Source of the DNA: Limisphaerales bacterium
GTDB taxonomy: Bacteria > Verrucomicrobiota > Verrucomicrobiia > Limisphaerales > AAA164-E04
Direction: 5' to 3'
Assembly: GCA_024761205.1 (NCBI GenBank)
Contig: JAMASS010000006.1
Span: 1-64,000 of the forward strand
DNA: 64,000 bases
The first letter of the stretch is position 1; each line of letters starts with the position of its first letter. The notes beneath the pieces were generated by a model. The model ran no database searches, was not told the DNA's origin, and saw only the letters and a program-made list of their open reading frames with translations. The translations under genes were made by a program, and so were the position numbers. This document shows, piece by piece, positions 1-64,000 of this stretch.

Positions 1-139
1 AGGGCAGATGCTGAGCCGAGGCGGAGGGCAGGGGGTGAATAACCGCCAGCAGGAAGCTGGCGCCGAGAGCCAAGGGACGCTTGGCGATGTTCTGAACGAG
101 GCCGGCGAGGACCGGCAGGGTCGCATGGATTTTCTGCAT
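1..139 (-). CDS. Secreted protein, N-terminal fragment (runs off window start)
   Basis: The reading frame starts with ATG at 139 and is open to the window edge. An AGAAAGG-type ribosome binding site lies about 8 bases upstream. The 46 visible residues form an exported leader: a basic N-terminus, a hydrophobic stretch with ALGASFLLAV, and a likely signal peptidase site after SASA. The mature domain lies outside the window, so the function cannot be named. It reads away from the asparagine-synthase-like gene at 509-1828 on the same strand. Confidence 0.6.
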   Translation of the reverse strand, partial: MQKIHATLPVLAGLVQNIAKRPLALGASFLLAVIHPLPSASAQHLP

Positions 140-265
140 TGGTATGCCTTTCTAATCGGTTAATGGTTTGCCCTTGCGCAACGAACCGACGCCCACACAC
201 GCCGGGCCGTTGTCATCATTCGAGCAGTAGAATGCAGGAAAGTTCCTGCCTGTTCGCCTAAACGC

Positions 266-289
266 CGGGGAAGTCGCGCAACTTCCCCG
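266..289. other. 9-bp perfect hairpin in a 370-base intergenic stretch
   Basis: CGGGGAAGT at 266-274 pairs perfectly with ACTTCCCCG at 281-289 across a 6-base loop. It lies in the leader of the secreted-protein gene at 1-139 and downstream of the gene ending at 509. No T-run follows on either strand, so it does not look like an intrinsic terminator. Nothing else is recognisable in 140-508. Confidence 0.4.
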
Positions 290-508
290 ACGCCTGGAAC
301 CAGACTGTTATATTCAGCAGGCGACCCGACTTGGGAACGTCCACTCAAATGATGACAGAGGCAATTTCGCCAGGTAACCGGAGCGGCGTCAAGGGCGAAT
401 TGCGATTTTGTTCGATTTTTTTTTCAGAGTCGGCAAGCGGGCGGCGAGGCGGTGCAAAAAGGGCCGTTCACCGTTTGGGTATCGGTGGGGTTGCCTATGG
501 GTTGTGGT

Positions 509-1828
509 TCATGTGTAGAGTGCGTGGAAGCGGCGGCGGAGTTCTGATTCGTTGTGGGGGATGCGTTGGCGGAGGGTGGCGACGGTGGCGGCGCCGTGTT
601 GGAAGCGGCGTTTGGGGAAGACGGGCATATCGAGTCCGGTCACTGCCTTGATACCCTCGCTGACGATTTGGCCTTTGAGTTTATATAATCTGCGGTGGTT
701 GTAATGTGTGAGTTCGACGTAGGGGATGCCTTCTGCGATTTTGATGACTTGCGGGCGGGTGAAGGGACTGAAGCTTTCGAAGTGAAAGCGTTTTGCCGGG
801 GCGTAGGTGCGTGTGTAGGAGCGGCTTAGTCCGCCGCTGTAGGTTAGGGAGTGTTTAATTTTTCCCACGCCCCAGCCTTCGTGGTAGAGCATTTGGTTGT
901 GGATGATGCTGCGGATAGTGAGTTCGGGGTTTTCTTCGATGGGGTAGTCTTTGAGGTTTTCGTCGCCGCCATCGCCATCGATGAGATATTTCCAATCCGG
1001 ATAGCGATTCCGTATGGCTCGGCAGAGAGCAAGTCCCATGGCGCCACACTCGATGTCCAAGGGTTTGTAGTCCTCCAGTAGTCGGAGTGTTTCACCGGGA
1101 TCGATTTGGTCGGCATCCACATCAATGACTTCGAGGAACACGGTCAGTGCCATCTGGTCTAAAAAAACGTGAGCTTGGCTGTGGTCAGTCCCGTCCTCTA
1201 CGGAGAGGGTGAAGGCTTTGAGGCGGCTGGGGTTCATTCCCAATTCTTTGAGGACGTGATAGATGGAAAGGAAGACGGCGCCACTGTCGATGCCGCCGGA
1301 AAAACAGACGCCAATCGGTTCCTTTTCTGGAATCTGTCGCAGCCATTTCGCAATTTCGTCTGTCAGTGCACCAATGTAATTCTTGCCGATGGTGGCAATA
1401 TCTTTGGGTTGTTGGTTGTGCTGGGGGTTAAAGTAGCGTGTGTAGGTTGGGTCGGGATCCGGACAGCCGATCAGCTCGATCGCTACGATGTAGTGAGCAG
1501 GCACCATCCGGCAGTAGCTAGGGTGGAATTGGGTTTCGAGTCCTTCGGATTTGAGCCAGGCGAAAATTTGATCCATGCGGTCGGCCACAATCAGGGCAGG
1601 GCCTTCTTGGCGTTTGGCGAGAAAGTAGCGCGTCGGGCGGTCCAAGGATCGCGCCAGACGCACGGTTTTGCCTTTTTTGGCGGCGAGTGAAAACGCCCCT
1701 TCTATCTCACGGACTTTGGCAGGATCACCCGTCAGCACGCGCTGGCAGGCGTCTTTGGCGGACATGTTATAGATGAGGTTGTTCTCGGGATCGATCAGGT
1801 TAACGACTTGTTCGATGTATTGGTGCAT
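509..1828 (-). CDS. Asparagine synthase-related ATP-pyrophosphatase
   Basis: This 439-residue protein carries the PP-loop SGGIDS at residues 177-182, the ATP-pyrophosphatase signature of the asparagine synthase (Asn_synthase) domain. A second acidic motif, DGDGGDENLKDY, follows about 110 residues later. It does not begin with the Cys2 of an N-terminal nucleophile glutaminase, so it should not release ammonia from glutamine in the usual way. The N-terminal 150 residues are of unknown type. In the family, adenylation of a carboxylate is followed by amide formation; the true substrate here is unknown. AGGAAAAG precedes the ATG at a good distance. The sialate esterase gene lies 40 bases upstream on the same strand, so the two may be cotranscribed. 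Family assignment is firm; the reaction is not. Confidence 0.8.
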   Translation of the reverse strand: MHQYIEQVVNLIDPENNLIYNMSAKDACQRVLTGDPAKVREIEGAFSLAAKKGKTVRLARSLDRPTRYFLAKRQEGPALIVADRMDQIFAWLKSEGLETQFHPSYCRMVPAHYIVAIELIGCPDPDPTYTRYFNPQHNQQPKDIATIGKNYIGALTDEIAKWLRQIPEKEPIGVCFSGGIDSGAVFLSIYHVLKELGMNPSRLKAFTLSVEDGTDHSQAHVFLDQMALTVFLEVIDVDADQIDPGETLRLLEDYKPLDIECGAMGLALCRAIRNRYPDWKYLIDGDGGDENLKDYPIEENPELTIRSIIHNQMLYHEGWGVGKIKHSLTYSGGLSRSYTRTYAPAKRFHFESFSPFTRPQVIKIAEGIPYVELTHYNHRRLYKLKGQIVSEGIKAVTGLDMPVFPKRRFQHGAATVATLRQRIPHNESELRRRFHALYT

Positions 1829-1868
1829 TGTCTTTTCCTGGCTGAACGTTGCTGTCGGTCAAGCTGGG

Positions 1869-3419
1869 TTAATGATTGTCGATGGTGAGTCCTGGCCAAT
1901 CATCCGTTCGAAAGGGCGTGAGGGGAAGGCCTTCGCGGTTTTGGACATTGCAAATCGGGTTGTCCGCCCAGGCGTAGCGAACGGCTATGGGCTCTTCGAC
2001 TTCATCACTCCAGACTTCGATTTGATTGGGGCTGAGAATTTTGGCGGACGCGTGGACAAATTGACGCTTGTCTCCGGCGATCGTGAATCCGAGGGGATAG
2101 CGCACGTCGAAGGTGTCGAGACCGCCACCAACATGGGCAAACTCGAGAATGATCTTATTTCCTTCGCGCTGCATAGACGCGTAGCGAGGACTTTGGTGGA
2201 CTAAGTCCAGACCATAGTCCCGTGCGAGAGCCACGCGGGCTAATCGTTTGGCGACGTCCTGTTTGTTTTTGGGATGAATGTCGTGAGCTTCTCCCAGGTC
2301 TGTGATGACCACTTGTCCCGTGTTGGGGAGTCGATCGAGGGTGAGTGTCTGAGCTTCGCGGAGTTCCGCCCAGTCGCTATCGCCGGGTTCGCTTTTCTCG
2401 TCCCGGAAATCCGCGAGTTGAACCCAGTAGAAGGGAAAGTCGCCTTGCTTCCATTCGTCGCGCCAATTTTGGATCATAAGGGGGAAGAGCTCGCGGTATT
2501 GGTAGGCGCGGCTGGCGTTCGACTCTCCTTGATACCAGATGACGCCACGAATCCCATAGCCGATAATGGGTTTGAGGACTCCGTTGTAGAGATTCGCCGG
2601 ACGATGTTGATTGACAAGTGGATTACGCGGGGCACGGGGGCGCGCTCGATTGACCTTCTTGCCTGCGGCTCTTGCTTCGGCGGTGGCTTCTCCCCATTTT
2701 TTAAGTGCTTCCTGGTATTGAGCCGTTGCGGCTGCGTGATTATAGGTCCGTTCGGTTTCCTCCCACTGCTTCATGAGTGACTGATAACGGTCATCTGACT
2801 CGAGAAGGTCCCGGCGAACCCAGGCCTCGGCTGATGAGCCGCCCCAGGCGTTGTCAATGAGGCCGATGGGGACTTGCAAGGTTTGGTGGAGTTGTCGGCC
2901 GAAGTAATAGCCAACGGCCGAGAAGTCGCCGATGGATTTCGGAGAGCAAAGTTCCCACTGCCCCTCGAAATCGTATTGTGGTTCCTGAGTGCCGATTCGG
3001 GGGAGGGTGATGTGGCGGATCTGAGGGTAGTGGGCGGCGAGTTTTTCCAGGTCTGGATCATTGGAGCTGTTGACGGCCCATTGCATGTTGGATTGACCAG
3101 AGCAGACCCACACCTCTCCAACCAAGATGTTTTCAAAGTTAAGGGTGTTCTTCCCCTTGATTTCTAGGGTGTAAGGGCCACCCGACGGGAGTGGATCGAG
3201 TGTGATCTTCCAGCGGCCGTTGGATTTTGTGCGAGTCGTGTGCCGTTGGCTCGAGATATTCACAGTCACGACTTCGTCCTCATCGGCCCAGCCCCATATT
3301 GCGTTGGGTTGCTCGCGTTGAAGCACCATGTGGTCGCCAAAGAGAGAGGGGACTTTGACGTCGGCCTCGGAGAAGGGGGTCGTTCCGAAGAATAATGCGA
3401 GTGTGGCGATGCGCCTCAT
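1869..3419 (-). CDS. Sialate O-acetylesterase-like SGNH hydrolase
   Basis: This predicted secreted esterase belongs to the sialic-acid-specific 9-O-acetylesterase group of SGNH hydrolases. Removing acetyl groups from glycans (sialic acid or acetylated plant/algal sugars) is the family role. [12 protein letters not shown] holds the nucleophile Ser at about residue 107. The Asp-His pair is in the C-terminal half at [11 protein letters not shown]. The typical opening [12 protein letters not shown] follows the signal peptide. I chose the ATG at 3419 because it gives a clean signal peptide ([19 protein letters not shown]). An upstream in-frame ATG at 3458 adds 13 polar residues. It is divergent from rpmB with about 270 bases between. 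The length of about 516 residues fits the family. Confidence 0.9.
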
Positions 3420-3688
3420 ACTTGAGGAGCAGATTTGTTTCCGGTCGGTTTTTATCATATCCGTTGAGCCGTGGTGTTTTGATTGGCGGCAGTTTCAGTG
3501 CGCTGACGCCTACTGATATCGAGCATACTGAATCGTGGAGGTGTTTCCTGCCAAGTATCTTTTTAACGGGAACCCGAGCTCGGGCCTGAAGACCTAAATC
3601 TTCCGAGCCTAAAAAATCTCGGATAAATGACTTGCAGAGGGGCGGCGAGATTCCTAAATTCCTACTTCCTTTTGAAGGAAAGGCAGGC

Positions 3689-3946
3689 ATGGCGCGGATT
3701 TGTAAATTAACCGGAAAACGGCCGATCAAAGGAAACCATATTTGGCGCAGTGGTAAGGCCAAGAAAGAAGGCGGTATTGGCACTCACATCACCGGGGTCA
3801 CCAAGCGGCGCTTCTTCCCTAATTTGCAGCGTGTAAAGGCGATCGTTGACGGTGAGGTGAAGTATATTCGAGTCAGCGCCAAGGCCATTAAAAAGGGAAT
3901 GGTCACCAAGGCTCCTCGACGCCGCTGGCGGAAAATGATTGCCTAG
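3689..3946 (+). CDS. rpmB: 50S ribosomal protein L28
   Basis: The 85 residues start MARICKLTGKRPIKGN and include VTKRRFFPNLQ and RVSAKAIKKG, matching bL28 along its length. It is a structural protein of the large ribosomal subunit. The ATG at 3689 follows GAAGGAAAGG at a good spacing. The longer frame from 3632 would add 19 non-conserved residues and is rejected. The gene stands alone on the plus strand, converges with smpB and shares a terminator with it. Confidence 0.97.
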   Translation: MARICKLTGKRPIKGNHIWRSGKAKKEGGIGTHITGVTKRRFFPNLQRVKAIVDGEVKYIRVSAKAIKKGMVTKAPRRRWRKMIA

Positions 3947-3974
3947 GCACTCTTTCTGCGCTTAAGAATTTCAT

Positions 3975-4007
3975 AAAAAGGCGCTGTTCAGAGAACAGCG
4001 CCTTTTT
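3975..4007. terminator. Bidirectional intrinsic terminator between rpmB and smpB
   Basis: A perfect 10-bp stem, GGCGCTGTTC (3980-3989) with GAACAGCGCC (3993-4002), has a 3-base loop. It is flanked by A5 on the left and T5 on the right. Both convergent transcripts therefore see a GC-rich hairpin followed by a U-tract. The smpB stop codon overlaps its edge. Confidence 0.93.
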
Positions 4008-4461
4008 ATTTACACTTATGATGATGCATCATGCTGCGCCGGGCATCTCGATCGGCCTCTTTGGTTTTGAGGTCCTGTCGCTTATCCCTCTGGTTTTTGC
4101 CTTTGGCCACGCCAATCTGCACCTTGACCTTGCCCTTCTTCCAGTAGAATGACAGTGGCACGAGAGTGTAGCCGCTAACGGATTCCAATCCAAATAACCG
4201 TTGAATCTCCCGCTTGCTGAGCAGCAGCTTACGCTTAGCCTTGGGAACATGGTTGAAGAGATTGCCGTGATTGTATTCCTCGATGTGGGCGTTGTAGAGG
4301 AAGGCTTCGTCATTCTCAATGCGCGCGAAGGCATCCCGAATCTGCCCTTTGCCCGCTCGCAAGGCCTTGACCTCCGTGCCTTTGAGCACAATCCCGGCCT
4401 CGAAGTCCTCGAGGATGTGGTGGTCATACCTGGCTTTACGATTAGTGAGGATGTCAGTCAT
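4006..4461 (-). CDS. smpB: SsrA-binding protein SmpB
   Basis: This 151-residue protein binds tmRNA and brings it to stalled ribosomes in trans-translation. Family landmarks are NRKARYDHHILEDFEAGIVL, GTEVKALRAGK, the Gly-Asn-Leu segment before the Lys-rich part, and the basic C-terminal tail KGKNQRDKRQD that folds into the mRNA channel. Its ATG overlaps the stop of rpoZ as ATGA, so translation of the two is probably coupled. It ends in the bidirectional terminator shared with rpmB. Confidence 0.97.
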   Translation of the reverse strand: MTDILTNRKARYDHHILEDFEAGIVLKGTEVKALRAGKGQIRDAFARIENDEAFLYNAHIEEYNHGNLFNHVPKAKRKLLLSKREIQRLFGLESVSGYTLVPLSFYWKKGKVKVQIGVAKGKNQRDKRQDLKTKEADRDARRSMMHHHKCK

Positions 4462-4772
4462 TGCCCATCATTTGCTAACGGCCCCGTTCGGCGATCAGGC
4501 TTGAAAAGGGCGATGCTGCGTTTGCCGGACCCAAGGTTAGGCAGTCTAGCTCTCCTCCGGCTCTGCGGAATGGGTTCCCAAGTGATTTTGTCGTTGATGA
4601 GTTCGCGAAGCGCAATATCAGCGACTCCCAAACTCGCGGTTTCTTCAATCAACGGCCGATTGTAACCACCGCCCCCAGCACTGAGTTGTCGGACACGACA
4701 AGAGATCGTGTTGATCAAGATGTTCGGGTTGGGAACTTTCTCCAATGCTTCTTTGATTAGTTCGCTGTTCAA
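4458..4772 (-). CDS. rpoZ: RNA polymerase omega subunit (TTG start)
   Basis: I recognise the verrucomicrobial omega subunit from the start NSELIKEALEKVPNPNILIN, the RVRQL segment and EETASLGVADIALRELI. Omega helps fold and assemble the beta-prime subunit. No ATG precedes the conserved region. A TTG at 4772 sits 8 bases after GGGAG and yields MNSELIKEA, so I take it as the start; a further TTG at 4787 lacks a site. The domain ends near residue 65. The last 35 residues are basic and not part of the usual fold. The stop overlaps the smpB start. The linkage with smpB makes a small information-processing operon. Confidence 0.82.
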   Translation of the reverse strand: MNSELIKEALEKVPNPNILINTISCRVRQLSAGGGGYNRPLIEETASLGVADIALRELINDKITWEPIPQSRRRARLPNLGSGKRSIALFKPDRRTGPLANDGQ

Positions 4773-4881
4773 AATCAATACTCCCAATGGATCGAAACGA
4801 GGCGGAAGAGTAGCGATTTCGTTCGGCCTGGCAATAGCTTTTTTGACAGGAACGTTTGGGAATTAAGCATTTGGTCCGCAA

Positions 4882-4923
4882 CATTTCTGTTTTCCTGGCC
4901 TTGTGTGAGCGAAAACAGAAATG
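4882..4923. repeat. Perfect 13-bp inverted repeat upstream of rpoZ
   Basis: CATTTCTGTTTTC (4882-4894) is repeated exactly in inverse as GAAAACAGAAATG (4911-4923) with a 16-base spacer. It lies 110 bases before the rpoZ start on the minus strand, between that gene and the IS remnant. It could be a regulator site, an RNA hairpin in the rpoZ leader, or the border of an inserted sequence. The neighbouring 4924-5127 shows no gene I recognise. Confidence 0.55.
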
Positions 4924-5127
4924 AACCGGTCGCCGCCGGGGAGGTTCTCGGGGGGGATTGAGTGCCGAGCCGCGGGATCAAGGGTCCGCGAACCATTCCA
5001 AAGCCGCCAAGTCCAGGAGCCCTCGCGACGGCAAGGAAAAGGGCGACGGATCGGCTTCTTTGCCGCTCGCTTGCAAGATGAAGCGGGCGGGGGCCGCCCG
5101 AATCCGGTGAGTCCGCCTCGGGGTGGT

Positions 5128-5645
5128 TCAACGCCAGCCTGCGGCGGGGATGAATCCATCCGCCAGCAAGGAGGTCATGAAAGCGGCAAAATCCTCAGGC
5201 CAAGGAAGCCTCCCCCCGAAGATCGAAGAAGCAAAAACATGGAGCCCCACGCTTAATTCCCATTTTTTTAAGCGCACCGGTGCCTCCATCAATTCGGAGA
5301 GGTCTTCGTGTTTGCGCTGCAATTTCCTCTCCAACATCTTGATCCGAGTCTCCGTCTGACTCTGCTTGGAGGTGTTGCCTCGCCCTTCAAAGGCTTTGGC
5401 CCCGTTCTCAAAGAAGGTCCGTCGCCACTGATAAAACAGGTTGGGGCTAATCCGATGTGCATCGCACAGGTCCGATGCCGCTTTGCCCTCGACCAGATGC
5501 ACTTGGAGGGTCTTCATTTTCTCCTCGCCACTGAGCCGGCGCCGCTCTCGCTGACTCATACGCTGACTTTCTATGCGGCATCAGCGCACAAGCACGATCT
5601 CCTTTCCGGGATTTCCGTCTCTGAAACACAACAAATCCTATGGAA
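5128..5645 (-). mobile_element. Decayed IS3-like element, copy 1 (orfA end)
   Basis: On the minus strand a frame from 5559 reads MSQRERRRLSGEEKMKTLQ, then a helix-turn-helix region with ISPNLFYQWRRTFFENGA and a coiled coil with LERKLQRKHEDLSELM. This is transposase OrfA of an IS3-type element. It ends at a run of seven A (read on the minus strand, 5263-5269), the usual place of the programmed -1 frameshift into OrfB. Beyond that the frame passes into unrelated sequence, so OrfB is missing. About 85 bases upstream of the ATG match the copy at 6929-8030 in inverse orientation, which marks the left end near 5645. Confidence 0.75.
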
Positions 5646-6355
5646 CTTTACGTACTTTCCCTGCGTTAGACCCGATTGCTCCGAAGGATCGGGAACCTTC
5701 ACCGGATCAAGCTCCGGGTTGCCCTCCGCGAATCGGTAAGGCCATAGTTCCCTGGTGAACGTTTGCCAGTCTTCCGCCAAGTCATCGCTGTTTGGATCCA
5801 GCGATAGGTGCATCTTCCTTACCGCTTCCTTGATTCATTCCACATGGGACGCCAGCCATTGTGGATTCTCCGGATTGCCTTCCTCCAGTTCCCACGGGGC
5901 GTTGTTTCGCTGTTCCGCTGTTCCCCAAAATAACTCGCTACGATCTTCATGTAGTGCGGATCGTCCACATTGAACGCGCTCAACGCGGTTTGGTAAAGCG
6001 ATTCGGCCGCTTTCTTGTAGGCGTCCGCCTGCGCCTGAGTGGTGCTGTCATTGCTCAAGAGATTATCAACATACTTAATTTGCTCGTTTTTATCTGTCTC
6101 CGCTTTGTCGGCGGCTTTGCTTCAGTCGTTGATGGCTTTGGACTCTTCGGCTCTCGCTTGATTGTCGGACGCGATCATTTTCTTGATAAAATCGTCGTCA
6201 ATCCTGGTCGAGGTTCGTCTGTCAGTCGGTCATAGCAGCCTTGTCACGATCCTGCATTTGTTGAAAGCAATCGGGTATTTACCCCGACGTTTCAATGGGC
6301 AAATTAAGCGTTCCCACCAACAAGGCGGACAATAGGAGTTCTCGAAGTTTTTTCA
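5571..6355 (-). pseudogene. Decayed secreted-protein gene between the two IS remnants
   Basis: The minus strand from 6355 opens with a good signal peptide (MKKLRELLLSALLVGTLNLP) that meets a stop after 25 residues. Coding-like pieces follow in different frames: DDFIKKMIASDNQARAEESK, then TQAQADAYKKAAESLYQTAL, then LDPNSDDLAEDWQTFTREL. The pieces are colinear and hydrophilic, as in a periplasmic helical protein, but I cannot name the family. At least three lesions are needed to explain it. It lies exactly between the left ends of the two IS copies. Confidence 0.45.
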
Positions 6356-6928
6356 TAGGTGTTGCTTTCAGCGTATTGCCTTTTTTGTTGATGAACACCC
6401 GGCACAGAGTGCTGGGCGGTATCCAGCGAACCATGTAGAAACGAAGATATTGTCTATTTACCCAAGCGCAAAGGTATCCGTCCCCCCGAGGCCATGAAAC
6501 GGGGTATTGTATTCGACAAGCAGCCCGACATGATGTTTTCCGTTGAGCGATGCGAGGCACCTACCGGCGAAGCTGAGCTTTTGACAACGCTCCCTTTCCA
6601 TGTCACTTCATTCCGGGCCCCTCTCATTTCATTTCAATGTTTGGTTTCTTTCAAAAAAAGGCCTCGGATTGTGAAAAACAGGTGTGAAATCCCGTAACCT
6701 TGGCCCCGGGTTCCTCTGAAGAGAAATGAAATGCGCCTGCCGCGGCGGTCGCAACAAAGTTTTTCGACGCCAGCCACAGTGAGCATCCTGAGCGGGAAGC
6801 AAAGGCTCGCCCAAGGAGCGAACGCTCCCCGCACGGCCAGCCGCTTGACTCGATTCTCCGGGAGCTGAAGCTGCCGTTACCGCAGAGCTAGGGCAAGACA
6901 AGCGCAGCAGCGGCGCCTCGCTGCATCC

Positions 6929-8030
6929 TTTTGTTGTACTTCAGAGACGGAAACGCCGGAAAGGAGAATCGCGCTTGTGCACTGATGCTGCATAGAAAGG
7001 CAGCATATGAGTCAGCGAGAGCGGCGCCAGCTCAAGTAGCAAGGAGAGGAATTTGCAGCGTAAACACAAAGTCCTCTCCGAATTGATGAAGGAACCGATG
7101 CGCTTAAAAAAAGTCTTGGGCAGCTCGGAGAGCCAAATGGATGCGCCGCGTCATTCGGAATCAACGGGTGGACTTCGTGATTCTCTGGACGGCAAGGGCA
7201 GCGGTCTCACCAAGGCTGTTTTTGAACTGGATCAAGCTGTCCGATCAGAGAAAATATCGGGATTGGCGTTGTCGCTCTGGCAAGGCCAACGCGCATAACC
7301 GCTTGGGGCTGGTTGGAGGATGAGGAAAAGAAGGCGAGCGGCGATTTTTGTCACCCGTATCTGCCGCCGGGTTAGCAGCGATAATGCTTCATGATGCGCG
7401 GGATGTCGTGGCAGTGAGCTCCTCCAGTATTTATCGGGCTCAAGGCCGCGAGATTGTTGGAGGATCGCTCGCGCACCAGCCGTTGCGCCAGTGGATTCAG
7501 TCCAGCCCTAGAAACCTCACGGGTGCTGGCACATCGACTTTTTTTCTGTGAACGGGGCAGGAATGTTCGACGCCCGGGCCGGCCGCATTCTCGATGGATG
7601 TTCGTGCAGCATCGCGCATTGGGCAATCCGAGAACCGGTGAAGGCCCCCGATGCAGGGACCGCTCTGCCACGGGCTCGGGAAAAGCCTCCGCAAGTGCAT
7701 TCTCGGATCATTTCAAGCAATGGCTTCCAAGGCATTTTCGAGGATTTCAAGGTGACTCTTCGGCAATGACAAATCCAGCGCGTTCGCACCAGCCCTATCC
7801 GGAGAGCAAGGGCGAACTCGAACGGCCTGAAGGAACGGGCTATCCGCCCCCAAACGTCATTAACCTTAGCGGACACTCAGCAGATCACGGAGAGAATTCG
7901 TCGAACCCTACAACACGGGGCGACTGTGCAGTGCGCTAGGTTACGTCAGCCAAAAGATCGAATGGAGGGCCTCTCACCCCCGAGACCGCAAGCTAGAAGC
8001 GGCACGAGAGAAACGACAGCAATGTCCAAG
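6929..8030 (+). mobile_element. Decayed IS3-like element, copy 2 (orfA and orfB relics)
   Basis: The plus strand repeats the left end of copy 1. An orfA start at 7007 (MSQRERRQLK then stop) is followed by a shortened coiled coil and the slippery run A7-G at 7106-7113. OrfB can be followed in several frames: VDFVILWTARAAV, RKYRDWRCRSGKAN, DVVAVSSSSIYRA, then near 7870-8010 SRREFVEPYNTGRLCSALGY and DRKLEAAREKRQ. These are segments of the rve/DDE integrase of IS3 transposases. No long frame survives, so the element is dead. Confidence 0.75.
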
Positions 8031-8418
8031 TCGATGCCAGAGCCCTGAAGCAGGACTTGGCAAAGGATCGTCAATGATTCAAGGGCGTTGACGTCGACCC
8101 GAAGGATAGGGCCATGCTGGAAAGCAACCCGAGCGCCGTGTTCAACTCGAATACCGCCGGCCGGGGAGGATTGATTCTAAGGCGAAAAATCCCAGGGGGT
8201 AATTGGGTCCAGAGCTCCCCAAGCTCAAATCCTACAACGAAAACCAATGGCATGGGTGCGTTAGCATTTCTCGCCAACCACCTTCTTCCACTGAAACCAA
8301 TGCATTCTGCCGTTGTACAATCTTTATCAGTGAAAAATCGGAGCGAGAGCGTTAGTGAAAGGTTATGATCAGTCCTGCATCCTTCAGTGAGCCCTGCTAC
8401 AGAGCCAGGATTTCCCCG
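8031..8418. other. Noncoding stretch after IS copy 2
   Basis: No gene is recognisable. The first part up to about 8280 is probably the untranslated right end of the IS element. The rest lies downstream of the TRAP large-permease gene that ends at 8419. Confidence 0.35.
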
Positions 8419-9699
8419 CTACGGACCCATCAACACGTTGGGTAACCAGAGAACGAGGGAGGGAAACAGGCTAATCAATACCAGCATCAAAACATTCGCA
8501 CCCAGGAAAGGAAGCGCACCCCAAAAAATCTCGCCGATTCTCAGGCCCGAAACGACGGCACAAACATTCAGACAATTCCCCACCGGCGGCGTGCACGCAC
8601 CAACGGCCAAACCGGAAACAAAGACGACGCCAAACAAAATAGGTGAGACACCAGCAGCCATCACGGCCGGAAGAAAGACCGGCGTCAGCAATAGGATAGC
8701 CGGGCTAACGTCCACAAAGGTCCCAATGGTCAAGACAACAGCGACCAACAGCAGCAATAAACCCGTCGGTCCCAAGCCGACCCCCTGGAGGAACCCGGTC
8801 AGCGCCTGAGGCGCCCGCTCCAAGGCCAACACCCAAATGAACACCTGAGAAAAGGCAATGATCATCATGATTTTGGCACTAGTGACCGCCGCGGTCCGTA
8901 AGGCCTCAAAAAACGCGGACATGGTCAGGTGATGAATGAAAAAACCGCCGATAGCAATGGCATAGACGACACCCAAACCTGCCGACTCCGTAGCCGTCGC
9001 GATCCCTAAGACAACCGTGCCAACAACAAAGACCGGCATCACCAACACAACGGCGGAACTCAAAACCCGTTTGACAACGCCCCGGAACTGAATCGAAACC
9101 GCCTCCTGCGGATACCCCCGCTTGCGAGCAATCCCATACACGAGCAGCAATTGGAGACCGCCGACGATAATTCCCGGCGTCATGCCGCCCAAAAATAACC
9201 GGCCGACGGATTCCTGTGCCGTCACAGCAAACAAAACCATCGGAATACTCGGCGGAATGATCATTCCCATGGTTGAGGAAGCGACCGTCAAACCAGCAGC
9301 GAATCCCTGCGGATACCCCCGGCGCTTCATCTCCGGAATCAAAACGGAGCCGATAGAAGCCGTATCCGAAGTCGATGATCCGGAAATCCCCCCGAACAGC
9401 ATACTAGCACCAACATTCACCAGACCCAGCCCCCCGTGGAAACGACCTGCGAACATCATGCAAAAATCAATCAATCGCCGTGTAATCCCTCCCTCATTCA
9501 TCAACTGCCCCATCAAAATAAACAGAGGCAGGGCAATCAACGTATAGGAGTCCATCCCGGCGAAGAGCCCCTGCGGCAACATCTGCAAGAGCTCCGGCTG
9601 AACAATCAGAAAATAGCTTAACGCCGAAAGGCCCAGAGAATAGGCAATCGGAACTCCCAAAAGCAGAAAGAATCCCAGACTGACCAAAAGCACCAGCAT
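8419..9699 (-). CDS. dctM: TRAP transporter large permease DctM-like
   Basis: This hydrophobic protein of about 426 residues has roughly twelve membrane segments and is the large ion-coupled permease of a TRAP importer. Family signatures are LFGGISGSSTSDTASIGSVL near residue 120, ASSTMGMIIPPSIPMVLFAV, and PPVGNCLNVCAVVSGL near the C-terminus. The ATG at 9699 begins the first membrane helix directly and lies 4 bases after the dctQ stop. An upstream alternative at 9732 would overlap dctQ by 29 bases. It works with DctQ and the binding protein encoded just upstream. The substrate is a small organic acid or sugar acid by family. Confidence 0.93.
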   Translation of the reverse strand: MLVLLVSLGFFLLLGVPIAYSLGLSALSYFLIVQPELLQMLPQGLFAGMDSYTLIALPLFILMGQLMNEGGITRRLIDFCMMFAGRFHGGLGLVNVGASMLFGGISGSSTSDTASIGSVLIPEMKRRGYPQGFAAGLTVASSTMGMIIPPSIPMVLFAVTAQESVGRLFLGGMTPGIIVGGLQLLLVYGIARKRGYPQEAVSIQFRGVVKRVLSSAVVLVMPVFVVGTVVLGIATATESAGLGVVYAIAIGGFFIHHLTMSAFFEALRTAAVTSAKIMMIIAFSQVFIWVLALERAPQALTGFLQGVGLGPTGLLLLLVAVVLTIGTFVDVSPAILLLTPVFLPAVMAAGVSPILFGVVFVSGLAVGACTPPVGNCLNVCAVVSGLRIGEIFWGALPFLGANVLMLVLISLFPSLVLWLPNVLMGP

Positions 9700-9703
9700 A
9701 AGA

Positions 9704-10234
9704 CTATTCCGCCGCCGAACTGCCTGCGCCACTCTGTCCTGCTTCCTCGAGGGCAGCGGGGGGCGAGAGGACCAAGCGGACGACCCGCCACAGGCAATAG
9801 AGCACCGCGAGTCCGCATCCGAGAGGGATGCTGAGCTGAACGGCCATTCGCGGCAACCCCGTGCTCGGTATCAAAGAATGGCCGATTGCCCCGATCCAAG
9901 CGAGACTGTAGAAGCACATGACCCCGTTCAGAAGCCCCACAAGAAAAACACCGAGCAAATCGGCCAACCACTTCATTCGCCGAGGAAGGCGATTGATCAC
10001 GACCATAATCCTAATATGCTCCCAGCGACCCACACCGACCGCCGCGCCGATTGCCGTCGTGTAGACAAAGAGCATGGTAATCACCTCGTTGGCGCCCGGA
10101 ATCGAAGAATTGAAAAGATAGCGCAGGGCGACCAAGACCGCCACGATCAACAAGACAAGACAGAGCAACCCTCCAATGAGATGCTCCAGAAAGCAGGTAA
10201 ATCGCCGCTCCAACCGCACCAAACGATCAAGCAT
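9704..10234 (-). CDS. dctQ: TRAP transporter small permease DctQ-like
   Basis: This 176-residue protein has four membrane helices, the usual form of the small TRAP permease. Landmarks are LVALRYLFNSSIPGANE after the first helix and VGRWEHIRI after the second, the typical E-x-I/V-x pattern of DctQ. I prefer the ATG at 10234 (MLDRLVRLERR, preceded by GGTGA) to the in-frame start at 10345, which would run into dctP. The C-terminus (EEAGQSGAGSSAAE) is a polar tail. It sits between dctP and dctM in one operon with gaps of 40 and 4 bases. Confidence 0.9.
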   Translation of the reverse strand: MLDRLVRLERRFTCFLEHLIGGLLCLVLLIVAVLVALRYLFNSSIPGANEVITMLFVYTTAIGAAVGVGRWEHIRIMVVINRLPRRMKWLADLLGVFLVGLLNGVMCFYSLAWIGAIGHSLIPSTGLPRMAVQLSIPLGCGLAVLYCLWRVVRLVLSPPAALEEAGQSGAGSSAAE

Positions 10235-10274
10235 CTTCACCAACCGGCCCTTGATTGCTGCACCTTCACACCAA

Positions 10275-11273
10275 TCATTCACCTCGTCGAGCCGCTCGCC
10301 GGGCCTGTTTGATGTCCTCAAACGAGAAATCTCCCTTAGCAACAAAATACTGGTAGACGGGTTCGACGGCCTGTCTAAACGGCTCCAGGTCCTCGCCGGA
10401 TAACGTATTCACTTCGAGTTTTTGGGAAAGTTGATCAATGAATTCGCCCTCCTTTTCCCGATTCAATCGGTCGCTCAACTCCATGGTCTTCTTCGCAACC
10501 GCATCAAAAATCTTCTGCAATTCGGAAGGCAAGGATTCATACCAAGTCAAATTGACCATGAACGGGTCCGGTCCAGTCGCATAATTGGAAATGGTTAGAT
10601 ACTTCGAGACCTCAAAAACCTTGAAGTCCCAAATGTTCGACGGCGCATTATCCTGCCCGTCCACCACGCCAGTCTGCAATGCCTGATATACCTCGATGTA
10701 AGAAATCTCCTGCGGATTCGCTCCAAACGCTCGCGCGGTTTGAACATAAACCTCCTGCGATGGAACCCGCATCTTCAAGCCCTTCAAATCATCTGGATGC
10801 TTGATGGGGTGCTTGTTGTTGGTATGGGCACGGAATCCCTGAGATATTCCGGTCGCCGGAATATGGAATCCCCTCGCCTTGGCATCGGCATTCACCGATT
10901 CCATGAAACTACTGTTGACCAAACGAATCGCTTGATCCCAATCGTCAACCAAAAAAGGGAGCGTGAACAAATTAAACTTCGGATTGGCGTCCGCAAAAAA
11001 TCCGCCACGGGTCCCCTGAATCCCCCCGGTGGCCACCAAATCCATCAGCTCCCTTTCGTTGCCCAAAACACCGCCGAAAAACAATTCCACCTTGATGCGG
11101 CCCTGCGTCTCCTTTTCCAGCTGCTCCTTAAAATAGAGCATCGATTGACTGCGCAACGCCGCCTCAGGTTGCTCGTTGCCGTATTTAAAGACAATCTGAT
11201 CGGAACGCTGCCCGCAAGAGGCAAACAGCAGGCAGACACTAAGAAGAGAACAGCTAAGAATCTGACGAGCCAT
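10275..11273 (-). CDS. dctP: TRAP transporter solute-binding lipoprotein DctP-like
   Basis: This 332-residue protein is the extracytoplasmic solute receptor. The ATG at 11273 gives a lipoprotein leader with lipobox FASC, so it is anchored through Cys20 rather than free in the periplasm. DctP signatures are the GGVLGNERELMDLV segment, LKGLKMRVPSQEVYV with the conserved Arg that pairs with a substrate carboxylate, and EVYQALQTGVVDGQDN. In-frame sequence upstream to 11495 belongs to the dead isomerase gene in another frame. It is first gene of the dctPQM operon. A relic of a sugar-phosphate isomerase directly upstream suggests the substrate was a sugar acid, which is inference. Confidence 0.93.
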   Translation of the reverse strand: MARQILSCSLLSVCLLFASCGQRSDQIVFKYGNEQPEAALRSQSMLYFKEQLEKETQGRIKVELFFGGVLGNERELMDLVATGGIQGTRGGFFADANPKFNLFTLPFLVDDWDQAIRLVNSSFMESVNADAKARGFHIPATGISQGFRAHTNNKHPIKHPDDLKGLKMRVPSQEVYVQTARAFGANPQEISYIEVYQALQTGVVDGQDNAPSNIWDFKVFEVSKYLTISNYATGPDPFMVNLTWYESLPSELQKIFDAVAKKTMELSDRLNREKEGEFIDQLSQKLEVNTLSGEDLEPFRQAVEPVYQYFVAKGDFSFEDIKQARRAARRGE

Positions 11274-11277
11274 GCGC

Positions 11278-12136
11278 TTAGTAAACGGCGGTAGACTGAA
11301 CCAGGCAAGCCAAGGGATTCCAGCCAAAAAGACGTTTAAACTCGGCCAAGGACTCACGAAAACCCGCCTCAAAGTCACCACCATCCAGACAATAAACGCT
11401 CTCAAACGAAATGACACCATCATACTGACCATCAACCAACCCCTTAGCAATGCGTTCCAGATAGAGGGCCACCTGACCATTCCCAAGAGCGCCAAACATC
11501 ACTATGGCCTTTGGCATATTAACGATTCCATCCTTGAAGCGGGAATGCCCGAGATACCCGCCCCTCAATGCCTCATAACCGTCAGGAAAACAGGCTCGCT
11601 CGCATAGAAGAGACAATTCCCCGGGTCCCAAAGGCTCTTGAAATGCGGCGATCCCAAACCGTCGACCAATTTACGGCCAAGGTACGCAGCGGCACCATTG
11701 CATTGTCCTCGATCTCGAGCACCAATATAACGCCATTCCACTCCCCGCAAGTTTCACCGGACCTTCCAACAACTTCAATAGCTTGTCCCAGGCCCCGAGG
11801 CTCACGATCCAATGATCCGAACTCACGAAAGGCTTGCGCATTTCGATACATCGCTTCAACCCTCCAAAATGTTTCCTATAGTTTGCATCTCGCACCTCCG
11901 TGTTTGCCCTACTAACAAACCCGCAAAGCTGAGGCGGAAGATGCAGGCAACCTTGACTCCAAACGATCTACCAGACTTTTGGCACGCGCCATCTCATCAT
12001 CGCTCAGATCGCTGACCTCTTTATCCCAGAGATATTGCAACTCCGCATACTCCAGCCCAGCCCCAGTCACCACCTGTAAGGCGTGCTCAAAGTCACGGCC
12101 GATACCATCCATAATAACTCCTAGTTTTCCCATCAC
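11278..12136 (-). pseudogene. Sugar phosphate isomerase/epimerase, frameshifted relic
   Basis: The minus strand from 12136 starts MMGKLGVIMDGIGRDFEHAL and AELQYLWDKEVSDLSDDE, a clear N-terminus of the xylose-isomerase-like TIM-barrel family. Reading then breaks. The middle is spread over frames with YRKHFGGLKRC, LLKLLEGPVK and GVILVLEIEDN. The C-terminal part, 11278-11631, is again in one frame with FKDGIVNMPKAI and DGQYDGVISFESVY. At least three frameshifts are needed across about 286 residues. It ends 4 bases before the dctP start and was probably the first gene of that operon. Confidence 0.82.
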
Positions 12137-12400
12137 CCCTGCCCTACGATTCCAAAATCACCGTGGAAGTCGAACCGATCAACGCCTGCAACGAGGCCTC
12201 GACCCTCTGCCCCATACCCACCTCTTCTCCCATATGGAGAATATTACCACCGACCGCATTCATCACATCCTGATACCCCTTCCCATACCTCCCCCTTGCC
12301 AGCCGCCATCAAGGCCAAACCGCCAAGGCGCTAAAATTCTAATTCCCACCTCCAGTGCCTCCGCGTGAGACCTCTCCCTTTCAATCCCGTCAGTGGACAT

Positions 12401-13642
12401 CTAACGCTTGAAGTGATAATCAGCGAAGTCCATAAACTGCCGCCAATCATACAGCTCCACCGAGTGCCCCCCCTCCCGAACGTGATATCCGACATCGCTT
12501 TCAATGATCGGCTTTCCGACCTCCGGCGACGCCTCCGAGGCCAGCCCCTTCTTGCCTAGAAGCTCATAAACCGGACTAGCATGATAGGCGGACAAATACT
12601 CGCCGCGGGAATCCGCCCAGGTATCGTCGACACTGCTGTGCACATACACGGGTCGCGGCGCAATGCAGGCCAGCAACATGTGCTGGTCCACCGGCAAGTC
12701 ATCCTCCTGTTCCACAAACTTCCAAGCATTACGGCAAAGCCAATACGGGAATCGGGTCACCATCTTCTTTAAAGTCTCGCCAGACTTTCGACGCCACAAT
12801 GCCGCACCGGCGCAACCCGATTGCGCCGAAATGGCAATCGCAAACCGCTCGTCCTGCGCGGCCGTCCAAAGGGTTGCCTTCCCCATCTTGGAATGCCCCA
12901 TGATCGCCACCCGGGTATGATCGATGTCGTCATCGGTTTCCAAATAATCCATCCCGCGCATGGCGCCCCACGCACAGGTGGACAACACGCCCCACTCATG
13001 CGCCTTGGGAAAGCTCTGCCCCTCGGGGTAAAAGAGTCTATGAATGCTTTTCAGAAACTCCACCTCGTTGTGCCGCACCAAATCTTGTTGATAAACTGCA
13101 CAGAATCCGTAACCACGGTCAAACAACTCACCCAATGGCCAACCGCTCTTCAGCCGCCCGGGCCGCGTGGTCGACGCGTCAAAATCCTTTGACTGCGTAT
13201 TGTTGAAACTATGTTTGAAAAATGCAGGCGCTAGCCTATCGACACGGTTGGGAACGAATACCAGGAAATGCATCGACATCTTGCCCTTCTCATTGCGCAG
13301 ATGGATCTTCACATCCTTTCGCGTCGCCTTGCCGTCCATGAAATTCGGGTCCACCTTAACCACCTCAAAGGATGTCTCAATCGGGTTGTCGGGCTCCGGT
13401 ACACGTCCGTAAATGAGATTCGAGAAAAGCGACAGAATCTCGGGGCGGCGGACCGTCCGCCACTCCTCCGCTGTCGTCACCGCCTCTCCTTGCGAAGTCA
13501 CCAATAGGGGAGGCAAATCGTAGTGGGGCAGTCGCTCTTCGTCGTAGTTGACATCCGCATCATACTCTTTTGCCTCGCGCGCAAACCCAACGGTAGCGAA
13601 AAAACCTGCCACCAAAATCCAGATCACCAATCTTTTCATCAT
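12401..13642 (-). CDS. CE15-like glucuronoyl esterase / acetylxylan esterase family hydrolase
   Basis: This 413-residue secreted alpha/beta hydrolase resembles carbohydrate esterase family 15. A signal peptide (MMKRLVIWILVAGFFATVGFA) is followed by an N-terminal part with LPPLLVTSQGEAV. The nucleophile elbow GHSKMGKATLW has Ser251, the family pattern G-x-S-R/K-x-G-K. A His at about 393 in EGGHSVELYDW fits the catalytic His. CE15 enzymes cut ester bonds between lignin alcohols and glucuronic acid in xylan, and many bacterial ones act on other uronate esters. It lies behind a TRAP transporter on the same strand, which fits a uronate-use locus. About 260 bases without a gene separate it from the isomerase relic. 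Confidence 0.85.
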   Translation of the reverse strand: MMKRLVIWILVAGFFATVGFAREAKEYDADVNYDEERLPHYDLPPLLVTSQGEAVTTAEEWRTVRRPEILSLFSNLIYGRVPEPDNPIETSFEVVKVDPNFMDGKATRKDVKIHLRNEKGKMSMHFLVFVPNRVDRLAPAFFKHSFNNTQSKDFDASTTRPGRLKSGWPLGELFDRGYGFCAVYQQDLVRHNEVEFLKSIHRLFYPEGQSFPKAHEWGVLSTCAWGAMRGMDYLETDDDIDHTRVAIMGHSKMGKATLWTAAQDERFAIAISAQSGCAGAALWRRKSGETLKKMVTRFPYWLCRNAWKFVEQEDDLPVDQHMLLACIAPRPVYVHSSVDDTWADSRGEYLSAYHASPVYELLGKKGLASEASPEVGKPIIESDVGYHVREGGHSVELYDWRQFMDFADYHFKR

Positions 13643-13658
13643 GCCCTAATCGTTGCTG

Positions 13659-13960
13659 CTAAAATATCCATTCGGACGGGAGACACTTGTTGATCAGATT
13701 CTGGTAATATCCCTTATCCCACCGTGGCATTTCCGTACACTAGAGGTAAAGATCATAGGGGTTTAATTTCCGTACCCAGAACAGCATCTCGCGATCATGA
13801 TCGCCACAAAGATAGCCACACTCGTTTTCGTAATGCCAGGCATAAAATGAGTGGCAGCGGACCATATACAGGGCTGGCACCGGGAGGTAGTCCTTCAAAA
13901 TGTGATACACATACTCGCCATGACCCCGCGATATATGAACGCTTCGCAAACCGCATCCCT
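13659..13960 (-). pseudogene. C-terminal remnant of an unidentified protein
   Basis: On the minus strand a coding-like tail reads GEYVYHILKDYLPVPALYMV and ECGYLCGDHDREMLFWVRKL, then meets an in-frame TAG. It continues in the same frame with CTEMPRWDKGYYQNLINKC until a second TAG at 13659. The aromatic-rich sequence looks like the end of a real enzyme, perhaps a glycoside hydrolase, but I do not recognise it. The N-terminal part is gone; the region beyond 13960 belongs to the plus-strand relic. Confidence 0.35.
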
Positions 13961-14565
13961 CTTCGTAGACACCCGATCTTGTGTTGCAGCGAGGGTCGCC
14001 GTTGTTGCGGAAAAGCACCGTACCTCCATGGCTTGGTTTGTCCGTCAGGCCGTCGCGGACTTCCTCGAACGCTACTGCAACGACGAGACGCAACTTCCCC
14101 TGCCTTTAGCCGCGGCGCGTTCCGAACGCCGCGGGCGGCGCGTGAGCCCGGAACTTTCGATGCCGCGCAGCGATCTTCCCTTCGGTAGCGAGTTTTCGCC
14201 CGCTCAGATCGATCTCCCGGTCCTGCTGAAACTCGCGCACAAGCACGGGAGCGATTGGAAAAGCTTCGAGGCCACTGTCAGGAACCGGTAATTCATCGAA
14301 CACGACACCTCCAACTACAACAAGCGCAAGCCTGCCAACAACACCAAGCCGTCTCTGCGCGCCTATGGCCTCATCGACGAAAAGGATACCAAACTCACCG
14401 AGACCGGCTTGGCGCTCTACGATCTCCGCAAAACGACGACCGCGCACTGTATGAAACTCTTGCACGGCATATTCTAAAACACCTGCACGGCATGAATTTC
14501 GTTCAGTGCATTCTCGACATGCACGCCGCCGGAGAAACCATTGACCTCAACAAGCTGCGCCAATA
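13920..14565 (+). pseudogene. RHH-domain plus restriction-associated protein relic
   Basis: The N-terminal part resembles a ribbon-helix-helix protein: AVVAEKHRTSMAWFVRQAVA followed by ETQLPLPL. Then comes a winged-helix-like protein, FSPAQIDLPVLLKLAHKHGS. An in-frame TAA near 14290 and a frameshift near 14440 break it, after which LYETLARHILKHLHGMNFVQ and GETIDLNKLRQ continue in other frames. I know this protein type only as a companion encoded before DNA methyltransferases, and the methyltransferase relic follows directly. The function of the companion is not known to me. Confidence 0.5.
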
Positions 14566-14660
14566 GCTCCACGAACGCGACATCGCCGTCCCGCGCGGCG
14601 GAAGACACATGAGCACGTCGCTCCTGTGGCTCGGACGGGCCGGCGTCTTTGTTTCCGTTA

Positions 14661-15291
14661 TCGGGTAAATCAAATGTGCGTCAAGGACGCCATCAACGCC
14701 GTGTGGTGGTTGGCCAAGACGCCCTGGCCGAAGGCGAGCAATCGGCGTGTCCTGCAACCCTACAGCCCGAGCATGCAGACACTGTTGGCCAAGGGCTACA
14801 AAGCGAAGAAGCGGCCCTCGGGTCACGATATCAGCGAGAAATTCAGCATCGACAACGGGGCCGCAATCCCACCCCAACCTCATTGCGATTCCCAACACCG
14901 AGAGTAACAGCTTCTATCTGCGTTACTGCGAGGAAAAAGGTTCCAAACCGCACCCCACCCGCTACCCTGCGGAACTACCCGAATATTTCATACGCATGCT
15001 GACCGAGCCCGGTGATCTTGTGCTTGACCCCTTCGCCGGCAGCTGCGTTACCGGTGAAGTGTGCGAACGCACGGAGCGCCAGTGGACCTGCATCGAGCTC
15101 GTGCGCGACTACTGCGAGGCAGCGCTAGGACGCTTCGTCCGATATCCCTAGGAAACGGCCAAGCTCATCACGGATCTGGGCAGCCCTACGAACTACTATC
15201 GGTTACCTCGTCCAGACATCTTGTGGAATGGCGCCGACGGCGAGCCCCTGCCGAAAGACGGTGGCAAGTCACGCCGCCTCATAAAAGACAG
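14661..15291 (+). pseudogene. Site-specific DNA methyltransferase, C-terminal relic
   Basis: Three frames carry colinear pieces of a beta-type DNA methylase: VKDAINAVWWLAKTPWPKA, LQPYSPSMQTLLAKGYKAKK, SGHDISEKFSIDNGAAIPP, NLIAIPNTESNSFYLRYC and HPTRYPAELPEYFIRMLT. The AdoMet motif I DLVLDPFAGSCVTG follows. The catalytic TSPPY segment and all N-terminal sequence are absent, so about half the gene is deleted. A tail with PRPDILWNGADGEPLPKDGG continues to 15291 after a stop at about 15151. The enzyme cannot work. Confidence 0.72.
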
Positions 15292-15439
15292 GGCAGGTGA
15301 ACATGCAAAAAAGCAAGGGACGCAACGCCATTGCTGGTCAAGGTAGAACCACTACCCTCCTGACTGCGCCTTCAACAAAAAATAGAAACGCCGCACAAGT
15401 GTCTGCAAGGTAGTTTCAAGAAATCGAACGGGTAGCTAC

Positions 15440-15979
15440 TATGATCTGTGCACAGGTCATTGTGCTCTCGCACGACGCCACCTTCCTCAAGCAAGTTTGG
15501 GACAAGGCGCCGGCAGCCGAGCGCATTGCCTTCACCCTCGCCGATCACCGTGCGCAAAGGCATGAAGATCATACCCGTGGAGCTTGAGCACGCCTGCCAA
15601 AGCCGTACAGCCACGGACATCGACGACTTGCTAGCCTATCTGACCACCGGCGCGGGCGCGCCTCTCGACCTCATCCGCAAGATGCGCGCCGTTCCCGAAA
15701 CTCATTGCTGGACCGCCTACCCTGTCTGCCTGTTTCCAAACCGGGCAGGATACGCTTGGCAAAATCGTCCAGAAGATCCGTGAGGGCGGCGATCGACACT
15801 GCGCCCATGCCCTGTATAACAAACTGAACCAGATCAACGACGACACCAGAGAGCACCATCATGGTGAAAACGTGGCTACCGTGGCGTCCGACCAGATCGA
15901 CTCGCAGGAATTCACCGGCTACATCAAACGTACGCTCATGATTGTCAACGCCCTCCAGTCTTGCGTCCGCGCGGCCTAG
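15440..15979 (+). pseudogene. AAA ATPase (AAA_13/RloC-like), C-terminal relic
   Basis: The plus strand reads IVLSHDATFLKQVWDKAPA and IAFTLADHRAQRHEDHT, then shifts frame to VELEHACQSRTATDIDDLLA and YLTTGAGAPLDLIRKMRAV, and again to GKIVQKIREGGDRHCAHAL and NKLNQINDDTREHHHGE, ending EFTGYIKRTLMIVNALQS. These match the C-terminal lobe of long defence-type ATPases of the AAA_13 class. The Walker A domain is missing. With the methyltransferase relic it marks the remains of a restriction or nuclease defence locus. Confidence 0.6.
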
Positions 15980-16446
15980 GCTGCCGAAATACTACCTGCC
16001 GCATTTGCGAGTGAGACGGTGACACGGGCTGTCTGCATCCACTTCCGCACCATTCCACTCACTGTGCTTTGCATGGCCGGCTCCGCTCATGCACCACAGC
16101 GGCTCCGCTATGCATCGCACACCACGCTCCCGCCCCGTCAATCCGGTTGAACGCTGAAGCTGTTGCACTGCCTTGCAGTCGCTAATTTAACACACCTGCA
16201 GCATCTCGACGCCTACCTTGCCCTGTCTGCGCTCCCTTGCCGTTTTTCGCCGCCTTCCAACGTCGCCACCTCCCGGAAAAGAGCATATGCTCCTCAATAG
16301 CGGGCATGTATCCGTTCATGTATCGGTCGGAATTATCGGTGCTGGATCAATGGCTTGAGTGTCACACAAAGCGTGTTTCCCGAGACCGACGGGCGCGGAT
16401 GCTGGAGAGAACCCCTCCTGCGGGTTGCCAGGTTAGTATCTACCCT
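15980..16446. other. Noncoding stretch between two relics
   Basis: No gene or clear repeat is visible. Base composition resembles the flanking relics, so this is probably decayed sequence of the same element. Confidence 0.3.
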
Positions 16447-17690
16447 CGACCGGGCGGGCGGCAGAGCTTCGCGACATCATCTGTGATCAGGTCGGCGCGG
16501 TCGCGCGCTTGGCTGATGGCCACGTAGAATGCCTGATGGTTCGTCAATTGCGGGTCATCTTCTGCTGAGCTTTGTCACCGATCCGTCTGCCAGGCGGAAG
16601 CGAACCCCGTCCCGCTCGATTCGCTCGACTGTCGCAGTCTCACTGTTCACCAGCCCCAAGCCCGGATCGTTGCGCGTGTCCAGGCACCTGGTTGCCGGCG
16701 CGAAGCTCTATGCCCTGGCCCGGCCACCACAGGACTCCGTTGTCTTGGCCATTATCGAGACGGATGTTGCCCCATATCCCGTTGATGTCCGCGACTGTGC
16801 ATTCGCCGCTAGCCTCGACGCCGACGGGCTCGCAGGGCCTTGAAGATCACCGTGTCGCCCACCGCGTAGTTCGAGGCCCCACGGCCATTTGCGCACGGGT
16901 AAGCCCGTGCAAGACCAGTTTCTCGCCTTGCCCCGCCGGTCCTGAGATCGTGCCTTCGTCGACTAGGCCATCGGGATCGTCACGTTGATCTCGTCGCGCA
17001 GCCCAAGTCGGCGCAATCACGCCAGTTGCCGCCCGCTGTTCCAGCGAGAGATTGAGCCAGAGCAGCGCCGTCTCGATGCCAAGATTGTCCCGGTCCACCT
17101 GCATCACCCGATCCCCAAGCTTCTCGAACTCGGTCTTGAGCGGGTCGAGATTGCACGAGGTGTCATGGCGGAAGGTCGCCGCCACCATCTTCTGATTGCC
17201 GGCGCGGACCATCGCGCTGCATCCGAGTCTCCATGGCGTTCCTTTCAATCCAAGCGAGCATGCGCTTAACTGCCCGATTGATCATGTACGGCAACGGTCC
17301 GCCTATCGCTGCCGACCATCGCCATGAGCGGCACCGATTTCGGGGCCGAGAGCGTCACGTCGCGGCCCGGCCGGTGCTGGATGTCACTGCCGGCGCGGCG
17401 GCGCCCGAGCTGGCGTCCGCCTGACGCCCGACCTTCGAGGACGGAGAGGAACGCGTCCGGCTCAACCGGACCGGAAAGCCCGAGTGCCGCCGCACCCTGC
17501 AACGGCTAGGCGGTCTTGCCGATCGACGCTACCATCGCCGTGCTTCAATGACCGGGCGTCCAGGTGTTTTTGCCCTGTCCGTCCCGGCGAAATACGCTCA
17601 CTCCGAGCGTGGACAAGGTGCGAACGTCGCGGTTTGCAAACGTGCCGGCGAATGTCGCCGATTAGCGTTTTACCGGACGCGGCAGAGAGC
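16447..17690 (-). pseudogene. MobF-type conjugative relaxase/helicase (TraI/TrwC) relic
   Basis: Read from right to left on the minus strand, pieces in several frames are colinear with MobF relaxases. They are GAAALGLSGPVEPDAF, IQHRPGRDVTLSAPKSVPLM, MVRAGNQKMVAATFRHDTS, DRDNLGIETALLWL, ATGVIAPTWAARRDQ and GEKLVLHGLTRAQMA. These are followed by RNDPGLGLVNSETATVERIE, VRFRLADGS and the helicase end FYVAISQARDRADLITDD. The intervening middle domain is deleted and many frameshifts occur. Such proteins nick and unwind conjugative plasmids and ICEs, so an integrated conjugative element once existed here. Confidence 0.8.
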
Positions 17691-18799
17691 ACCGCGACCA
17701 GTGCCGCTGCACATGCTAAACCCAGGAGAGCACGGTTCGCTGGCAGGGTGGTGGCAGCGGGCAGCGCAGGCAGCGATCGTGGTCCGAACGCGGTGCTGCA
17801 ATAGTGTTGATCATTCTCTTGAGCGCTTCAGCGGCATCTTGAATTACACAAATTACTGAGCAAATTCAGCGCTTTAGAATTCTTCTCGCACTGGAAGAAT
17901 TCCCCTCGGAAAAATCAACAGCCAAGCCGTTTGCCTTTGCGAGCCGTGATCGTGTCCGCCTCGCAATGCGGACAGACTGTGTGATCATGCCAGCGCTGTT
18001 GTGCAAGGTAGACCCGTGCTTGCGTCCGGGAACATCTCGGACATCTGAAGCAGACTGGCCTTCACACCATCGTTCATCGCCGCAACACCTCTCTCATTGC
18101 CGACCCAGAGGACCAGAATGCCCGACTACTGGAGTCAAGTGCGTAATTTCCAAATTAAGAGTAAAAAAGACCCTGTTCTTTGCCTTTGATCTGAATCGTT
18201 GCATTGATTCGATCTTCATCGCCACCAGCACCGTTGAAAACCGCATTTAATCGTCGCCCTTCCTCTTAAAGGGCACTCTCCGTTCGTAATCCCTTTAGGA
18301 ATGATTCCCTTCATTTCCCGGTTTACCGTGTGATGGTTAATGACAGTCTGTGATTTTCCAACTTTGGTGGTGTATTTTTCCGCCACCTGTCTCTGCACGC
18401 TGCCGTCAGCCTCAGAGACTTCATTTCTGAAGATTTTAGGATTGGGCCTTTGCCCGCACTAGGCGAAGATGTCAGGGCACAAGGCAACGAGGAAGACAAC
18501 CAAAGCCTTTGCGAACGCGCTCTGTGAGCCTCTTGATTTGTAGTGATACATCAATCCCACGAAGGCTCGTCCCGGTTTGTGTGGATTGTTGCGATGGTCT
18601 CAGTATCCGGGTGAGTAGGTTTCTTGCAGCAATTCATACAGCCACGCGCAATGCACAGACCATGCCAAGAAGGACAACCACGGGTTGACGCGGGATTTCA
18701 CACGGTTTTGCCGGATGAAAGCGTCAAGCTAAGTAATGATTGCTCGATACTGAGAGTTGAATTCCCAAATCCGACAGCCCGTTGATGAGGTTGCCAAGT
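17691..18799. other. Long stretch without a recognisable gene
   Basis: About 1.1 kb lies between the relaxase relic and the kelch gene. The minus strand has short coding-like pieces (GSVQRQVAEKYTTKVGKSQT near 18400, MNDGVKASLLQMSEMF near 18060). None reaches a family I can name, and stops are frequent. It is probably further decayed mobile DNA. Confidence 0.4.
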
Positions 18800-19807
18800 T
18801 TAACGGCGCTTGATGACGGCCATTTCTAAGGTGGCCAAATGTCCGTGACGACGAGAAGCCCCGGCAATCGCTAGCAGCCCCCCATTCGATGTTGGAACGA
18901 TGCGATGGAAAAAGCGACGCTGCCTGAGCTCGCCCCAAAATTCCCAACCGTCACCAGCGGCATTTAGGGCCAAGACCTTGGCCGAGTATGGACTTACAAT
19001 TAACCTACCATCGACGCGACATGCAGCCGAGCCAAACCCTTGCATCGGTCCGGACGGAATCATGGGGCCCTCAGACCACTCGCCCGTGGCCACGTCATAG
19101 ACATTGACCTTGCGGGAAGGATCATTCTCGGTATCCATACCCCCAATGAAATAGACTTTGCTACCGACACTCTCCGCAGACAAGGCGCGTCGCTGAAACG
19201 TCTGCGGGACTACTTCCCACTTCAATTCGGGCTTCGCCAGATCGATAATAAACATCGTGTCATACCAAAACTTACCGCCCGCTTCGCCCTCCATCTTCCA
19301 ACCGCCGCCCACGAGAACCTTAGACTCCACGATCACAGCTTCATGACTCGACCGGGCGTCCGGCATAGGCGGAAGATTCTCCCACTTCCGCTGCTCCAAA
19401 TCATAGCGAGCAAACTCAGTGAGGGAGTAAAGACCCACTTCGCTGCCTGCCTCATCCCTCGGCTGCAGGCCACCGACGCGATAAATGGCATTCTCATAGG
19501 CAAACAGTCGCGTGCCCTGCGCTCGAGTCGCGCCCGGAAGCGTCTTCCACTCACTCCCGCCATCCAATTTCAAACGCACGAAATCTCCCAAGGTGGTCTC
19601 AACCGAGTAGCTGTGGGCCTTACCGGTATGCCCGCCATAGACATACACCCAACCATCAAGAACCTCGGCGCCAAAACTCGTGACGGCTTTGGGCAACGAC
19701 GGCAAACTCAGCAAGCCGTTCTCCGCCGACTCGGACGCCTTGATGTATTGGACCGAAAGGGTCGCAACCAACGCAACCCAAGAAAATCTCACTAAATGAC
19801 GCTTCAT
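18800..19807 (-). CDS. Secreted kelch-repeat beta-propeller protein
   Basis: This 335-residue protein has an N-terminal signal peptide (MKRHLVRFSWVALVATLSVQ) and kelch-type repeats. Each repeat carries the diglycine and spaced aromatic pattern: GGHTGKAHSYS, GGLQPRDEAGSEV, SHEAVIVESKVLVGGGWKM, VYFIGGMDTENDP, and a last blade with GLLAIAGASRRHG. It resembles NanM-type N-acetylneuraminate epimerases and galactose-oxidase-like propellers. Verrucomicrobia often use these on extracellular glycans. No catalytic residue can be assigned by eye, so substrate is open. It stands alone between decayed DNA and bfr. Confidence 0.85.
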   Translation of the reverse strand: MKRHLVRFSWVALVATLSVQYIKASESAENGLLSLPSLPKAVTSFGAEVLDGWVYVYGGHTGKAHSYSVETTLGDFVRLKLDGGSEWKTLPGATRAQGTRLFAYENAIYRVGGLQPRDEAGSEVGLYSLTEFARYDLEQRKWENLPPMPDARSSHEAVIVESKVLVGGGWKMEGEAGGKFWYDTMFIIDLAKPELKWEVVPQTFQRRALSAESVGSKVYFIGGMDTENDPSRKVNVYDVATGEWSEGPMIPSGPMQGFGSAACRVDGRLIVSPYSAKVLALNAAGDGWEFWGELRQRRFFHRIVPTSNGGLLAIAGASRRHGHLATLEMAVIKRR

Positions 19808-19972
19808 CGAAATGAGCCTACGTCCGATTTCAAATAAGGGGCTATTGATTGGTTGCTATTTTTTGTCGATAGAATGTCCCATTTAGGAATTCATAGAAGC
19901 CGATGTCAATCGGCTAGCAAATCCAATCGAGATCGAGCGAAGTCACCTTCGCTGCCACAAATCACGCCAAGC

Positions 19973-20452
19973 CTAGCCCTCGCCTTTCTTCATCTGCTGA
20001 GCGAGGTAGTTCTCGACACCCATCATCTTGATTAGCTCGAGCTGCGCTTCCGCCCAATCGATACTCTCCTCGGATTCTGCCACCATGCGTTCCATCAGCT
20101 CACGACTACCGGAGTCTTTGAGTTCGATGCAGAGTTGAATGCCCTCATTGTAAGTTGCAACGCCTTTGGTCTCCAACGCCAGACTGTTCTCGATCTGTTC
20201 TTTAGGTGTTGGTCCCACCTTGATCACATCGTAACGGGCAATCTCGGGGACCCCTTCAAGGTAAAGGACTCGAGAGATCACCTCCTCGGCATGCTTCATC
20301 TCCTCGATGGATTCCTTGTAAAAATGGTCTGCCAACCGATCGAGCCCCCAATTCGCGCACATTTTGGACTGAACAAAGTATTGGTTGATCGCCGTCAACT
20401 CAATGGTGAGCCCGGCATTCAGGGCTTCGATGACTTGGTCGTTTCCTTTCAT
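19973..20452 (-). CDS. bfr: Bacterioferritin with incomplete ferroxidase site
   Basis: About 159 residues match bacterioferritin, the 24-subunit haem-containing iron store, from MKGNDQVIEALNAGL to the C-terminus. The haem ligand Met and the Glu/His pair of the ferroxidase centre are present in YKESIEEMKHAEE, and the first Glu is in LTIELTAINQYF. The fourth-helix segment usually reads DEEGHIDW. Here it is AESEESIDW, which places Ser at both the Glu127 and His130 positions (E. coli numbering). Two iron ligands are therefore lost. The ATG at 20452 is chosen because it matches the E. coli start; a frame from 20461 adds three residues. It is preceded on the same strand by a Bfd-like gene. Confidence 0.92.
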   Translation of the reverse strand: MKGNDQVIEALNAGLTIELTAINQYFVQSKMCANWGLDRLADHFYKESIEEMKHAEEVISRVLYLEGVPEIARYDVIKVGPTPKEQIENSLALETKGVATYNEGIQLCIELKDSGSRELMERMVAESEESIDWAEAQLELIKMMGVENYLAQQMKKGEG

Positions 20453-20605
20453 TAACAACAATTATCACTCTTTAGAAAACACGGCAAGCGCGCCGCTTCC
20501 TGCTCGACCGAAATCGGCGATAACCACACCGAAGAGAACTAACCTTCATGATCTTTTCAGGTCCTTCGTGGTGATCCAAATCTCCTCGCTAGGCCCCGAG
20601 ACGCC

Positions 20606-20899
20606 TCATGCGACAAGGCTTCGGCAAGTACAAAGTCGTTGAATCAAACCACAGCCGTTGCAGAATCCACAGGGGCCACACCCAACCGGCAGACCAAGCA
20701 ACATCCGTTGTAACCGGCATTGGCACGCTCCACAACCGGCGCCCGCACCAGTTACCTGCTTGAGCGATTCCATCGAAATTCCAGCCCCGCTATCGATAGC
20801 CGCCCGAATTGTCGAAGCCGGCACATCATTGCAATAACAAATACAGACATCTTTCTGCGCCTGCGATGGCTCTGAACTTCCTGCAGCAACAACGATCAT
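20606..20899 (-). CDS. bfd: Bfd-like [2Fe-2S] protein with Cys-rich C-terminal extension
   Basis: Residues 18-65 form a BFD-type [2Fe-2S] domain. CYCNDV gives two ligands (Cys21, Cys23) and GAGCGACQC gives the others (Cys56, Cys59). Bacterioferritin-associated ferredoxin reduces the core of Bfr to free iron, and bfr lies just downstream. The protein is unusual: it has about 97 residues instead of about 64. Its tail has CGPCGFCNGC (C-x2-C-x2-C-x2-C at 74-83) plus CTC at 90-92. The start at 20899 is chosen because a Fur-like palindrome lies at 20948-20966; starts at 20944 or 20971 are possible. About 150 bases separate it from bfr. Confidence 0.75.
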   Translation of the reverse strand: MIVVAAGSSEPSQAQKDVCICYCNDVPASTIRAAIDSGAGISMESLKQVTGAGAGCGACQCRLQRMLLGLPVGCGPCGFCNGCGLIQRLCTCRSLVA

Positions 20900-20947
20900 T
20901 TCAACTGCCCCAGCTGACCACTGCCGGGGCTCAGTTGCAAGCATAAT

Positions 20948-20966
20948 ATTGAGAATGAGTCTCAAT
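20948..20966. promoter_or_regulatory. Fur-box-like palindrome between bfd and the prepilin gene
   Basis: ATTGAGA and TCTCAAT face each other across ATGAG, the 7-x-7 core of Fur operators. It lies about 50 bases before the bfd start on one side and about 150 bases before the prepilin gene (21113) on the other. Iron control of bfd-bfr fits the family; control of the plus-strand genes is possible. Palindromes of the same type precede the dead TonB receptor at 35905. Confidence 0.65.
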
Positions 20967-21112
20967 TTCATAATATCTGCCCCCTGCTGATCTTCCGCGA
21001 AAGCAACATTCAACGGAACGCGGATAGTCCTTTCCGCGCTTTCACTAAAACCGCAATTCAACACCGAAAAACCGCAATCCATCGAAAGCGCGCAATTCAA
21101 CTTTCGGTCAAA

Positions 21113-21946
21113 ATGAGCCCCGTGAAATGGAACAACCTCCCAAACAAATCCTTTGGGTTTACGTTAATGGAACTCCTGATCGCCATTGCAATCATTGCGT
21201 TGCTAGCCGGTTTACTGCTCCCCACGTTAAGTCGGGCAAAACAACGGGCCCGATTCATCAACGAGATCAACTCCGCCCGACAGCTCATGCTGGCGCACCG
21301 GATGTACACCGATGACCATGCAGGCAATGTCCTGCCGGGCTACCGGTACGACTTCCCAGCCACTGATCGCGCCGGCAGACATTTAGCCCACCCAATCAAT
21401 GCGCGCTATCCCTGGAGGATTGCGCCCTACCTAGAGAAAAACTTCGAGATCCTGTACGCGAATCGCAATCGATCACTACTCCACTCCTTTGCGCAAAACG
21501 ACGAAAACAACTATGCCTACGCCGCCAGCGTCTTTCCTTCCCTAGCGGCAAACTCCGTCTTTGTTGGGGGTGATGACTTGGTGCTCCCACCGACGGACAA
21601 AACGTTTGAAAAGTTCGGACAGTTTTGTGTTGTTCGCGAGTCCGACGCGCAACGCCCATCAAGTCTGATCACATTCCTTTCCGCGCGCGCTGAATTCAAT
21701 GAAGCGGTGGTCGAAGGTTTTTACCGCACCGATCCGCCTTACTTGGCGAAACGTTTGTGGATAGACGAATGGGATCCGTTTGAACCGCCGGACAAATTCG
21801 GTTTCGTCCACCCGCGCTATAACACCCACACCGTCACCGCCATGTTCGACGGCCACGCCGAAAGACTCGACCTCCGAGAAATCCAGGACATGCGCTTCTG
21901 GGCCAACCAGGCTGATCGTCCTGATTGGGTCCTGAAGAAAAAGTAA
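21113..21946 (+). CDS. Type II secretion/pilin-like prepilin (PulG family)
   Basis: The 277 residues carry a type III prepilin leader: cleavage after Gly15 in KSFG, then FTLMELLIAIAIIALLAGLL with Glu at +5 of the mature protein. The globular part ends with HTVTAMFDGHAERL, the F-x-D-G-H-x-E motif common in verrucomicrobial PulG-like proteins. These are exported, membrane-anchored pilin-like proteins; most have no assigned role and outnumber the secretion apparatus. No other secretion gene is nearby. It is divergent from bfd across a Fur-like palindrome, and the small gene, the DUF4198 gene and a secreted protein follow on the same strand. Confidence 0.9.
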   Translation: MSPVKWNNLPNKSFGFTLMELLIAIAIIALLAGLLLPTLSRAKQRARFINEINSARQLMLAHRMYTDDHAGNVLPGYRYDFPATDRAGRHLAHPINARYPWRIAPYLEKNFEILYANRNRSLLHSFAQNDENNYAYAASVFPSLAANSVFVGGDDLVLPPTDKTFEKFGQFCVVRESDAQRPSSLITFLSARAEFNEAVVEGFYRTDPPYLAKRLWIDEWDPFEPPDKFGFVHPRYNTHTVTAMFDGHAERLDLREIQDMRFWANQADRPDWVLKKK

Positions 21947-21962
21947 GACCGCTCCACAATTT

Positions 21963-22166
21963 ATGAACCAAAACAGCACACCAAGAAATTCAACCGAAGC
22001 CTCAAACACTGAGCAGCACGACATCGCGGAGATCATCGTCCGCAATCCCGGGCGGGATCGCCACCGTCCCAAGCACCGTTTCCCCTACCTCCGTGTGAGA
22101 AACGGCCGCCTAACCCTCATCATCAACGAAAGCATGAGCCTCCCGTCATTGACACCGTTTAGTTAA
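21963..22166 (+). CDS. Small basic protein, possibly HemP-like
   Basis: A 67-residue frame starts 17 bases after the prepilin gene. Its core PKHRFPYLRVRNGRLTLIINE recalls the end of HemP/HmuP (Y-x-L-R-x-T-R-x-G-K-L-I-L), a small protein of haem-uptake loci. The likeness covers only about 13 residues and the ribosome site is weak. Its place in an iron-linked cluster supports it being real. It could also be a chance frame. Confidence 0.4.
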   Translation: MNQNSTPRNSTEASNTEQHDIAEIIVRNPGRDRHRPKHRFPYLRVRNGRLTLIINESMSLPSLTPFS

Positions 22167-22217
22167 ACCATTTCCAAAACAAAATCTAACACACAACCAC
22201 TTGCACCCCCTACGTTA

Positions 22218-22889
22218 ATGAAACTACAAAAAACAAGCCACTCCCTTATCATCCCAGCCCTAGGCATCTGCATGGCCATCCAAGCTGTTGCCCACTCGGT
22301 TTGGATTGAACCCGACAAGGATGGCCAACTAGTCGCCCGATTTGGCGAGTTCGGCGACGCACCGGAAACCTCTCCCGGCTATCTCGACAACCTCGACACT
22401 CTGGTCGTTTGGAAGACCGACACGAACAAGGATCCAAAATCACTGACCGCCACCAAACATAACGATGGTTTCAGCCTTTCAGCATCAACCCAAGCCAGCG
22501 TCCAAGCACAAACCGGCTTTCCTGTCATGACCCGGGGCTCCAGCCCCGCCCGAAAACCCCACTTCTATGCCCGCTGGGCGCCGAATCTTGACCAAGAGGC
22601 CGAACCGGCCCTTACCCTAGACATTCTTCCCACCGGCACCGCAGGAGAGGCACGGGTTCTGTTCCGCAACCAACCACTCGTTGGCGTCACGGTCACTCTT
22701 TACACGCCGGAAGCGAACGATCAGGAGCTCACGACCGACGCGCGCGGCATTGTACGATTTAAGAGCAGTGAGAAAGGTCTCTTCATGCTCAAAGTCGGCC
22801 GCTATCGCGAGGAGCGTTCCGGTTTCGATACTGGCAAACGCTTCCAACTCGTCAGCCACAACTGCTCACTCACCTGGGTTCAGAAATGA
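22218..22889 (+). CDS. DUF4198-family exported protein
   Basis: This 223-residue protein has a signal peptide ending QAVAHS and the start HSVWIEPDKDGQLVARFGEF. The middle LVGVTVTLYTPEANDQEL is a single immunoglobulin-like/carboxypeptidase-regulatory-like fold typical of DUF4198. That family groups with metal uptake proteins, and His and acidic residues at the new N-terminus (AHSVW) are a plausible metal site. It lies between the small HemP-like frame and a secreted protein, in the cluster facing bfd. A role in binding metal outside the inner membrane is inference. Confidence 0.75.
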   Translation: MKLQKTSHSLIIPALGICMAIQAVAHSVWIEPDKDGQLVARFGEFGDAPETSPGYLDNLDTLVVWKTDTNKDPKSLTATKHNDGFSLSASTQASVQAQTGFPVMTRGSSPARKPHFYARWAPNLDQEAEPALTLDILPTGTAGEARVLFRNQPLVGVTVTLYTPEANDQELTTDARGIVRFKSSEKGLFMLKVGRYREERSGFDTGKRFQLVSHNCSLTWVQK

Positions 22890-22940
22890 TTCAACCCACC
22901 CAGCAGTAATGATCCATTCTTTCAACTTTGCCTAAGTATC

Positions 22941-24560
22941 ATGAAACATATTATGAAACATTCATTGCTCCGCTCACTTCTAATTGCAGTCACAGTACTT
23001 GCCCAGACAAGCATCGCCGCCAACGAATTCATTCTCCCCGATTGGGCCAACGACGAAAACGCACAGTTCTCCGAATGGCTCAACTTCACAAGCGCCGCTG
23101 GGGAACCCGGAAACGCCCCTGACGTCGATGGCAGCAACGCCGGGGGGCTGTTGGCTCAATCAGCACCCGGAGCAATCGTGACCGGGAGCGGCAACATCTA
23201 CAATCCGGCGGCAGCGAGTGTCTTCTCCATCACCAACGAATCCGCCACCGCTTACACCACGGTGATCCTTCAGACCCGAATCATCGGCGGCATTGACCCC
23301 GACAGCGTTGCGTTGGAATACGAAAAAAAAGGGCAAACCGAATCCCTCACAACAGACGCCACTGAACTCTCCCGAAAGTCGGAAGGCTTCGGCGACACCG
23401 TTGTCAACCAATGGATTTGGGAGCTCTCGGGACTTGACGTACGACAATTTACCATCCGCTATAACGCCACGGCACCACATGCGAGCCTAGTGAGCGTACG
23501 CTTGGACACGCTGCAAGAGCGAGAGGCCACTGGCGACCCGTTTGAAGTTAGCTTTAACCAACCCAGCCAAGACCGTTGGAACTACCCCTTCAACGCCACG
23601 CCAGGAGTCCGTGCCCGTGCCTCGCTCTTTCGAGCCGCCGACCCCGAAGTTGGAATCGATCGTCACGGAACGTATATCATCGGCTTCGACTCTTCGGTGT
23701 CCGTCCCAAAAGGAAAAGCGCCTGGTGCCTATGAGATCGTCTCGGCTCAACTTCGATTGCAAACCAGCGACAACTTCGAAGTTCCCTACGATCCCACCTA
23801 TGATCCCGTCCTCTCCCATCTCCCCGAAACCCATGATGCCCGGATAGACGACGAGGACCCCGGACGTCCCATTCACGTCTTCGGCACGAGCTTTCGCAAT
23901 GATTTCGACACCACGACTTGGGACGAGACGAGCCCCTTCTCACCAGGCGGTGAAGCGGACCGAACAGTCTTTCCGGCGGTTCTCAACAAAAATGGAATCC
24001 CAGTTGACGTCACCTTGGCCGTCGACTATGCCAATCCCACTGATATCGCGCCCTTCGCTACCGGGCAGTTGGCGGATACAGAACCCGGCGAACCTATTCC
24101 AGCGGACACCTGGATGAGCTTTGACATCGATGTCAGCAACCCGGCCACCCTCACCTACTTGCAACAAGGGCTTGCCCAAGGAGATCTTTTCTTCACCCTC
24201 ACGAGTCTGAACGGCGGGGGGCAACACATCCGCACCTTCCCTGAATTTCACACCAGCGATTCGCTCTCGGGCGAAGCACCGCAGCTCTTCCTCAGCCTTC
24301 ACTTCGGTGAAGCGCCATCCGCTGCCACACCGCCAACCATCACGGGCATTCGTAACACCAACGCGGGAATCACGCTCGAGTTCGAGTTCGAACCAGCGGC
24401 CATCATCGGTGCCGTCAGCATTCGGTGGACAAACGATTTCACCACTTGGACTGAGGTCACCGATCCCGTGATCGAATTGCTCAATGCCGGCATGGCACAG
24501 TGGACCGACAGCTATTCGAAGGGCGCGATGAGATTCTATCAAATCCTTTCGAATCCCTAA
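22941..24560 (+). CDS. Large secreted protein of unknown family
   Basis: The frame encodes 539 residues; an in-frame ATG at 22956 is an equally good start. A signal peptide (KHSLLRSLLIAVTVLAQTSI) is followed by beta-rich sequence with few Lys and no Cys-rich part. The last 75 residues, with GITLEFEF and ISIRWTN-like repeats up to MRFYQILSNP, resemble the C-terminal module found at the end of many verrucomicrobial secreted proteins. I recognise no catalytic domain. It follows DUF4198 by 50 bases and may be part of the same unit. Confidence 0.7.
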   Translation: MKHIMKHSLLRSLLIAVTVLAQTSIAANEFILPDWANDENAQFSEWLNFTSAAGEPGNAPDVDGSNAGGLLAQSAPGAIVTGSGNIYNPAAASVFSITNESATAYTTVILQTRIIGGIDPDSVALEYEKKGQTESLTTDATELSRKSEGFGDTVVNQWIWELSGLDVRQFTIRYNATAPHASLVSVRLDTLQEREATGDPFEVSFNQPSQDRWNYPFNATPGVRARASLFRAADPEVGIDRHGTYIIGFDSSVSVPKGKAPGAYEIVSAQLRLQTSDNFEVPYDPTYDPVLSHLPETHDARIDDEDPGRPIHVFGTSFRNDFDTTTWDETSPFSPGGEADRTVFPAVLNKNGIPVDVTLAVDYANPTDIAPFATGQLADTEPGEPIPADTWMSFDIDVSNPATLTYLQQGLAQGDLFFTLTSLNGGGQHIRTFPEFHTSDSLSGEAPQLFLSLHFGEAPSAATPPTITGIRNTNAGITLEFEFEPAAIIGAVSIRWTNDFTTWTEVTDPVIELLNAGMAQWTDSYSKGAMRFYQILSNP

Positions 24561-24711
24561 TCGCTGCGGTTCATTAGCTAGAGTAACGCATGGGAAAAAC
24601 TACAATGATCACACCTTTCTCAAATTTCAAGCGCCCCGAGCCCGCGAACAAAATCCGCGTCAGCCGCAAGTCTTAACGCAACTCGACTTATTCGAACAAT
24701 CGCTCTCCTAA

Positions 24712-25000
24712 TGAATTTCAGAATGGTATCTAAACATCGGTTGCTTGCTGTTACTGATTGCCCTAGTTCAATTCACAGGCTCGGCGTTCTCCGTTCTGGC
24801 CGGTGAATTAATTGAAGGACCGGACGCCATCGAAGCATCCATGATTTCCGTGGCTCTTCCCTTTATCTCGGGTTGTACGCTCATCGCCTTTGGACAAAAA
24901 GCGCAACCCAGATGTGCTCTCGGGAATCGCTTTGCGTCATTGGATTAAGATGAATTGGCTGCATGTTCCACGGCGCGATTCCTTTTTATTCTCACGTGAA
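24712..25000 (+). pseudogene. TrkH potassium transporter, 5' fragment
   Basis: The plus strand starts MNFRMVSKHR, then changes frame to LLLLIALVQFTGSAFSVLA and SMISVALPFISGCTLIAFGQ, and again to RNPDVLSGIALRHW. This is the pattern of the first 90 residues of a TrkH/KtrB-type potassium uptake protein: an M-N-x-R start, two membrane helices and a basic loop. After about 25000 nothing related follows. The middle-to-end portion of a trkH is found in opposite orientation at 38090-38725. Confidence 0.5.
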
Positions 25001-25514
25001 CCACACCTCGGTGTGGTTGAGTCGCTTTTCCCGAGAGTTCCAACCGTACCTATGGTTTTAAGTTCACCCTGCACCGCTGAGCCTCGCGGGACTCCGCTGG
25101 CGGGACCGCGCAGCTCAGCGAACTAGAAGGGGAATCCCTTCTCGAAACCGGCATGCTGACGGTGGGTCGGGTGTGAATGCACGACAAGCCGAAGGCTGCG
25201 ATTCGACGGACCGAACAGCTGCCGACCGAGCTTCAAGAAAACGCGGTGCAGACCTCGGTCGACGAGTGGAGACGGGAAGATCCTGCGGCAGCGGCCGAGT
25301 AGGGCATGGCGATCGAAGATCAAGCCAGGCGTCTGGAGAGCCTCTGGTCTGGAACTCAATGGCCGCCTGGTTGGCGTTTTGTCGATTTTGTGCGACCTTC
25401 AGCCCTTCGGAGCGCACTGATAGATGCACTCGGCACCCTATAATCAGCCCGCATCCGGTCATTTCGGCATACTCCGTACACACCGGACACAAGATGCAGG
25501 AGCCAGCGAATGGT
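25001..25514. other. Stretch without a recognisable gene; 8-bp hairpin at its start
   Basis: AACCACAC (24999-25006) pairs with GTGTGGTT (25011-25018) across CTCG, without a T-run. Open frames on both strands overlap each other and look random. This segment follows the point where the TrkH fragment breaks off. Confidence 0.35.
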
Positions 25515-25940
25515 TTATTTGACCAGATCGTCTTCGTCGTATTCCCGGAGGATGCGATACGCGAGTCTGGAGAACAGCCGCAGTGCAGAGACGATTTGAA
25601 AGGCGGGGATGCCTTCTTCAAACGGGAGATAATAATCCGCCACCAGCACATTGGGATGATCTTCAAAGACGGAGAAGCGGACAAAGTTGAACTTATCGTT
25701 CATTTTGTTGACGAAGGCGCGTTTTGATTCCAGAGACGCCTTTTCCCAGAGTCCGAATAATGCAAAATATCTCAGCAATTTATAATCTTCGTAGATAATC
25801 ACAAAGACTCGTCTGATGTCGTCGGTGCCAACGCAAAGGTCCCCGTCTTCGTCGAGGGACACACTGAAGTAGGCCCGTTTGAACAAAGCCACGAGACGTT
25901 CCGTCGTCATTTGATCTTCCTCAATGATTTCTCTCTCCAC
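25515..25940 (-). CDS. YbjN domain-containing protein
   Basis: This 141-residue acidic cytoplasmic protein matches the YbjN fold. It has TTERLVALFKRAYFSVSLDE, then DIRRVFVIIYEDYKLLRYFA, the conserved FVNKMNDKFNFVRFSV, and a C-terminal helix FQIVSALRLFSRLAYRI. YbjN-like proteins resemble secretion chaperones and their role is not settled. The start at 25940 gives MEREIIEEDQMTTER; the ATG at residue 11 is also possible. No neighbour points to a function. Confidence 0.75.
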   Translation of the reverse strand: MEREIIEEDQMTTERLVALFKRAYFSVSLDEDGDLCVGTDDIRRVFVIIYEDYKLLRYFALFGLWEKASLESKRAFVNKMNDKFNFVRFSVFEDHPNVLVADYYLPFEEGIPAFQIVSALRLFSRLAYRILREYDEDDLVK

Positions 25941-26229
25941 AACTGATTCCCTTTCTATGTGTTAGTTAGTGAACCTTTGAACAAGCCTCTCCCGCTCAGG
26001 CTCAAGGCGCAGCTTGGCATCCTGCCGCTCCCTCAAAAGCCAGGAACGCAGAGACCGGGCCGGCGCTTGCAAGCCTCGACCAGTGCGGCTCGCGGCGCCT
26101 CCCCTGCGTCGCCCACCTCTCAACCGCGCGCTTCCAGCCGCGCCGCCGTGCTCTGCACTTGTTCAGAGGTTTCTTAGTTTTTAGCGGCCGATTGCTAGAA
26201 AACGGAATCCGCGCCCTCTCACCAACCTG

Positions 26230-27711
26230 TTAATCAAGCGTTTCGACTGAGACACCGTAAGGCGTGCCGTTGATCATCAGGCGATAGCGAGACACCGTTC
26301 CCGAGACAGCGGCGCTTCTTTTTGCCGGGTTCTCTTTTCCGGGGGTGACGGTCGGCGTCACGGGAGCGGATGCTCTGGTGAGGATTTTTTTGAGTTCTTG
26401 CGGGAACATGGCGTGGAGCACGGCCACTTCATCGGCGTCCGGAAACTGCCGTGCTGCAAGTTCGGCCTTCAACGCGGGCAATCGGGGCTCCAGCACATCT
26501 GCCGGACGGCATTCAATCGCCTCCTGATTCGCTTGCCTCTCGGCCTGTTTTCGCCTTTCCGCATCAACCCTGCCCGGGGTTCGGCCATACTTTCCGAGGA
26601 GGATATCCATCGCCGGCTGAGACAACATCTTCCATCTGCCGAATTTGACGTTCAGCATTGCCTGAGTCCCTACAATCTGCGATGTCGGCGTCACCAGCGG
26701 AATCCAACCCAATTGCTCACGCACATACGGAATCTCCCGCATCACCTCTTCCAAACGATCCGCCATCCCCTGCTCTTTCAGTTGATTTCTGAAATTGGAC
26801 AACATCCCGCCCGGAACTTGATAAATCAAGATATCTGAATCCACCCGCTCGTTGCGCGGACTCGTGAAGTCACTGAGCTCTTCATAAACACCGTCGAAGT
26901 GTTCCCGCAGCTGATGCAGTTTCTCCACATCATAGCTCGGCTTGCGCGGACTCTGTTCGAGCATTTTCTGCATCAAAAGAGTATCCGGCTGCCCGGTGCC
27001 GTTGGCAAACGGGGCAATCGACGTGTCCACCTCATCCACGCCAGCCTCAATCGCCGCGTAATACGAAGCGGCCCCCATGCCAGCGGTGCTGTGGGTATGC
27101 AGGACCACAGGAACCTTGAGCCGCTGCTTCAAAGATTTGACCAATTCGTAGCTCATGGACGGCGAAATCAATCCCGCCATATCTTTGATGCACACCGAGT
27201 CACTGCCGATTGCCTCCAATTCTTCTCCCAGCTTGATGAAAGTCTCCACAGTATGGACCGGACTAGTCGTGTAACAAATGACTCCCTGCGCATGTTTGCC
27301 TGCCTCCTTTACCGCCCGAAACGCTGTCTTCAAATTGCGGATGTCATTGAGAGCATCGAAAATCCGAAAGATATCCATCCCATGCTCAGCGGAACACTTG
27401 ACAAACGCAGAGACCACATCATCGGGAAAACTCGTGTACTGCACGATATTTTGCCCTCGCAGCAACATCATATGGGGCGTCTTGGGCGAAAGCCTTTTGA
27501 GAGCATCCAATCGATCAAATGGATTTTCGCCCAAAAACCGGAGACAGGAGTCAATCGTCGCTCCGCCCCAAGTCTCAAGCGCGCCGAAGCCCACACCGTC
27601 CAAGAGCTCCACCACCGGCAACATCTGCTCCGTCCGCATTCGGGTTGCAGCCAATGACTGATGTCCGTCCCGCAGAACCGTGTTATTGAAAACAATGGGA
27701 TTTACACTCAT
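26230..27711 (-). CDS. oadA: Oxaloacetate decarboxylase alpha / carboxyltransferase (OadA-like)
   Basis: This protein of about 493 residues is a biotin-dependent carboxyltransferase of the OadA/PycB/transcarboxylase 5S group, which moves CO2 between oxaloacetate and biotin. Near the start TVLRDGHQSLAATRM carries the catalytic Asp and His-Gln, CIKDMAGL carries the active-site Lys region, and HTHSTAGM holds metal-binding His residues. The conserved domain continues to about residue 425. The C-terminus stops at SRYRLMINGTPYGVSVETLD, the beginning of a linker before a biotinyl domain, with no MKM biotin site. A separate biotin carrier must exist elsewhere. ATG at 27711 (MSVNPIVFNN) is preferred to 27720. 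Confidence 0.9.
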   Translation of the reverse strand: MSVNPIVFNNTVLRDGHQSLAATRMRTEQMLPVVELLDGVGFGALETWGGATIDSCLRFLGENPFDRLDALKRLSPKTPHMMLLRGQNIVQYTSFPDDVVSAFVKCSAEHGMDIFRIFDALNDIRNLKTAFRAVKEAGKHAQGVICYTTSPVHTVETFIKLGEELEAIGSDSVCIKDMAGLISPSMSYELVKSLKQRLKVPVVLHTHSTAGMGAASYYAAIEAGVDEVDTSIAPFANGTGQPDTLLMQKMLEQSPRKPSYDVEKLHQLREHFDGVYEELSDFTSPRNERVDSDILIYQVPGGMLSNFRNQLKEQGMADRLEEVMREIPYVREQLGWIPLVTPTSQIVGTQAMLNVKFGRWKMLSQPAMDILLGKYGRTPGRVDAERRKQAERQANQEAIECRPADVLEPRLPALKAELAARQFPDADEVAVLHAMFPQELKKILTRASAPVTPTVTPGKENPAKRSAAVSGTVSRYRLMINGTPYGVSVETLD

Positions 27712-28535
27712 AGAGGGCATGAGATTGGATTCATTCCCAGAATCCTGGCAAGCTCGAATTCGGAAGAATTCGGCATTCTCTCTCGCCGGCCGATGCTCAG
27801 CAAGCCTGATTCTCGAACCAATTCTGGCGCCCTAATGAATCTGTCATCTTACGAGTCTGCCCGGTGCGGGCGAACCCATTAGGTCGCTCCCAACCCGACT
27901 TCACCTCAAAGGACACACCCTTTTTCATCATCCGATCATGAAGCAACGACCGCCAAATACCTCTCCTCGTGGAACACCTCAGATTCGGCCAAGTCATTCG
28001 GTCATACATCCCCAAGCAAGGTAGATCAAGGAGTTGGGGAGTCGGATGAGATCCGCCTGCCTGGTGGCAATCTTCCGTTCGCCAAGGATGCGTGTTTGTG
28101 CTCCCGAACCGTCTGCTAACTTGATGATGCTGCCGCTGCGTTTGTTGCCAGAGTAGAGATGGGCCTTATCGGGGAGAAAGCTCAAGGGCGATAGGACAAC
28201 GAAGTTGGGTCAGCTTGCGAAGATCCGCTGATGCGGTTGCCAAGTCTGGTGGACGAAAGAGACTGATCGCCAACCAAGTGCAGGCTATCATTGTCTGGGT
28301 TCGTCCGGTTACTTGTTCATGATGGTGTTGCTAGTCGCTCCGTGCAAACCGAACGCCGCCGTCTTTTAGGTAGGGAGAGACTCCGTCGAGCTGGACGTTG
28401 GATGGTTTAGGTTATTCGGTGGTTTGTGGAGGATTTGGTTTCACTTCGCTTTGCTGCGGAGGGCGGAGTTTCGCCTTACTGGATATGAGTGTTTTCCCGT
28501 TTTTTTTTTGACGGGACGGTGTTTAATGCCCGGCA
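27712..28535. other. Intergenic stretch with fragments, before hisB
   Basis: About 820 bases have no clear gene. A minus-strand frame at 27994-28185 reads NKRSGSIIKLADGSGAQTRI and may be a remnant of a secreted propeller-like protein, but I cannot assign it. A REP-like repeat lies at 28369-28394. A T10 run sits just before hisB. Confidence 0.35.
28369..28394. repeat. REP-like intergenic repeat, copy A
   Basis: GGTAGGGAGAGACTCCGTCG and the following bases nearly match 40248-40272 (GGTAGGGCGAGACTCCGCCG). Short GC-rich repeats of this kind are common between genes in Opitutae. Function is unknown. Confidence 0.5.
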
Positions 28536-29195
28536 ATGAAGCAGCGACGGGCGACGATCCGTAGGCATACCGGGGAGACAAAGATTCATTTGACCCTTAA
28601 TGTCGATGGAAAAGGGGGCTATCAGATTGAGACAGGAATCCCATTCTTTGATCATATGCTTTGCTTATTTGCCAAGCATGCCGTTTTGGATCTCAAGCTG
28701 AAGTGTCTCGGGGATGTCGAGGTGGACGGACATCACACGGTGGAGGATTGTGGGATCGCTCTCGGTCAGGCGTTTTTCAAGGCTTTGGGTGATAAGAAGG
28801 GGATTCGTCGCTATGGATATGGCTTTGATCCTCGGAATCCGTTCACGGCGGAGGCGTATGTGCCTATGGATGAGTGTTTGGCGCGCTGTGTGATCGACTT
28901 TAGCGGACGACCGTATTTGGTTTGGCGGGGGATGGGATCGATGGGATTCAAGGTCACCAAGGCCGAGAAGTATCAGGATATGTCCTCGAGTTTCCGGTTT
29001 GGTCTGGCGCGGGAATTTTTTCAAGGTTTCACCAATGAGGCCCGTTGCAATCTTCACTTAGAGTTGCTCTGCGGTGAGGAACCCCATCATGTTGTGGAGG
29101 TGCTCTTCAAGGCCTTTGCCAAAGCGGTGGATGCAGCTTGTGAACGGGACCCGCGAATTGCCCGGAAAATTCCCAGCACCAAAGGAAAGCTGTAA
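28536..29195 (+). CDS. hisB: Imidazoleglycerol-phosphate dehydratase
   Basis: This 219-residue monofunctional HisB catalyses step six of histidine synthesis, removing water from imidazoleglycerol phosphate. Metal-binding motifs are in place: IPFFDHMLCLFAKH, GDVEVDGHHTVEDCGIALG and EEPHHVVEVLFKAFAKAV. DINFSGRPY-like and MGFKVTKAEKYQDMSSSF match the expected order. It is a few residues longer than usual through its N-terminal MKQRRATI and C-terminal tail. It stands alone, not in a his operon, which is normal for scattered his genes in the phylum. Confidence 0.96.
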   Translation: MKQRRATIRRHTGETKIHLTLNVDGKGGYQIETGIPFFDHMLCLFAKHAVLDLKLKCLGDVEVDGHHTVEDCGIALGQAFFKALGDKKGIRRYGYGFDPRNPFTAEAYVPMDECLARCVIDFSGRPYLVWRGMGSMGFKVTKAEKYQDMSSSFRFGLAREFFQGFTNEARCNLHLELLCGEEPHHVVEVLFKAFAKAVDAACERDPRIARKIPSTKGKL

Positions 29196-29232
29196 CGCGT
29201 TGAATAAGTGATGGGTAGCATGGTCACATCTG

Positions 29233-29405
29233 ATGGCGGATTGTAGTGAAACTGAGGCCGATGTCGATCTGGCGGCGGCGGCCCGAGAGGGTCATACTAA
29301 GGCCTACGAAGAGTTGGTTTTTCGTCACCGGGATAAGATAACGGGATAATATCTATGCTCGGGCGTTCTCAATGGTTCGCAACGAGGAACAGGCGATGGA
29401 TTTGG
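29233..29405 (+). pseudogene. RNA polymerase sigma-70 family factor, truncated 5' remnant
   Basis: ATG at 29233 opens DVDLAAAAREGHTKAYEELV and FRHRD, the start of region 2 of an ECF-type sigma factor. A 13-base near-duplication (29329-29341 against 29342-29354) then shifts the frame. The continuation IYARAFSMVRNEEQAMDL is in the next frame. At that point, where S-Q-E-A-W normally follows, the sequence passes without a stop into the restriction enzyme at 29396. No downstream part of the sigma factor is found behind the element. Confidence 0.65.
29329..29354. repeat. 13-bp imperfect tandem duplication inside the sigma-factor remnant
   Basis: CGGGATAAGATAA is followed at once by CGGGATAATATCT (10 of 13 identical). 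Removing one 13-base unit restores an open sigma-factor frame reading RHRDNIYARAFSM, so this insertion is probably the disabling mutation. Confidence 0.6.
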
Positions 29406-30913
29406 AAGAAGCACAAAGGAGCATTGCCGAGCATCGCGACGACGCGGGTGACGGGAAATGGCTAGAAACACTCACGCGCGACCTTGCACCGCACCTGCTC
29501 GAATGGCAGATCGAACAGGCATGGACATGGGCGCAATGGCCTGACCGCGTCAAGATATTCGGCAAGGACTCGCGGCCTGATGACGACGGCATCGACCTGG
29601 TGGCGAGGCGCAAGGATGGCGGGCTGGTTGCCATCCAGTGCAAGGCGCGCGGCCTGACCGCGGAGGGACGAGAGGGCACGGTCACGGGAGGCGACGTCAA
29701 AGATTTCATCATAGCCACCGACAACCCGGTATGGGCTGAGAGATGGATGGTGACAACAGCGCCTCCGAGCGACCATGTGCGCCAAAAGCTCGGAGCGCTA
29801 GCAGACCCAGGAAAGCGAATTAAGTGGGTAATAATTTCCGAGGCTGTCGGACGCGAACAGGAGCGCCGCAAGCAGGAGCGCCGCAAGCAGGAGCGCCGCA
29901 AGCAAGAAGCGGAGCAGGCGTCGGATCCGAGAACTGCAATGCAGGACAAGGCGATTGAGGCAACGCTTAACACGCTTGAATCGCTCCGAGGCGAAAAACA
30001 TAAAGGCTGGGAGGAAGACGAAAGCCGAGGGAAGACCATAATGCCCTGCGGTACGGGGAAAACCCGAGTCGGTTATGAAGTATCTCAACGAATGGCACAG
30101 GACGAGCTTACCGTTATCATGGCTCCAAGCATCGGCTTGGTTCGCCAACTCCGCTTTGCCTGGCTTGATCGAGCTGAGCGCAGTGGGGAACAACTTGATC
30201 CTCTGTGCGTCTGTTCCGACCGAGATGTCGCCAGAGACTCTGCTATGAAAAGGTCGGAGGAAGAGGCTAGAGCGTCTGCTGATCCACGGGGATACGATGA
30301 CCCCACCGAGGACTGGGGCCTCATTAGCGCTTCCGAGGTTGTGGGCGAAGTCGAAGGGGACAGCGAAGGCATCCAGCGGTGGCTTGAGGGCGCGGAGAAA
30401 CGTCCTGGCCGTTCCGTCATTTTTTCAACCTACCAGTCAGGGCACCAGACAGCAAAGGCCCTCCGCGATAGCAACAAGCGCGCAGCCCTGCTCATTTGCG
30501 ACGAAGCGCATCGCACAGCGGGCATCAGAAAGGTGAAGGGCAAGAAGCTCGGCGAGAAGATACGTTCGTTCACGATATGCCACCGGAGCAAGGAATTTCC
30601 GGCCCGGACCCGGCTCTACATGACAGCTACCCCTCGCATCTATTCACGGGAGGAGGCGAAAAAGAAACACCCTGATTACGAAGTCTTTACGATGGACGAC
30701 GAGGCCACCTTCGGGGCGGAGTGCTACCGGCTTTCATACAGGGATGCGGTTCAGGAGGGGTACATCAGTGATTACCGGATCATCGCCCGTGATGGTGCCG
30801 GCCAGCGGGCACGCTTTGGCGGACAAAAACGCCGCCGATACCCCCGGCGCCACCACCAGCATGAACATCAGGAAACTGGCCTACGCAATGGCTATTGGGG
30901 GTATGGTCCCTAA
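29396..30913 (+). CDS. Type ISP-like restriction enzyme: Mrr-like nuclease and first helicase lobe
   Basis: This is the N-terminal part of a single-chain restriction-modification enzyme that continues at 30744-34451 in the next frame. Residues 60-90 hold an Mrr-type PD-(D/E)xK nuclease: Asp in DDGIDLVARR and QCK in LVAIQCKARG. A Lys/Arg-rich linker with three ERRKQ units follows. The SF2 helicase lobe has Walker A MPCGTGKTRV, DEAH motif ICDEAHR and motif III MTATPR. In LlaGI and LlaBIII such enzymes cut DNA after translocation. The true frame is left near 30790-30830, after ISDYRIIAR. The ATG at 29396 or 29372 lies within the sigma-factor remnant, so the native start is uncertain. No long antisense gene competes. 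Confidence 0.8.
   Translation: MDLEEAQRSIAEHRDDAGDGKWLETLTRDLAPHLLEWQIEQAWTWAQWPDRVKIFGKDSRPDDDGIDLVARRKDGGLVAIQCKARGLTAEGREGTVTGGDVKDFIIATDNPVWAERWMVTTAPPSDHVRQKLGALADPGKRIKWVIISEAVGREQERRKQERRKQERRKQEAEQASDPRTAMQDKAIEATLNTLESLRGEKHKGWEEDESRGKTIMPCGTGKTRVGYEVSQRMAQDELTVIMAPSIGLVRQLRFAWLDRAERSGEQLDPLCVCSDRDVARDSAMKRSEEEARASADPRGYDDPTEDWGLISASEVVGEVEGDSEGIQRWLEGAEKRPGRSVIFSTYQSGHQTAKALRDSNKRAALLICDEAHRTAGIRKVKGKKLGEKIRSFTICHRSKEFPARTRLYMTATPRIYSREEAKKKHPDYEVFTMDDEATFGAECYRLSYRDAVQEGYISDYRIIARDGAGQRARFGGQKRRRYPRRHHQHEHQETGLRNGYWGYGP
29861..29905 (+). repeat. Three 15-bp tandem repeats in the nuclease-helicase linker
   Basis: GAGCGCCGCAAGCAG occurs at 29861 and 29876, and with one change at 29891. 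Each unit encodes ERRKQ. Because the unit is a multiple of three, copy-number change would alter linker length without breaking the frame. Confidence 0.9.
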
Positions 30914-33900
30914 CCCTGAAGGCGAGGGGCAATTAACCATTCGTTCAAGTATTGCGTTCTGTAATCGCATTGATCGCTCGAAAAGTATGGCTGATGAGAT
31001 TGCTGGCAAGCCGGTGAGGGGTTGGCTTCAAAAACTGGCTCGGAGCGAAGGTGTGCAAGTTAAGCAATATCGCGTCGAACATAGAGATTCGTCAGACAGT
31101 ACGTCAAAACGGGAGGAGGCTCTGCAGGGGCTGCGTGAGGCGACAGACGAACATCCCTTCGGGGTGAGCAATGTCGGGATTTTCGGCGAAGGGATTGACA
31201 CGCCTGCGCTCAACGCCATCGCATTCATTGACGCGCGCAAATCTCCGGTGGACGTTATTCAGGCGGTCGGGCGCGTCATGCGGCGAAGCCCGGACAAGGA
31301 TATAGGCTATGTGATCGTTCCACTGACAATACCTCACGGGCAGTATGCAGAGGCGTGGTTGGAAAGCTGCGAGAACACCGAGGGGTGGAATGAGTTAGGA
31401 CAGATATTGAATGCCTTGCGCGCACATGATGGGCGCATTGAAGACCGGCTCAAAGACCTGATGCACATCGCTGTCCCGTCGCAAGCTGAGATAGCAGATC
31501 AGTTGGTCATCACGCGGGACGAGGAAGGCGAACACGCGGACATCTGGCAAGGCCCCATGAACAAACTTGAAGATGTCGTGGCCGATGTCAGAAAAGGGTC
31601 TTCATCTCGTGAACGGCTGCGAGAGTCTGGAGAACTCAAACCCGCAACCGGAAACATCCAGGCACCCCCCGCCGGGACATATATCGTGGACGACAGACGC
31701 CCAACACAACCGCTAATTGCGCCAGTGAACACAAAAGATAAGTGGAAACTCGGGAAAGATGGCTACTCGACGCAGCCCGCAGTAGAACGCGCGAAAGAGA
31801 TATTCAAGGAGGAGATGCGCAAGCCGGGTCTGGAACGACGAAGGCTGCGCCCCCCAAGAAGGCTGACGAGCGAGGAAGGCAAGCCTGACCGAGTCACACA
31901 GAAGTCACTGCAATTCCTGTACTCGCTCAAAGAAGATAATCCGCAAGCGGAGGCCATCCGGGTGAATGTACTCAAACGGTCGGGCTTGCTGAACGGTCCG
32001 GAGCGCGATTTCAATATACTGCGTGAGACCGTGGAAGCCGCCGCTGCCTTGTTGAGAGAGGACGACCTTGAAGCCGATCTCAAGGCGCAATTAGAGATGC
32101 AGCACATGGCGAACGATGGGAGTAAAAGAGCAGACGCCTGCACCGTGACAGCGTTGTTGCTGATGACTGCATCTATCGTCCATGCTCGGATAGCTTCGGC
32201 GGGAGGCTTGAAGGGGAGCAAGGCCCCGACGCTTGAGATAATTTCCGGGCACAGGACACCAGCAGAAGCGTTGATGTTGGCTTGGAACGATATCTTGGAT
32301 ACGGACTATCAGCCGGTATTCAGGATTGCCCGCAACCTGCTTCTGCATCTGACTCGATATGTGCGCAAGACCGCCGCGCTCAATGAGGCGATACGAAGGA
32401 TCGCCAAGGATGCGGTGGATATCGCCGACACATACGCCACGATGGGCATGGACCATGCCGGAGTGCTTTTCAATAAGGTCATGGGAGACCAAGCTGCCGA
32501 CGGCGCCTACTTCACACGTCCGGTTGCCGCAGTGCTGTTGGCGGAACTCGCCATGCACGCATGCGAGGAAACCGAATGGGACAGGGGCGAGACTTGGCGC
32601 AAGGCAAAGGCGATGGATCCGGCCTGTGGCAGCGGAACCCTGCTCATAGCGTGGATTGCCGCCATGAAACGCCGGGCGCTCCGCGACGGGGCGACGGAGG
32701 GCGTGCTCGCCAAACTGCACAAGTATGCTGTTGAGGATGGTGTCGTTGGCTTGGACATCAACCCTGTGTCTCTTCAACTCGCCGGCGCGCAACTCACCAT
32801 CGGCGACCTGAGCGCCCGCTACAAGAATATGGGTTTGTGGCAGATGCCTTACGGTTACAACGACAACGACAACACTGAAGAACCGGCAAATGCGGGGTCG
32901 CTTGAACTGCTCACAGACGACAGGGTTGTCGGCAAGCCGGCGAAGTATGACTCGCAGGGGCAGGGTGGGTTTGAGTTCGAGGGGGAGCGGACCTACAAGG
33001 ACAAGGCAAAGGGCGTGCGCATCGCGCTGCGTGAGGACGAACCGAAGGCACATGATGGGAAGGTTCATGATGTTGTCAATGATGTCTTGGGACGCAGGGT
33101 GGCATTGATGAACCCGCCCTTCGTCACCCGAGACAAGCTCGGGTCGAAGTTCGAGCAAGATCAGCAGGTGGCTGTGCGCAAGCGCATCGACGGAGCCCAA
33201 GCGATCCTGGAAGCCGCGGATCCGGCGATGCGGGGCATGGCGGAAAAAACCACGACGAGGCCGCTCTATGTCGCGCTGGGGCTCAAATGCATCGACCAAG
33301 AAGAAGGGGTTCTAGGGATGGTCATCCCGACCGCGGGCCTGCTCACCCCGAGCGGATTGCGCGAGCGGCAGATACTCGCTGAGCGATTGCACATCAGATA
33401 TGTATTGACCTGCCACGAGCCCGGAAACGTCAACATGAGCCAGAGTACAGGCGTGAACGAAAGCCTGGTGATCGGTACACGGAAGGGACGAGCCGAGGGT
33501 CGCCCGACATGTTTTGTCAGCCTTGACCGTCTTCCTCGCAACATGGAAGAGGCGGTCGCCGTCGCAGAAGCCATCGCGAGCGGAAAGCAAATCCCGGAAG
33601 GGCGGACAAAGGAGGTCCGCACCGAGCGGATGACGGCAGGGGACTGGAGCGCCGCGGGATGGCGGGATCTGACGCTGGACGACGCCGTCGAGGAGATTCT
33701 CGAGTGGGGATGTCTGGTCGCGATGCGCGGGGTGCCAAGAGTAACCATAAAGGCACCCGGGCACGGGGCGCTTGTGGGACACCAAGGGACGGGGGCAGCG
33801 CGACATGTACTCAACTCGAAGGCCGCGAACGGACAAATGCGGATCGAAGGGCGTCCCGACTCAGCCATGCGCCTGAAACCGAACGAAAGCGAGACGGAAA

Positions 33901-34451
33901 ACGATCGGGAGGCGCGAGAGGAGCGGTTATGGAGGCAATGGACGAATGAGGTAGCGAGCCATCTGCTCATAAACTCGGGACAAAGAACGCAAACGGGGCG
34001 GCTGAGCGCAGTCGCACAGGAAAGTAAAGAGCTCGGGATGACGTGGAAGCCAGTACAGGGACTGACTCAAGAGCAGGCAAAGGCATGGGCGGTCTGGTTG
34101 AACAGTACACCGGGACGACTCATGACCCTGATCCATCGAGGCAAAAGCTTGGACTTCGTGGTCTACCGGCCAAAAGGGTTGCTACAGATCCGCGTCCCGC
34201 GACTGGACAACCCAAAGACCATTCGGCGGTTGGCGCGAGCATGGGAAGAAACTCGAAATATGGACGTTCCGCAGTACCGGGATGGATACACGCCGGTTCG
34301 GCAAGCGTGGGACATTGCCGTCTGCGAAGCCTTGGATGAAGCAGAAATCGGGAAGGTGCGAGAATGGGCAGACAAGCTGAACCGGGAACCCTCCATCAGC
34401 CTGGAAGGGTTCTTCGGGGAACAAGAGGGGAAGGAAGACGCACAAACGTAA
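30744..34451 (+). CDS. Type ISP-like restriction enzyme: second helicase lobe, N6-adenine methyltransferase and target recognition
   Basis: True homology starts near 30795 (ADKNAADTPGATTSMNIRKL). The second RecA lobe has GIFGEGIDTPALNAIAFIDA and QAVGRVMRRSP, helicase motifs V and VI. A helical coupler follows. The methyltransferase has motif I MDPACGSGTLLIAW and the catalytic NPPF in VALMNPPFVTRD, the gamma-class adenine-N6 pattern. The last 400 residues, including MTWKPVQGLTQEQAKAWAVW and a basic end, should hold the target recognition domain. Together with the upstream part the enzyme would be about 1,680 residues, a little longer than LlaGI. A single extra base near 30790-30830 separates the two frames, close to CAAAAAC. 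If real, nuclease-helicase and methylase are uncoupled. Confidence 0.83.
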   Translation: MRFRRGTSVITGSSPVMVPASGHALADKNAADTPGATTSMNIRKLAYAMAIGGMVPNPEGEGQLTIRSSIAFCNRIDRSKSMADEIAGKPVRGWLQKLARSEGVQVKQYRVEHRDSSDSTSKREEALQGLREATDEHPFGVSNVGIFGEGIDTPALNAIAFIDARKSPVDVIQAVGRVMRRSPDKDIGYVIVPLTIPHGQYAEAWLESCENTEGWNELGQILNALRAHDGRIEDRLKDLMHIAVPSQAEIADQLVITRDEEGEHADIWQGPMNKLEDVVADVRKGSSSRERLRESGELKPATGNIQAPPAGTYIVDDRRPTQPLIAPVNTKDKWKLGKDGYSTQPAVERAKEIFKEEMRKPGLERRRLRPPRRLTSEEGKPDRVTQKSLQFLYSLKEDNPQAEAIRVNVLKRSGLLNGPERDFNILRETVEAAAALLREDDLEADLKAQLEMQHMANDGSKRADACTVTALLLMTASIVHARIASAGGLKGSKAPTLEIISGHRTPAEALMLAWNDILDTDYQPVFRIARNLLLHLTRYVRKTAALNEAIRRIAKDAVDIADTYATMGMDHAGVLFNKVMGDQAADGAYFTRPVAAVLLAELAMHACEETEWDRGETWRKAKAMDPACGSGTLLIAWIAAMKRRALRDGATEGVLAKLHKYAVEDGVVGLDINPVSLQLAGAQLTIGDLSARYKNMGLWQMPYGYNDNDNTEEPANAGSLELLTDDRVVGKPAKYDSQGQGGFEFEGERTYKDKAKGVRIALREDEPKAHDGKVHDVVNDVLGRRVALMNPPFVTRDKLGSKFEQDQQVAVRKRIDGAQAILEAADPAMRGMAEKTTTRPLYVALGLKCIDQEEGVLGMVIPTAGLLTPSGLRERQILAERLHIRYVLTCHEPGNVNMSQSTGVNESLVIGTRKGRAEGRPTCFVSLDRLPRNMEEAVAVAEAIASGKQIPEGRTKEVRTERMTAGDWSAAGWRDLTLDDAVEEILEWGCLVAMRGVPRVTIKAPGHGALVGHQGTGAARHVLNSKAANGQMRIEGRPDSAMRLKPNESETENDREAREERLWRQWTNEVASHLLINSGQRTQTGRLSAVAQESKELGMTWKPVQGLTQEQAKAWAVWLNSTPGRLMTLIHRGKSLDFVVYRPKGLLQIRVPRLDNPKTIRRLARAWEETRNMDVPQYRDGYTPVRQAWDIAVCEALDEAEIGKVREWADKLNREPSISLEGFFGEQEGKEDAQT

Positions 34452-34556
34452 CGCCAACGAAAGAACCCTACGGAGGCCGGAAACGATCTCCATCAGAATA
34501 CTGAATCCCACCTGTTCGGTAGCGCGTTACAGATAGTCTATCCACTGTTCGTCTAC

Positions 34557-35321
34557 TCAATTATTCTTATCTCTATCTCGTTCATCTATTTGTTCTCTGG
34601 ATGTTTTTGGCAGAGAGCCATATCTCTCGCTCATTTCTCTTGGCTTTGTAATCATCTCCTGAGCAATATCATTTACTAGATCAAAGAGATATTTTACATG
34701 CTCTTTATCCTCCGACAGATCTATTTTGCCTAGATGGTGAACAGCATGGTTACCTATTACTCGGCAACAATCCAATGCCTGCTGCTGTATCCGGTCTATT
34801 CTCCCTTTTTTTCTTAAATCCCCGATAATGTCATTCAGGGTTCCTGTTTACCCAAGTTGCTCTTTTAATATCTTCTCTACGCATAAACGCATCATGGCAG
34901 CGGATGCGCGAGGAGAAGCGTTGAATATTACTGCGGCTTCACAACAAAGTTCTTTAATGTCATCATTAAAATCTTCGTTTGGGGCAGGAAATGGAGTTGA
35001 TGCAGGATATATCATATCCGAATTTAGCCACAACGAATATTTATGACAGCGTATGCATTTAGCAAAACTGAAATTATCAGGAATAATATAGTTGCTATCT
35101 AAGTAACGTAACAGTTCAGTTTGGGCCAATGAAAGAAAATCTTCTATAGTTGCTTGCTTACGGATATCTATCTTTCGCCTGTAATCCAAGAGCAGATTAC
35201 TTAAGGTGTGAATGGTAATATCATGCAGATCATATGGTTTTACCCAGCGTTGCTGAGCAAAAATATTGCAATGTGGACATCTGAACGCTTCCGCGTTCAG
35301 TCTTGGTAAATCGTCCGCCAT
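34557..35321 (-). pseudogene. DUF4145 protein with one in-frame stop
   Basis: The N-terminal 157 residues begin MADDLPRLNAEAFRCPHCNI, a zinc-ribbon-like CPHC with a second pair CIRCHK. They lead into FNASPRASAAMMRLCVEKIL, the core of DUF4145. TAA at 34848-34850 then follows KEQLG. Without changing frame, the sequence goes on with LNDIIGDLRKKGRIDRI, DCCRVIGNHAVHHLGKIDLS and FDLVNDIAQEMITKPRE, the normal end of the domain, to a stop at 34557. One base change would restore a 254-residue protein. DUF4145 is commonly found beside or fused to restriction enzymes, and this gene converges on the ISP-like enzyme. Confidence 0.82.
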
Positions 35322-35835
35322 ATTTTCCCTCCCAAAAACCGGGTGTCATGGGTGGTTTCACAGAGTGTGACCTGCTTCAATGGTGCCGTCGATTTTTGCG
35401 ATAGGCAATCTTGAATGCCCACCGGACATTCCTAGTCAAGATTGATTAGAGTTGACCGTTACCACGGTATCATTTCACCCGGCGCCTTAGCCCGGATTAT
35501 TCGTGAACAGATAGACGTCGTCTTTCAGACAGTTGTTTTAAACGACAGTAAGGTTTGTCTCACGATTAGAATAAAACCGAGCGAGTGAAAGCAGGACGGT
35601 TGACGGCTAGTGATTGTTGATTTTTAGGGTAGGTGAGGTCAGATACGCATTCGTCGGCGGCGCAAATTCCACTGTGGAATCAGAAATTTCTATTCGTCAG
35701 TCATCGTTCAGTTCCGCTCTCATGGTGAGTGAGTGAATAATTCCAAAGCTCTGGGCTGGAATGAGGCGTCGATTTAACCTCGACTGCCAGGACGTTTGGC
35801 AGATCACGCTTTGGATTTCCTAAGAAAGACCTTGC
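35322..35835. other. Intergenic stretch before the TonB receptor relic
   Basis: No gene is recognisable in about 500 bases. The A+T content rises toward the Fur-like palindromes at 35840-35889. The right boundary of the inserted restriction locus probably lies here. Confidence 0.35.
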
Positions 35836-35839
35836 AATC

Positions 35840-35889
35840 GAGACTCAGTCTCATTAGAACTGTCTTCGTTTTTTGAGACTGAGTTTCAA
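35840..35889. promoter_or_regulatory. Two Fur-box-like palindromes in tandem
   Basis: GAGACT-C-AGTCTC spans 35840-35852 (perfect). TTGAGACT-G-AGTTTCAA spans 35873-35889 (one mismatch). They end 16 bases before the ATG of the TonB receptor relic at 35905. Their half-sites resemble the palindrome at 20948-20966. Iron repression of the former receptor is the obvious reading. Confidence 0.65.
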
Positions 35890-35904
35890 TATCATTAGAA
35901 GAAG

Positions 35905-37063
35905 ATGAGGAAATTGATTCGAAAAGCGGGTTGGTTGCGCCATTCCTCGCCGTGGTTCTGGTGTCCTGTGCAGTGAGCCGAATTTACCACATCCAAGCTC
36001 AAAAGGCTGAGTCTTCGGACGCCGGCCCTGGCAGCGAGTTGATATTGTTGCCCGAAGTAACCCTAATCGGTTTTGAGGCCACCGAGCAAAAGTTGCCGGC
36101 TTCTGGGGCCTATATCGGAGAGGAGGTATTGCGTCGGGTATCTCAATGCAGATGTCAATCGAGTTCTCCGACAGGTCGCAGGTGCTCACGTCTGCAAGGA
36201 AGATGGCATGAGATTGTTCCCGAATATCAGCGTTCTTGGGGCCAACACCGAGCGGAGCAAGGCCGTGTCCATCATGGGGGATGGCATCTTGAGGGGGAGA
36301 CCTCATGGAGTTTTGGGCTTGGGAGCCGTTACACGAAACCGGATTGTGGCTTGATCGCAGAAGATGTCCTGTTTCGGACGGATTTTGACAACCTAAGCGT
36401 TGGTGTGAATCTAGGCGGAGGGAGGACGGAAATGACGGAGAATATTGGAGCATCAATTCGATGAGGCGCGAACTGATGGTGAGCTACGGTCATGGGCAAG
36501 CCCAAGAATGGGCGTTCCGTACACCAGCGCGTCTGTCGCCAACCCTAATGAATGCTGAGTTGGGCGGGAATGCTCGGAATACCGATCCAGAGTCCTTGTT
36601 TGAAGGCGGTGTCGATGGAGCGAAGGTGCCATACATTCCTGAATACCAGATCAATGGGGAGGTAGGAATCGAGTTTGGCAAGGTCGGCACTTACACCAGT
36701 ATGGTTGTACCGCCAATGTTCACAAGCGCAAGTAACACCAGCGTCAATGCGCGCGCTGATGGGGTACCGGACGCCCGAGCCGGCGAACTCAGTAGTTACT
36801 TCATTAACGATCTTTCAATTCGTTATCAGCTCCCGGGCTTCCTTGATTCTTCAACGCGGGTGTTGATATCTATTTCTGAAATGGCGTGCCTCCTCTTCAC
36901 TTTTTTCAGTGGTGGGGAACTCGGCTCTTGGAACCGGGCTCCTTGCTCATGTCTAAAGATCGAGAGTCTCTGTTCGTGCGATTCGGCCCTTTTGTGGGCG
37001 TCTGCGACACGCAAGAGAGCTAGATGCGTGGACTGGATAAAAGTGGACGCTCTACCCTTATAA
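35905..37063 (+). pseudogene. TonB-dependent (FecA-like) receptor relic
   Basis: Behind the Fur-like sites the gene starts MRKLIRKAGWL, then breaks into frames. One frame has LLPEVTLIGFEATEQKLPAS and AYIGEEVLRR. The next has YLNADVNRVLRQVAGAHVCK and GLFPNIS-like LFPNISVLGA: the TonB-box/plug region of ferric-citrate-type receptors. The barrel middle is missing. The end returns as WAFRTPARLSPTLMNAELGG, VPYIPEYQINGEVGIEF and INDLSIRYQLPGF. The usual receptor has about 700 codons; fewer than 390 remain, with several frameshifts. Confidence 0.8.
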
Positions 37064-37109
37064 GGAGATATAATCTCACTATCATTTCTATATCCTAAAA
37101 ATATCCCTC

Positions 37110-38084
37110 ATGGTGATGAGCGGTAAGAGTGCATCTGCTAACCAGCCCCAAGCCGATGGGGTTGGCCGTGCCGGTGTGGCGAGAACTGCGCATCGGCTGG
37201 GTGCGGCGGTGCCGGGACGAACCGCCCTTTTCGGAGATCGGTCTCAGACAGGCTTTGCTTTTGATTGGTTTGATTTCGAAGGCGACAGTCGGGAGCGTGA
37301 GGATTGCCACTGCACGGGAGATCACCTCGAGGTATGCTTTAATCTTAAGGGAAGCGGAGAGCTTCTTTGTGAGGGACGTCGAGCCGAGTTTGATGCCGGC
37401 AATATCTGGTTTGCTTTTTGCAGTCAGGCAGCCGTCGAGATGTTGCGGCGGCCACGCAACCGTCATCAGTTCCTTACCCTTGATTTTTCGATCGATTTCC
37501 TATCCAACAATCTTCCCATCGAGAGCGGGAACCTGCATCCGGTGGTGCAACAAGCTGTTCGAAATCGGCAGCAAGGGTCTGTTGTAAGTGAAGTCCACAG
37601 ACTTTCATCTGTCATCCGAGGGTGGGTGGACAACGTCCGGAAGCCACCAGTGCTGACGGCGGCGCTGCCTTTGTGGTATCGGGCCAAGGCACTCGAATTG
37701 GCCTGTTGCCTCCTGTTTATTGCTCCCAAAGAAGAGTTGTTCTGTCATCGGCAACAACGGCTGGCCGATGAGCGGGCAGCCCAAGTGAAGCGGTTGCTGA
37801 TAGAGAATCTAACAGAGCCACCGAGTTTAAAGGAATTGGGGCGCCGGGTCGGGTGTAGTCCCTACTATTTGAGCCGAACGTTTTCGCAGGAGGTAGGAAT
37901 GACCATTCCCCAGTATCTGCGACAGATCCGCATCGAGAGGGCAGCTGAGCTCCTTCGTGAAGGGAAATTTAATGTCACGGAAGTGGCCCTCGAGGTGGGC
38001 TATAATAGCATCAGTCACTTTAGCCAGGCATTCTGCCAAACGATGGGGTGTTGTCCGGCGATATATCCAGTGAAAGAGCGTTAG
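37110..38084 (+). CDS. AraC-family transcriptional regulator
   Basis: This 324-residue protein ends in the double helix-turn-helix DNA-binding domain of AraC/XylS regulators: PPSLKELGRRVGCSPYYLSR, then VTEVALEVGYNSISHFSQAF. The N-terminal 200 residues have CHCTGDHLEVCFNLKGSGEL and FDAGNIWFAF, like the sensor part of siderophore-responsive members such as PchR. Its place just behind an iron-regulated TonB receptor fits that group, where the regulator switches on the receptor when the siderophore arrives. The receptor is dead, so the regulator is left without its evident target. No good ribosome site precedes the ATG at 37110; the start may lie a few codons away. Confidence 0.88.
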   Translation: MVMSGKSASANQPQADGVGRAGVARTAHRLGAAVPGRTALFGDRSQTGFAFDWFDFEGDSREREDCHCTGDHLEVCFNLKGSGELLCEGRRAEFDAGNIWFAFCSQAAVEMLRRPRNRHQFLTLDFSIDFLSNNLPIESGNLHPVVQQAVRNRQQGSVVSEVHRLSSVIRGWVDNVRKPPVLTAALPLWYRAKALELACCLLFIAPKEELFCHRQQRLADERAAQVKRLLIENLTEPPSLKELGRRVGCSPYYLSRTFSQEVGMTIPQYLRQIRIERAAELLREGKFNVTEVALEVGYNSISHFSQAFCQTMGCCPAIYPVKER

Positions 38085-38089
38085 CAGTT

Positions 38090-38725
38090 TAGAATAGGGT
38101 ATATCAAAGGAGTTTTGATGTGATTTCCGACGAAGCGATTTATCGGTGTGGCTGTGATACCACCCATTAAAACAAAGCATATTCCAATCATCAATGCTTT
38201 TTCCACAGCGAAGATATAAACAGTATTAACAGCGTAAAGAACTCGAGGCAGCCAAGGATCATGAGCCACGCAAGTATGACTTTGGTGCCACTGATAAAAT
38301 CTGCTGTGGTGAATCCCGTTGTTGAGATAATTGACACAACGTGAAAGAGGGGGAGGCATACGGGAGGCTATTGCTTGGTGATGATTCAGAGTGAGTCCAT
38401 AGAAGGTCAAACGGAGATTGCCAACGTGCAGACTGCAATCAGCCACAAACACACTTTGCGTATCTCTTTCCTGTCGCCATCAACCCCATTTCCGGCGTGT
38501 CAGCCATCCGTAGAGAATGAAATTAATTGAGTCGAGAATCATGAACAACGCAAGCCACAGTTCGATCACAAAGTTGCCAAAGTGAGCAACGTTCGTGTTG
38601 TGAGCGCCAAATCCCCCAGTGGAGCTACCGCACGCGTGTGATAAGCGGCATCAAATGCGTTCATTCCCAGCCTTCTCAGACCGGCAAAACACGTAAGAAT
38701 TAGCCCGAATTTCTTGCCATTCAAG
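38090..38725 (-). pseudogene. TrkH potassium transporter, 3' fragment
   Basis: The minus strand reads KKFGLILTCFAGLRRLGMNA and FDAAYH, then by frame changes STGGFGAHNTNVAHFGNFVI, ELWLALFMILDSINFILYGW, TTGFTTADFISGTKVILAWL and MILGCLEFFTLLILF. These are the third and fourth pore regions (T-G-G-F, T-G-F-T) and last helices of TrkH. At least three frameshifts and a deleted stretch are present. It directly follows the glutamate synthase relic. Its 5' counterpart may be the fragment at 24712-25000. Confidence 0.68.
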
Positions 38726-38769
38726 GTTGTCCAACGGCAGGGAGGTTGGCGGAGCACGAGGCTGCCCCC

Positions 38770-39552
38770 ATATGGTCGTAGCACCTCTCCTCAGTGGATA
38801 CAATGTAGCTTCCATACCGCCCCGTCTATGGCTTGCATTTGCCAACCACCGATTCTGCGTGGCCACGCCTGTCGGACAGTGGACGGAGTGGCAGCGTTGC
38901 GCCCTGAAGGCAGCGTTGCGCCCTGAATACACCCAAGCCCCAACATCGGGCTCACGGGCCAAGCCAATAATGTCGCATCCCATTGAGAAAGCGTGAAGTG
39001 GTGTCAGGAAAACCCAATTTTCCAGAATCAATAAAGGTGACATGCTCCGCCAAGCCTGTCTCGCAAAACCGTCGAAAGGCACGTTCGAATTCGTGCTAAA
39101 CGGCAACGAAATATGATCGGCAAATACCAATGGCGCAGCACCGCTCCCTTTTTCTTGCGCGATATTCGCCCAACACCTTCGCTGATGAGATTTTATGATT
39201 CGAGTCGTAGTTCTCTTTTCGCCGAGCTGCGGATCGAATTAAGAGAAAGGCGTTGGGTTTGATAATCAGGTAATTCGGAGTGATCTCCAGATCGTTGTCG
39301 GTCTCAAAACCAAAATACTCATTTTCCCGCTTCGAGGTTGAAACCAGAGCCGCTGGTCCCGGGAGAAAGGACGCTCCTCAACACTGTTCGTAACGATGTA
39401 TTGCCGTAATTCCAGACTAATCGATTCCAGCAAATAGCGGAAACGACCCATAATCGGAAAATTCCGAAGGATGGCGTGACGGCATTGGGTGAGTCATAAA
39501 TCGCGACCAGAAGCAGAATGATACCCAAGCCGCCAAGATACCACACCACCAA
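38770..39552 (-). pseudogene. FMN-binding glutamate synthase-family protein, relic
   Basis: From 39552 the minus strand starts MVVWYLGGLGIILLLVAIYD, the N-terminal helix of membrane-linked FMN glutamate synthase proteins. It shifts frame to FRYLLESISLELRQYIVTNS and EERPFSRDQR, then FGFETDNDLEITPNYLIIK. After a large deletion it resumes with GAAPLVFADHISLP and reaches CPTGVATQ. About half of the usual 520 residues are lost, including most of the barrel. A 19-base tandem duplication adds a further shift. Confidence 0.75.
38890..38927. repeat. 19-bp perfect tandem duplication in the glutamate synthase relic
   Basis: GGCAGCGTTGCGCCCTGAA occupies 38890-38908 and again 38909-38927 without a gap. 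Nineteen is not a multiple of three, so the duplication shifts the reading frame next to the CPTGVATQ region. Confidence 0.92.
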
Positions 39553-39581
39553 GCCCCTCCTCAGGGAAAGCGATGAACCAT

Positions 39582-40163
39582 CTACTTCAGCTCATCCACC
39601 GATCGGATCACTTTGCCTGCCAAGCCATATTCAACCGCCTGCTTCGGACTCATCCAAAAATTGCGATCGCTATCCTTGGTGACCTGCCCCAAAGACTGCC
39701 CGGTCCGTTCCGCAAACGTCCGATTGAGCCGCTCGCGCATCTTGATGATTTCCTTAGCCTCAATCTCCGCGTCCGATGCCGACCCCCCAACTCCCCCACT
39801 TGGCTGATGCAACATGAACCGTGTATTCGGCAACGAGAATCGATCTTCCCTCGGCGGCGCAGAATAGATCAGCGCCCCGGCACTGGCGACCCGCCCGGTA
39901 CCGATCATCAGAATCCGCAACCCCACAAAACGAATCATGTCGAAAATCGTGTCGCCGGATTCCACATGACCGCCGGGCGAATTGATAATCACGCGGATGG
40001 AATCCTTGGACTCGCCAGCCAGCACCATGAGTTTCTCGGTAAAATCCCGCGCGGCCTTTTGGGTGATTTCGCCAAAGATCGTAATGGTACGCTGCTTCAA
40101 AAGCGCGGTCTGAACGTGGTCCTTAAACAACTCTTTGCACTCCGAGAGATTCTCGCTGCTCAT
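39582..40163 (-). CDS. clpP: ATP-dependent Clp protease proteolytic subunit
   Basis: This 193-residue ClpP is the serine peptidase barrel that works with ClpA/ClpX-type unfoldases. The catalytic triad is visible: Ser94 in GRVASAGALIY, His119 in RFMLHQPSGG and Asp166 in KDSDRNFWMS. The oxyanion Gly pair lies in INSPGGHVESG. The N-terminal 20 residues (SSENLSECKELFKDHVQTAL) differ from the usual short propeptide. No clpX is adjacent, so it may be a paralogue with its own role. It is preceded and followed by relics. Confidence 0.94.
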   Translation of the reverse strand: MSSENLSECKELFKDHVQTALLKQRTITIFGEITQKAARDFTEKLMVLAGESKDSIRVIINSPGGHVESGDTIFDMIRFVGLRILMIGTGRVASAGALIYSAPPREDRFSLPNTRFMLHQPSGGVGGSASDAEIEAKEIIKMRERLNRTFAERTGQSLGQVTKDSDRNFWMSPKQAVEYGLAGKVIRSVDELK

Positions 40164-40247
40164 AAGGGGCCAATCATGTGATCTCCACCGACCGGATCAA
40201 GCATAAACCCGTGACTAGTGAAAAGCGGGAGTGCTCCAAACGATGAA

Positions 40248-40272
40248 GGTAGGGCGAGACTCCGCCGAGCCG
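40248..40272. repeat. REP-like intergenic repeat, copy B
   Basis: GGTAGGGCGAGACTCCGCCG plus the next five bases match the repeat at 28369-28394 with few changes. It lies in the leader of clpP. Confidence 0.5.
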
Positions 40273-40312
40273 CTCTCACTGAGATCGGTAACAGCGAACT
40301 GATCGGACCACT

Positions 40313-40738
40313 TCATCGACCAAGCATCCTGTCAATGACATCCCGCCTCCGGAGACCAGCGAAGGAGGACGGCTCGAAAGACTCTCGCCCCACCTTTCTT
40401 CGAATCTGTCTCACCACCTCAATCACCTTCGCTTTGAACCACAAAGCAGCCATACGCTGCTCGGCTGGTGGAACCTTAGGTTGAGCGCCCCCGCGCTCGC
40501 GCAAATCCCTACAGAATCTCGCACAGGTCAAGACAGTCCCCCTTTGCTCGCAAGCAAATAAATACACGCGATCTCTGTCAACCCAGGATGCAGTAGTCCA
40601 CCCGGAATTCATACCGATGACAGGTTCGGAGATAATTGGCAGTTCCGGCAGCGCCACGCGATTGATCACCAACAAATGGGCTGTGGCTTGCCTAGCCCCG
40701 CACCAAAGCAAACCAACGTCACCCGAGCGCCATTTCAC
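40313..40738 (-). pseudogene. Possible anti-sigma-factor C-terminal remnant
   Basis: The minus strand has a coding-like stretch ATAHLLVINRVALPELPI, then MNSGWTTASWVDRDRVYLFA, which recalls the extracytoplasmic end of anti-sigma proteins that accompany ECF sigma factors in this phylum (H-L-L-V ... W-T-T-A-S-W ... V-Y-L). The sequence after it has no likeness and there is no N-terminal zinc or membrane part. The reading is weak. Confidence 0.3.
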
Positions 40739-40812
40739 TCAAGGATTCGGCATCCCAGAGTCGCCTGTTGGGCCAAGGCTGCCGGAAACTCAAAAGCACT
40801 CCCGCCTTCCTG

Positions 40813-41079
40813 TCAGGCCAACCGTGCCTTGACCGCCGGCAACAATGCAGCCTGATAATCCAAACAGGTGAGCTTCGTCGCCAAGAAATGGGTCATATCA
40901 GCGAGGTACTGAGCCATTGCCCAAGCCGACGAATCAGGCAGGGCAAAAACAACGCCACTCCCACGAAGAGTAAAATTGCAGAGAGACTCTACAAAACATC
41001 TGTATTCCCGCGCCGGCAGCAAAATCGCAGGACCAGTCGGGCCTTCCCCCGCGAGTGTGATAATGAAAGGGGGGTGCAT
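40813..41079 (-). CDS. Hypothetical 88-residue protein
   Basis: From the ATG at 41079 the frame reads MHPPFIITLAGEGPTGPAIL, then GSGVVFALPDSSAWAMAQYL and TKLTCLDYQAALLPAVKARL. AAGG lies about 9 bases upstream. It has a plausible mixed alpha/beta composition and no signal peptide. I do not recognise it. It could be a remnant of a longer gene, since the same frame stays open upstream to 41199. Confidence 0.35.
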   Translation of the reverse strand: MHPPFIITLAGEGPTGPAILLPAREYRCFVESLCNFTLRGSGVVFALPDSSAWAMAQYLADMTHFLATKLTCLDYQAALLPAVKARLA

Positions 41080-41214
41080 TAGGAACCTTGGAATTCTTGA
41101 GCGAAGTGGGACATCAAGGACATGCATCTTCTTCCCATCACACGCTCCTCTGCCTCTAGGTTTGACGTCTTGAAATCGTTCGGCCAAGATCCTTCGCAAT
41201 CACGGAAAGTCGTT

Positions 41215-41649
41215 ATGAACCATTTTGTTGTAACTGTTTCAGTCTTGAGTGCCTGCTTGGGGAGTCTTCAAGCTCAGGAATCGAACCCAAAAGAAGAGCC
41301 TCTGCCAAAAGCGACGGCAACCTCTGAAACCTTGAACGGTGCGGTGGCGATGGAAGCCGAATCCAGCGACCCCAATGTCGCCACCACGAACCCGCTCGCG
41401 AAAAAGCCGCAAAAGATCATTATCGGTGGTGCCGCCGTGAACCTCTTCGACCCTGATGAGTCGTCGCCTGCATCCGAGGATGCCTCACACAAGATACGGG
41501 GTGTGCAATTGCTCAATCCGTTCGCCCCCCTTCAAAAAAGTTCCGAGATCCCCAGAACATGGTCGGGGCGGCGGACATTCAGTAAGCGAATCCAGAACCC
41601 GAAAACCGTCGAAACAACCGGCATCAAGGTGTTTTTCATTCAATTCTAG
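41215..41649 (+). CDS. Small secreted protein of unknown function
   Basis: The ATG at 41215 follows GGAAAG at 7 bases and opens a signal peptide, MNHFVVTVSVLSACLGSLQA. The 144-residue product is then Pro/Ser/Lys-rich and low in complexity. A motif PQKIIIGGAAVNLFDPDE lies mid-protein and VQLLNPFAPLQKS follows. I recognise no family. Such short secreted proteins with a single hydrophobic NPFAP segment may be envelope-associated. The PQQ-propeller gene follows on the same strand after 175 bases. Confidence 0.6.
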   Translation: MNHFVVTVSVLSACLGSLQAQESNPKEEPLPKATATSETLNGAVAMEAESSDPNVATTNPLAKKPQKIIIGGAAVNLFDPDESSPASEDASHKIRGVQLLNPFAPLQKSSEIPRTWSGRRTFSKRIQNPKTVETTGIKVFFIQF

Positions 41650-41824
41650 GATTGATCCTCAACACCAAATGAACCGCTCTGGCTTGATCTAAGCCGAGGA
41701 GGCCATATCATCCCGCATCGTTTCTGGCAAAAGGACAACTGCATCTGAATTTTGTTCTTCTAGAAGCCGCCACATCGCTTTACCATCAAACGTATTCAAC
41801 CACAAAAATATGCTGAAAAATCAC

Positions 41825-43135
41825 ATGAAACGCAGTCTTCTCCTAGCTCTTGCTTTCTCCATCACCAACATGCTTGAGGCGGCCAACTGGGCCCAATGGC
41901 GCGGGCCAAGTTTCAATGGATCGACCACAGAAACCGGACTTCCAGCAAAATGGTCCAAGACCGAGAATGTTGTCTGGAAGGCAAAACTTCCTGGTGAGAG
42001 CGCCGCGACACCCGCTGTTTGGGAAGACAAAGTCTTCGTCTCGAGCACGGACAGTCAATCCCAATCCCTGATGGCGCTCTGCTTCGACCGCAGCTCAGGG
42101 AACCCTCTTTGGTCGAAACAATTGAGCAAAGGCCTCCGACAAGACAGCCGCAGTAGCTACTCGTCACCATCTCCGGCAACCGACGGGCAGGTGGTGGTTT
42201 TCTTCTATGGCAATGGGGACCTCATTGCCTTCAATCTCGACGGGAAGGAACTGTGGAAGCGCAACATTCAAAAGGAAGAAGGCGCGTTCGCCTTCCTATG
42301 GACGTTCAGTTCCAGCCCGCTCCTCTACGAAGACAAACTCTACCTTCAAGTCCTTCAGCGCGACACACCGGTCCGCGGCCGCGGCTTTAGCGATCGTGAA
42401 AACGAGTCTTATATTCTCGCCATGAATCCGAGCACAGGGAAAACGCTCTGGCGTCATGTGCGTCCCAGCAAGGCCAAAGCCGAATCTCGCGAAGCCTTCA
42501 CCACCCCCATCCCCTTTGAATTCCGTGGACAAAAGCAGATCCTGATCATTGGCGGGGATGTCCTGACCGGTCATGATCCCGCCACCGGCAAGGAACTGTG
42601 GCGCTGGGGCACTTGGAACCCCAACCGAATCGGACACTGGCGCCACGTGCCCTCACCCATCGCCAGTGAGGATATCATTCTGGTCTGCGCGCCAAAACGA
42701 GACCCGATTTACGCCATCAAGCCCGGCGGTGCTGGACTGCTGAATGATCGTGCAATCGCCTGGGTGAGTAACGATACCCGAGAACTCTCCTCCGACGTTC
42801 CCACGCCCGCCTGCTATCAGGGTGACTTTTTCATCCTCAGCGATGTTCGAAAGGCACTCTCGCGTGTCGAACCCAAGTCTGGAACGGTCAAGTGGACTAC
42901 CGAACTTCCCGGTTTCCCAAAGTATGAAGCATCGCCCTTGGCTGCCGATGGAAAAATCTATGTCATGAATTTTGCCGGCGACGTCGTAGTGATCAACGCC
43001 GAAGATGGCAAGATTATTAGCAATATTGCGATGGGCAGCGGCAGCGACGATCAAACACGCTCCGCTATTATCGCGTCGCATGGACAACTTTTCATTCGCA
43101 CCAATAGCGAACTTTTCTGCATTGCAGCCCAATAA
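41825..43135 (+). CDS. Secreted PQQ-like beta-propeller protein
   Basis: This protein of about 436 residues has a signal peptide (MKRSLLLALAFSITNMLEA) and begins ANWAQWRGPSFNGSTTETGL, the standard opening of planctomycete/verrucomicrobial PQQ-binding-like propellers. Blades carry the G-x-x-x-W pattern: GNPLWSKQL, GKELWKRN, GKTLWRHV, GKELWRWG, GTVKWTTEL. No Ca/PQQ catalytic set is evident, so an outer-layer binding or scaffold role is as likely as dehydrogenase activity. The ATG at 41825 is preferred to one 15 bases upstream. The DUF1080 gene follows after 29 bases and probably shares a transcript. Confidence 0.9.
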   Translation: MKRSLLLALAFSITNMLEAANWAQWRGPSFNGSTTETGLPAKWSKTENVVWKAKLPGESAATPAVWEDKVFVSSTDSQSQSLMALCFDRSSGNPLWSKQLSKGLRQDSRSSYSSPSPATDGQVVVFFYGNGDLIAFNLDGKELWKRNIQKEEGAFAFLWTFSSSPLLYEDKLYLQVLQRDTPVRGRGFSDRENESYILAMNPSTGKTLWRHVRPSKAKAESREAFTTPIPFEFRGQKQILIIGGDVLTGHDPATGKELWRWGTWNPNRIGHWRHVPSPIASEDIILVCAPKRDPIYAIKPGGAGLLNDRAIAWVSNDTRELSSDVPTPACYQGDFFILSDVRKALSRVEPKSGTVKWTTELPGFPKYEASPLAADGKIYVMNFAGDVVVINAEDGKIISNIAMGSGSDDQTRSAIIASHGQLFIRTNSELFCIAAQ

Positions 43136-43164
43136 ATCACGAACCGACCAACACAGGCCTTTAT

Positions 43165-43875
43165 ATGCGTTTAACAGTCAAAACACTCTTCCCAGCCCTC
43201 GCTCTTGGCGGAACCCTGTTGGTGACTGCCAACCCCAACAGTCAAGAACCCCCAATCATCACCCCAGGCAATCAGCCGGGCGAACCACCATCTGACGCCA
43301 TCGTGCTGTTTGACGGGAAGGATTTCTCCAAATGGGAAAGCATCAAAGGCGGTCCCATTAAATGGGAAGTCACCAACGGGGCCATGACGGTCAATCGAAC
43401 CGGTAACATTCGAACGAAAGAAACCTTCGGCGATGTGCAACTACACATCGAATGGGCCACGCCAAGAAAGATCGAGGGCGAGGGACAAGGCCGAGGCAAT
43501 AGCGGCGTCTACCTACAAGGACGATATGAAATCCAGGTCCTGGATTCTTACAATAACAAGACCTATCCCAACGGTCAAGCGGGCGCCTTCTACGGCAACA
43601 ACCCGCCTTTGGTGAATGCTTCCAAAAAACCCGGCGAATGGCAGACCTACGATATCATCTTCATTGCGCCCAAACTGACCAAAGACGGCACAGATGTCAT
43701 TCCCGGATCCTTCACCGTATTCCACAACGGCGTGTTGATCCAAAACCACATTCCGATATCGGGTAAGAAAACAACCGCCGCCGCTTTTTCCGGTGCCGCT
43801 GCCAAGGGACCCTTGGTGCTGCAGGATCATAGCAACCCGGTCCGCTACCGGAACATCTGGATCCGGCCTTTGTAA
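43165..43875 (+). CDS. DUF1080 / 3-keto-disaccharide hydrolase domain protein
   Basis: This 236-residue secreted protein has a leader (MRLTVKTLFPALALGGTLLV) and then the DUF1080 lectin-like fold. Landmarks are DAIVLFDGKDFSKWE, IKWEVTNGAMTV, FGDVQLHIEWATP, GRGNSGVYLQGRYEIQVLDS and DHSNPVRYRNIWIRPL. Members have been linked to hydrolysis of 3-keto-glycosides and are abundant in this phylum. With the PQQ-propeller protein it forms a two-gene secreted set likely acting on glycans. A terminator-like hairpin follows. Confidence 0.93.
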   Translation: MRLTVKTLFPALALGGTLLVTANPNSQEPPIITPGNQPGEPPSDAIVLFDGKDFSKWESIKGGPIKWEVTNGAMTVNRTGNIRTKETFGDVQLHIEWATPRKIEGEGQGRGNSGVYLQGRYEIQVLDSYNNKTYPNGQAGAFYGNNPPLVNASKKPGEWQTYDIIFIAPKLTKDGTDVIPGSFTVFHNGVLIQNHIPISGKKTTAAAFSGAAAKGPLVLQDHSNPVRYRNIWIRPL

Positions 43876-43904
43876 GCCACTTTGATTCCCTAAGATTCAC
43901 TCTG

Positions 43905-43936
43905 GAGCCGGATCGTCGACGCGACCGGCTCTTTCG
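43905..43936 (+). terminator. Terminator-like hairpin after the DUF1080 gene
   Basis: GAGCCGG (43905-43911) pairs with CCGGCTC (43925-43931). The 13-base interior can pair further (TCG with CGA). Only a short TTT follows, so the U-tract is weak. Confidence 0.5.
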
Positions 43937-43971
43937 CTCATCAGTAATCGGAACTTCATCTTCAGAACCTC

Positions 43972-44990
43972 ATGCAAGTGCGCCTCCCAGAATCAGTCCT
44001 CCCGATCATTCAACGGTTTTTGCCATCGCATGGCATCCCGGCAGACTGCCCGCCGGAATCCCTCATAACCACAACCACCGATACGTCGTCTTCGTTCATC
44101 ACGGAGGATTGGAGGACTACGCCGTCAAACACTTCGATCCGAATGTCACGAGCACAGCCAACACTTTCGCCAGGGAACAACACCGCTACAATTTGCTAAA
44201 GGCTCTCAGCGCAAACCGAACGCCAGTGCTTCTGAGCGCCTAAGCCACGCCGACCATCTCCTCCTCCTCTCTCAAATACCGAGCCGAGGTCTCCGAGAGA
44301 ACGAAATCAACCAAAGCACCGTCCGGCAGGCAGCGGATTTTGTTACCAACCTCACAACCAGCCAACCGACTCCGAAATAGCACAAACCACCCCCAACGCA
44401 CTGGAAGCCTACGACTCAATAGCGCGATCACCTCACCGCCAGTGCCAATCAATCACCAATATTCAGCAACATCGGAAACAAATGTATCCCCAAAGGCGCG
44501 CACCTTCATCGACGATGAATCAGGCGCCACTTGGCAAAACATGTTGGGCGCCGTGCTTAACCAGTTCCAGACCGCCAGCATCACCGTGGATAAACCGCTC
44601 GCTCCGGATCAAAAGATTCCCTCGTCCAGAAAGTTCGGCTTCCACAATGCGTTGCTCACTCTAGAGAAGAAAATCTGCCTTGTCGGTTTCACCGAATCCT
44701 GATGGGACGATCCAGCCCGGCTCCTCGGCCGCTTCTTTTGCTCAAACCGCCTACCGCCAAAACTGGATCACTGAGGTACGACCATCAGCACCCTAGGAGA
44801 GATTCCGCCAATCGACCCAGAATTCGCCACTCAGTCTAAGGTTTACCAAGTCATTCAAACCTGTCTCCCGAGCATCAAATGCCTCGAATCGAGTGAGCAA
44901 CCAACAGCTTTGCCCGAAGAACCCAAACATTCCGCCACGAAACTAATCAGTATCACTCCTAAAACCCGCCAGTGGCTTATCAAGCCAACC
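43972..44990 (+). pseudogene. Aminoglycoside phosphotransferase-family kinase, relic
   Basis: Pieces in two frames fit the APH/choline-kinase-like family: HNHRYVVFVHHGGLEDYAVK, FAREQHRYNLLKALSANRTP, then after a gap KFGFHNALLTLEKKICLVGF, a stop at 44700, and in the same frame WDDPARLLGRFFCSNRLPP. F-G-F-H-N-A and the following aspartate region are the D-F-G-x-H-N and D-F-E-x-x-G-x-D-D-P motifs in degraded form (V-G-F-T-E-S in place of D-F-E-Y-x-G). Stops, a frameshift and changed catalytic residues show it is dead. It borders the glycan block. Confidence 0.62.
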
Positions 44991-45002
44991 AAGCAACATA
45001 GG

Positions 45003-47669
45003 CTAGCTCCCGGGCACAGTGGATGTTTCGGAGTTGGTTTCCTTGCGCCCCGCCCCTCCCCGCACGAGGTAGATACAGATCAAGCAGCCCAGGCCGATCG
45101 ATGTAAGGCTGATACCAAGCCCCAACTGGGGCGGTTCATACCGGAATTCAACCACATGATCGCCCGCCGGCACTTTAACTCCGCGCATGATATAGTTGCA
45201 CCGCAACAACATCTGCTGGGCGCCATCCACATAGACATTCCAATGCGGATGGAAGCGATCATTCAACAGGAGCACCCCATCACTCGAGCCACCGGTCTTG
45301 ATTCGAATGACCTTGGGATGGTAACTCTCGATCGTTGCGGTGCCACCGTCCGAATCCGGCGCCACCGCCGGAGGGGTTACAGATCCATCCATGACGACAA
45401 CGGTCTGGGCCGGATCAAATTGAAGGTCGGAAAGTTGGGCGAGGACGGCTTGCTCATTGGTCAGCGTTATCCAGTTGGAATAGCGTTTGGCCTTCGGCAA
45501 CGCCCCTTCGAATTCGATGATCCCGAAACTCCCCTCCGGATGCTCCACCACCGTTAAGTCGTCTACCTTGACAGCAGATGAGCTCATTTCCTCCTTCGGA
45601 ACAAAGTTAAATTGACTCAAGATCTTGAAACGATCTCGATTATAATCAAACTGCTGATTCAGCACGGCAACATAGCTCGTCATCCCCAACAGATAACGCG
45701 TACTGGTCAATTCCCAGAGCCGCGAATATTTGACTCCTTCCTGCACATTCGAAGGCACAAAAAGACTTCCAAACGTCAGATCCATGATGTGCCATCGAGG
45801 CATTTGGACGACATCCAAGGACTGAATATCATAGAAAGGAAACTGATGCTGGAGCCATGAGTAGGCGATAATGCCAAAGAACGCTCCGTTCTCATTTGAA
45901 AGCGAACTCGGCCTAAGTGGGTTCAGCGTACTCGTGACTCGCCGCTCGAAAGAATTCTCTCTCAGTTTCTCGATAATCGGGTTCGTCGCATACTTCTCCT
46001 TGTAGTCGTAATAAACGATCCAAAACCGATCCGCACGCGCAAGATCCACCAAAAGGACTAACCCAACGATCACTCCCAGCGCCTTTCCCTGCCTCAAATT
46101 AAAGGCGCCGCTGACAATGAGGGCGAGGATCAGAAAAGCTCCCAGCAAGAAAACAACCGACCACATCACCTCACTGACACTAAACGCGTGGATGGCGGCC
46201 GCAATATCCCCCGGGATGGCAACACTCGAGAGAAACCGAATCATTTCATTTTTTGACGACGCATACACGAGCCATGACAAGACGCCAACCAACACCACGA
46301 TGCCGCTCCCAAAAGTCCACTTCCGATCAAATCCTTCGACAGACGCCCACCACTGCTTGAGAAATACACCCAACGTCTCCTTACGCTCCGGTGCTCGGGC
46401 CAAGTAATGGCACCACAAAACCTGCATCCCATAGCCGAAGAGAATCAGCACCGCAAGATGGAACAGATGCATAAACTTGATGGGGTTTCGAATCATCGAA
46501 AAGTAAGGAAGCTCATAAACTAAACGATAAAGAGGTCCGTATTTCCCAAACGCCAAAACAACCGAGACACAAGCAACCCCCATCCAAAACCAAACCACCA
46601 TCCGCTGATCACCTCCCAAGGGCCCTTGACTTCCCCGGAAACTCTGAAACACAGCAAAGGCAGCCAACAAGAGAACGAGCGTCCCTGCATACTCGCCAGA
46701 GCCCGAATGACGAGCCCACCCCTGTTTGTGAACCTCCCACCCCGGCGATCTCCCCACCGCCCCCCAATAAGAACTCTCCTGCAAGCCGCCCCCGAGATCC
46801 GTCATTCGGTAGCCGAACATTCCAGGAATCCCCACTCTCAATATTTCCTTGACAGGCAAACTCCACTGCGTGGCCTCGTTCCAACGCTGCTCCTTGTCCT
46901 TCGGATCCTGACTCATGCCCGCCACCCCCTGCACCTGAGTCCCGATGAGAGTGGTCAGCGCCTGAGCAGAAAAAAACGCCGCTGAAACCGCTACCACCGC
47001 AATCATCCCCACCGCCTTCAGCCCTTTCTGTCCCAGATCGCCCTTCTCCAACAAAATGAGCAGTCCTACATAGCCACCAACCACCAAACTATAAAGAGCC
47101 CCGACATCGAACCCCTCCATAATCCCGTGCCCAACCGCAAACCCAGCCAACACATACCTGAGAAACGGCATGCGCTCAGCCTTCAAATGAAGAGCTGCGA
47201 GGGCGGCCAATATCGATGCCAAGGTGGTCGCCCTTGAAGGCAAGCCCCAACAGGCATTCGAGAAGGCGTTCATGTTAAAAGCGAAAGCAATCGCCCCCAA
47301 CACGCAAACAACGGGGCAAAATCCCAACTGCCGAAACAACAACCAACCAGCAAACCCCAGAAACAACAACGAAACCGGTGCATAAATCTTGGAATAAACC
47401 ACCGAACTGTTGACCAACAGTCCCAGCAACATCGAAAAATCCGGCAAGGCACTAGGGTTCTCCCGCCCCACCCAATTCAGGTCGTCCCAGTATCCCGCAA
47501 AAGCCCCCGGCAACGCTCCCGCCTCCGAACTAATGATTCCCAAAGGCCCATCATTCGAAAACAAAACCAACTCCGATCGAAGACTAGGATGGAACAGAAA
47601 GACCAACGGGACAGCCAGAATCAACAACACCTGCCACCAGGCAATCTTCTGCGTCAATTGTCGCGCCAT
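45003..47669 (-). CDS. YfhO-like polytopic membrane protein
   Basis: This 888-residue protein has an N-terminal half with about a dozen membrane helices (LLILAVPLVFLFHPSL, CVLGAIAFAFNMNAFS, and so on) and a C-terminal extracytoplasmic part. Near the end LLLNDRFHPHWNVYVDGAQQ and VKVPAGDHVVEFRYEP, then one last helix, match the YfhO family, GT-C-like enzymes that glycosylate lipid-linked or wall polymers. The loop PLYRLVYELPYFSMIRNPIK is a typical family segment. It ends a run of minus-strand glycan genes and may be the membrane transferase for the sugar they make. Confidence 0.88.
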   Translation of the reverse strand: MARQLTQKIAWWQVLLILAVPLVFLFHPSLRSELVLFSNDGPLGIISSEAGALPGAFAGYWDDLNWVGRENPSALPDFSMLLGLLVNSSVVYSKIYAPVSLLFLGFAGWLLFRQLGFCPVVCVLGAIAFAFNMNAFSNACWGLPSRATTLASILAALAALHLKAERMPFLRYVLAGFAVGHGIMEGFDVGALYSLVVGGYVGLLILLEKGDLGQKGLKAVGMIAVVAVSAAFFSAQALTTLIGTQVQGVAGMSQDPKDKEQRWNEATQWSLPVKEILRVGIPGMFGYRMTDLGGGLQESSYWGAVGRSPGWEVHKQGWARHSGSGEYAGTLVLLLAAFAVFQSFRGSQGPLGGDQRMVVWFWMGVACVSVVLAFGKYGPLYRLVYELPYFSMIRNPIKFMHLFHLAVLILFGYGMQVLWCHYLARAPERKETLGVFLKQWWASVEGFDRKWTFGSGIVVLVGVLSWLVYASSKNEMIRFLSSVAIPGDIAAAIHAFSVSEVMWSVVFLLGAFLILALIVSGAFNLRQGKALGVIVGLVLLVDLARADRFWIVYYDYKEKYATNPIIEKLRENSFERRVTSTLNPLRPSSLSNENGAFFGIIAYSWLQHQFPFYDIQSLDVVQMPRWHIMDLTFGSLFVPSNVQEGVKYSRLWELTSTRYLLGMTSYVAVLNQQFDYNRDRFKILSQFNFVPKEEMSSSAVKVDDLTVVEHPEGSFGIIEFEGALPKAKRYSNWITLTNEQAVLAQLSDLQFDPAQTVVVMDGSVTPPAVAPDSDGGTATIESYHPKVIRIKTGGSSDGVLLLNDRFHPHWNVYVDGAQQMLLRCNYIMRGVKVPAGDHVVEFRYEPPQLGLGISLTSIGLGCLICIYLVRGGAGRKETNSETSTVPGS

Positions 47670-47879
47670 GCGAGGGGAGCATGCCGTAACCGTACAACAG
47701 ATGAAAAGCCAATTTCCACAGCGCCGTTATTCGAAGATGCGATCAAGAATGGGGAGGCGGGAAACGAATATCTTGGAATGTGCTCCCAACCACAAAAGAG
47801 AATAAGCTTGGAACTTTGAGATTGAAACACTAGAGCTCCCCCTCGCCCAACTTGGCCCCTTAAACTTTGAACTAACCTT

Positions 47880-48836
47880 TTATCGCGGATCCGTCGGCAA
47901 ATTCTTTCCCTTCACCAGATCCCGCAATAATACCGCACCCGCCGCCAAAAAGCGATGATGCCACGAAGTCTCGTGTTCCACGATCACACCAATCTGGCAG
48001 GCGAAATGAGGATCATCCGCCCGAGTCCATTGCTGCTTCACCCTCGACCTCGCCGCAAACAAACATTGCTGATAATGACCCCGAATACACCGTCGCCAAT
48101 TGCTCTCCCGGATGAGATTCGAAATACAGCGCATCGCTCGCCACTCATCGGCGACCCACGCGTTTAAGTTCTTAGCATTCCGACTCGTGGCATTCTCGGA
48201 ATGACGCCTGATCTCACACAAGGCTTCACGAAAAGCAAGGATCTGATGGGCCGAAGCCGCCAGCTCCGCGTAGAAAACACAATCCGCCACGTGAGGCATA
48301 TCACTCCGAAACTTTACCGGCAGTGTCTGATGCCCTGACCGAATCACCACGGAGCCGACACTGACTGTTTTCAGAGCACTCTGCCGTGACAAAAAATCTC
48401 GACGGCTAATCTCGCTCGCCACAAACCGTCCATTACCTCCGGCTCGACGGGTCACCTGCCCATCAGCGTCAATCCAATCATAAGCGCAATAGGCTAGCGA
48501 AGGCGCAGCAGCAGCAGCCAAGGAATCCACGAGACATTCGATGAAGTTCGGCCGCACGCAGTCATCAGCCAGCAGCAAGTGGAAATACTCAGCCTCTGCC
48601 GCATATTCCAACGCGCGATTCAGATTGAGAAACAGCCCCAGATTCGTCTCGTTCCGAACCAATTCGCAACGAATGCTATCGCACCCACGAACCAATTCTC
48701 GAGTCCCATCCGTCGAACAATCATCAATCACCACGACACGATCCGGCCGTCGCCCTTGAGCGGCCAAGGATTCGAGCGTCGCACATAGATATCGTTCGCC
48801 ATTGAAAACAGGAATGGCGGTAATTACTTCACTCAC
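47880..48836 (-). CDS. Family 2 glycosyltransferase
   Basis: This 318-residue GT-A enzyme starts SEVITAIPVFNGERYLCATL with the nucleotide-binding VVVIDDCSTDGTREL at about residues 34-48. FHLLLADDCVRPNFI follows as the metal-binding D-x-D region. It transfers a sugar from an activated donor to a growing glycan on the cytoplasmic face. The C-terminal 100 residues are basic and helical, possibly membrane-touching. It lies 32 bases downstream of the reductase gene, in the same operon. Confidence 0.92.
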   Translation of the reverse strand: MSEVITAIPVFNGERYLCATLESLAAQGRRPDRVVVIDDCSTDGTRELVRGCDSIRCELVRNETNLGLFLNLNRALEYAAEAEYFHLLLADDCVRPNFIECLVDSLAAAAAPSLAYCAYDWIDADGQVTRRAGGNGRFVASEISRRDFLSRQSALKTVSVGSVVIRSGHQTLPVKFRSDMPHVADCVFYAELAASAHQILAFREALCEIRRHSENATSRNAKNLNAWVADEWRAMRCISNLIRESNWRRCIRGHYQQCLFAARSRVKQQWTRADDPHFACQIGVIVEHETSWHHRFLAAGAVLLRDLVKGKNLPTDPR

Positions 48837-48868
48837 AACTCAGGGAAATACCCACAAAGACATACAGT

Positions 48869-49654
48869 CTAATACCAAGATTTCAATTTCGTAAGCAACG
48901 CGCGAATTGAAATCGCCGGCACATTCGGCACCAAACAGCGATCGATCACGACACTGGCAGTAACAGGGCGCACTACGAGATCAAGTCCCCAACATTCAAC
49001 CATCAGCCGCAGCAGCTCATACTTGCTCACTACCGGCAAGGATGCCGGCTGAACGACTCGTCCCTGAGATTCAGATTCTCCCCGGAGGATAGCATTACAA
49101 TACTTGGCCCATTCCAGCGACGTCACACCATTCCAAGACTGATTGGCATACCCTTCGACCTCCCCTGATTGCGCCATTAGCCACCCCATCAAGCTACGAG
49201 AGGTCCCCAATTCGGGCCCCACAATAGAACATCGAATGACGAAATCATTCTCCCGGCGCAACGATGCCTCTGCCAGTCGTTTGGAATTCCCATAAACATC
49301 CATCGCATCCGGTTCTTGATCCCAGCAGCACCGCCCAGACAGTGGCGAAAAGACACCGTCACTACTGGCATGCACCAAGCCGCATTCTGATCGCAGATGC
49401 TCCGAACAAGCAGACACCAATTGATGGTTCACCAAATCCAAGCAGTCCGGCGGAATACCCGGCCCCGGCCGAGCGCCGATGCAATTAACACACCATTGCA
49501 CTTCCAATCTGTTGATCGCCTCAACAAACGCAGCAGCAGCATCCCCTCCTGCAAAACGCTCTGCACACGTCAGCACCTCATGACCGCAGGCCTCCAAATA
49601 CCGCCGGACCACATGTCCCAGCATCCCTCGATGTCCTAGAACACAGACACGCAT
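48869..49654 (-). CDS. RmlD-like NDP-sugar reductase (SDR superfamily)
   Basis: The 261 residues begin MRVCVLGHRGMLGHVVRRYL, a Rossmann G-x-x-G-x-x-G motif as in dTDP-4-dehydrorhamnose reductase. CVNCIGARPG and HASSDGVFS follow, and YGNSKRLAEA supplies the Tyr-x-x-x-Lys pair. It should reduce a 4-keto-deoxysugar made by the dehydratase encoded two genes upstream. The start is set at 49654 because the ATG overlaps the stop of the methyltransferase as TGATG. A longer frame from 49732 lacks conservation. Confidence 0.85.
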   Translation of the reverse strand: MRVCVLGHRGMLGHVVRRYLEACGHEVLTCAERFAGGDAAAAFVEAINRLEVQWCVNCIGARPGPGIPPDCLDLVNHQLVSACSEHLRSECGLVHASSDGVFSPLSGRCCWDQEPDAMDVYGNSKRLAEASLRRENDFVIRCSIVGPELGTSRSLMGWLMAQSGEVEGYANQSWNGVTSLEWAKYCNAILRGESESQGRVVQPASLPVVSKYELLRLMVECWGLDLVVRPVTASVVIDRCLVPNVPAISIRALLTKLKSWY

Positions 49655-50844
49655 CAATCCACAGAAAAGGCCGTGAGCCATTCCCCTTGATAGCCGGCAT
49701 TTTTCCGCATGATATCGCCACAGTAATTCCAAGCCGTGACCAACACCTTGTCCGGAGATTCATCAACCAGCCGGGACTGAGGGACGATGGGCGTCCCCAC
49801 CCCAGGAATGAACCGATTTATCCGCAGCGGTGCTTCATCGACGATAAATGAAAAATGGAGATCCGGAACCTGATTGAGATAGACATTCGCTCTCCCAGAA
49901 GCCCCGTAGGCCCCAATGGTCTGACCGCGTTTCTGAGCCTCCAACAGCTCAACAACAGCGGGAACCTCGCCTCGGCTCTCATAGGCTTGACGGAGTCCCG
50001 CAAGGGCCTCCCACCGGGAGCGCGCGACCGCTCCCGACTCCGGCAAAGATTCTGTCTTCTGGAAACCGCATCGAAGGAGCCCGCCGTGCAAGGGAAGGCA
50101 CTCCAACTCCCGCAATTCAAAACCCAACTGGCCCAGACAATGGCACAATGAATCCCGGCTCCATTCAACCTTATGTTCATGGTAAATCGTATCCCACTGA
50201 GCCCCCCGCAGGAGCGCGTCCAAATCATGCACTTCCACCCAAAACCATCCCTCCGATTTCAACGCCATGGAGACGCCGATAAATACCTCCCGGAGATCAG
50301 AAATATGGGCCAGGCAATTGGATCCCGTAACCACATCCCAACGCCCCACCCAACCCCTCTCCTCGACGAGCTGCGGCGTAAAAGGCGCCGATACCAAGTC
50401 ATAATTAGCTGCCGCTTTCCCCGCATTGCGCGCAACATCACTGGGGTCCACCCCCATCAACGTCCACGGCTTCGGCAACTTATTCAGCAGCGCCCCGTCG
50501 TTGCACCCCACCTCCAATAACCTTACGGAGCTGGACGCCCCGTACCGATCCACCAACACAGCCGCATAGTCATCAAAGTGCCGAACAAGCCCGGGAACTG
50601 ACGACGAAGCATAGCTATACTCTGCAAAGAGATCCTGCCCGTCAATGTCCTCCCCCACCTGCACCAAACCACATTGATGACAGCAGAGCCAAGACAGCGG
50701 AAACTTGGGTGCCTCCCCTGCTTCCTCCTCAGAATCACAAAATAAGCCGGCCAAGGGCATCGGATCCATCACAAGCACCTGCTCAAAATGATTCGATAGG
50801 CCATGGCACCCTCGACAACGATCAATGACTTTGCAACCCTCCAC
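49654..50844 (-). CDS. Sugar C-methyltransferase (SAM-dependent, zinc-binding N-terminus)
   Basis: The 396 residues follow the three-part pattern of NDP-ketosugar C-methyltransferases such as TylC3. The N-terminal zinc domain has CRGCHG and WLCCHQCGLVQV. The middle SAM domain has LLEVGCNDGALLNKL and GVDPSDVARN. The C-terminal domain has TIGAYGASGRANVYLNQV and DKVLVTAWNYCGDIMRKNA. Such enzymes add a methyl to a carbon of a keto-sugar, giving a branched sugar. Between a 4,6-dehydratase and a reductase, it probably acts on their shared 4-keto intermediate. Confidence 0.9.
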   Translation of the reverse strand: MEGCKVIDRCRGCHGLSNHFEQVLVMDPMPLAGLFCDSEEEAGEAPKFPLSWLCCHQCGLVQVGEDIDGQDLFAEYSYASSSVPGLVRHFDDYAAVLVDRYGASSSVRLLEVGCNDGALLNKLPKPWTLMGVDPSDVARNAGKAAANYDLVSAPFTPQLVEERGWVGRWDVVTGSNCLAHISDLREVFIGVSMALKSEGWFWVEVHDLDALLRGAQWDTIYHEHKVEWSRDSLCHCLGQLGFELRELECLPLHGGLLRCGFQKTESLPESGAVARSRWEALAGLRQAYESRGEVPAVVELLEAQKRGQTIGAYGASGRANVYLNQVPDLHFSFIVDEAPLRINRFIPGVGTPIVPQSRLVDESPDKVLVTAWNYCGDIMRKNAGYQGEWLTAFSVD

Positions 50845-50905
50845 AACATTCCACTAAAATCCGATCCTTAACTAGATACCACCTTCCCCATCCAGCTTGG
50901 ACGCC

Positions 50906-51892
50906 TCAAGCATAGGCCTCGGAATCAGTCATCTCGTCGATCTTAAGGACAACCTCCTCTACTGATGATAGTTGCTTTGTATTGGCCGAGGTAAACTCCG
51001 CACCCAACGGTCGAGACCGTTCGATCTGAGGCACCCGATATTCCGGATGAATCACAAAGTAATTTGACTCTTCCGTAGCCCGTTGCATTTCATACTCATT
51101 CACCAAGATTTCATGAACCTTTTCCCCCGGGCGAATTCCGGTGATCTCGATGGGATGTTCCTCCTTCCGGGGACTGAACAATAAGCGCATCGCATCCGCC
51201 AACTGCTGCACATTACTAGCCGGCGCTTTCCGCACAAAAACCTCACCACCCTGCGCTCCGGTTAGGGCCCGCAGAACCAGTTCCACCGATTCATCCAAGG
51301 TCATGAGAAACCGGGTCATCTCCGGAACAGTAATCGTCAACGGCACACCCTCACTAATTTGCTGCTTGAAAAGCGGGATGACCGACCCCCGACTTCCCAT
51401 GACATTGCCGTAGCGCACACAGCAAAAGGTCGTTCCCCCAGCAAACTGATTTTGGCTACAAACGATTTTCTCCATCAAGGCCTTGCTCATTCCCATCGCA
51501 TTGACCGCTTTCACTGATTTATCCGTACTCAGGGCCACAAAGGTTTTTACCCCATTCGCCCGCGCAGCCTCGCAAGCATTTTGGGAACCGATGACATTCG
51601 TCTTCACCGCTTCAAAGGGAAACTGTTCGCAAGATGGCACCTGCTTGAGCGCAGCAGCGTGAAAGACAAAATCGACCCCCTCCATCGCCTGATTAATTCT
51701 CCCTGCATCACGAACATCACCCACCAAATACCGGAAGTAAGGAAAAAGCCGCTGCATCTCCCATTGCTTCTTCTCATCCCGGCTGAAAATCCGAACCTGA
51801 GACGGATTCTCCTTGAGCAAATGCCTCGCCACTCGAGATCCAAAAGACCCCGTGCCGCCGGTAATCAGAATAACCGAATCCTTAAGCACCAT
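50906..51892 (-). CDS. NDP-sugar 4,6-dehydratase (CapE/FlaA1-type)
   Basis: This 328-residue short-chain dehydrogenase starts LKDSVILITGGTGSFGSRVA with the NAD-binding G-x-x-G-x-x-G. FVFHAAALKQVPSCEQFPFE and VALSTDKSVKAVNAMGMSKA follow: the M-G-x-S-K form of the catalytic motif marks the UDP-GlcNAc inverting 4,6-dehydratase/C5-epimerase branch (WbjB, CapE, PseB). ITGIRPGEKVHEILVNEYEM is the substrate-binding end. The ATG at 51892 is used; a TTG lies two codons before it. It likely makes the 4-keto-6-deoxy sugar that the methyltransferase and reductase modify. Confidence 0.9.
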   Translation of the reverse strand: MVLKDSVILITGGTGSFGSRVARHLLKENPSQVRIFSRDEKKQWEMQRLFPYFRYLVGDVRDAGRINQAMEGVDFVFHAAALKQVPSCEQFPFEAVKTNVIGSQNACEAARANGVKTFVALSTDKSVKAVNAMGMSKALMEKIVCSQNQFAGGTTFCCVRYGNVMGSRGSVIPLFKQQISEGVPLTITVPEMTRFLMTLDESVELVLRALTGAQGGEVFVRKAPASNVQQLADAMRLLFSPRKEEHPIEITGIRPGEKVHEILVNEYEMQRATEESNYFVIHPEYRVPQIERSRPLGAEFTSANTKQLSSVEEVVLKIDEMTDSEAYA

Positions 51893-52143
51893 ATCCAATG
51901 GTTAGGTATTAGGAACTCCGAAAACCCCTATCAAGGATGACCTCGGACCGGAACAGACCATACGCCGCCAGCCAACAGAATCAACAGTATCCCACAATCC
52001 GCCTTAGCCAGGTGAGACAAACTCCGTCAATCCGCCCCGCTCCGCAACCCAGCGAAGGAAGGCGAACCCCTTGACGGGGCGGCAACTCTAAAGCCCGGCT
52101 CCGAGAGGCTCTCACCTCCACTAATCTCGGCCACAAGTGGTCC

Positions 52144-53325
52144 TCATGTCGATTCACCCCGCCTCCGACGAACCACCTCTTCCATCAACGCCAGTTCCTC
52201 CTGCGCCACCGCTCGGTAATCGAATCGCCGGACAAATTGACGTCCACGTTCCCCCATGTCCCGCTGCCGCTCCGGATGCCGAACCAAGTCAATCAACTGC
52301 TTCGCCGCCGCCTGCGCATCACCTACCTGAACCATTTCCAGTTGCTCCGAGAAGACGCTCCGAAAAACCGGCAAGTCATAAGCGACCACCGGCAACCCAG
52401 CGGCCAGACACTCCATCACAGACAACCCCCAGCCTTCTTCGTAGGACAAACTGAGTCCGATCCTTGAAGCCGCAAGTAAGGCGTTCTTTCGCTTTTCCGG
52501 AACGCCACCCACAAACGTGACGCTCGCATCGAGATCCTTCTCCTCAAAGAACTGCTGTATCTTCAATCGATGCGGACCCTCCCCAATCACCACCAGCTTT
52601 GCTTCCGGAACCGAGGCCACAACTCGCGCCCAAACCTCCGGCAACTCAAAGACTCCCTTCTGCTCATGCACTCTGCCTAGGAAAACTACGTCATATCGCT
52701 TCTCCATCTCCGGCACAGCGTCAATTTCAGAAAAATCCAGCCCACATCCCACCTGAGAGACTTTCGACGCCTGCAACCCAAGGTCTTGCTCGATCTTCAA
52801 ATAATCCGCACCCACAATATCGGAGAGACACATCATTAAATCAGCACGCTGATTCGCAATCCGGGCCGCCCATCGTTCTGTCCACAAAAATAATCGATCA
52901 AAGAAACTCTCCCGTTTCGGCTGCGAATGGAGGACATGCTGCAGCTTCACCACCAAACCGGCCCGCTGCCGCTTCGCAATCACATCGGCCGCATACACTT
53001 CGAAGATCAAAAAATTCGAGGCGTACACCAAGTCATACTGCCTTGGCAGCCTCAAAAAATGAGCATTCAACAACCGCCATCCATAGGCGGGAAAATAGCG
53101 CCACGTTTGATCCAAATAACGAGACGCATTGAAAACCCGATCACTACTGACCCGCCCCGCCTGCGGACACAAATCCATCAGTTGCGAAAACCCGGCGGAA
53201 GCCACCAGGAAATCCGTGAGATGCCCGCGCGCGATCCATTCCCGAGCCACAAGCGCATAATGCTTGAGCACACCCGATACTGAAGTCGAGTCGTTCAACG
53301 AGTTATGCACCAAAAGAATGTTCAT
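52144..53325 (-). CDS. Family 4 glycosyltransferase
   Basis: This 393-residue GT-B enzyme starts MNILLVHNSLNDSTSVSGV. In its C-terminal domain, YDVVFLGRVHEQKGVFEL, KLVVIGEGPHRLKI and LSLSYEEGWGLSVMECLAAG (E-x7-E motif) bind the nucleotide donor. It adds a sugar with retention, likely to the same glycan as the downstream genes. A 250-base gap parts it from the dehydratase gene, so it may have its own promoter. Confidence 0.93.
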   Translation of the reverse strand: MNILLVHNSLNDSTSVSGVLKHYALVAREWIARGHLTDFLVASAGFSQLMDLCPQAGRVSSDRVFNASRYLDQTWRYFPAYGWRLLNAHFLRLPRQYDLVYASNFLIFEVYAADVIAKRQRAGLVVKLQHVLHSQPKRESFFDRLFLWTERWAARIANQRADLMMCLSDIVGADYLKIEQDLGLQASKVSQVGCGLDFSEIDAVPEMEKRYDVVFLGRVHEQKGVFELPEVWARVVASVPEAKLVVIGEGPHRLKIQQFFEEKDLDASVTFVGGVPEKRKNALLAASRIGLSLSYEEGWGLSVMECLAAGLPVVAYDLPVFRSVFSEQLEMVQVGDAQAAAKQLIDLVRHPERQRDMGERGRQFVRRFDYRAVAQEELALMEEVVRRRRGEST

Positions 53326-53435
53326 CCCAAACCTGCGACCGCCGTTAGTCCGCCAAGCCCCTCCGTGTCATGCTCAATTCGGATTTAAGCATTGCACAAA
53401 AAACCAAATCGTCCCATTAGTTGCCTAGTCGCAAC

Positions 53436-54137
53436 ATGGTCATCCACCGCCTCATCGCCAGGCACATCAAACACGGAGACGACCCCGAATTCTATCGCCT
53501 GCAAGCCACTGACGCGATCGATTGGCTTCTGGCCCAGAGAATCCCAATCGGACAGGAAACGACAGTCCTCGACCTCGGATGCGGGCACGGCATTTTCGGC
53601 CTAGAACTAAGCCGCCATCACTGCCCGGTCAGCTTCGCCGACCAAACCAATCACCTCCTACCCGAACTACGCTCAAAACCCTTCTTTACCATCAACCTAG
53701 ACCACGACCCGTTCGACTCCCTCGGCAGCTACGACCTCGTCATCTGCTCCAACGTTCTGGAACATCTCTCCCAACCCACCCGTTTTCTCGAGAACATCCG
53801 CTCCATCCTCAAACCAAAGAGCCATCTCTATCTCAGCTGGACAAATTGGCTTTCACCTTGGGGCGGTCACGACTTCTCGCCGTTCCACTATCTCGGCCCC
53901 AAGCTAGGGCCCCAAGTATTCGACAAAATCATCAGAAAAAAACGCATCCACCAACCCTTCCAAACGCTCTATCCCACCTACATCGGACGCCTTCTTAAAC
54001 AAATCGCCGCCCTAGAGGGACTCCAAAGCATCAAGACCATCCCAAGATACTACACAGAATTCGCTTTCTTAATGAAAATCCCGCTCCTCCGAGAATTCAC
54101 CGCCTGGAACTGCGCCATGCTCATCCAGCGCACCTAA
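53436..54137 (+). CDS. Class I SAM-dependent methyltransferase
   Basis: The 233 residues hold a class I fold: motif I TVLDLGCGHGIFGLEL at about 45, acidic VSFADQTNH, and SYDLVICSNVLEHLSQPTRF, the methyltransferase_11 pattern. LSWTNWLSPWGGHDFSPFHY is aromatic and probably binds the acceptor. The first ATG at 53436 is used; a TTG 15 bases upstream is in frame. It diverges from the GT4 gene and probably methylates a glycan or its lipid carrier, which is inference from position. Confidence 0.85.
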   Translation: MVIHRLIARHIKHGDDPEFYRLQATDAIDWLLAQRIPIGQETTVLDLGCGHGIFGLELSRHHCPVSFADQTNHLLPELRSKPFFTINLDHDPFDSLGSYDLVICSNVLEHLSQPTRFLENIRSILKPKSHLYLSWTNWLSPWGGHDFSPFHYLGPKLGPQVFDKIIRKKRIHQPFQTLYPTYIGRLLKQIAALEGLQSIKTIPRYYTEFAFLMKIPLLREFTAWNCAMLIQRT

Positions 54138-54214
54138 AACCATGAACCCTGAACTTTAACCCTGACACCCAGCACTTCAAACGAGTCACGCCCCCGCGTC
54201 TCTGCGTGAGACCT

Positions 54215-55147
54215 TCACCACCGCCCCCCCACAAAATCAAGATAGTACACCAACCGCTCCTTCATCACCTTCCGCGAAACGATCGCATCAATCAACCCGC
54301 GCTCCCTGAGAAACTCAGCCGTTTGGAACCCCTCGGGCAACTCCGACTGCGTAGTGTCGCGGATGACCCGCGGCCCCGCAAAACCAATTCGAGCCGCCGG
54401 CTCCGCAATAATCAAATCACCGACACTCGCAAAGCTCGCCATCACACCAGCCATCGTCGGGTTGGTTAAGCCGCTAATAAACGCCAACCGCTCCTTCGCA
54501 TGATAGGCCAGCGCACCGCAAGTCTTCGCCATCTGCATCAAACTAAACATCCCCTCATACATTCGTGCACCCCCACTGCTCGAAAAAATGATAACCGGCA
54601 GACGCTCCCTCGTGCCGCGTTCGATCAATCGCGTGAGTTTCTCCCCCACCACCGATCCCATCGAACCGCCATTGAAAGAGAAGTCCATCACCCCGAGCGC
54701 AATCTGATGCGGTCCCAACCTCCCCACCCCGGTGATCACCGCGTCTTTCAGCCCGGTCTTCTTCTGATTGGCCGCTAACTTCTTGGGGTAGTCCGGAAAC
54801 TCAAGGATATCGACACTCGTCATCCCGGCATCCATTTCTTCAAAGGACTCCGGCTCGACAATCGATCGGACTCGATCCCGTGCGCCAAGTGGGAAATGAT
54901 AGTCACAATTCACGCAAACCTTGAGGTTGGTATCCAGGTCCTTGTCAAAAATAAGCTCGCCACAACCATGACACTTGATCCAAAGCCCCTCAGGAATCGC
55001 ACGCCGGCGGGGCTTAGACCCTACCGGCTTCCGATGCAGCTGCGTCTCCCCCGATTGGGAAGGCGGTGTGACGCCGGGTTTCCTCCCGTCATTACCCCCC
55101 GGTTTGACCGGAAACAGTGTTCCTATCGATTGTTGCTCTTTTTTCAT
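54215..55147 (-). CDS. accD: Acetyl-CoA carboxylase carboxyltransferase subunit beta
   Basis: This 310-residue AccD transfers CO2 from biotin to acetyl-CoA as the first step of fatty acid synthesis. A zinc ribbon has Cys59, Cys62, Cys78 and Cys81 (CHGC, CVNC). The crotonase fold shows FSFNGGSMGSVVGEKLTRLI, VIIFSSSGGARMYEG and ARIGFAGPRVIRDTTQSELP. The N-terminal 50 residues are an uncommon Pro/Arg-rich extension. It stands apart from accA, which is usual. The ComF-family gene ends 27 bases upstream. Confidence 0.96.
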   Translation of the reverse strand: MKKEQQSIGTLFPVKPGGNDGRKPGVTPPSQSGETQLHRKPVGSKPRRRAIPEGLWIKCHGCGELIFDKDLDTNLKVCVNCDYHFPLGARDRVRSIVEPESFEEMDAGMTSVDILEFPDYPKKLAANQKKTGLKDAVITGVGRLGPHQIALGVMDFSFNGGSMGSVVGEKLTRLIERGTRERLPVIIFSSSGGARMYEGMFSLMQMAKTCGALAYHAKERLAFISGLTNPTMAGVMASFASVGDLIIAEPAARIGFAGPRVIRDTTQSELPEGFQTAEFLRERGLIDAIVSRKVMKERLVYYLDFVGGRW

Positions 55148-55173
55148 CGGTCATCAATCCTCACCACATCCCG

Positions 55174-55932
55174 CTAAAGTCCCCTGACCACCGTGCACAC
55201 CCAAATTTCACCGGCACTCATCCGCCGTAAAACCTGCGCACAGGCATTGGACGTCGCGCCCGTGGTAAACACGTCATCAACAACCATCACGCACTTACCC
55301 CTCAGATTTGTTCGTCGTCCCGCCACAAACGCACCCCGCACATTGTCCAGCCTTTCAGCACGGCTCAGCATAGTTTGAGAACCCGTGGGCACAACCCTTT
55401 TAACCAAGTCCACCGCCAACGGAACCTCGAGCCTATCAGCAATAGTCTTTCCAATTCGCTCCGCCTGGTTAAACTCACGCTCTCTCTGCTTGGTCGCAAA
55501 CAGCGGAACGGGCACTACCAGGTCCCAACCCCAGCGCAAGCCCAACACACCCAGCTGATCCCAAAGAAGATTCGACAACAAACCCTCAAACCAAACCTCG
55601 CCACTGTATTTATAGCGGTGAATGATCTCCAAAGAAAACTCGTTAGCCACCACTGCGGCCCGAGCCGCCCGAAAAGCAAACCGTCTTCCTTTACAATTAC
55701 CGCATCGAAACGTCGACGTCACCTCACCCTCGAACGGCAACCCACAGCAATCACAAAACGGGTCCCGAACAAATCGAAATCGCTGCCAACAAGCAGCACA
55801 CACAAATCCGTCTCCCGCCTTCGCCAGCTGCGCCCGACAAATCTGACACACCTCCGGAAACAACAGTCCCAGCCCTGCCTCAACGCCCCCCTTCAGTAAC
55901 GAGACACCTCCACCCAAAATCCATGCCTTCAT
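55174..55932 (-). CDS. ComF-family phosphoribosyltransferase-like protein
   Basis: About 252 residues begin with two zinc-ribbon pairs (CQICRAQL, CAACWQRF, CDCCGLPF, CGNCKGRRF) and end in a type I PRPP-binding domain, CVMVVDDVFTTGATSNACAQ. That is the ComF architecture. ComF members take part in DNA uptake in competent bacteria, and many have unknown roles elsewhere. VVPVPLFATKQREREFNQAE is a further family landmark. The ATG at 55932 is preferred to 55950. It probably shares a transcript with accD. Confidence 0.92.
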   Translation of the reverse strand: MKAWILGGGVSLLKGGVEAGLGLLFPEVCQICRAQLAKAGDGFVCAACWQRFRFVRDPFCDCCGLPFEGEVTSTFRCGNCKGRRFAFRAARAAVVANEFSLEIIHRYKYSGEVWFEGLLSNLLWDQLGVLGLRWGWDLVVPVPLFATKQREREFNQAERIGKTIADRLEVPLAVDLVKRVVPTGSQTMLSRAERLDNVRGAFVAGRRTNLRGKCVMVVDDVFTTGATSNACAQVLRRMSAGEIWVCTVVRGL

Positions 55933-56005
55933 GTGAGCATTCCGGTTCACTTCCTGCTAACTTCAGCGATATGAACAAACTCCCTCAACCACAAAATAGT
56001 GGACC

Positions 56006-56905
56006 ATGCCCGATCCGTTCCGCTATAACGCACGCCTTCGTGAAATGCTAAATCCTTTCTCCCCAAAAACCAATCTTCCTGACGAGCACGAACCCGGTCC
56101 CTTTGGTCCCTACCACCTCATCGAACTCATTAACACCGGCGGCATGGCCGATCTCTGGCAAGCGACCAATCCCGAAGGACAAACCGTCGCCATCCGCAAA
56201 CTCCTTCCCCAGCTCCGACGCGATGGCACCGCCAAAAAACGCTTCAACACCGGATGCGAAATTCTGGCGCACATCCACGAGCACGACTACATTGTCCACT
56301 ATTTCGAACACGGCAAGATCAAAGGCATTCCCTTCATGGCCATGGAGTACCTCGAAGGCGCCAATCTCAAAGAATGGATCGCCAATCCTACCGAAGAACT
56401 GAGCCAATACATCGGCAACATCGTCATCGACATAGGCGAAGCCCTCGAACACGTCCATGACTGCGGTTACATGCACCTCGATTTCAAACCCGAGAACGTG
56501 CTCGTCTCCCCCAACTGGAACGTCCGCCTCATTGACTTCGATCTCGCCCAACCCCGGCGTAGAAACCCCTTCAAACTCGCCAAGAGCCCCGGCACCCCTG
56601 CCTACATGTCCCCCGAACAACTCCAACGCGAACCCGTTGACCATCGCGCCGATATCTTTGCCTACGGCGTCTCCATCTACGAAATCCTAACGGGCCAAAA
56701 ACCCTTTTCTGGCGCCAGCCCCGCGGAAATCCTCAAGAAACAACTCAACCGCAACATCGGCTTCATCCCTCCGAGAAAGCTGAACCCAGACATCCCCATC
56801 GGCGTCGAAAAAACCCTCCTCAAAAGCCTAGAACCCGACCCCATCAAACGCCACGGCCTTCTTAGCGTCATGCTCCACGACCTCCGCACCGCCCTCTACA
56901 TGTAA
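56006..56905 (+). CDS. Serine/threonine kinase-like protein with altered catalytic motifs
   Basis: The 299 residues cover one protein-kinase domain and nothing else, without a membrane segment. The order is normal: glycine loop LINTGGMADLW, beta-3 strand, helix C Glu85, catalytic loop, activation segment GTPAYMSPEQLQ, and DHRADIFAYGVSIYEILTGQ. Yet key residues differ. VAIK reads VAIR (Arg64 then Lys65), HRD reads HLD (157-159, followed by FKPEN), and DFG reads DFD (177-179). Asp159, Lys161 and Asn164 remain. It may be an active kinase of a divergent verrucomicrobial group using Lys65, or a pseudokinase. It diverges from the ComF gene. Confidence 0.86.
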   Translation: MPDPFRYNARLREMLNPFSPKTNLPDEHEPGPFGPYHLIELINTGGMADLWQATNPEGQTVAIRKLLPQLRRDGTAKKRFNTGCEILAHIHEHDYIVHYFEHGKIKGIPFMAMEYLEGANLKEWIANPTEELSQYIGNIVIDIGEALEHVHDCGYMHLDFKPENVLVSPNWNVRLIDFDLAQPRRRNPFKLAKSPGTPAYMSPEQLQREPVDHRADIFAYGVSIYEILTGQKPFSGASPAEILKKQLNRNIGFIPPRKLNPDIPIGVEKTLLKSLEPDPIKRHGLLSVMLHDLRTALYM

Positions 56906-57045
56906 ATCGACTCCGAACAACGCCAATCTCTAAACCTGAAACTGCGAAGCGAAAACATCGTGCCCTTCCTGACGAATCTCCCCTCCCAAATCAGAAATTA
57001 CTTGCCTGACCACCTTAAAACCCCGATCATTCCCACCTCGACGCG

Positions 57046-57137
57046 GGAGAGATGGCTGAGTGGTCGAAAGCAACGGTTTGCTAAACCGTCGTGCCCGTCA
57101 AAAGGTACCGCGGGTTCGAATCCCGCTCTCTCCGCCA
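57046..57137 (+). tRNA. tRNA-Ser (anticodon GCT)
   Basis: The 92 bases fold as a class II tRNA. The acceptor GGAGAGA/TCTCTCC, D-arm with GGCTGAGTGG, anticodon stem ACGGT/ACCGT around TTGCTAA, a long variable arm, the T-arm with GGTTCGAATCC, discriminator G and an encoded CCA are all present. GCT reads serine codons AGC and AGU. Confidence 0.97.
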
Positions 57138-57319
57138 ATCTACCAAGGACGACTCTCGACAAACTCCTGCATTATCACCTGAGATTCCCAAAATTGAACA
57201 TAGCCCCTTCAAGGGAATGAATAGATAAAGGCTGAAAACTAGCTTAAGCTAATATTTTTACATGAATCTAATTCGAGCTTTCCAACATTTCCCTGCCCCA
57301 AAATCCTGGCTCGAAAGAA

Positions 57320-58015
57320 GGGGAACCATTTGACCAGTCGCTGAAATTGCTATGCCTGCCACAGCAGTTTCAATGCACTGCAAGGCACTATCTTTCGAAA
57401 AAACTAGCTTCCAATTCAGAAATGCTTCATGGCGACCAGCCTAGTCATCAATGCCAAGAAGCGGTTAGCAAGCCATCAATTAGCGCGAGCCCTCGCCATG
57501 AACCAAAAATCGGCTTGAGTCACGGCTCAACACATCCGGTTGGCGAAGGCCGGGAGACAACGCAGACTGCTTCGCAGAACTATGGAAGCCAGTGAAACTT
57601 ATATGGCGACAAGCCTTGGAAAGGTAGAATGGCGGACCGAACAAGCCAAGCCGCAGCACCAAGAAGACCTCGGCTATTGGAGACGTTCAACGGGATGGCG
57701 CGGTGGTGGCAAGCGCAGCCGACAAACCCGACTCGCTTAAAAATTCCGGCATCCTGCGGTCTTCAAAAAGCACATCGTTCCGAGGGCACAACGCTGATGA
57801 CCGACGAATACCCTGCCTATCAAACCGGGCACCGGGCAGGATTAGCCCCCAAGGCTGTCAACCACGCCAAGGACTATATCGAAGGGGCTGGACCCCATAC
57901 GAACACCATCAAGGGCTTCTGGGCGAGGAGCAAACGGGCTTGGCATGGCTCACACCCACTACTACTCGAAGGGCTGGATGCTTCTGTATGTTCAGGAAAC
58001 CTGTTGAAAGCATAA
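57320..58015 (+). pseudogene. IS1595/ISXO2-like transposase relic
   Basis: Pieces in several frames follow the order of ISXO2-like transposases: LPQQFQCTARHYL, VINAKKRLASHQLARALAMN, a stop, VTAQHIRLAKAG, RRTMEASETYMATSLGK (the first catalytic Asp region, D-E-T-Y, here S-E-T-Y), TLMTDEYPAYQTGHRAGLAP, VNHAKDYIEGAGPHTNTIKG and FWARSKRAWHG. One in-frame stop and at least one shift are needed. It begins about 180 bases after tRNA-Ser. No terminal inverted repeats could be set. Confidence 0.75.
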
Positions 58016-58232
58016 CAACCGGGACAAACATAAACAAGAACGATCCTTTTCACGGATTTATCGTTGTAGTATGGGGCGAAGGGTATAACTCTAGCAGTAT
58101 CCAAACTTATCTGTCTCGGGCCCCGATAACCGGGTCGTATGAACTCGCGAGCAGAAATCCGTTGATCAAATTGAGCGTACCGATTGACGCATGATTCGGG
58201 CTGAACACGGGCCCACTCCAGTGGATATCAAA

Positions 58233-58773
58233 CTAGGTGATCTTGGAGTTTCGAGTCGTTGAAAACTCAATAACCTTGCGATGTCCTTTCAGAATCGCAA
58301 CGATTGATCCTTCATGCGTCGTCAGCCCCGAATTGACTTGTCTCAGCTCGTCGAGTGACAACATGGTAAAGACAGGAAAGACCCGTGACAGCTGAAAGGA
58401 AGAATCGTAGTCGTCAGACATCACAGCATTGCCCGTCTTTGTTGTGACGCATTCGTAGAGAATCGTAGCTTTCTTCAACCACACTTTCTTGTTTTCCATC
58501 AGACACATCACCGGCAATCCAGACCATTATGACGGACGGCGTTCGCCCCTTCTTAAAGCTTTCAATGAAACCTTAGGCTCTCGTATTGTAGTAGCTCTGC
58601 CTGTAATCTTGAGCGTACTACTTATCGATTTTGCTGACAGCGGTCCAGTAACTATGTCCCTTTAACGCAAAGCTGATGTACAGCACAGAACCGTCAGATC
58701 GAGCCGCAGCAAGTTGACTCGCAGACAACGCGATAAGTAATGACAACAACATCAGTCTTAAGACGGTGGCCAT
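58233..58773 (-). pseudogene. Small secreted protein split by a frameshift
   Basis: The minus strand starts MATVLRLMLLSLLIALSASQ at 58773, a signal peptide. VLYISFALKGHSYWTAVSKI follows, then a stop at about 58618. A second frame, 58517-58233, reads KKVWLKKATILYECVTTKTG and RVFPVFTMLSLDELRQVNSG. The pieces are colinear and could be one 170-residue protein, but I recognise no family, and they may be unrelated. Confidence 0.4.
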
Positions 58774-59329
58774 TGAATCCTCTATTTTTTGGGTGCTGAT
58801 GTCTGCGATCTTCAAAGATCAAGGCTCGCCGGGCTCGTCGGTTGGTTTTCCAATTCGCAATTACGTTGACTTGGTCAATGGCTTATATATGCCTCTCCAC
58901 TCACAATCTTGATTTAAAACTAAAACCCGATCCTGCAAGTAAAAAGGTTCTTTAGTATTGTAGACTCCAAGCCCGGATTCAGACCGTATGAATCGTTTTC
59001 AATCGCTAGCCAAACTTTCAACAAACTTTTGAGCAGGGTACTAAACGAATCCACTAAATCACGCGCGTCGGCGCGAGACGTTTTCTTTAAGAAGTAGGTT
59101 CGAACAGGATTGAAGACGCACACATGATTCGCGAGGACAATTCACAGCCCTACACCAAGAATGGAGTAAAATAAACAGGTCTACAGGATATCCGCAATCA
59201 GATGAATCCTGTTCATCTTGTCAGAAAAAACTCCGCTCTCTCCGCTCCCTCCTGTTCAAACCTTTCTCCTTCACTCAATTTAGGATTGCGAAACTCCCAT
59301 CCTCCGCCAACAATCCTGTCCCTCCAGGA
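58774..59329. other. Stretch without a recognisable gene before tRNA-Arg
   Basis: About 550 bases of low-GC sequence have only short random frames. No repeat of either neighbouring tRNA 3' end was seen. Confidence 0.4.
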
Positions 59330-59406
59330 GCGCCCGTAGCTCAGCCGGATAGAGCATCTGCCTTCTAAGCAGACGGTCACTGGTTCGAATCCAGTCGGGC
59401 GTACCA
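59330..59406 (+). tRNA. tRNA-Arg (anticodon TCT)
   Basis: The 77 bases form a standard cloverleaf. The acceptor is GCGCCCG/CGGGCGT with one G-T pair at the end. It has a D-arm with AGCTCAGCCGGA, anticodon stem TCTGC/GCAGA around CTTCTAA, the T-arm with GGTTCGAATCC, and an encoded CCA. TCT reads AGA and AGG. Confidence 0.97.
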
Positions 59407-59448
59407 CTTCTGATCGTTCCAACTGTCTGCTCTAAGAAGTTTCAAGTC

Positions 59449-60375
59449 CTACGCTTCACGGTTAGGAGGCTTCTCACGAAGGAATGAGCCACGGCATTTT
59501 GCCTTGCATCCGATAAGAGCGGGGGCGGGGCAAATCTCGCGTGACATGACGAGTCTAGAGTGCCCATCAATCACATCCCCAACAATCAGGGGCGGAAACG
59601 GAGTGCGGGCCTCCAAGGTGTAGCATGGATTTTCGGCAAGGCCGAGATCACCGATCTTGTCCGGCAACTTTATCAACATACTCAATCATTTCCTCGGCGT
59701 GTTTGAGACCTGCAGTGAGCCAATGTCGGGAGTTTGCCCATCCGGTGCTGTCGGGCGTGGGCACGAAGGGCCAGTGTGGCAACACCATGGGATAATACAA
59801 AGAACGCTTCTCAAGATGCCGCAAGATAAAAATCACGGATGTAGTCAGTCCATACATTCGGTCCATAGCCGCTTTCCCCGTTGATGAACCGGCCGTTCTG
59901 ATCGATAACGGGGTTGGCGTAGCGAGCTCCCTTGAGCTCGGTGTGTCACGTGTTCCAGAGACAATACTCGTGAAAACCGGCGTCACGCGGATGCATCCCC
60001 TTGCCGCATCGTTTTTCACCGCCGGGGAAGTTTGAGGGATCGTAACGTTGCAGCTGCCATTTACCATCGATACATGTTTTGCAACCGGCTTCCTACAGTA
60101 ATGTCCGAAGGTTCGCTCGTGAGGATTGAGTAGGCCAAACGCCAACCAGTTCCGGTTGTTGTAATTTCCCTTCATGAGATGTATCCGAGTATACGTACAG
60201 AGTGGCGTAGGCGTGGTTAAATCGCAGATCTGTTTGAGTTAACCGATCGATGTTTGGGATTTGATAGGAATTACCGCCATAGCGCCCCAAAGCCTCCGTC
60301 CCCGTATCGTCGGCCATAATCTTTATCCAGAGACAAAGCGTCAGCAGATTGTTTGTTGGACGAGTTGAGCAGTTG
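59449..60375 (-). pseudogene. Arylsulfatase-family sulfatase, relic
   Basis: Read on the minus strand: IMADDTGTEALGRYGGNSYQ and IPNIDRLTQTDLRFNHAYAT (metal-binding D-D and the substrate pocket start). After a loss around the C-x-P-S-R motif comes FGLLNPHERTFGHYCRK, pieces of the middle in shifted frames, YYPMVLPHWPFVPTPDS and LTAGLKHAEEMIEYVDKV. A shifted end with LPDKIGDLGLAENP follows. The formylglycine site is missing: the sequence jumps from ATLYVYSDTS to the later part. At least four lesions. Confidence 0.78.
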
Positions 60376-60439
60376 CGTCGCACTACGGTTGGTTCGATCT
60401 TTCTCAGTTCTTTCACCTCCTCCCCACTCTCACAACCTA

Positions 60440-60690
60440 TGAAAATATCGAGTTTCCGCTCAAGTTGCAGGGCATGAACGCTAAGGATCAAGCGGCGCGT
60501 GTTTGTTTCCCCCTCCCCACAGGCAACCTCGACTCTCACATCGGTAATGTCATCTTGGATTTGCTGCAATCGCCGAGCCAATCCGCTGGAACCGCTCTCC
60601 TCCTCGTGACTCACAGCGAACCCACTACCCGAATTTGCTGCCGCACTGTTCACGTGACGGATGGTCACTTCGCTAGCCTAAGTCGATTGC
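60440..60690 (+). pseudogene. ABC transporter ATPase, C-terminal relic
   Basis: The plus strand reads PTGNLDSHIGNVILDLLQSP and TALLLVTHSEPTTRI, the D-loop, H-loop (switch His) and end of a LolD/MacB-type ATPase. The Walker B residues before PTGNLDS are changed (CFPL instead of LADE). Everything upstream is gone. The permease relic follows. Confidence 0.75.
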
Positions 60691-60699
60691 ATGGCCGCA

Positions 60700-62035
60700 C
60701 TACATCAATCGATGGTCGAAATCCTCACGCTCTGGCGTGATTTTTCCTAGCGATATTGGCGTCGATCTCCAAGCTCCACATTCACCCGCATTATCATTCT
60801 AGCACTCGCCGCGGGTGTCTTCTTTGCCATTCGACTCGCTAACCGATCCGCCGTCGCCGGTTTTTCACTCTTCTCTGAAACCTTGAACGGAACGAGCGAT
60901 TTGATTGTGCCCCACCGTCCGGACAATTGCCCGCGTCCATCCTTAGGGAAATTCGATCCTTGCTGGGCGATCTACTAGCGCCTCTCTTTGCGATCTTAAA
61001 AACCACCGCAACGGAAGTGCGCTCGAACCAAAAAACGGACAGGTTTAATGACGAACAGTATCACGTCTTAGGAGTCGATCTCTTGGCCCTACCCAATCTC
61101 ATCTTCCTTAATCCAGAGACCTATCGACCACCGGTCGACTTTGCCGATGACACCGAGGACAACCATATGGTCGAAACCGATTGGACTATTGAGAATTCCA
61201 ATGCACTTGACGTGCTCATCACCCGCCAAGGCGCGGGGCGTCATCAACTGACCCTCGGCGATGCCCCTCATTGATTTTCAATGATTAGGTCCATGAATTT
61301 CGAGTCGCCGGCATCATTCCGGACAATGGCGTGGAGCTCAGGATTTCTTCCTATTTTTTGTATGAAGAATAGCTGGCAGTAGCGAGCGAGCGATTAGACA
61401 GCCAAGGGAAGCCCTGATGGCAGGCGGCATCGCCGATGCAATGGTGCCGTGATGATCAGCGCCTTTCGGCTCAATCTCACCATCCCTTCGTGTCTAGCAC
61501 TCGTCATCGTCGTTTATCTGATCCTTCAGGGGCTGGAATCCGCCGTTATCAAACGTCGGACGGAAATCGCGAACTCAAATCATTGAGTGCCAACCACCAC
61601 ACGCTCCTGAGGGCTTGGTTGCGCTTACTTGGCTGATCGGTGCCGAGGCATGGTGATCGGCCGTCTTTTTCCCTACCTCGCGGCTTTTCTGAAACACTAG
61701 GCCCCATTCCGCCCTGATCGGCTACGCTGCCAGCCAACTTCGCTGTCCCAGCGGTGGACACCGACTCACTACTGCCGGTCTGCTTGTTGTGGTTGGCATG
61801 GCCGCCGGAATGAATCTGCTGATCGACAGTTTCGAGCGCACCATGACCGCTTGGATCCATCAGGCATTGAAAGCCGACCTCGACCTTGCCTGCCAATGAG
61901 GCAGAAACATCTTGAACGAAAATCGCCTGCCACCTGAAACGCTGGAAGCGTCTTGCGGTGGCGACCGAAGTGGAAGAAGTCGAGGCGGGACAGATGTTTC
62001 CCATCTCCTTTCGGGACACAGTTACTTACAAAATT
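60700..62035 (+). pseudogene. FtsX-type ABC transporter permease, relic
   Basis: Pieces in varying frames: IIILALAAGVFFAIRLANRS, VAGFSLFSETLNGTSDLIV, PASILREIRSLLGDLLAPLF, DVLITRQGAGRHQLTL. Far downstream follow LLVVVGMAAGMNLLIDSFER and TMTAWIHQALKADLDLACQ, the second membrane repeat of LolC/MacB-like permeases. Stops and shifts are numerous, and one stretch near 61280-61740 holds no clear homology. With the ATPase relic this was a lipoprotein- or peptide-type exporter. Confidence 0.72.
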
Positions 62036-62069
62036 AAGAATGAATCCCGATCTAGCCCTTCGGCCTCGT

Positions 62070-62830
62070 CGCGAATTGACGGCGACTCGCCTTTACCCTC
62101 ATCAAACTCCTGGTGGTGATTGCGATCATCGCGATTCTTGCCGGGAATGCTGCTTCCCGCCTTGTCCAAAGCGAAAAACAAGGCGCAGGGCGCCATCGAC
62201 TTGAACAACAAGCAGAGACCATGCTCGCCATGACCATGTTGTCATAGACAGCGAGACTTTCCTGCCCTTGCCCGGCTCTGGGGCGGGAGTGGGAATCCGT
62301 ATTCATGCTGACTCCATGGAAACGGACGCGCCTCGGCGCGCATGATTTCGAATCAGCTAGTGAACGTGGAACGCGACTAACTCTGGTCTTACCCGAGGCC
62401 CACAAGGTCTATGTCTGTTCCACCGGCGCCATCAAGTCGAGAGGCAGCAAAGCGGGCCTCTTCAAGCAGTGCCAAGTTTGCGTCAGCAGCTACGTCTAGA
62501 ACAGATCCGTTCACAGCTACAATCGACTGCTCGGGGGCCAAACGCACCAGCTTTTCTCCTTCCGAGCCATCGGTATATTGCAATGGGAAACGGATGGGAA
62601 TAGGCTATCCTTCTTCAACGGCATATCGAGCTATCCCGAGGAGGGGAATCTCGCAGCGTCATGGCGGCGAGTGCTCCAAGACCACAACCCTGGACGTTGG
62701 CGGGGGTGTCTATGTCGGCGCGTTCGGGGGGGCTGCGGAGCGAATCACCTATCGCCAATTCTACGAATTGACCGGCCCAGTAGATGCGCGGAACAAGGAT
62801 TGGAACTACCCCAAGTTCCCAATGAACTTT
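62070..62830 (+). pseudogene. PulG-like prepilin, relic
   Basis: A prepilin start is plain: AFTLIKLLVVIAIIAILAG at about 62088. The residue at +5, normally Glu, is Lys here (FTLIK). The next frame gives MLLPALSKAKNKAQGAIDLN. Later pieces such as GGGVYVGAFGGAAERITYRQ and DARNKDWNYPKFPMNFGINP are in another frame and resemble the end of these proteins. Several shifts separate them. No intact product is possible. Confidence 0.65.
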
Positions 62831-62864
62831 GGAATCAACCCGACCCCTCGAAAGGCGGCATTCC

Positions 62865-64000
62865 CTAAGCATTCGCTCGCGATGCTTCGCGACGATAGGC
62901 CTCGGCCAAGAGCGAGACGGGATGCGCAAGACGGAGATTCTTTCCCTGCTGACGCACCCCATTTTGTATATGGAGCAAACACCCGGGGTTCCCCGTGGCG
63001 ACCGTCGAGGCGCCGATAGCATTGATATGACCCAGCTTACGATCCAGCAATTCGTTCGCCATCTCCGGTTGAACGATGTTGTAGATACCGGCACTCCCGC
63101 AACACCAATTACTCTCCGGCAATTCTGCAAGTTCTAGCCCGGGAATGGCTTTCAGGATTTCTCGCGGTTGGGCAGTGATCTTCTGTCCGTGACACAAATG
63201 ACAGGCCTCGTGATAGGTCACACGTTGCGATAGATTTGCGGCGTCTCCGGGCGGACGAAATTCGATCGCCACCAACCACTCATGGATGTCTTTTACCTTC
63301 CGTTCCCACTCCTCAGCCCGTTCGTAGTAAACAGGATCCTCTTTTAACAACGAGGCATAATGCTTCAGATGAGAACCACATCCCGCCGCATTGGTGATGA
63401 TGGCATCAAAGGATTCCGGTGGCAGCAAATCGATCTGCCGGCGCGCCAAATCCTTGGCGGCTTCCCTCTCACCGTTGTGGGCATGCAACGATCCACAGCA
63501 AGGTTGATTCGGCGGCGTGACGACCTCGCAGCCATTTTGCTTCAAGACTTCGAGGGTATCCAGATTAACGTCACTGAAGATCAAATCCTGAGCGCAACCA
63601 GTGAGCAGGGCGACCCGATAACGCGCGGGCGATTCGTCGGGTAAGGTCCGTGGCGCGATCAACTCATCTGAAAACCTTGGTTGGATCGTGGGCGTCATTG
63701 CTTCCAATTCCCGTAATCGCTCTGGCATCAACGCCATGACCCCGGAGTTTCGAACGAGCCACTGAAAACCCAATTGCTGGTACAAGCGCATCACGAGCCC
63801 GAGCACTTGGAGACGCGAATGATCCATAAAGAGCCATTTGAGCGTGATGAAGCGAATGAAACGCCGCCGGAGACTAGTCAGCACTTCCGCAGACTCGGCT
63901 TCCGCCCGTGCCTGCTCGAAAAGCTCAGCGTAGTTGACCCCCGCCGGACAAGCAGTCATACAGGCGAGACATCCCAAACAAAAATACATTTCATCGGCGA
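62865..64000 (-). CDS. glcF: Glycolate oxidase iron-sulfur subunit GlcF-like (5' end outside window)
   Basis: The visible part, about 378 residues, lacks the N-terminus, which lies beyond 64000. It begins in the second ferredoxin cluster, CLGCLACMTACPAGVNY. Then come two CCG domains of the heterodisulfide-reductase type: CEVVTPPNQPCCGSLHAHNG and YHEACHLCHGQ with SNWCCGSAGIYN. GlcF carries electrons from the flavin subunits GlcD/GlcE when glycolate is oxidised to glyoxylate. The flavin subunits should lie upstream outside the window. It ends beside the prepilin relic. Confidence 0.92.
   Translation of the reverse strand, partial: ADEMYFCLGCLACMTACPAGVNYAELFEQARAEAESAEVLTSLRRRFIRFITLKWLFMDHSRLQVLGLVMRLYQQLGFQWLVRNSGVMALMPERLRELEAMTPTIQPRFSDELIAPRTLPDESPARYRVALLTGCAQDLIFSDVNLDTLEVLKQNGCEVVTPPNQPCCGSLHAHNGEREAAKDLARRQIDLLPPESFDAIITNAAGCGSHLKHYASLLKEDPVYYERAEEWERKVKDIHEWLVAIEFRPPGDAANLSQRVTYHEACHLCHGQKITAQPREILKAIPGLELAELPESNWCCGSAGIYNIVQPEMANELLDRKLGHINAIGASTVATGNPGCLLHIQNGVRQQGKNLRLAHPVSLLAEAYRREASRANA

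Follow-up and report, generated by a model that had tools for sequence, protein, structure and literature searches.

The window analysed here, a 64,000-nucleotide stretch of contig JAMASS010000006.1 from a Limisphaerales bacterium, carries a two-gene operon in which a Bfd-like ferredoxin with a cysteine-rich C-terminal tail is followed by a bacterioferritin (Bfr) with an altered ferroxidase centre (Table 1). Judged by sequence comparison, this bfd-bfr operon represents a modified form of the iron-release pair already known for bacterioferritin, and it is real across a group of Verrucomicrobiota. The tail is a conserved feature of the ferredoxin family. As a working model, in which we place about even confidence, the locus would be an iron-release operon controlled by Fur, with a ferredoxin that carries a second, four-cysteine metal site and a Bfr that is biased towards release.

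Table 1. Features of the bfd-bfr operon, with positions in the window
Feature	Position	Strand	Basis
bfd-like gene with cysteine-rich tail (P0001), 97 aa	20606..20899	minus	ATG at 20899, stop ends at 20606; Pfam PF04324 5.7e-11
Fer2_BFD domain, residues 20-67, ligands C21, C23, C56, C59	20699..20842	minus	Pfam, four cysteines in 19/19 sequences, fold of the L010 model
Cysteine-rich tail, residues 74-92, invariant C80, C83, C90, C92	20624..20680	minus	Conservation, pN/pS 0.28
Palindromic operator TTGAGACTCATTCTCAA, probable Fur box	20949..20965		Related site in 17/17 bfd-first loci
Bacterioferritin gene (P0002), 159 aa, second operon gene	19973..20452	minus	TIGR00754 183.2 bits, cut-off 125.55
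bfr codons 127-130, Ser127 and Ser130 for ferroxidase ligands Glu127 and His130	20063..20074	minus	Sequence comparison; ligands as in PMC7762939

The ferredoxin of the window contains 12 cysteines (C19, C21, C23, C56, C59, C61, C74, C77, C80, C83, C90 and C92). Fer2_BFD (Pfam PF04324) matches residues 20-67 at 43 bits against a curated cut-off of 26, and this is the single PF04324 match in the window assembly (95.1% complete). The NCBIfam equivalog for Bfd, PRK10509, reaches 23 bits and stays below its cut-off of 75. The cluster-ligand pattern, C-x-C plus C-x2-C (C21, C23, C56, C59), is present in all 19 full-length sequences compared, those of the window and 18 Verrucomicrobiota relatives, which together with the Fer2_BFD match bears out an earlier sequence-only reading that four of the cysteines fit the Bfd [2Fe-2S] site. 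The start codon is consistent with the family and lies 50 nt from the operator core. With the Bfd proteins of P. aeruginosa (6e6r/4e6k) and E. coli (PRK10509) the tailed ferredoxin shares the Fer2_BFD domain, the C-x-C...C-x2-C ligands and a gene position beside bfr. It differs from them in about 17 extra N-terminal residues and in the C-terminal tail, which holds four invariant and usually six cysteines, to which C61 is added.

On its predicted structure, the relative L010 has the Bfd fold. The L010 model has a mean pLDDT of 79, with four of the five blocks in residues 21-70 above 90, and its first Foldseek row is P. aeruginosa Bfd 6e6r (probability 1.00, TM 0.81 by target, E 0.015), to which it aligns with a Z of 7.4 over 52 residues and an rmsd of 1.6. 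The model of the window ferredoxin is poorer (mean pLDDT 68), and 6e6r is missing from its structure-search rows. In the window model the residue blocks 71-80, 81-90 and 91 to the end average 64, 67 and 51, and in the L010 model they average 77, 79 and 65, the tail having in both the lowest confidence apart from the N-terminus. None of the VIA structure rows for these two models passes model residue 71, so none extends into the tail; the Foldseek rows carry no ranges.

The 19 sequences leave out a gene cut at a contig end (L026/G444), one gene with an N gap and an intact tail (L006/L044/L075) and copies of a single contig listed again under G handles; they are largely the same genes as those of the 18 genomes of the order with a tailed Bfd (below) and are no independent samples of them. 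Eight cysteines are invariant in all 19, namely the four Bfd ligands and C80, C83, C90 and C92 of the tail. The spacing of this tail core, C-x2-C-G-x5-C-x-C (C80-x2-C83-G, C90-x-C92), is invariant as well. C61 and C74 occur in 18 of the sequences and C77 in 16. L024 has lost all three and is left with only the four tail cysteines; L022 and L025 lack C77 and have a cysteine aligned with residue 85 of the window protein. Of the eight extra cysteines first pointed out in the window protein, seven are family features, four of them invariant, but C19 is private to the window genome. Likewise, the C-x2-C-x2-C-x2-C motif initially described is present in the window (C-G-P-C-G-F-C-N-G-C, then C-T-C), but the conserved core is C-x2-C-G with a downstream C-x-C, and the first C-x2-C pair is lost or shifted in 3/19 sequences.

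Estimates of pN/pS, which are rough, with synonymous differences near saturation, come to 0.28 for both tail and linker, 0.39 for the Bfd domain and 0.68 for the N-terminus. The presence of the tail in 19/19 sequences and its pN/pS rule out a frameshift or a chance ORF as its origin. The two findings that had been named as counting against the tail, relatives without it and a frameshift that creates it, were looked for; the relatives carry the tail and there is no frameshift. When the bases of the bfd ORF were shuffled, 12 cysteines were reached in 14 of 20,000 shuffles, and we count the conservation of the cysteines as the stronger argument for the tail being real.

The tail has no family match above cut-off in Pfam or NCBIfam, neither to a rubredoxin nor to a ferredoxin family. 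A match to Agouti, an animal cysteine-rich family (E 0.027 for the window, 0.0085 and 0.0038 for relatives), is below cut-off and was set aside as cysteine composition; the tails alone of four relatives, run against Pfam, gave Agouti rows only, in two of them and again below cut-off. Two PDB profile rows that extend into the tail, MSMEG_4306 (5y05, E 0.063) and 1wig (E 0.37), the latter presumably a LIM domain, are not significant.

The invariant cysteines suggest that the tail may bind a metal or a second cluster. It would fold as a compact Cys4 metal knuckle formed by C80-x2-C83-G and C90-x-C92, to which C61, C74 and C77 would add further cysteines that most members retain. Zinc would be the most likely metal, because the Cys4 knuckle is so compact, with iron as a possible one. 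A different view is that the tail is an unstructured, metal-free extension that serves to sense redox state or to tether a partner, as its low confidence in both models could indicate. The invariant core spacing, the purifying selection and the predicted turn argue against such an extension, and metal binding is common among cytosolic proteins that have C-x2-C-G and C-x-C; we regard it as highly improbable.

The tail could also be a second redox centre, a rubredoxin-like Fe(Cys)4 site or a second iron-sulfur cluster, which would turn the ferredoxin into an electron wire with two centres, leading to the heme of a ferroxidase-poor Bfr. A C-x2-C-G turn and two further cysteines, all invariant, would suit such a centre, the six to seven extra cysteines of most members could house a cluster, and the C-x2-C-G turn in the L010 model is flanked by a bridge between residues 79 and 86. 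In Desulfovibrio a rubredoxin is a partner of Bfr. However, L024 has only the four tail cysteines, and the tail matches no rubredoxin or ferredoxin family above cut-off, so this reading is on the unlikely side. A fuller version of it, in which a second redox-active tail centre evolved for a ferroxidase-deficient Bfr whose cage serves iron release or electron transfer and is switched on by iron starvation, we think unlikely.

A further possibility is that the tail is a metal carrier, which takes up Fe2+ (or Zn or Cu) set free at the Bfr surface and passes it on, much as a CopZ-like chaperone fused to a Bfd domain might do. The N-terminal domain of Archaeoglobus CopZ (2hu9) is among the best Foldseek rows, there is a weak NCBIfam row to CopZ_Nterm_CU (E 0.016), and the number of cysteines is variable outside the core of four. 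CopZ joins a Bfd-like [2Fe-2S] domain to another cysteine metal site, which holds zinc, and the tailed ferredoxin may join its Bfd domain to a putative site of this kind. The structure match to 2hu9, however, covers residues 1-68 only and leaves the tail outside, the neighbouring gene is here a bacterioferritin, and no copper genes are seen by eye beside the locus. We consider a carrier quite improbable and keep the Cys4 metal knuckle as the preferred reading of the tail.

The bfr gene follows bfd on the same strand after a gap of 153 bases. Its product resembles the TIGR00754 bacterioferritins (183 bits) and keeps heme ligand Met52 as well as E18, E51, H54 and E94. It differs from them in having serine for E127 and H130, which leaves the full dinuclear ferroxidase centre (E18, E51, H54, E94, E127, H130) incomplete. 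According to PMC7762939, E51 and E127 are bridging ligands, H54 and E18 belong to site A and H130 and E94 to site B; with these roles, the two serines mean the loss of one bridge and one site B ligand. All the Ser/Ser-type Bfr examined retain Met52. Residue 127 is a cysteine in G009 and residue 130 is unread (N) in G422. In a single case (L005/L024) the Bfr has Cys127 for Ser127 and the ferredoxin has lost C61, C74 and C77. In a tree of 37 Bfr sequences, from which incomplete and identical sequences were left out, a branch with a support of only 83/81 separates the Ser/Ser group from the rest; L054 forms a long branch. Residues 68, 81 and 85 of the Bfr docking surface are variable inside the Ser/Ser clade.

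A Bfr without ferroxidase site B would probably be a slow, release-biased store and no fast ferroxidase. Bfd-driven release of iron via the heme is described in PMC7762939 and PMC12363616. In the operon of the window, the [2Fe-2S] cluster of Bfd would take electrons and pass them to the Met52 heme of Bfr, where stored ferric iron would be reduced, and the tail may tune docking to, or electron transfer into, the Ser/Ser Bfr lineage. Alternatively, a mixed-subunit Bfr could have the Ser/Ser protein as its catalytically poor partner, and the ferredoxin would be an ordinary Bfd whose tail is incidental. A mixed Bfr with one subunit devoid of ferroxidase ligands is known from Magnetospirillum (PMC6529640): Bfr2 keeps the heme Met52 and has lost ferroxidase ligands, the changes named being at E18, H54 and H131, and a second subunit supplies the site. 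Unlike Bfr2, the window Bfr keeps E18, E51, H54 and E94, and no second subunit was found. The window assembly (95.1% complete) has one PF00210 match, this Bfr, and no match to PF02915, and a mixed-subunit cage is therefore unlikely in the window genome. Moreover, the 20 genomes of the order with a Ser/Ser-type Bfr have one Bfr each at E 1e-25 except G317, in which both copies are Ser/Ser. We hold the mixed-subunit reading to be extremely improbable and proceed with the release-biased Bfr.

The palindrome upstream of bfd is probably a Fur box. Fur control is suggested by its conservation, by the iron-gene context of related sites and by its resemblance to the Fur consensus. The search pattern was derived from the window site, whose 0 mismatches are thus by construction. 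When TGAGACTCANTCTCA, the consensus built from the loci themselves, is used, all 17 bfd-first loci have a site with at most 3 mismatches (exactly 3 in three of them) located 48-55 nt upstream of bfd, and at most 5 of 200 shuffles per locus were as good. None of 14 Glu/His Bfr genes has a site below 4 mismatches. The bfr-first loci L022 and L025 have no convincing operator, their best sites of 4 mismatches being equalled by 15 and 12 of 200 shuffles. For the detached bfr of G057, no site was seen within 250 nt (5 mismatches), and two perfect copies lie about 240-285 nt upstream.

In five genomes, of which the window's is one, few sites have 1 mismatch or none; G011 has no such site, and control counts were 0 to 1 per strand. 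In G317 such sites have FeoB and a FUR-family gene adjoining a porin as their neighbours; in G057 the neighbours are a ZnuA-type ABC transporter, an NRPS condensation domain, a PKS and an AraC regulator. The ZnuA-type transporter among these genes leaves room for another Fur-family regulator. Under low iron, the lifting of Fur would derepress the operon, and Bfd and Bfr would be made together. According to PMC12363616, E. coli bfd shows Fur-linked down-regulation. In published Bfr-Bfd pairs, according to PMC7762939, Bfd is expressed differentially from bfr, which does not fit the shared operator here.

At 35838-35889 and 35906-37063, two more copies of the operator, each with 1 mismatch to the core, occur directly upstream of short broken frames. 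Neither frame has a Pfam match, and one has a weak TonB-siderophore receptor row (E 0.074); they are presumably a decayed receptor gene, after which comes an AraC regulator (37110-38084). On the plus strand, a 1235-codon frame (30744-34451) appears by eye to join a helicase-like part to a DNA methyltransferase-like part.

The co-occurrence of the tail with the Ser/Ser Bfr, proposed for checking in the sequence-only reading, is seen across the order. Among 320 genomes, 18 have a tailed Bfd, 20 a Ser/Ser-type Bfr and 17 both (Fisher p 3e-24, with kinship ignored). The two genes adjoin in 16 of these 17 and are on separate contigs in G057; in L022 and L025, outside that set, bfr comes first. G317 carries two bfd-bfr operons (L033, L042), both with the tail and a Ser/Ser Bfr. 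Only G444 has a tailed Bfd without Bfr, and the gene runs off the contig end. A Ser/Ser Bfr without a tailed Bfd is found in G425 (at a contig end), G427 and G007. The flanking genes of G427 match those of its relative G011 with bfd absent (L093 2040-2236), and in G007 bfd is absent beside the Ser/Ser bfr and a perfect operator still precedes bfr (L058 2468-3300); these assemblies are 86% and 92% complete, and a bfd copy may lie elsewhere. Because these two assemblies have a Ser/Ser Bfr without bfd, the coupling is not obligate, and the pairing looks dispensable. The pair is patchy: in the window's genus, the three other genomes have neither gene.

E127 and H130 are both present in the Bfr of 7 other genomes of the order and in 7 more from the phylum. 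None of the 7 Glu/His-Bfr genomes of the order has a tailed Bfd. A tail-less Bfd beside a Glu/His Bfr was sought at the 7 loci of the order and at L054 and L055, by tblastn and by the six-frame pattern C-x-C...C-x2-C, and none was found; one weak tblastn row (L097, E 0.006, 28% identity) lacks the ligand pattern. The pattern matches seen in L093 and L094 fall within neighbouring genes, in other reading frames, and were put down to chance. The earlier suggestion that the tail and the Bfr change evolved together finds agreement in the one shared clade but is weakened otherwise, since no tail-less Bfd stands beside the Glu/His Bfr examined and G007 and G427 have no tailed Bfd.

Wider searches place the tail in the Verrucomicrobiota. 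Among 97 relatives, 6 genomes, the window's own counted, have the tail, and 3 further weak matches (E 4e-4 to 9e-4) lie in frames of 692-908 codons. When a named genome collection was first scanned, with just the window protein as query, no relative appeared. A profile scan of it, which used one peptide pattern and would miss members lacking it, gave 21 loci, 17 of them in Verrucomicrobiota MAGs and four in other phyla. Of the 17 MAG loci 16 are whole genes, all with the tail, and L026 is cut at a contig end; the loci from other phyla (L027-L030) have the Bfd domain without the tail. The named tail-bearing matches are titled only Verrucomicrobia, Verrucomicrobiota, Verrucomicrobiia or Verrucomicrobiales bacterium. 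A search of the class (286 genomes) gave matches in 11, of which 8 cover positions 4-74 in frames of 518-971 codons and have no tail. With the family profile, the phylum (288 genomes) yielded matches in 13 further genomes; all of these matches stop at or before model position 75 and lie in open frames of 199-321 codons. The viral contigs and plasmids searched gave no relative.

Among the matches listed from the open-licence literature, a body that leaves subscription papers mostly outside, none deals with a cysteine-tailed Bfd or with a Ser/Ser Bfr in Verrucomicrobiota. For annotation, the tailed Bfd is an undescribed domain architecture, its tail belonging to no Pfam or NCBIfam family above cut-off. 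The Bfr-Bfd pair is the model for bacterial recovery of iron from ferritin. The operon offers a natural pair, in which a tail resembling a metal site is gained, half a ferroxidase centre is lost and no other PF00210 protein is present in the assembly, and with it the uncoupling of iron release from ferroxidase activity becomes testable. If the two-centre reading were true, these bacteria would have a distinct mode of ferritin use in place of O2-driven iron oxidation.
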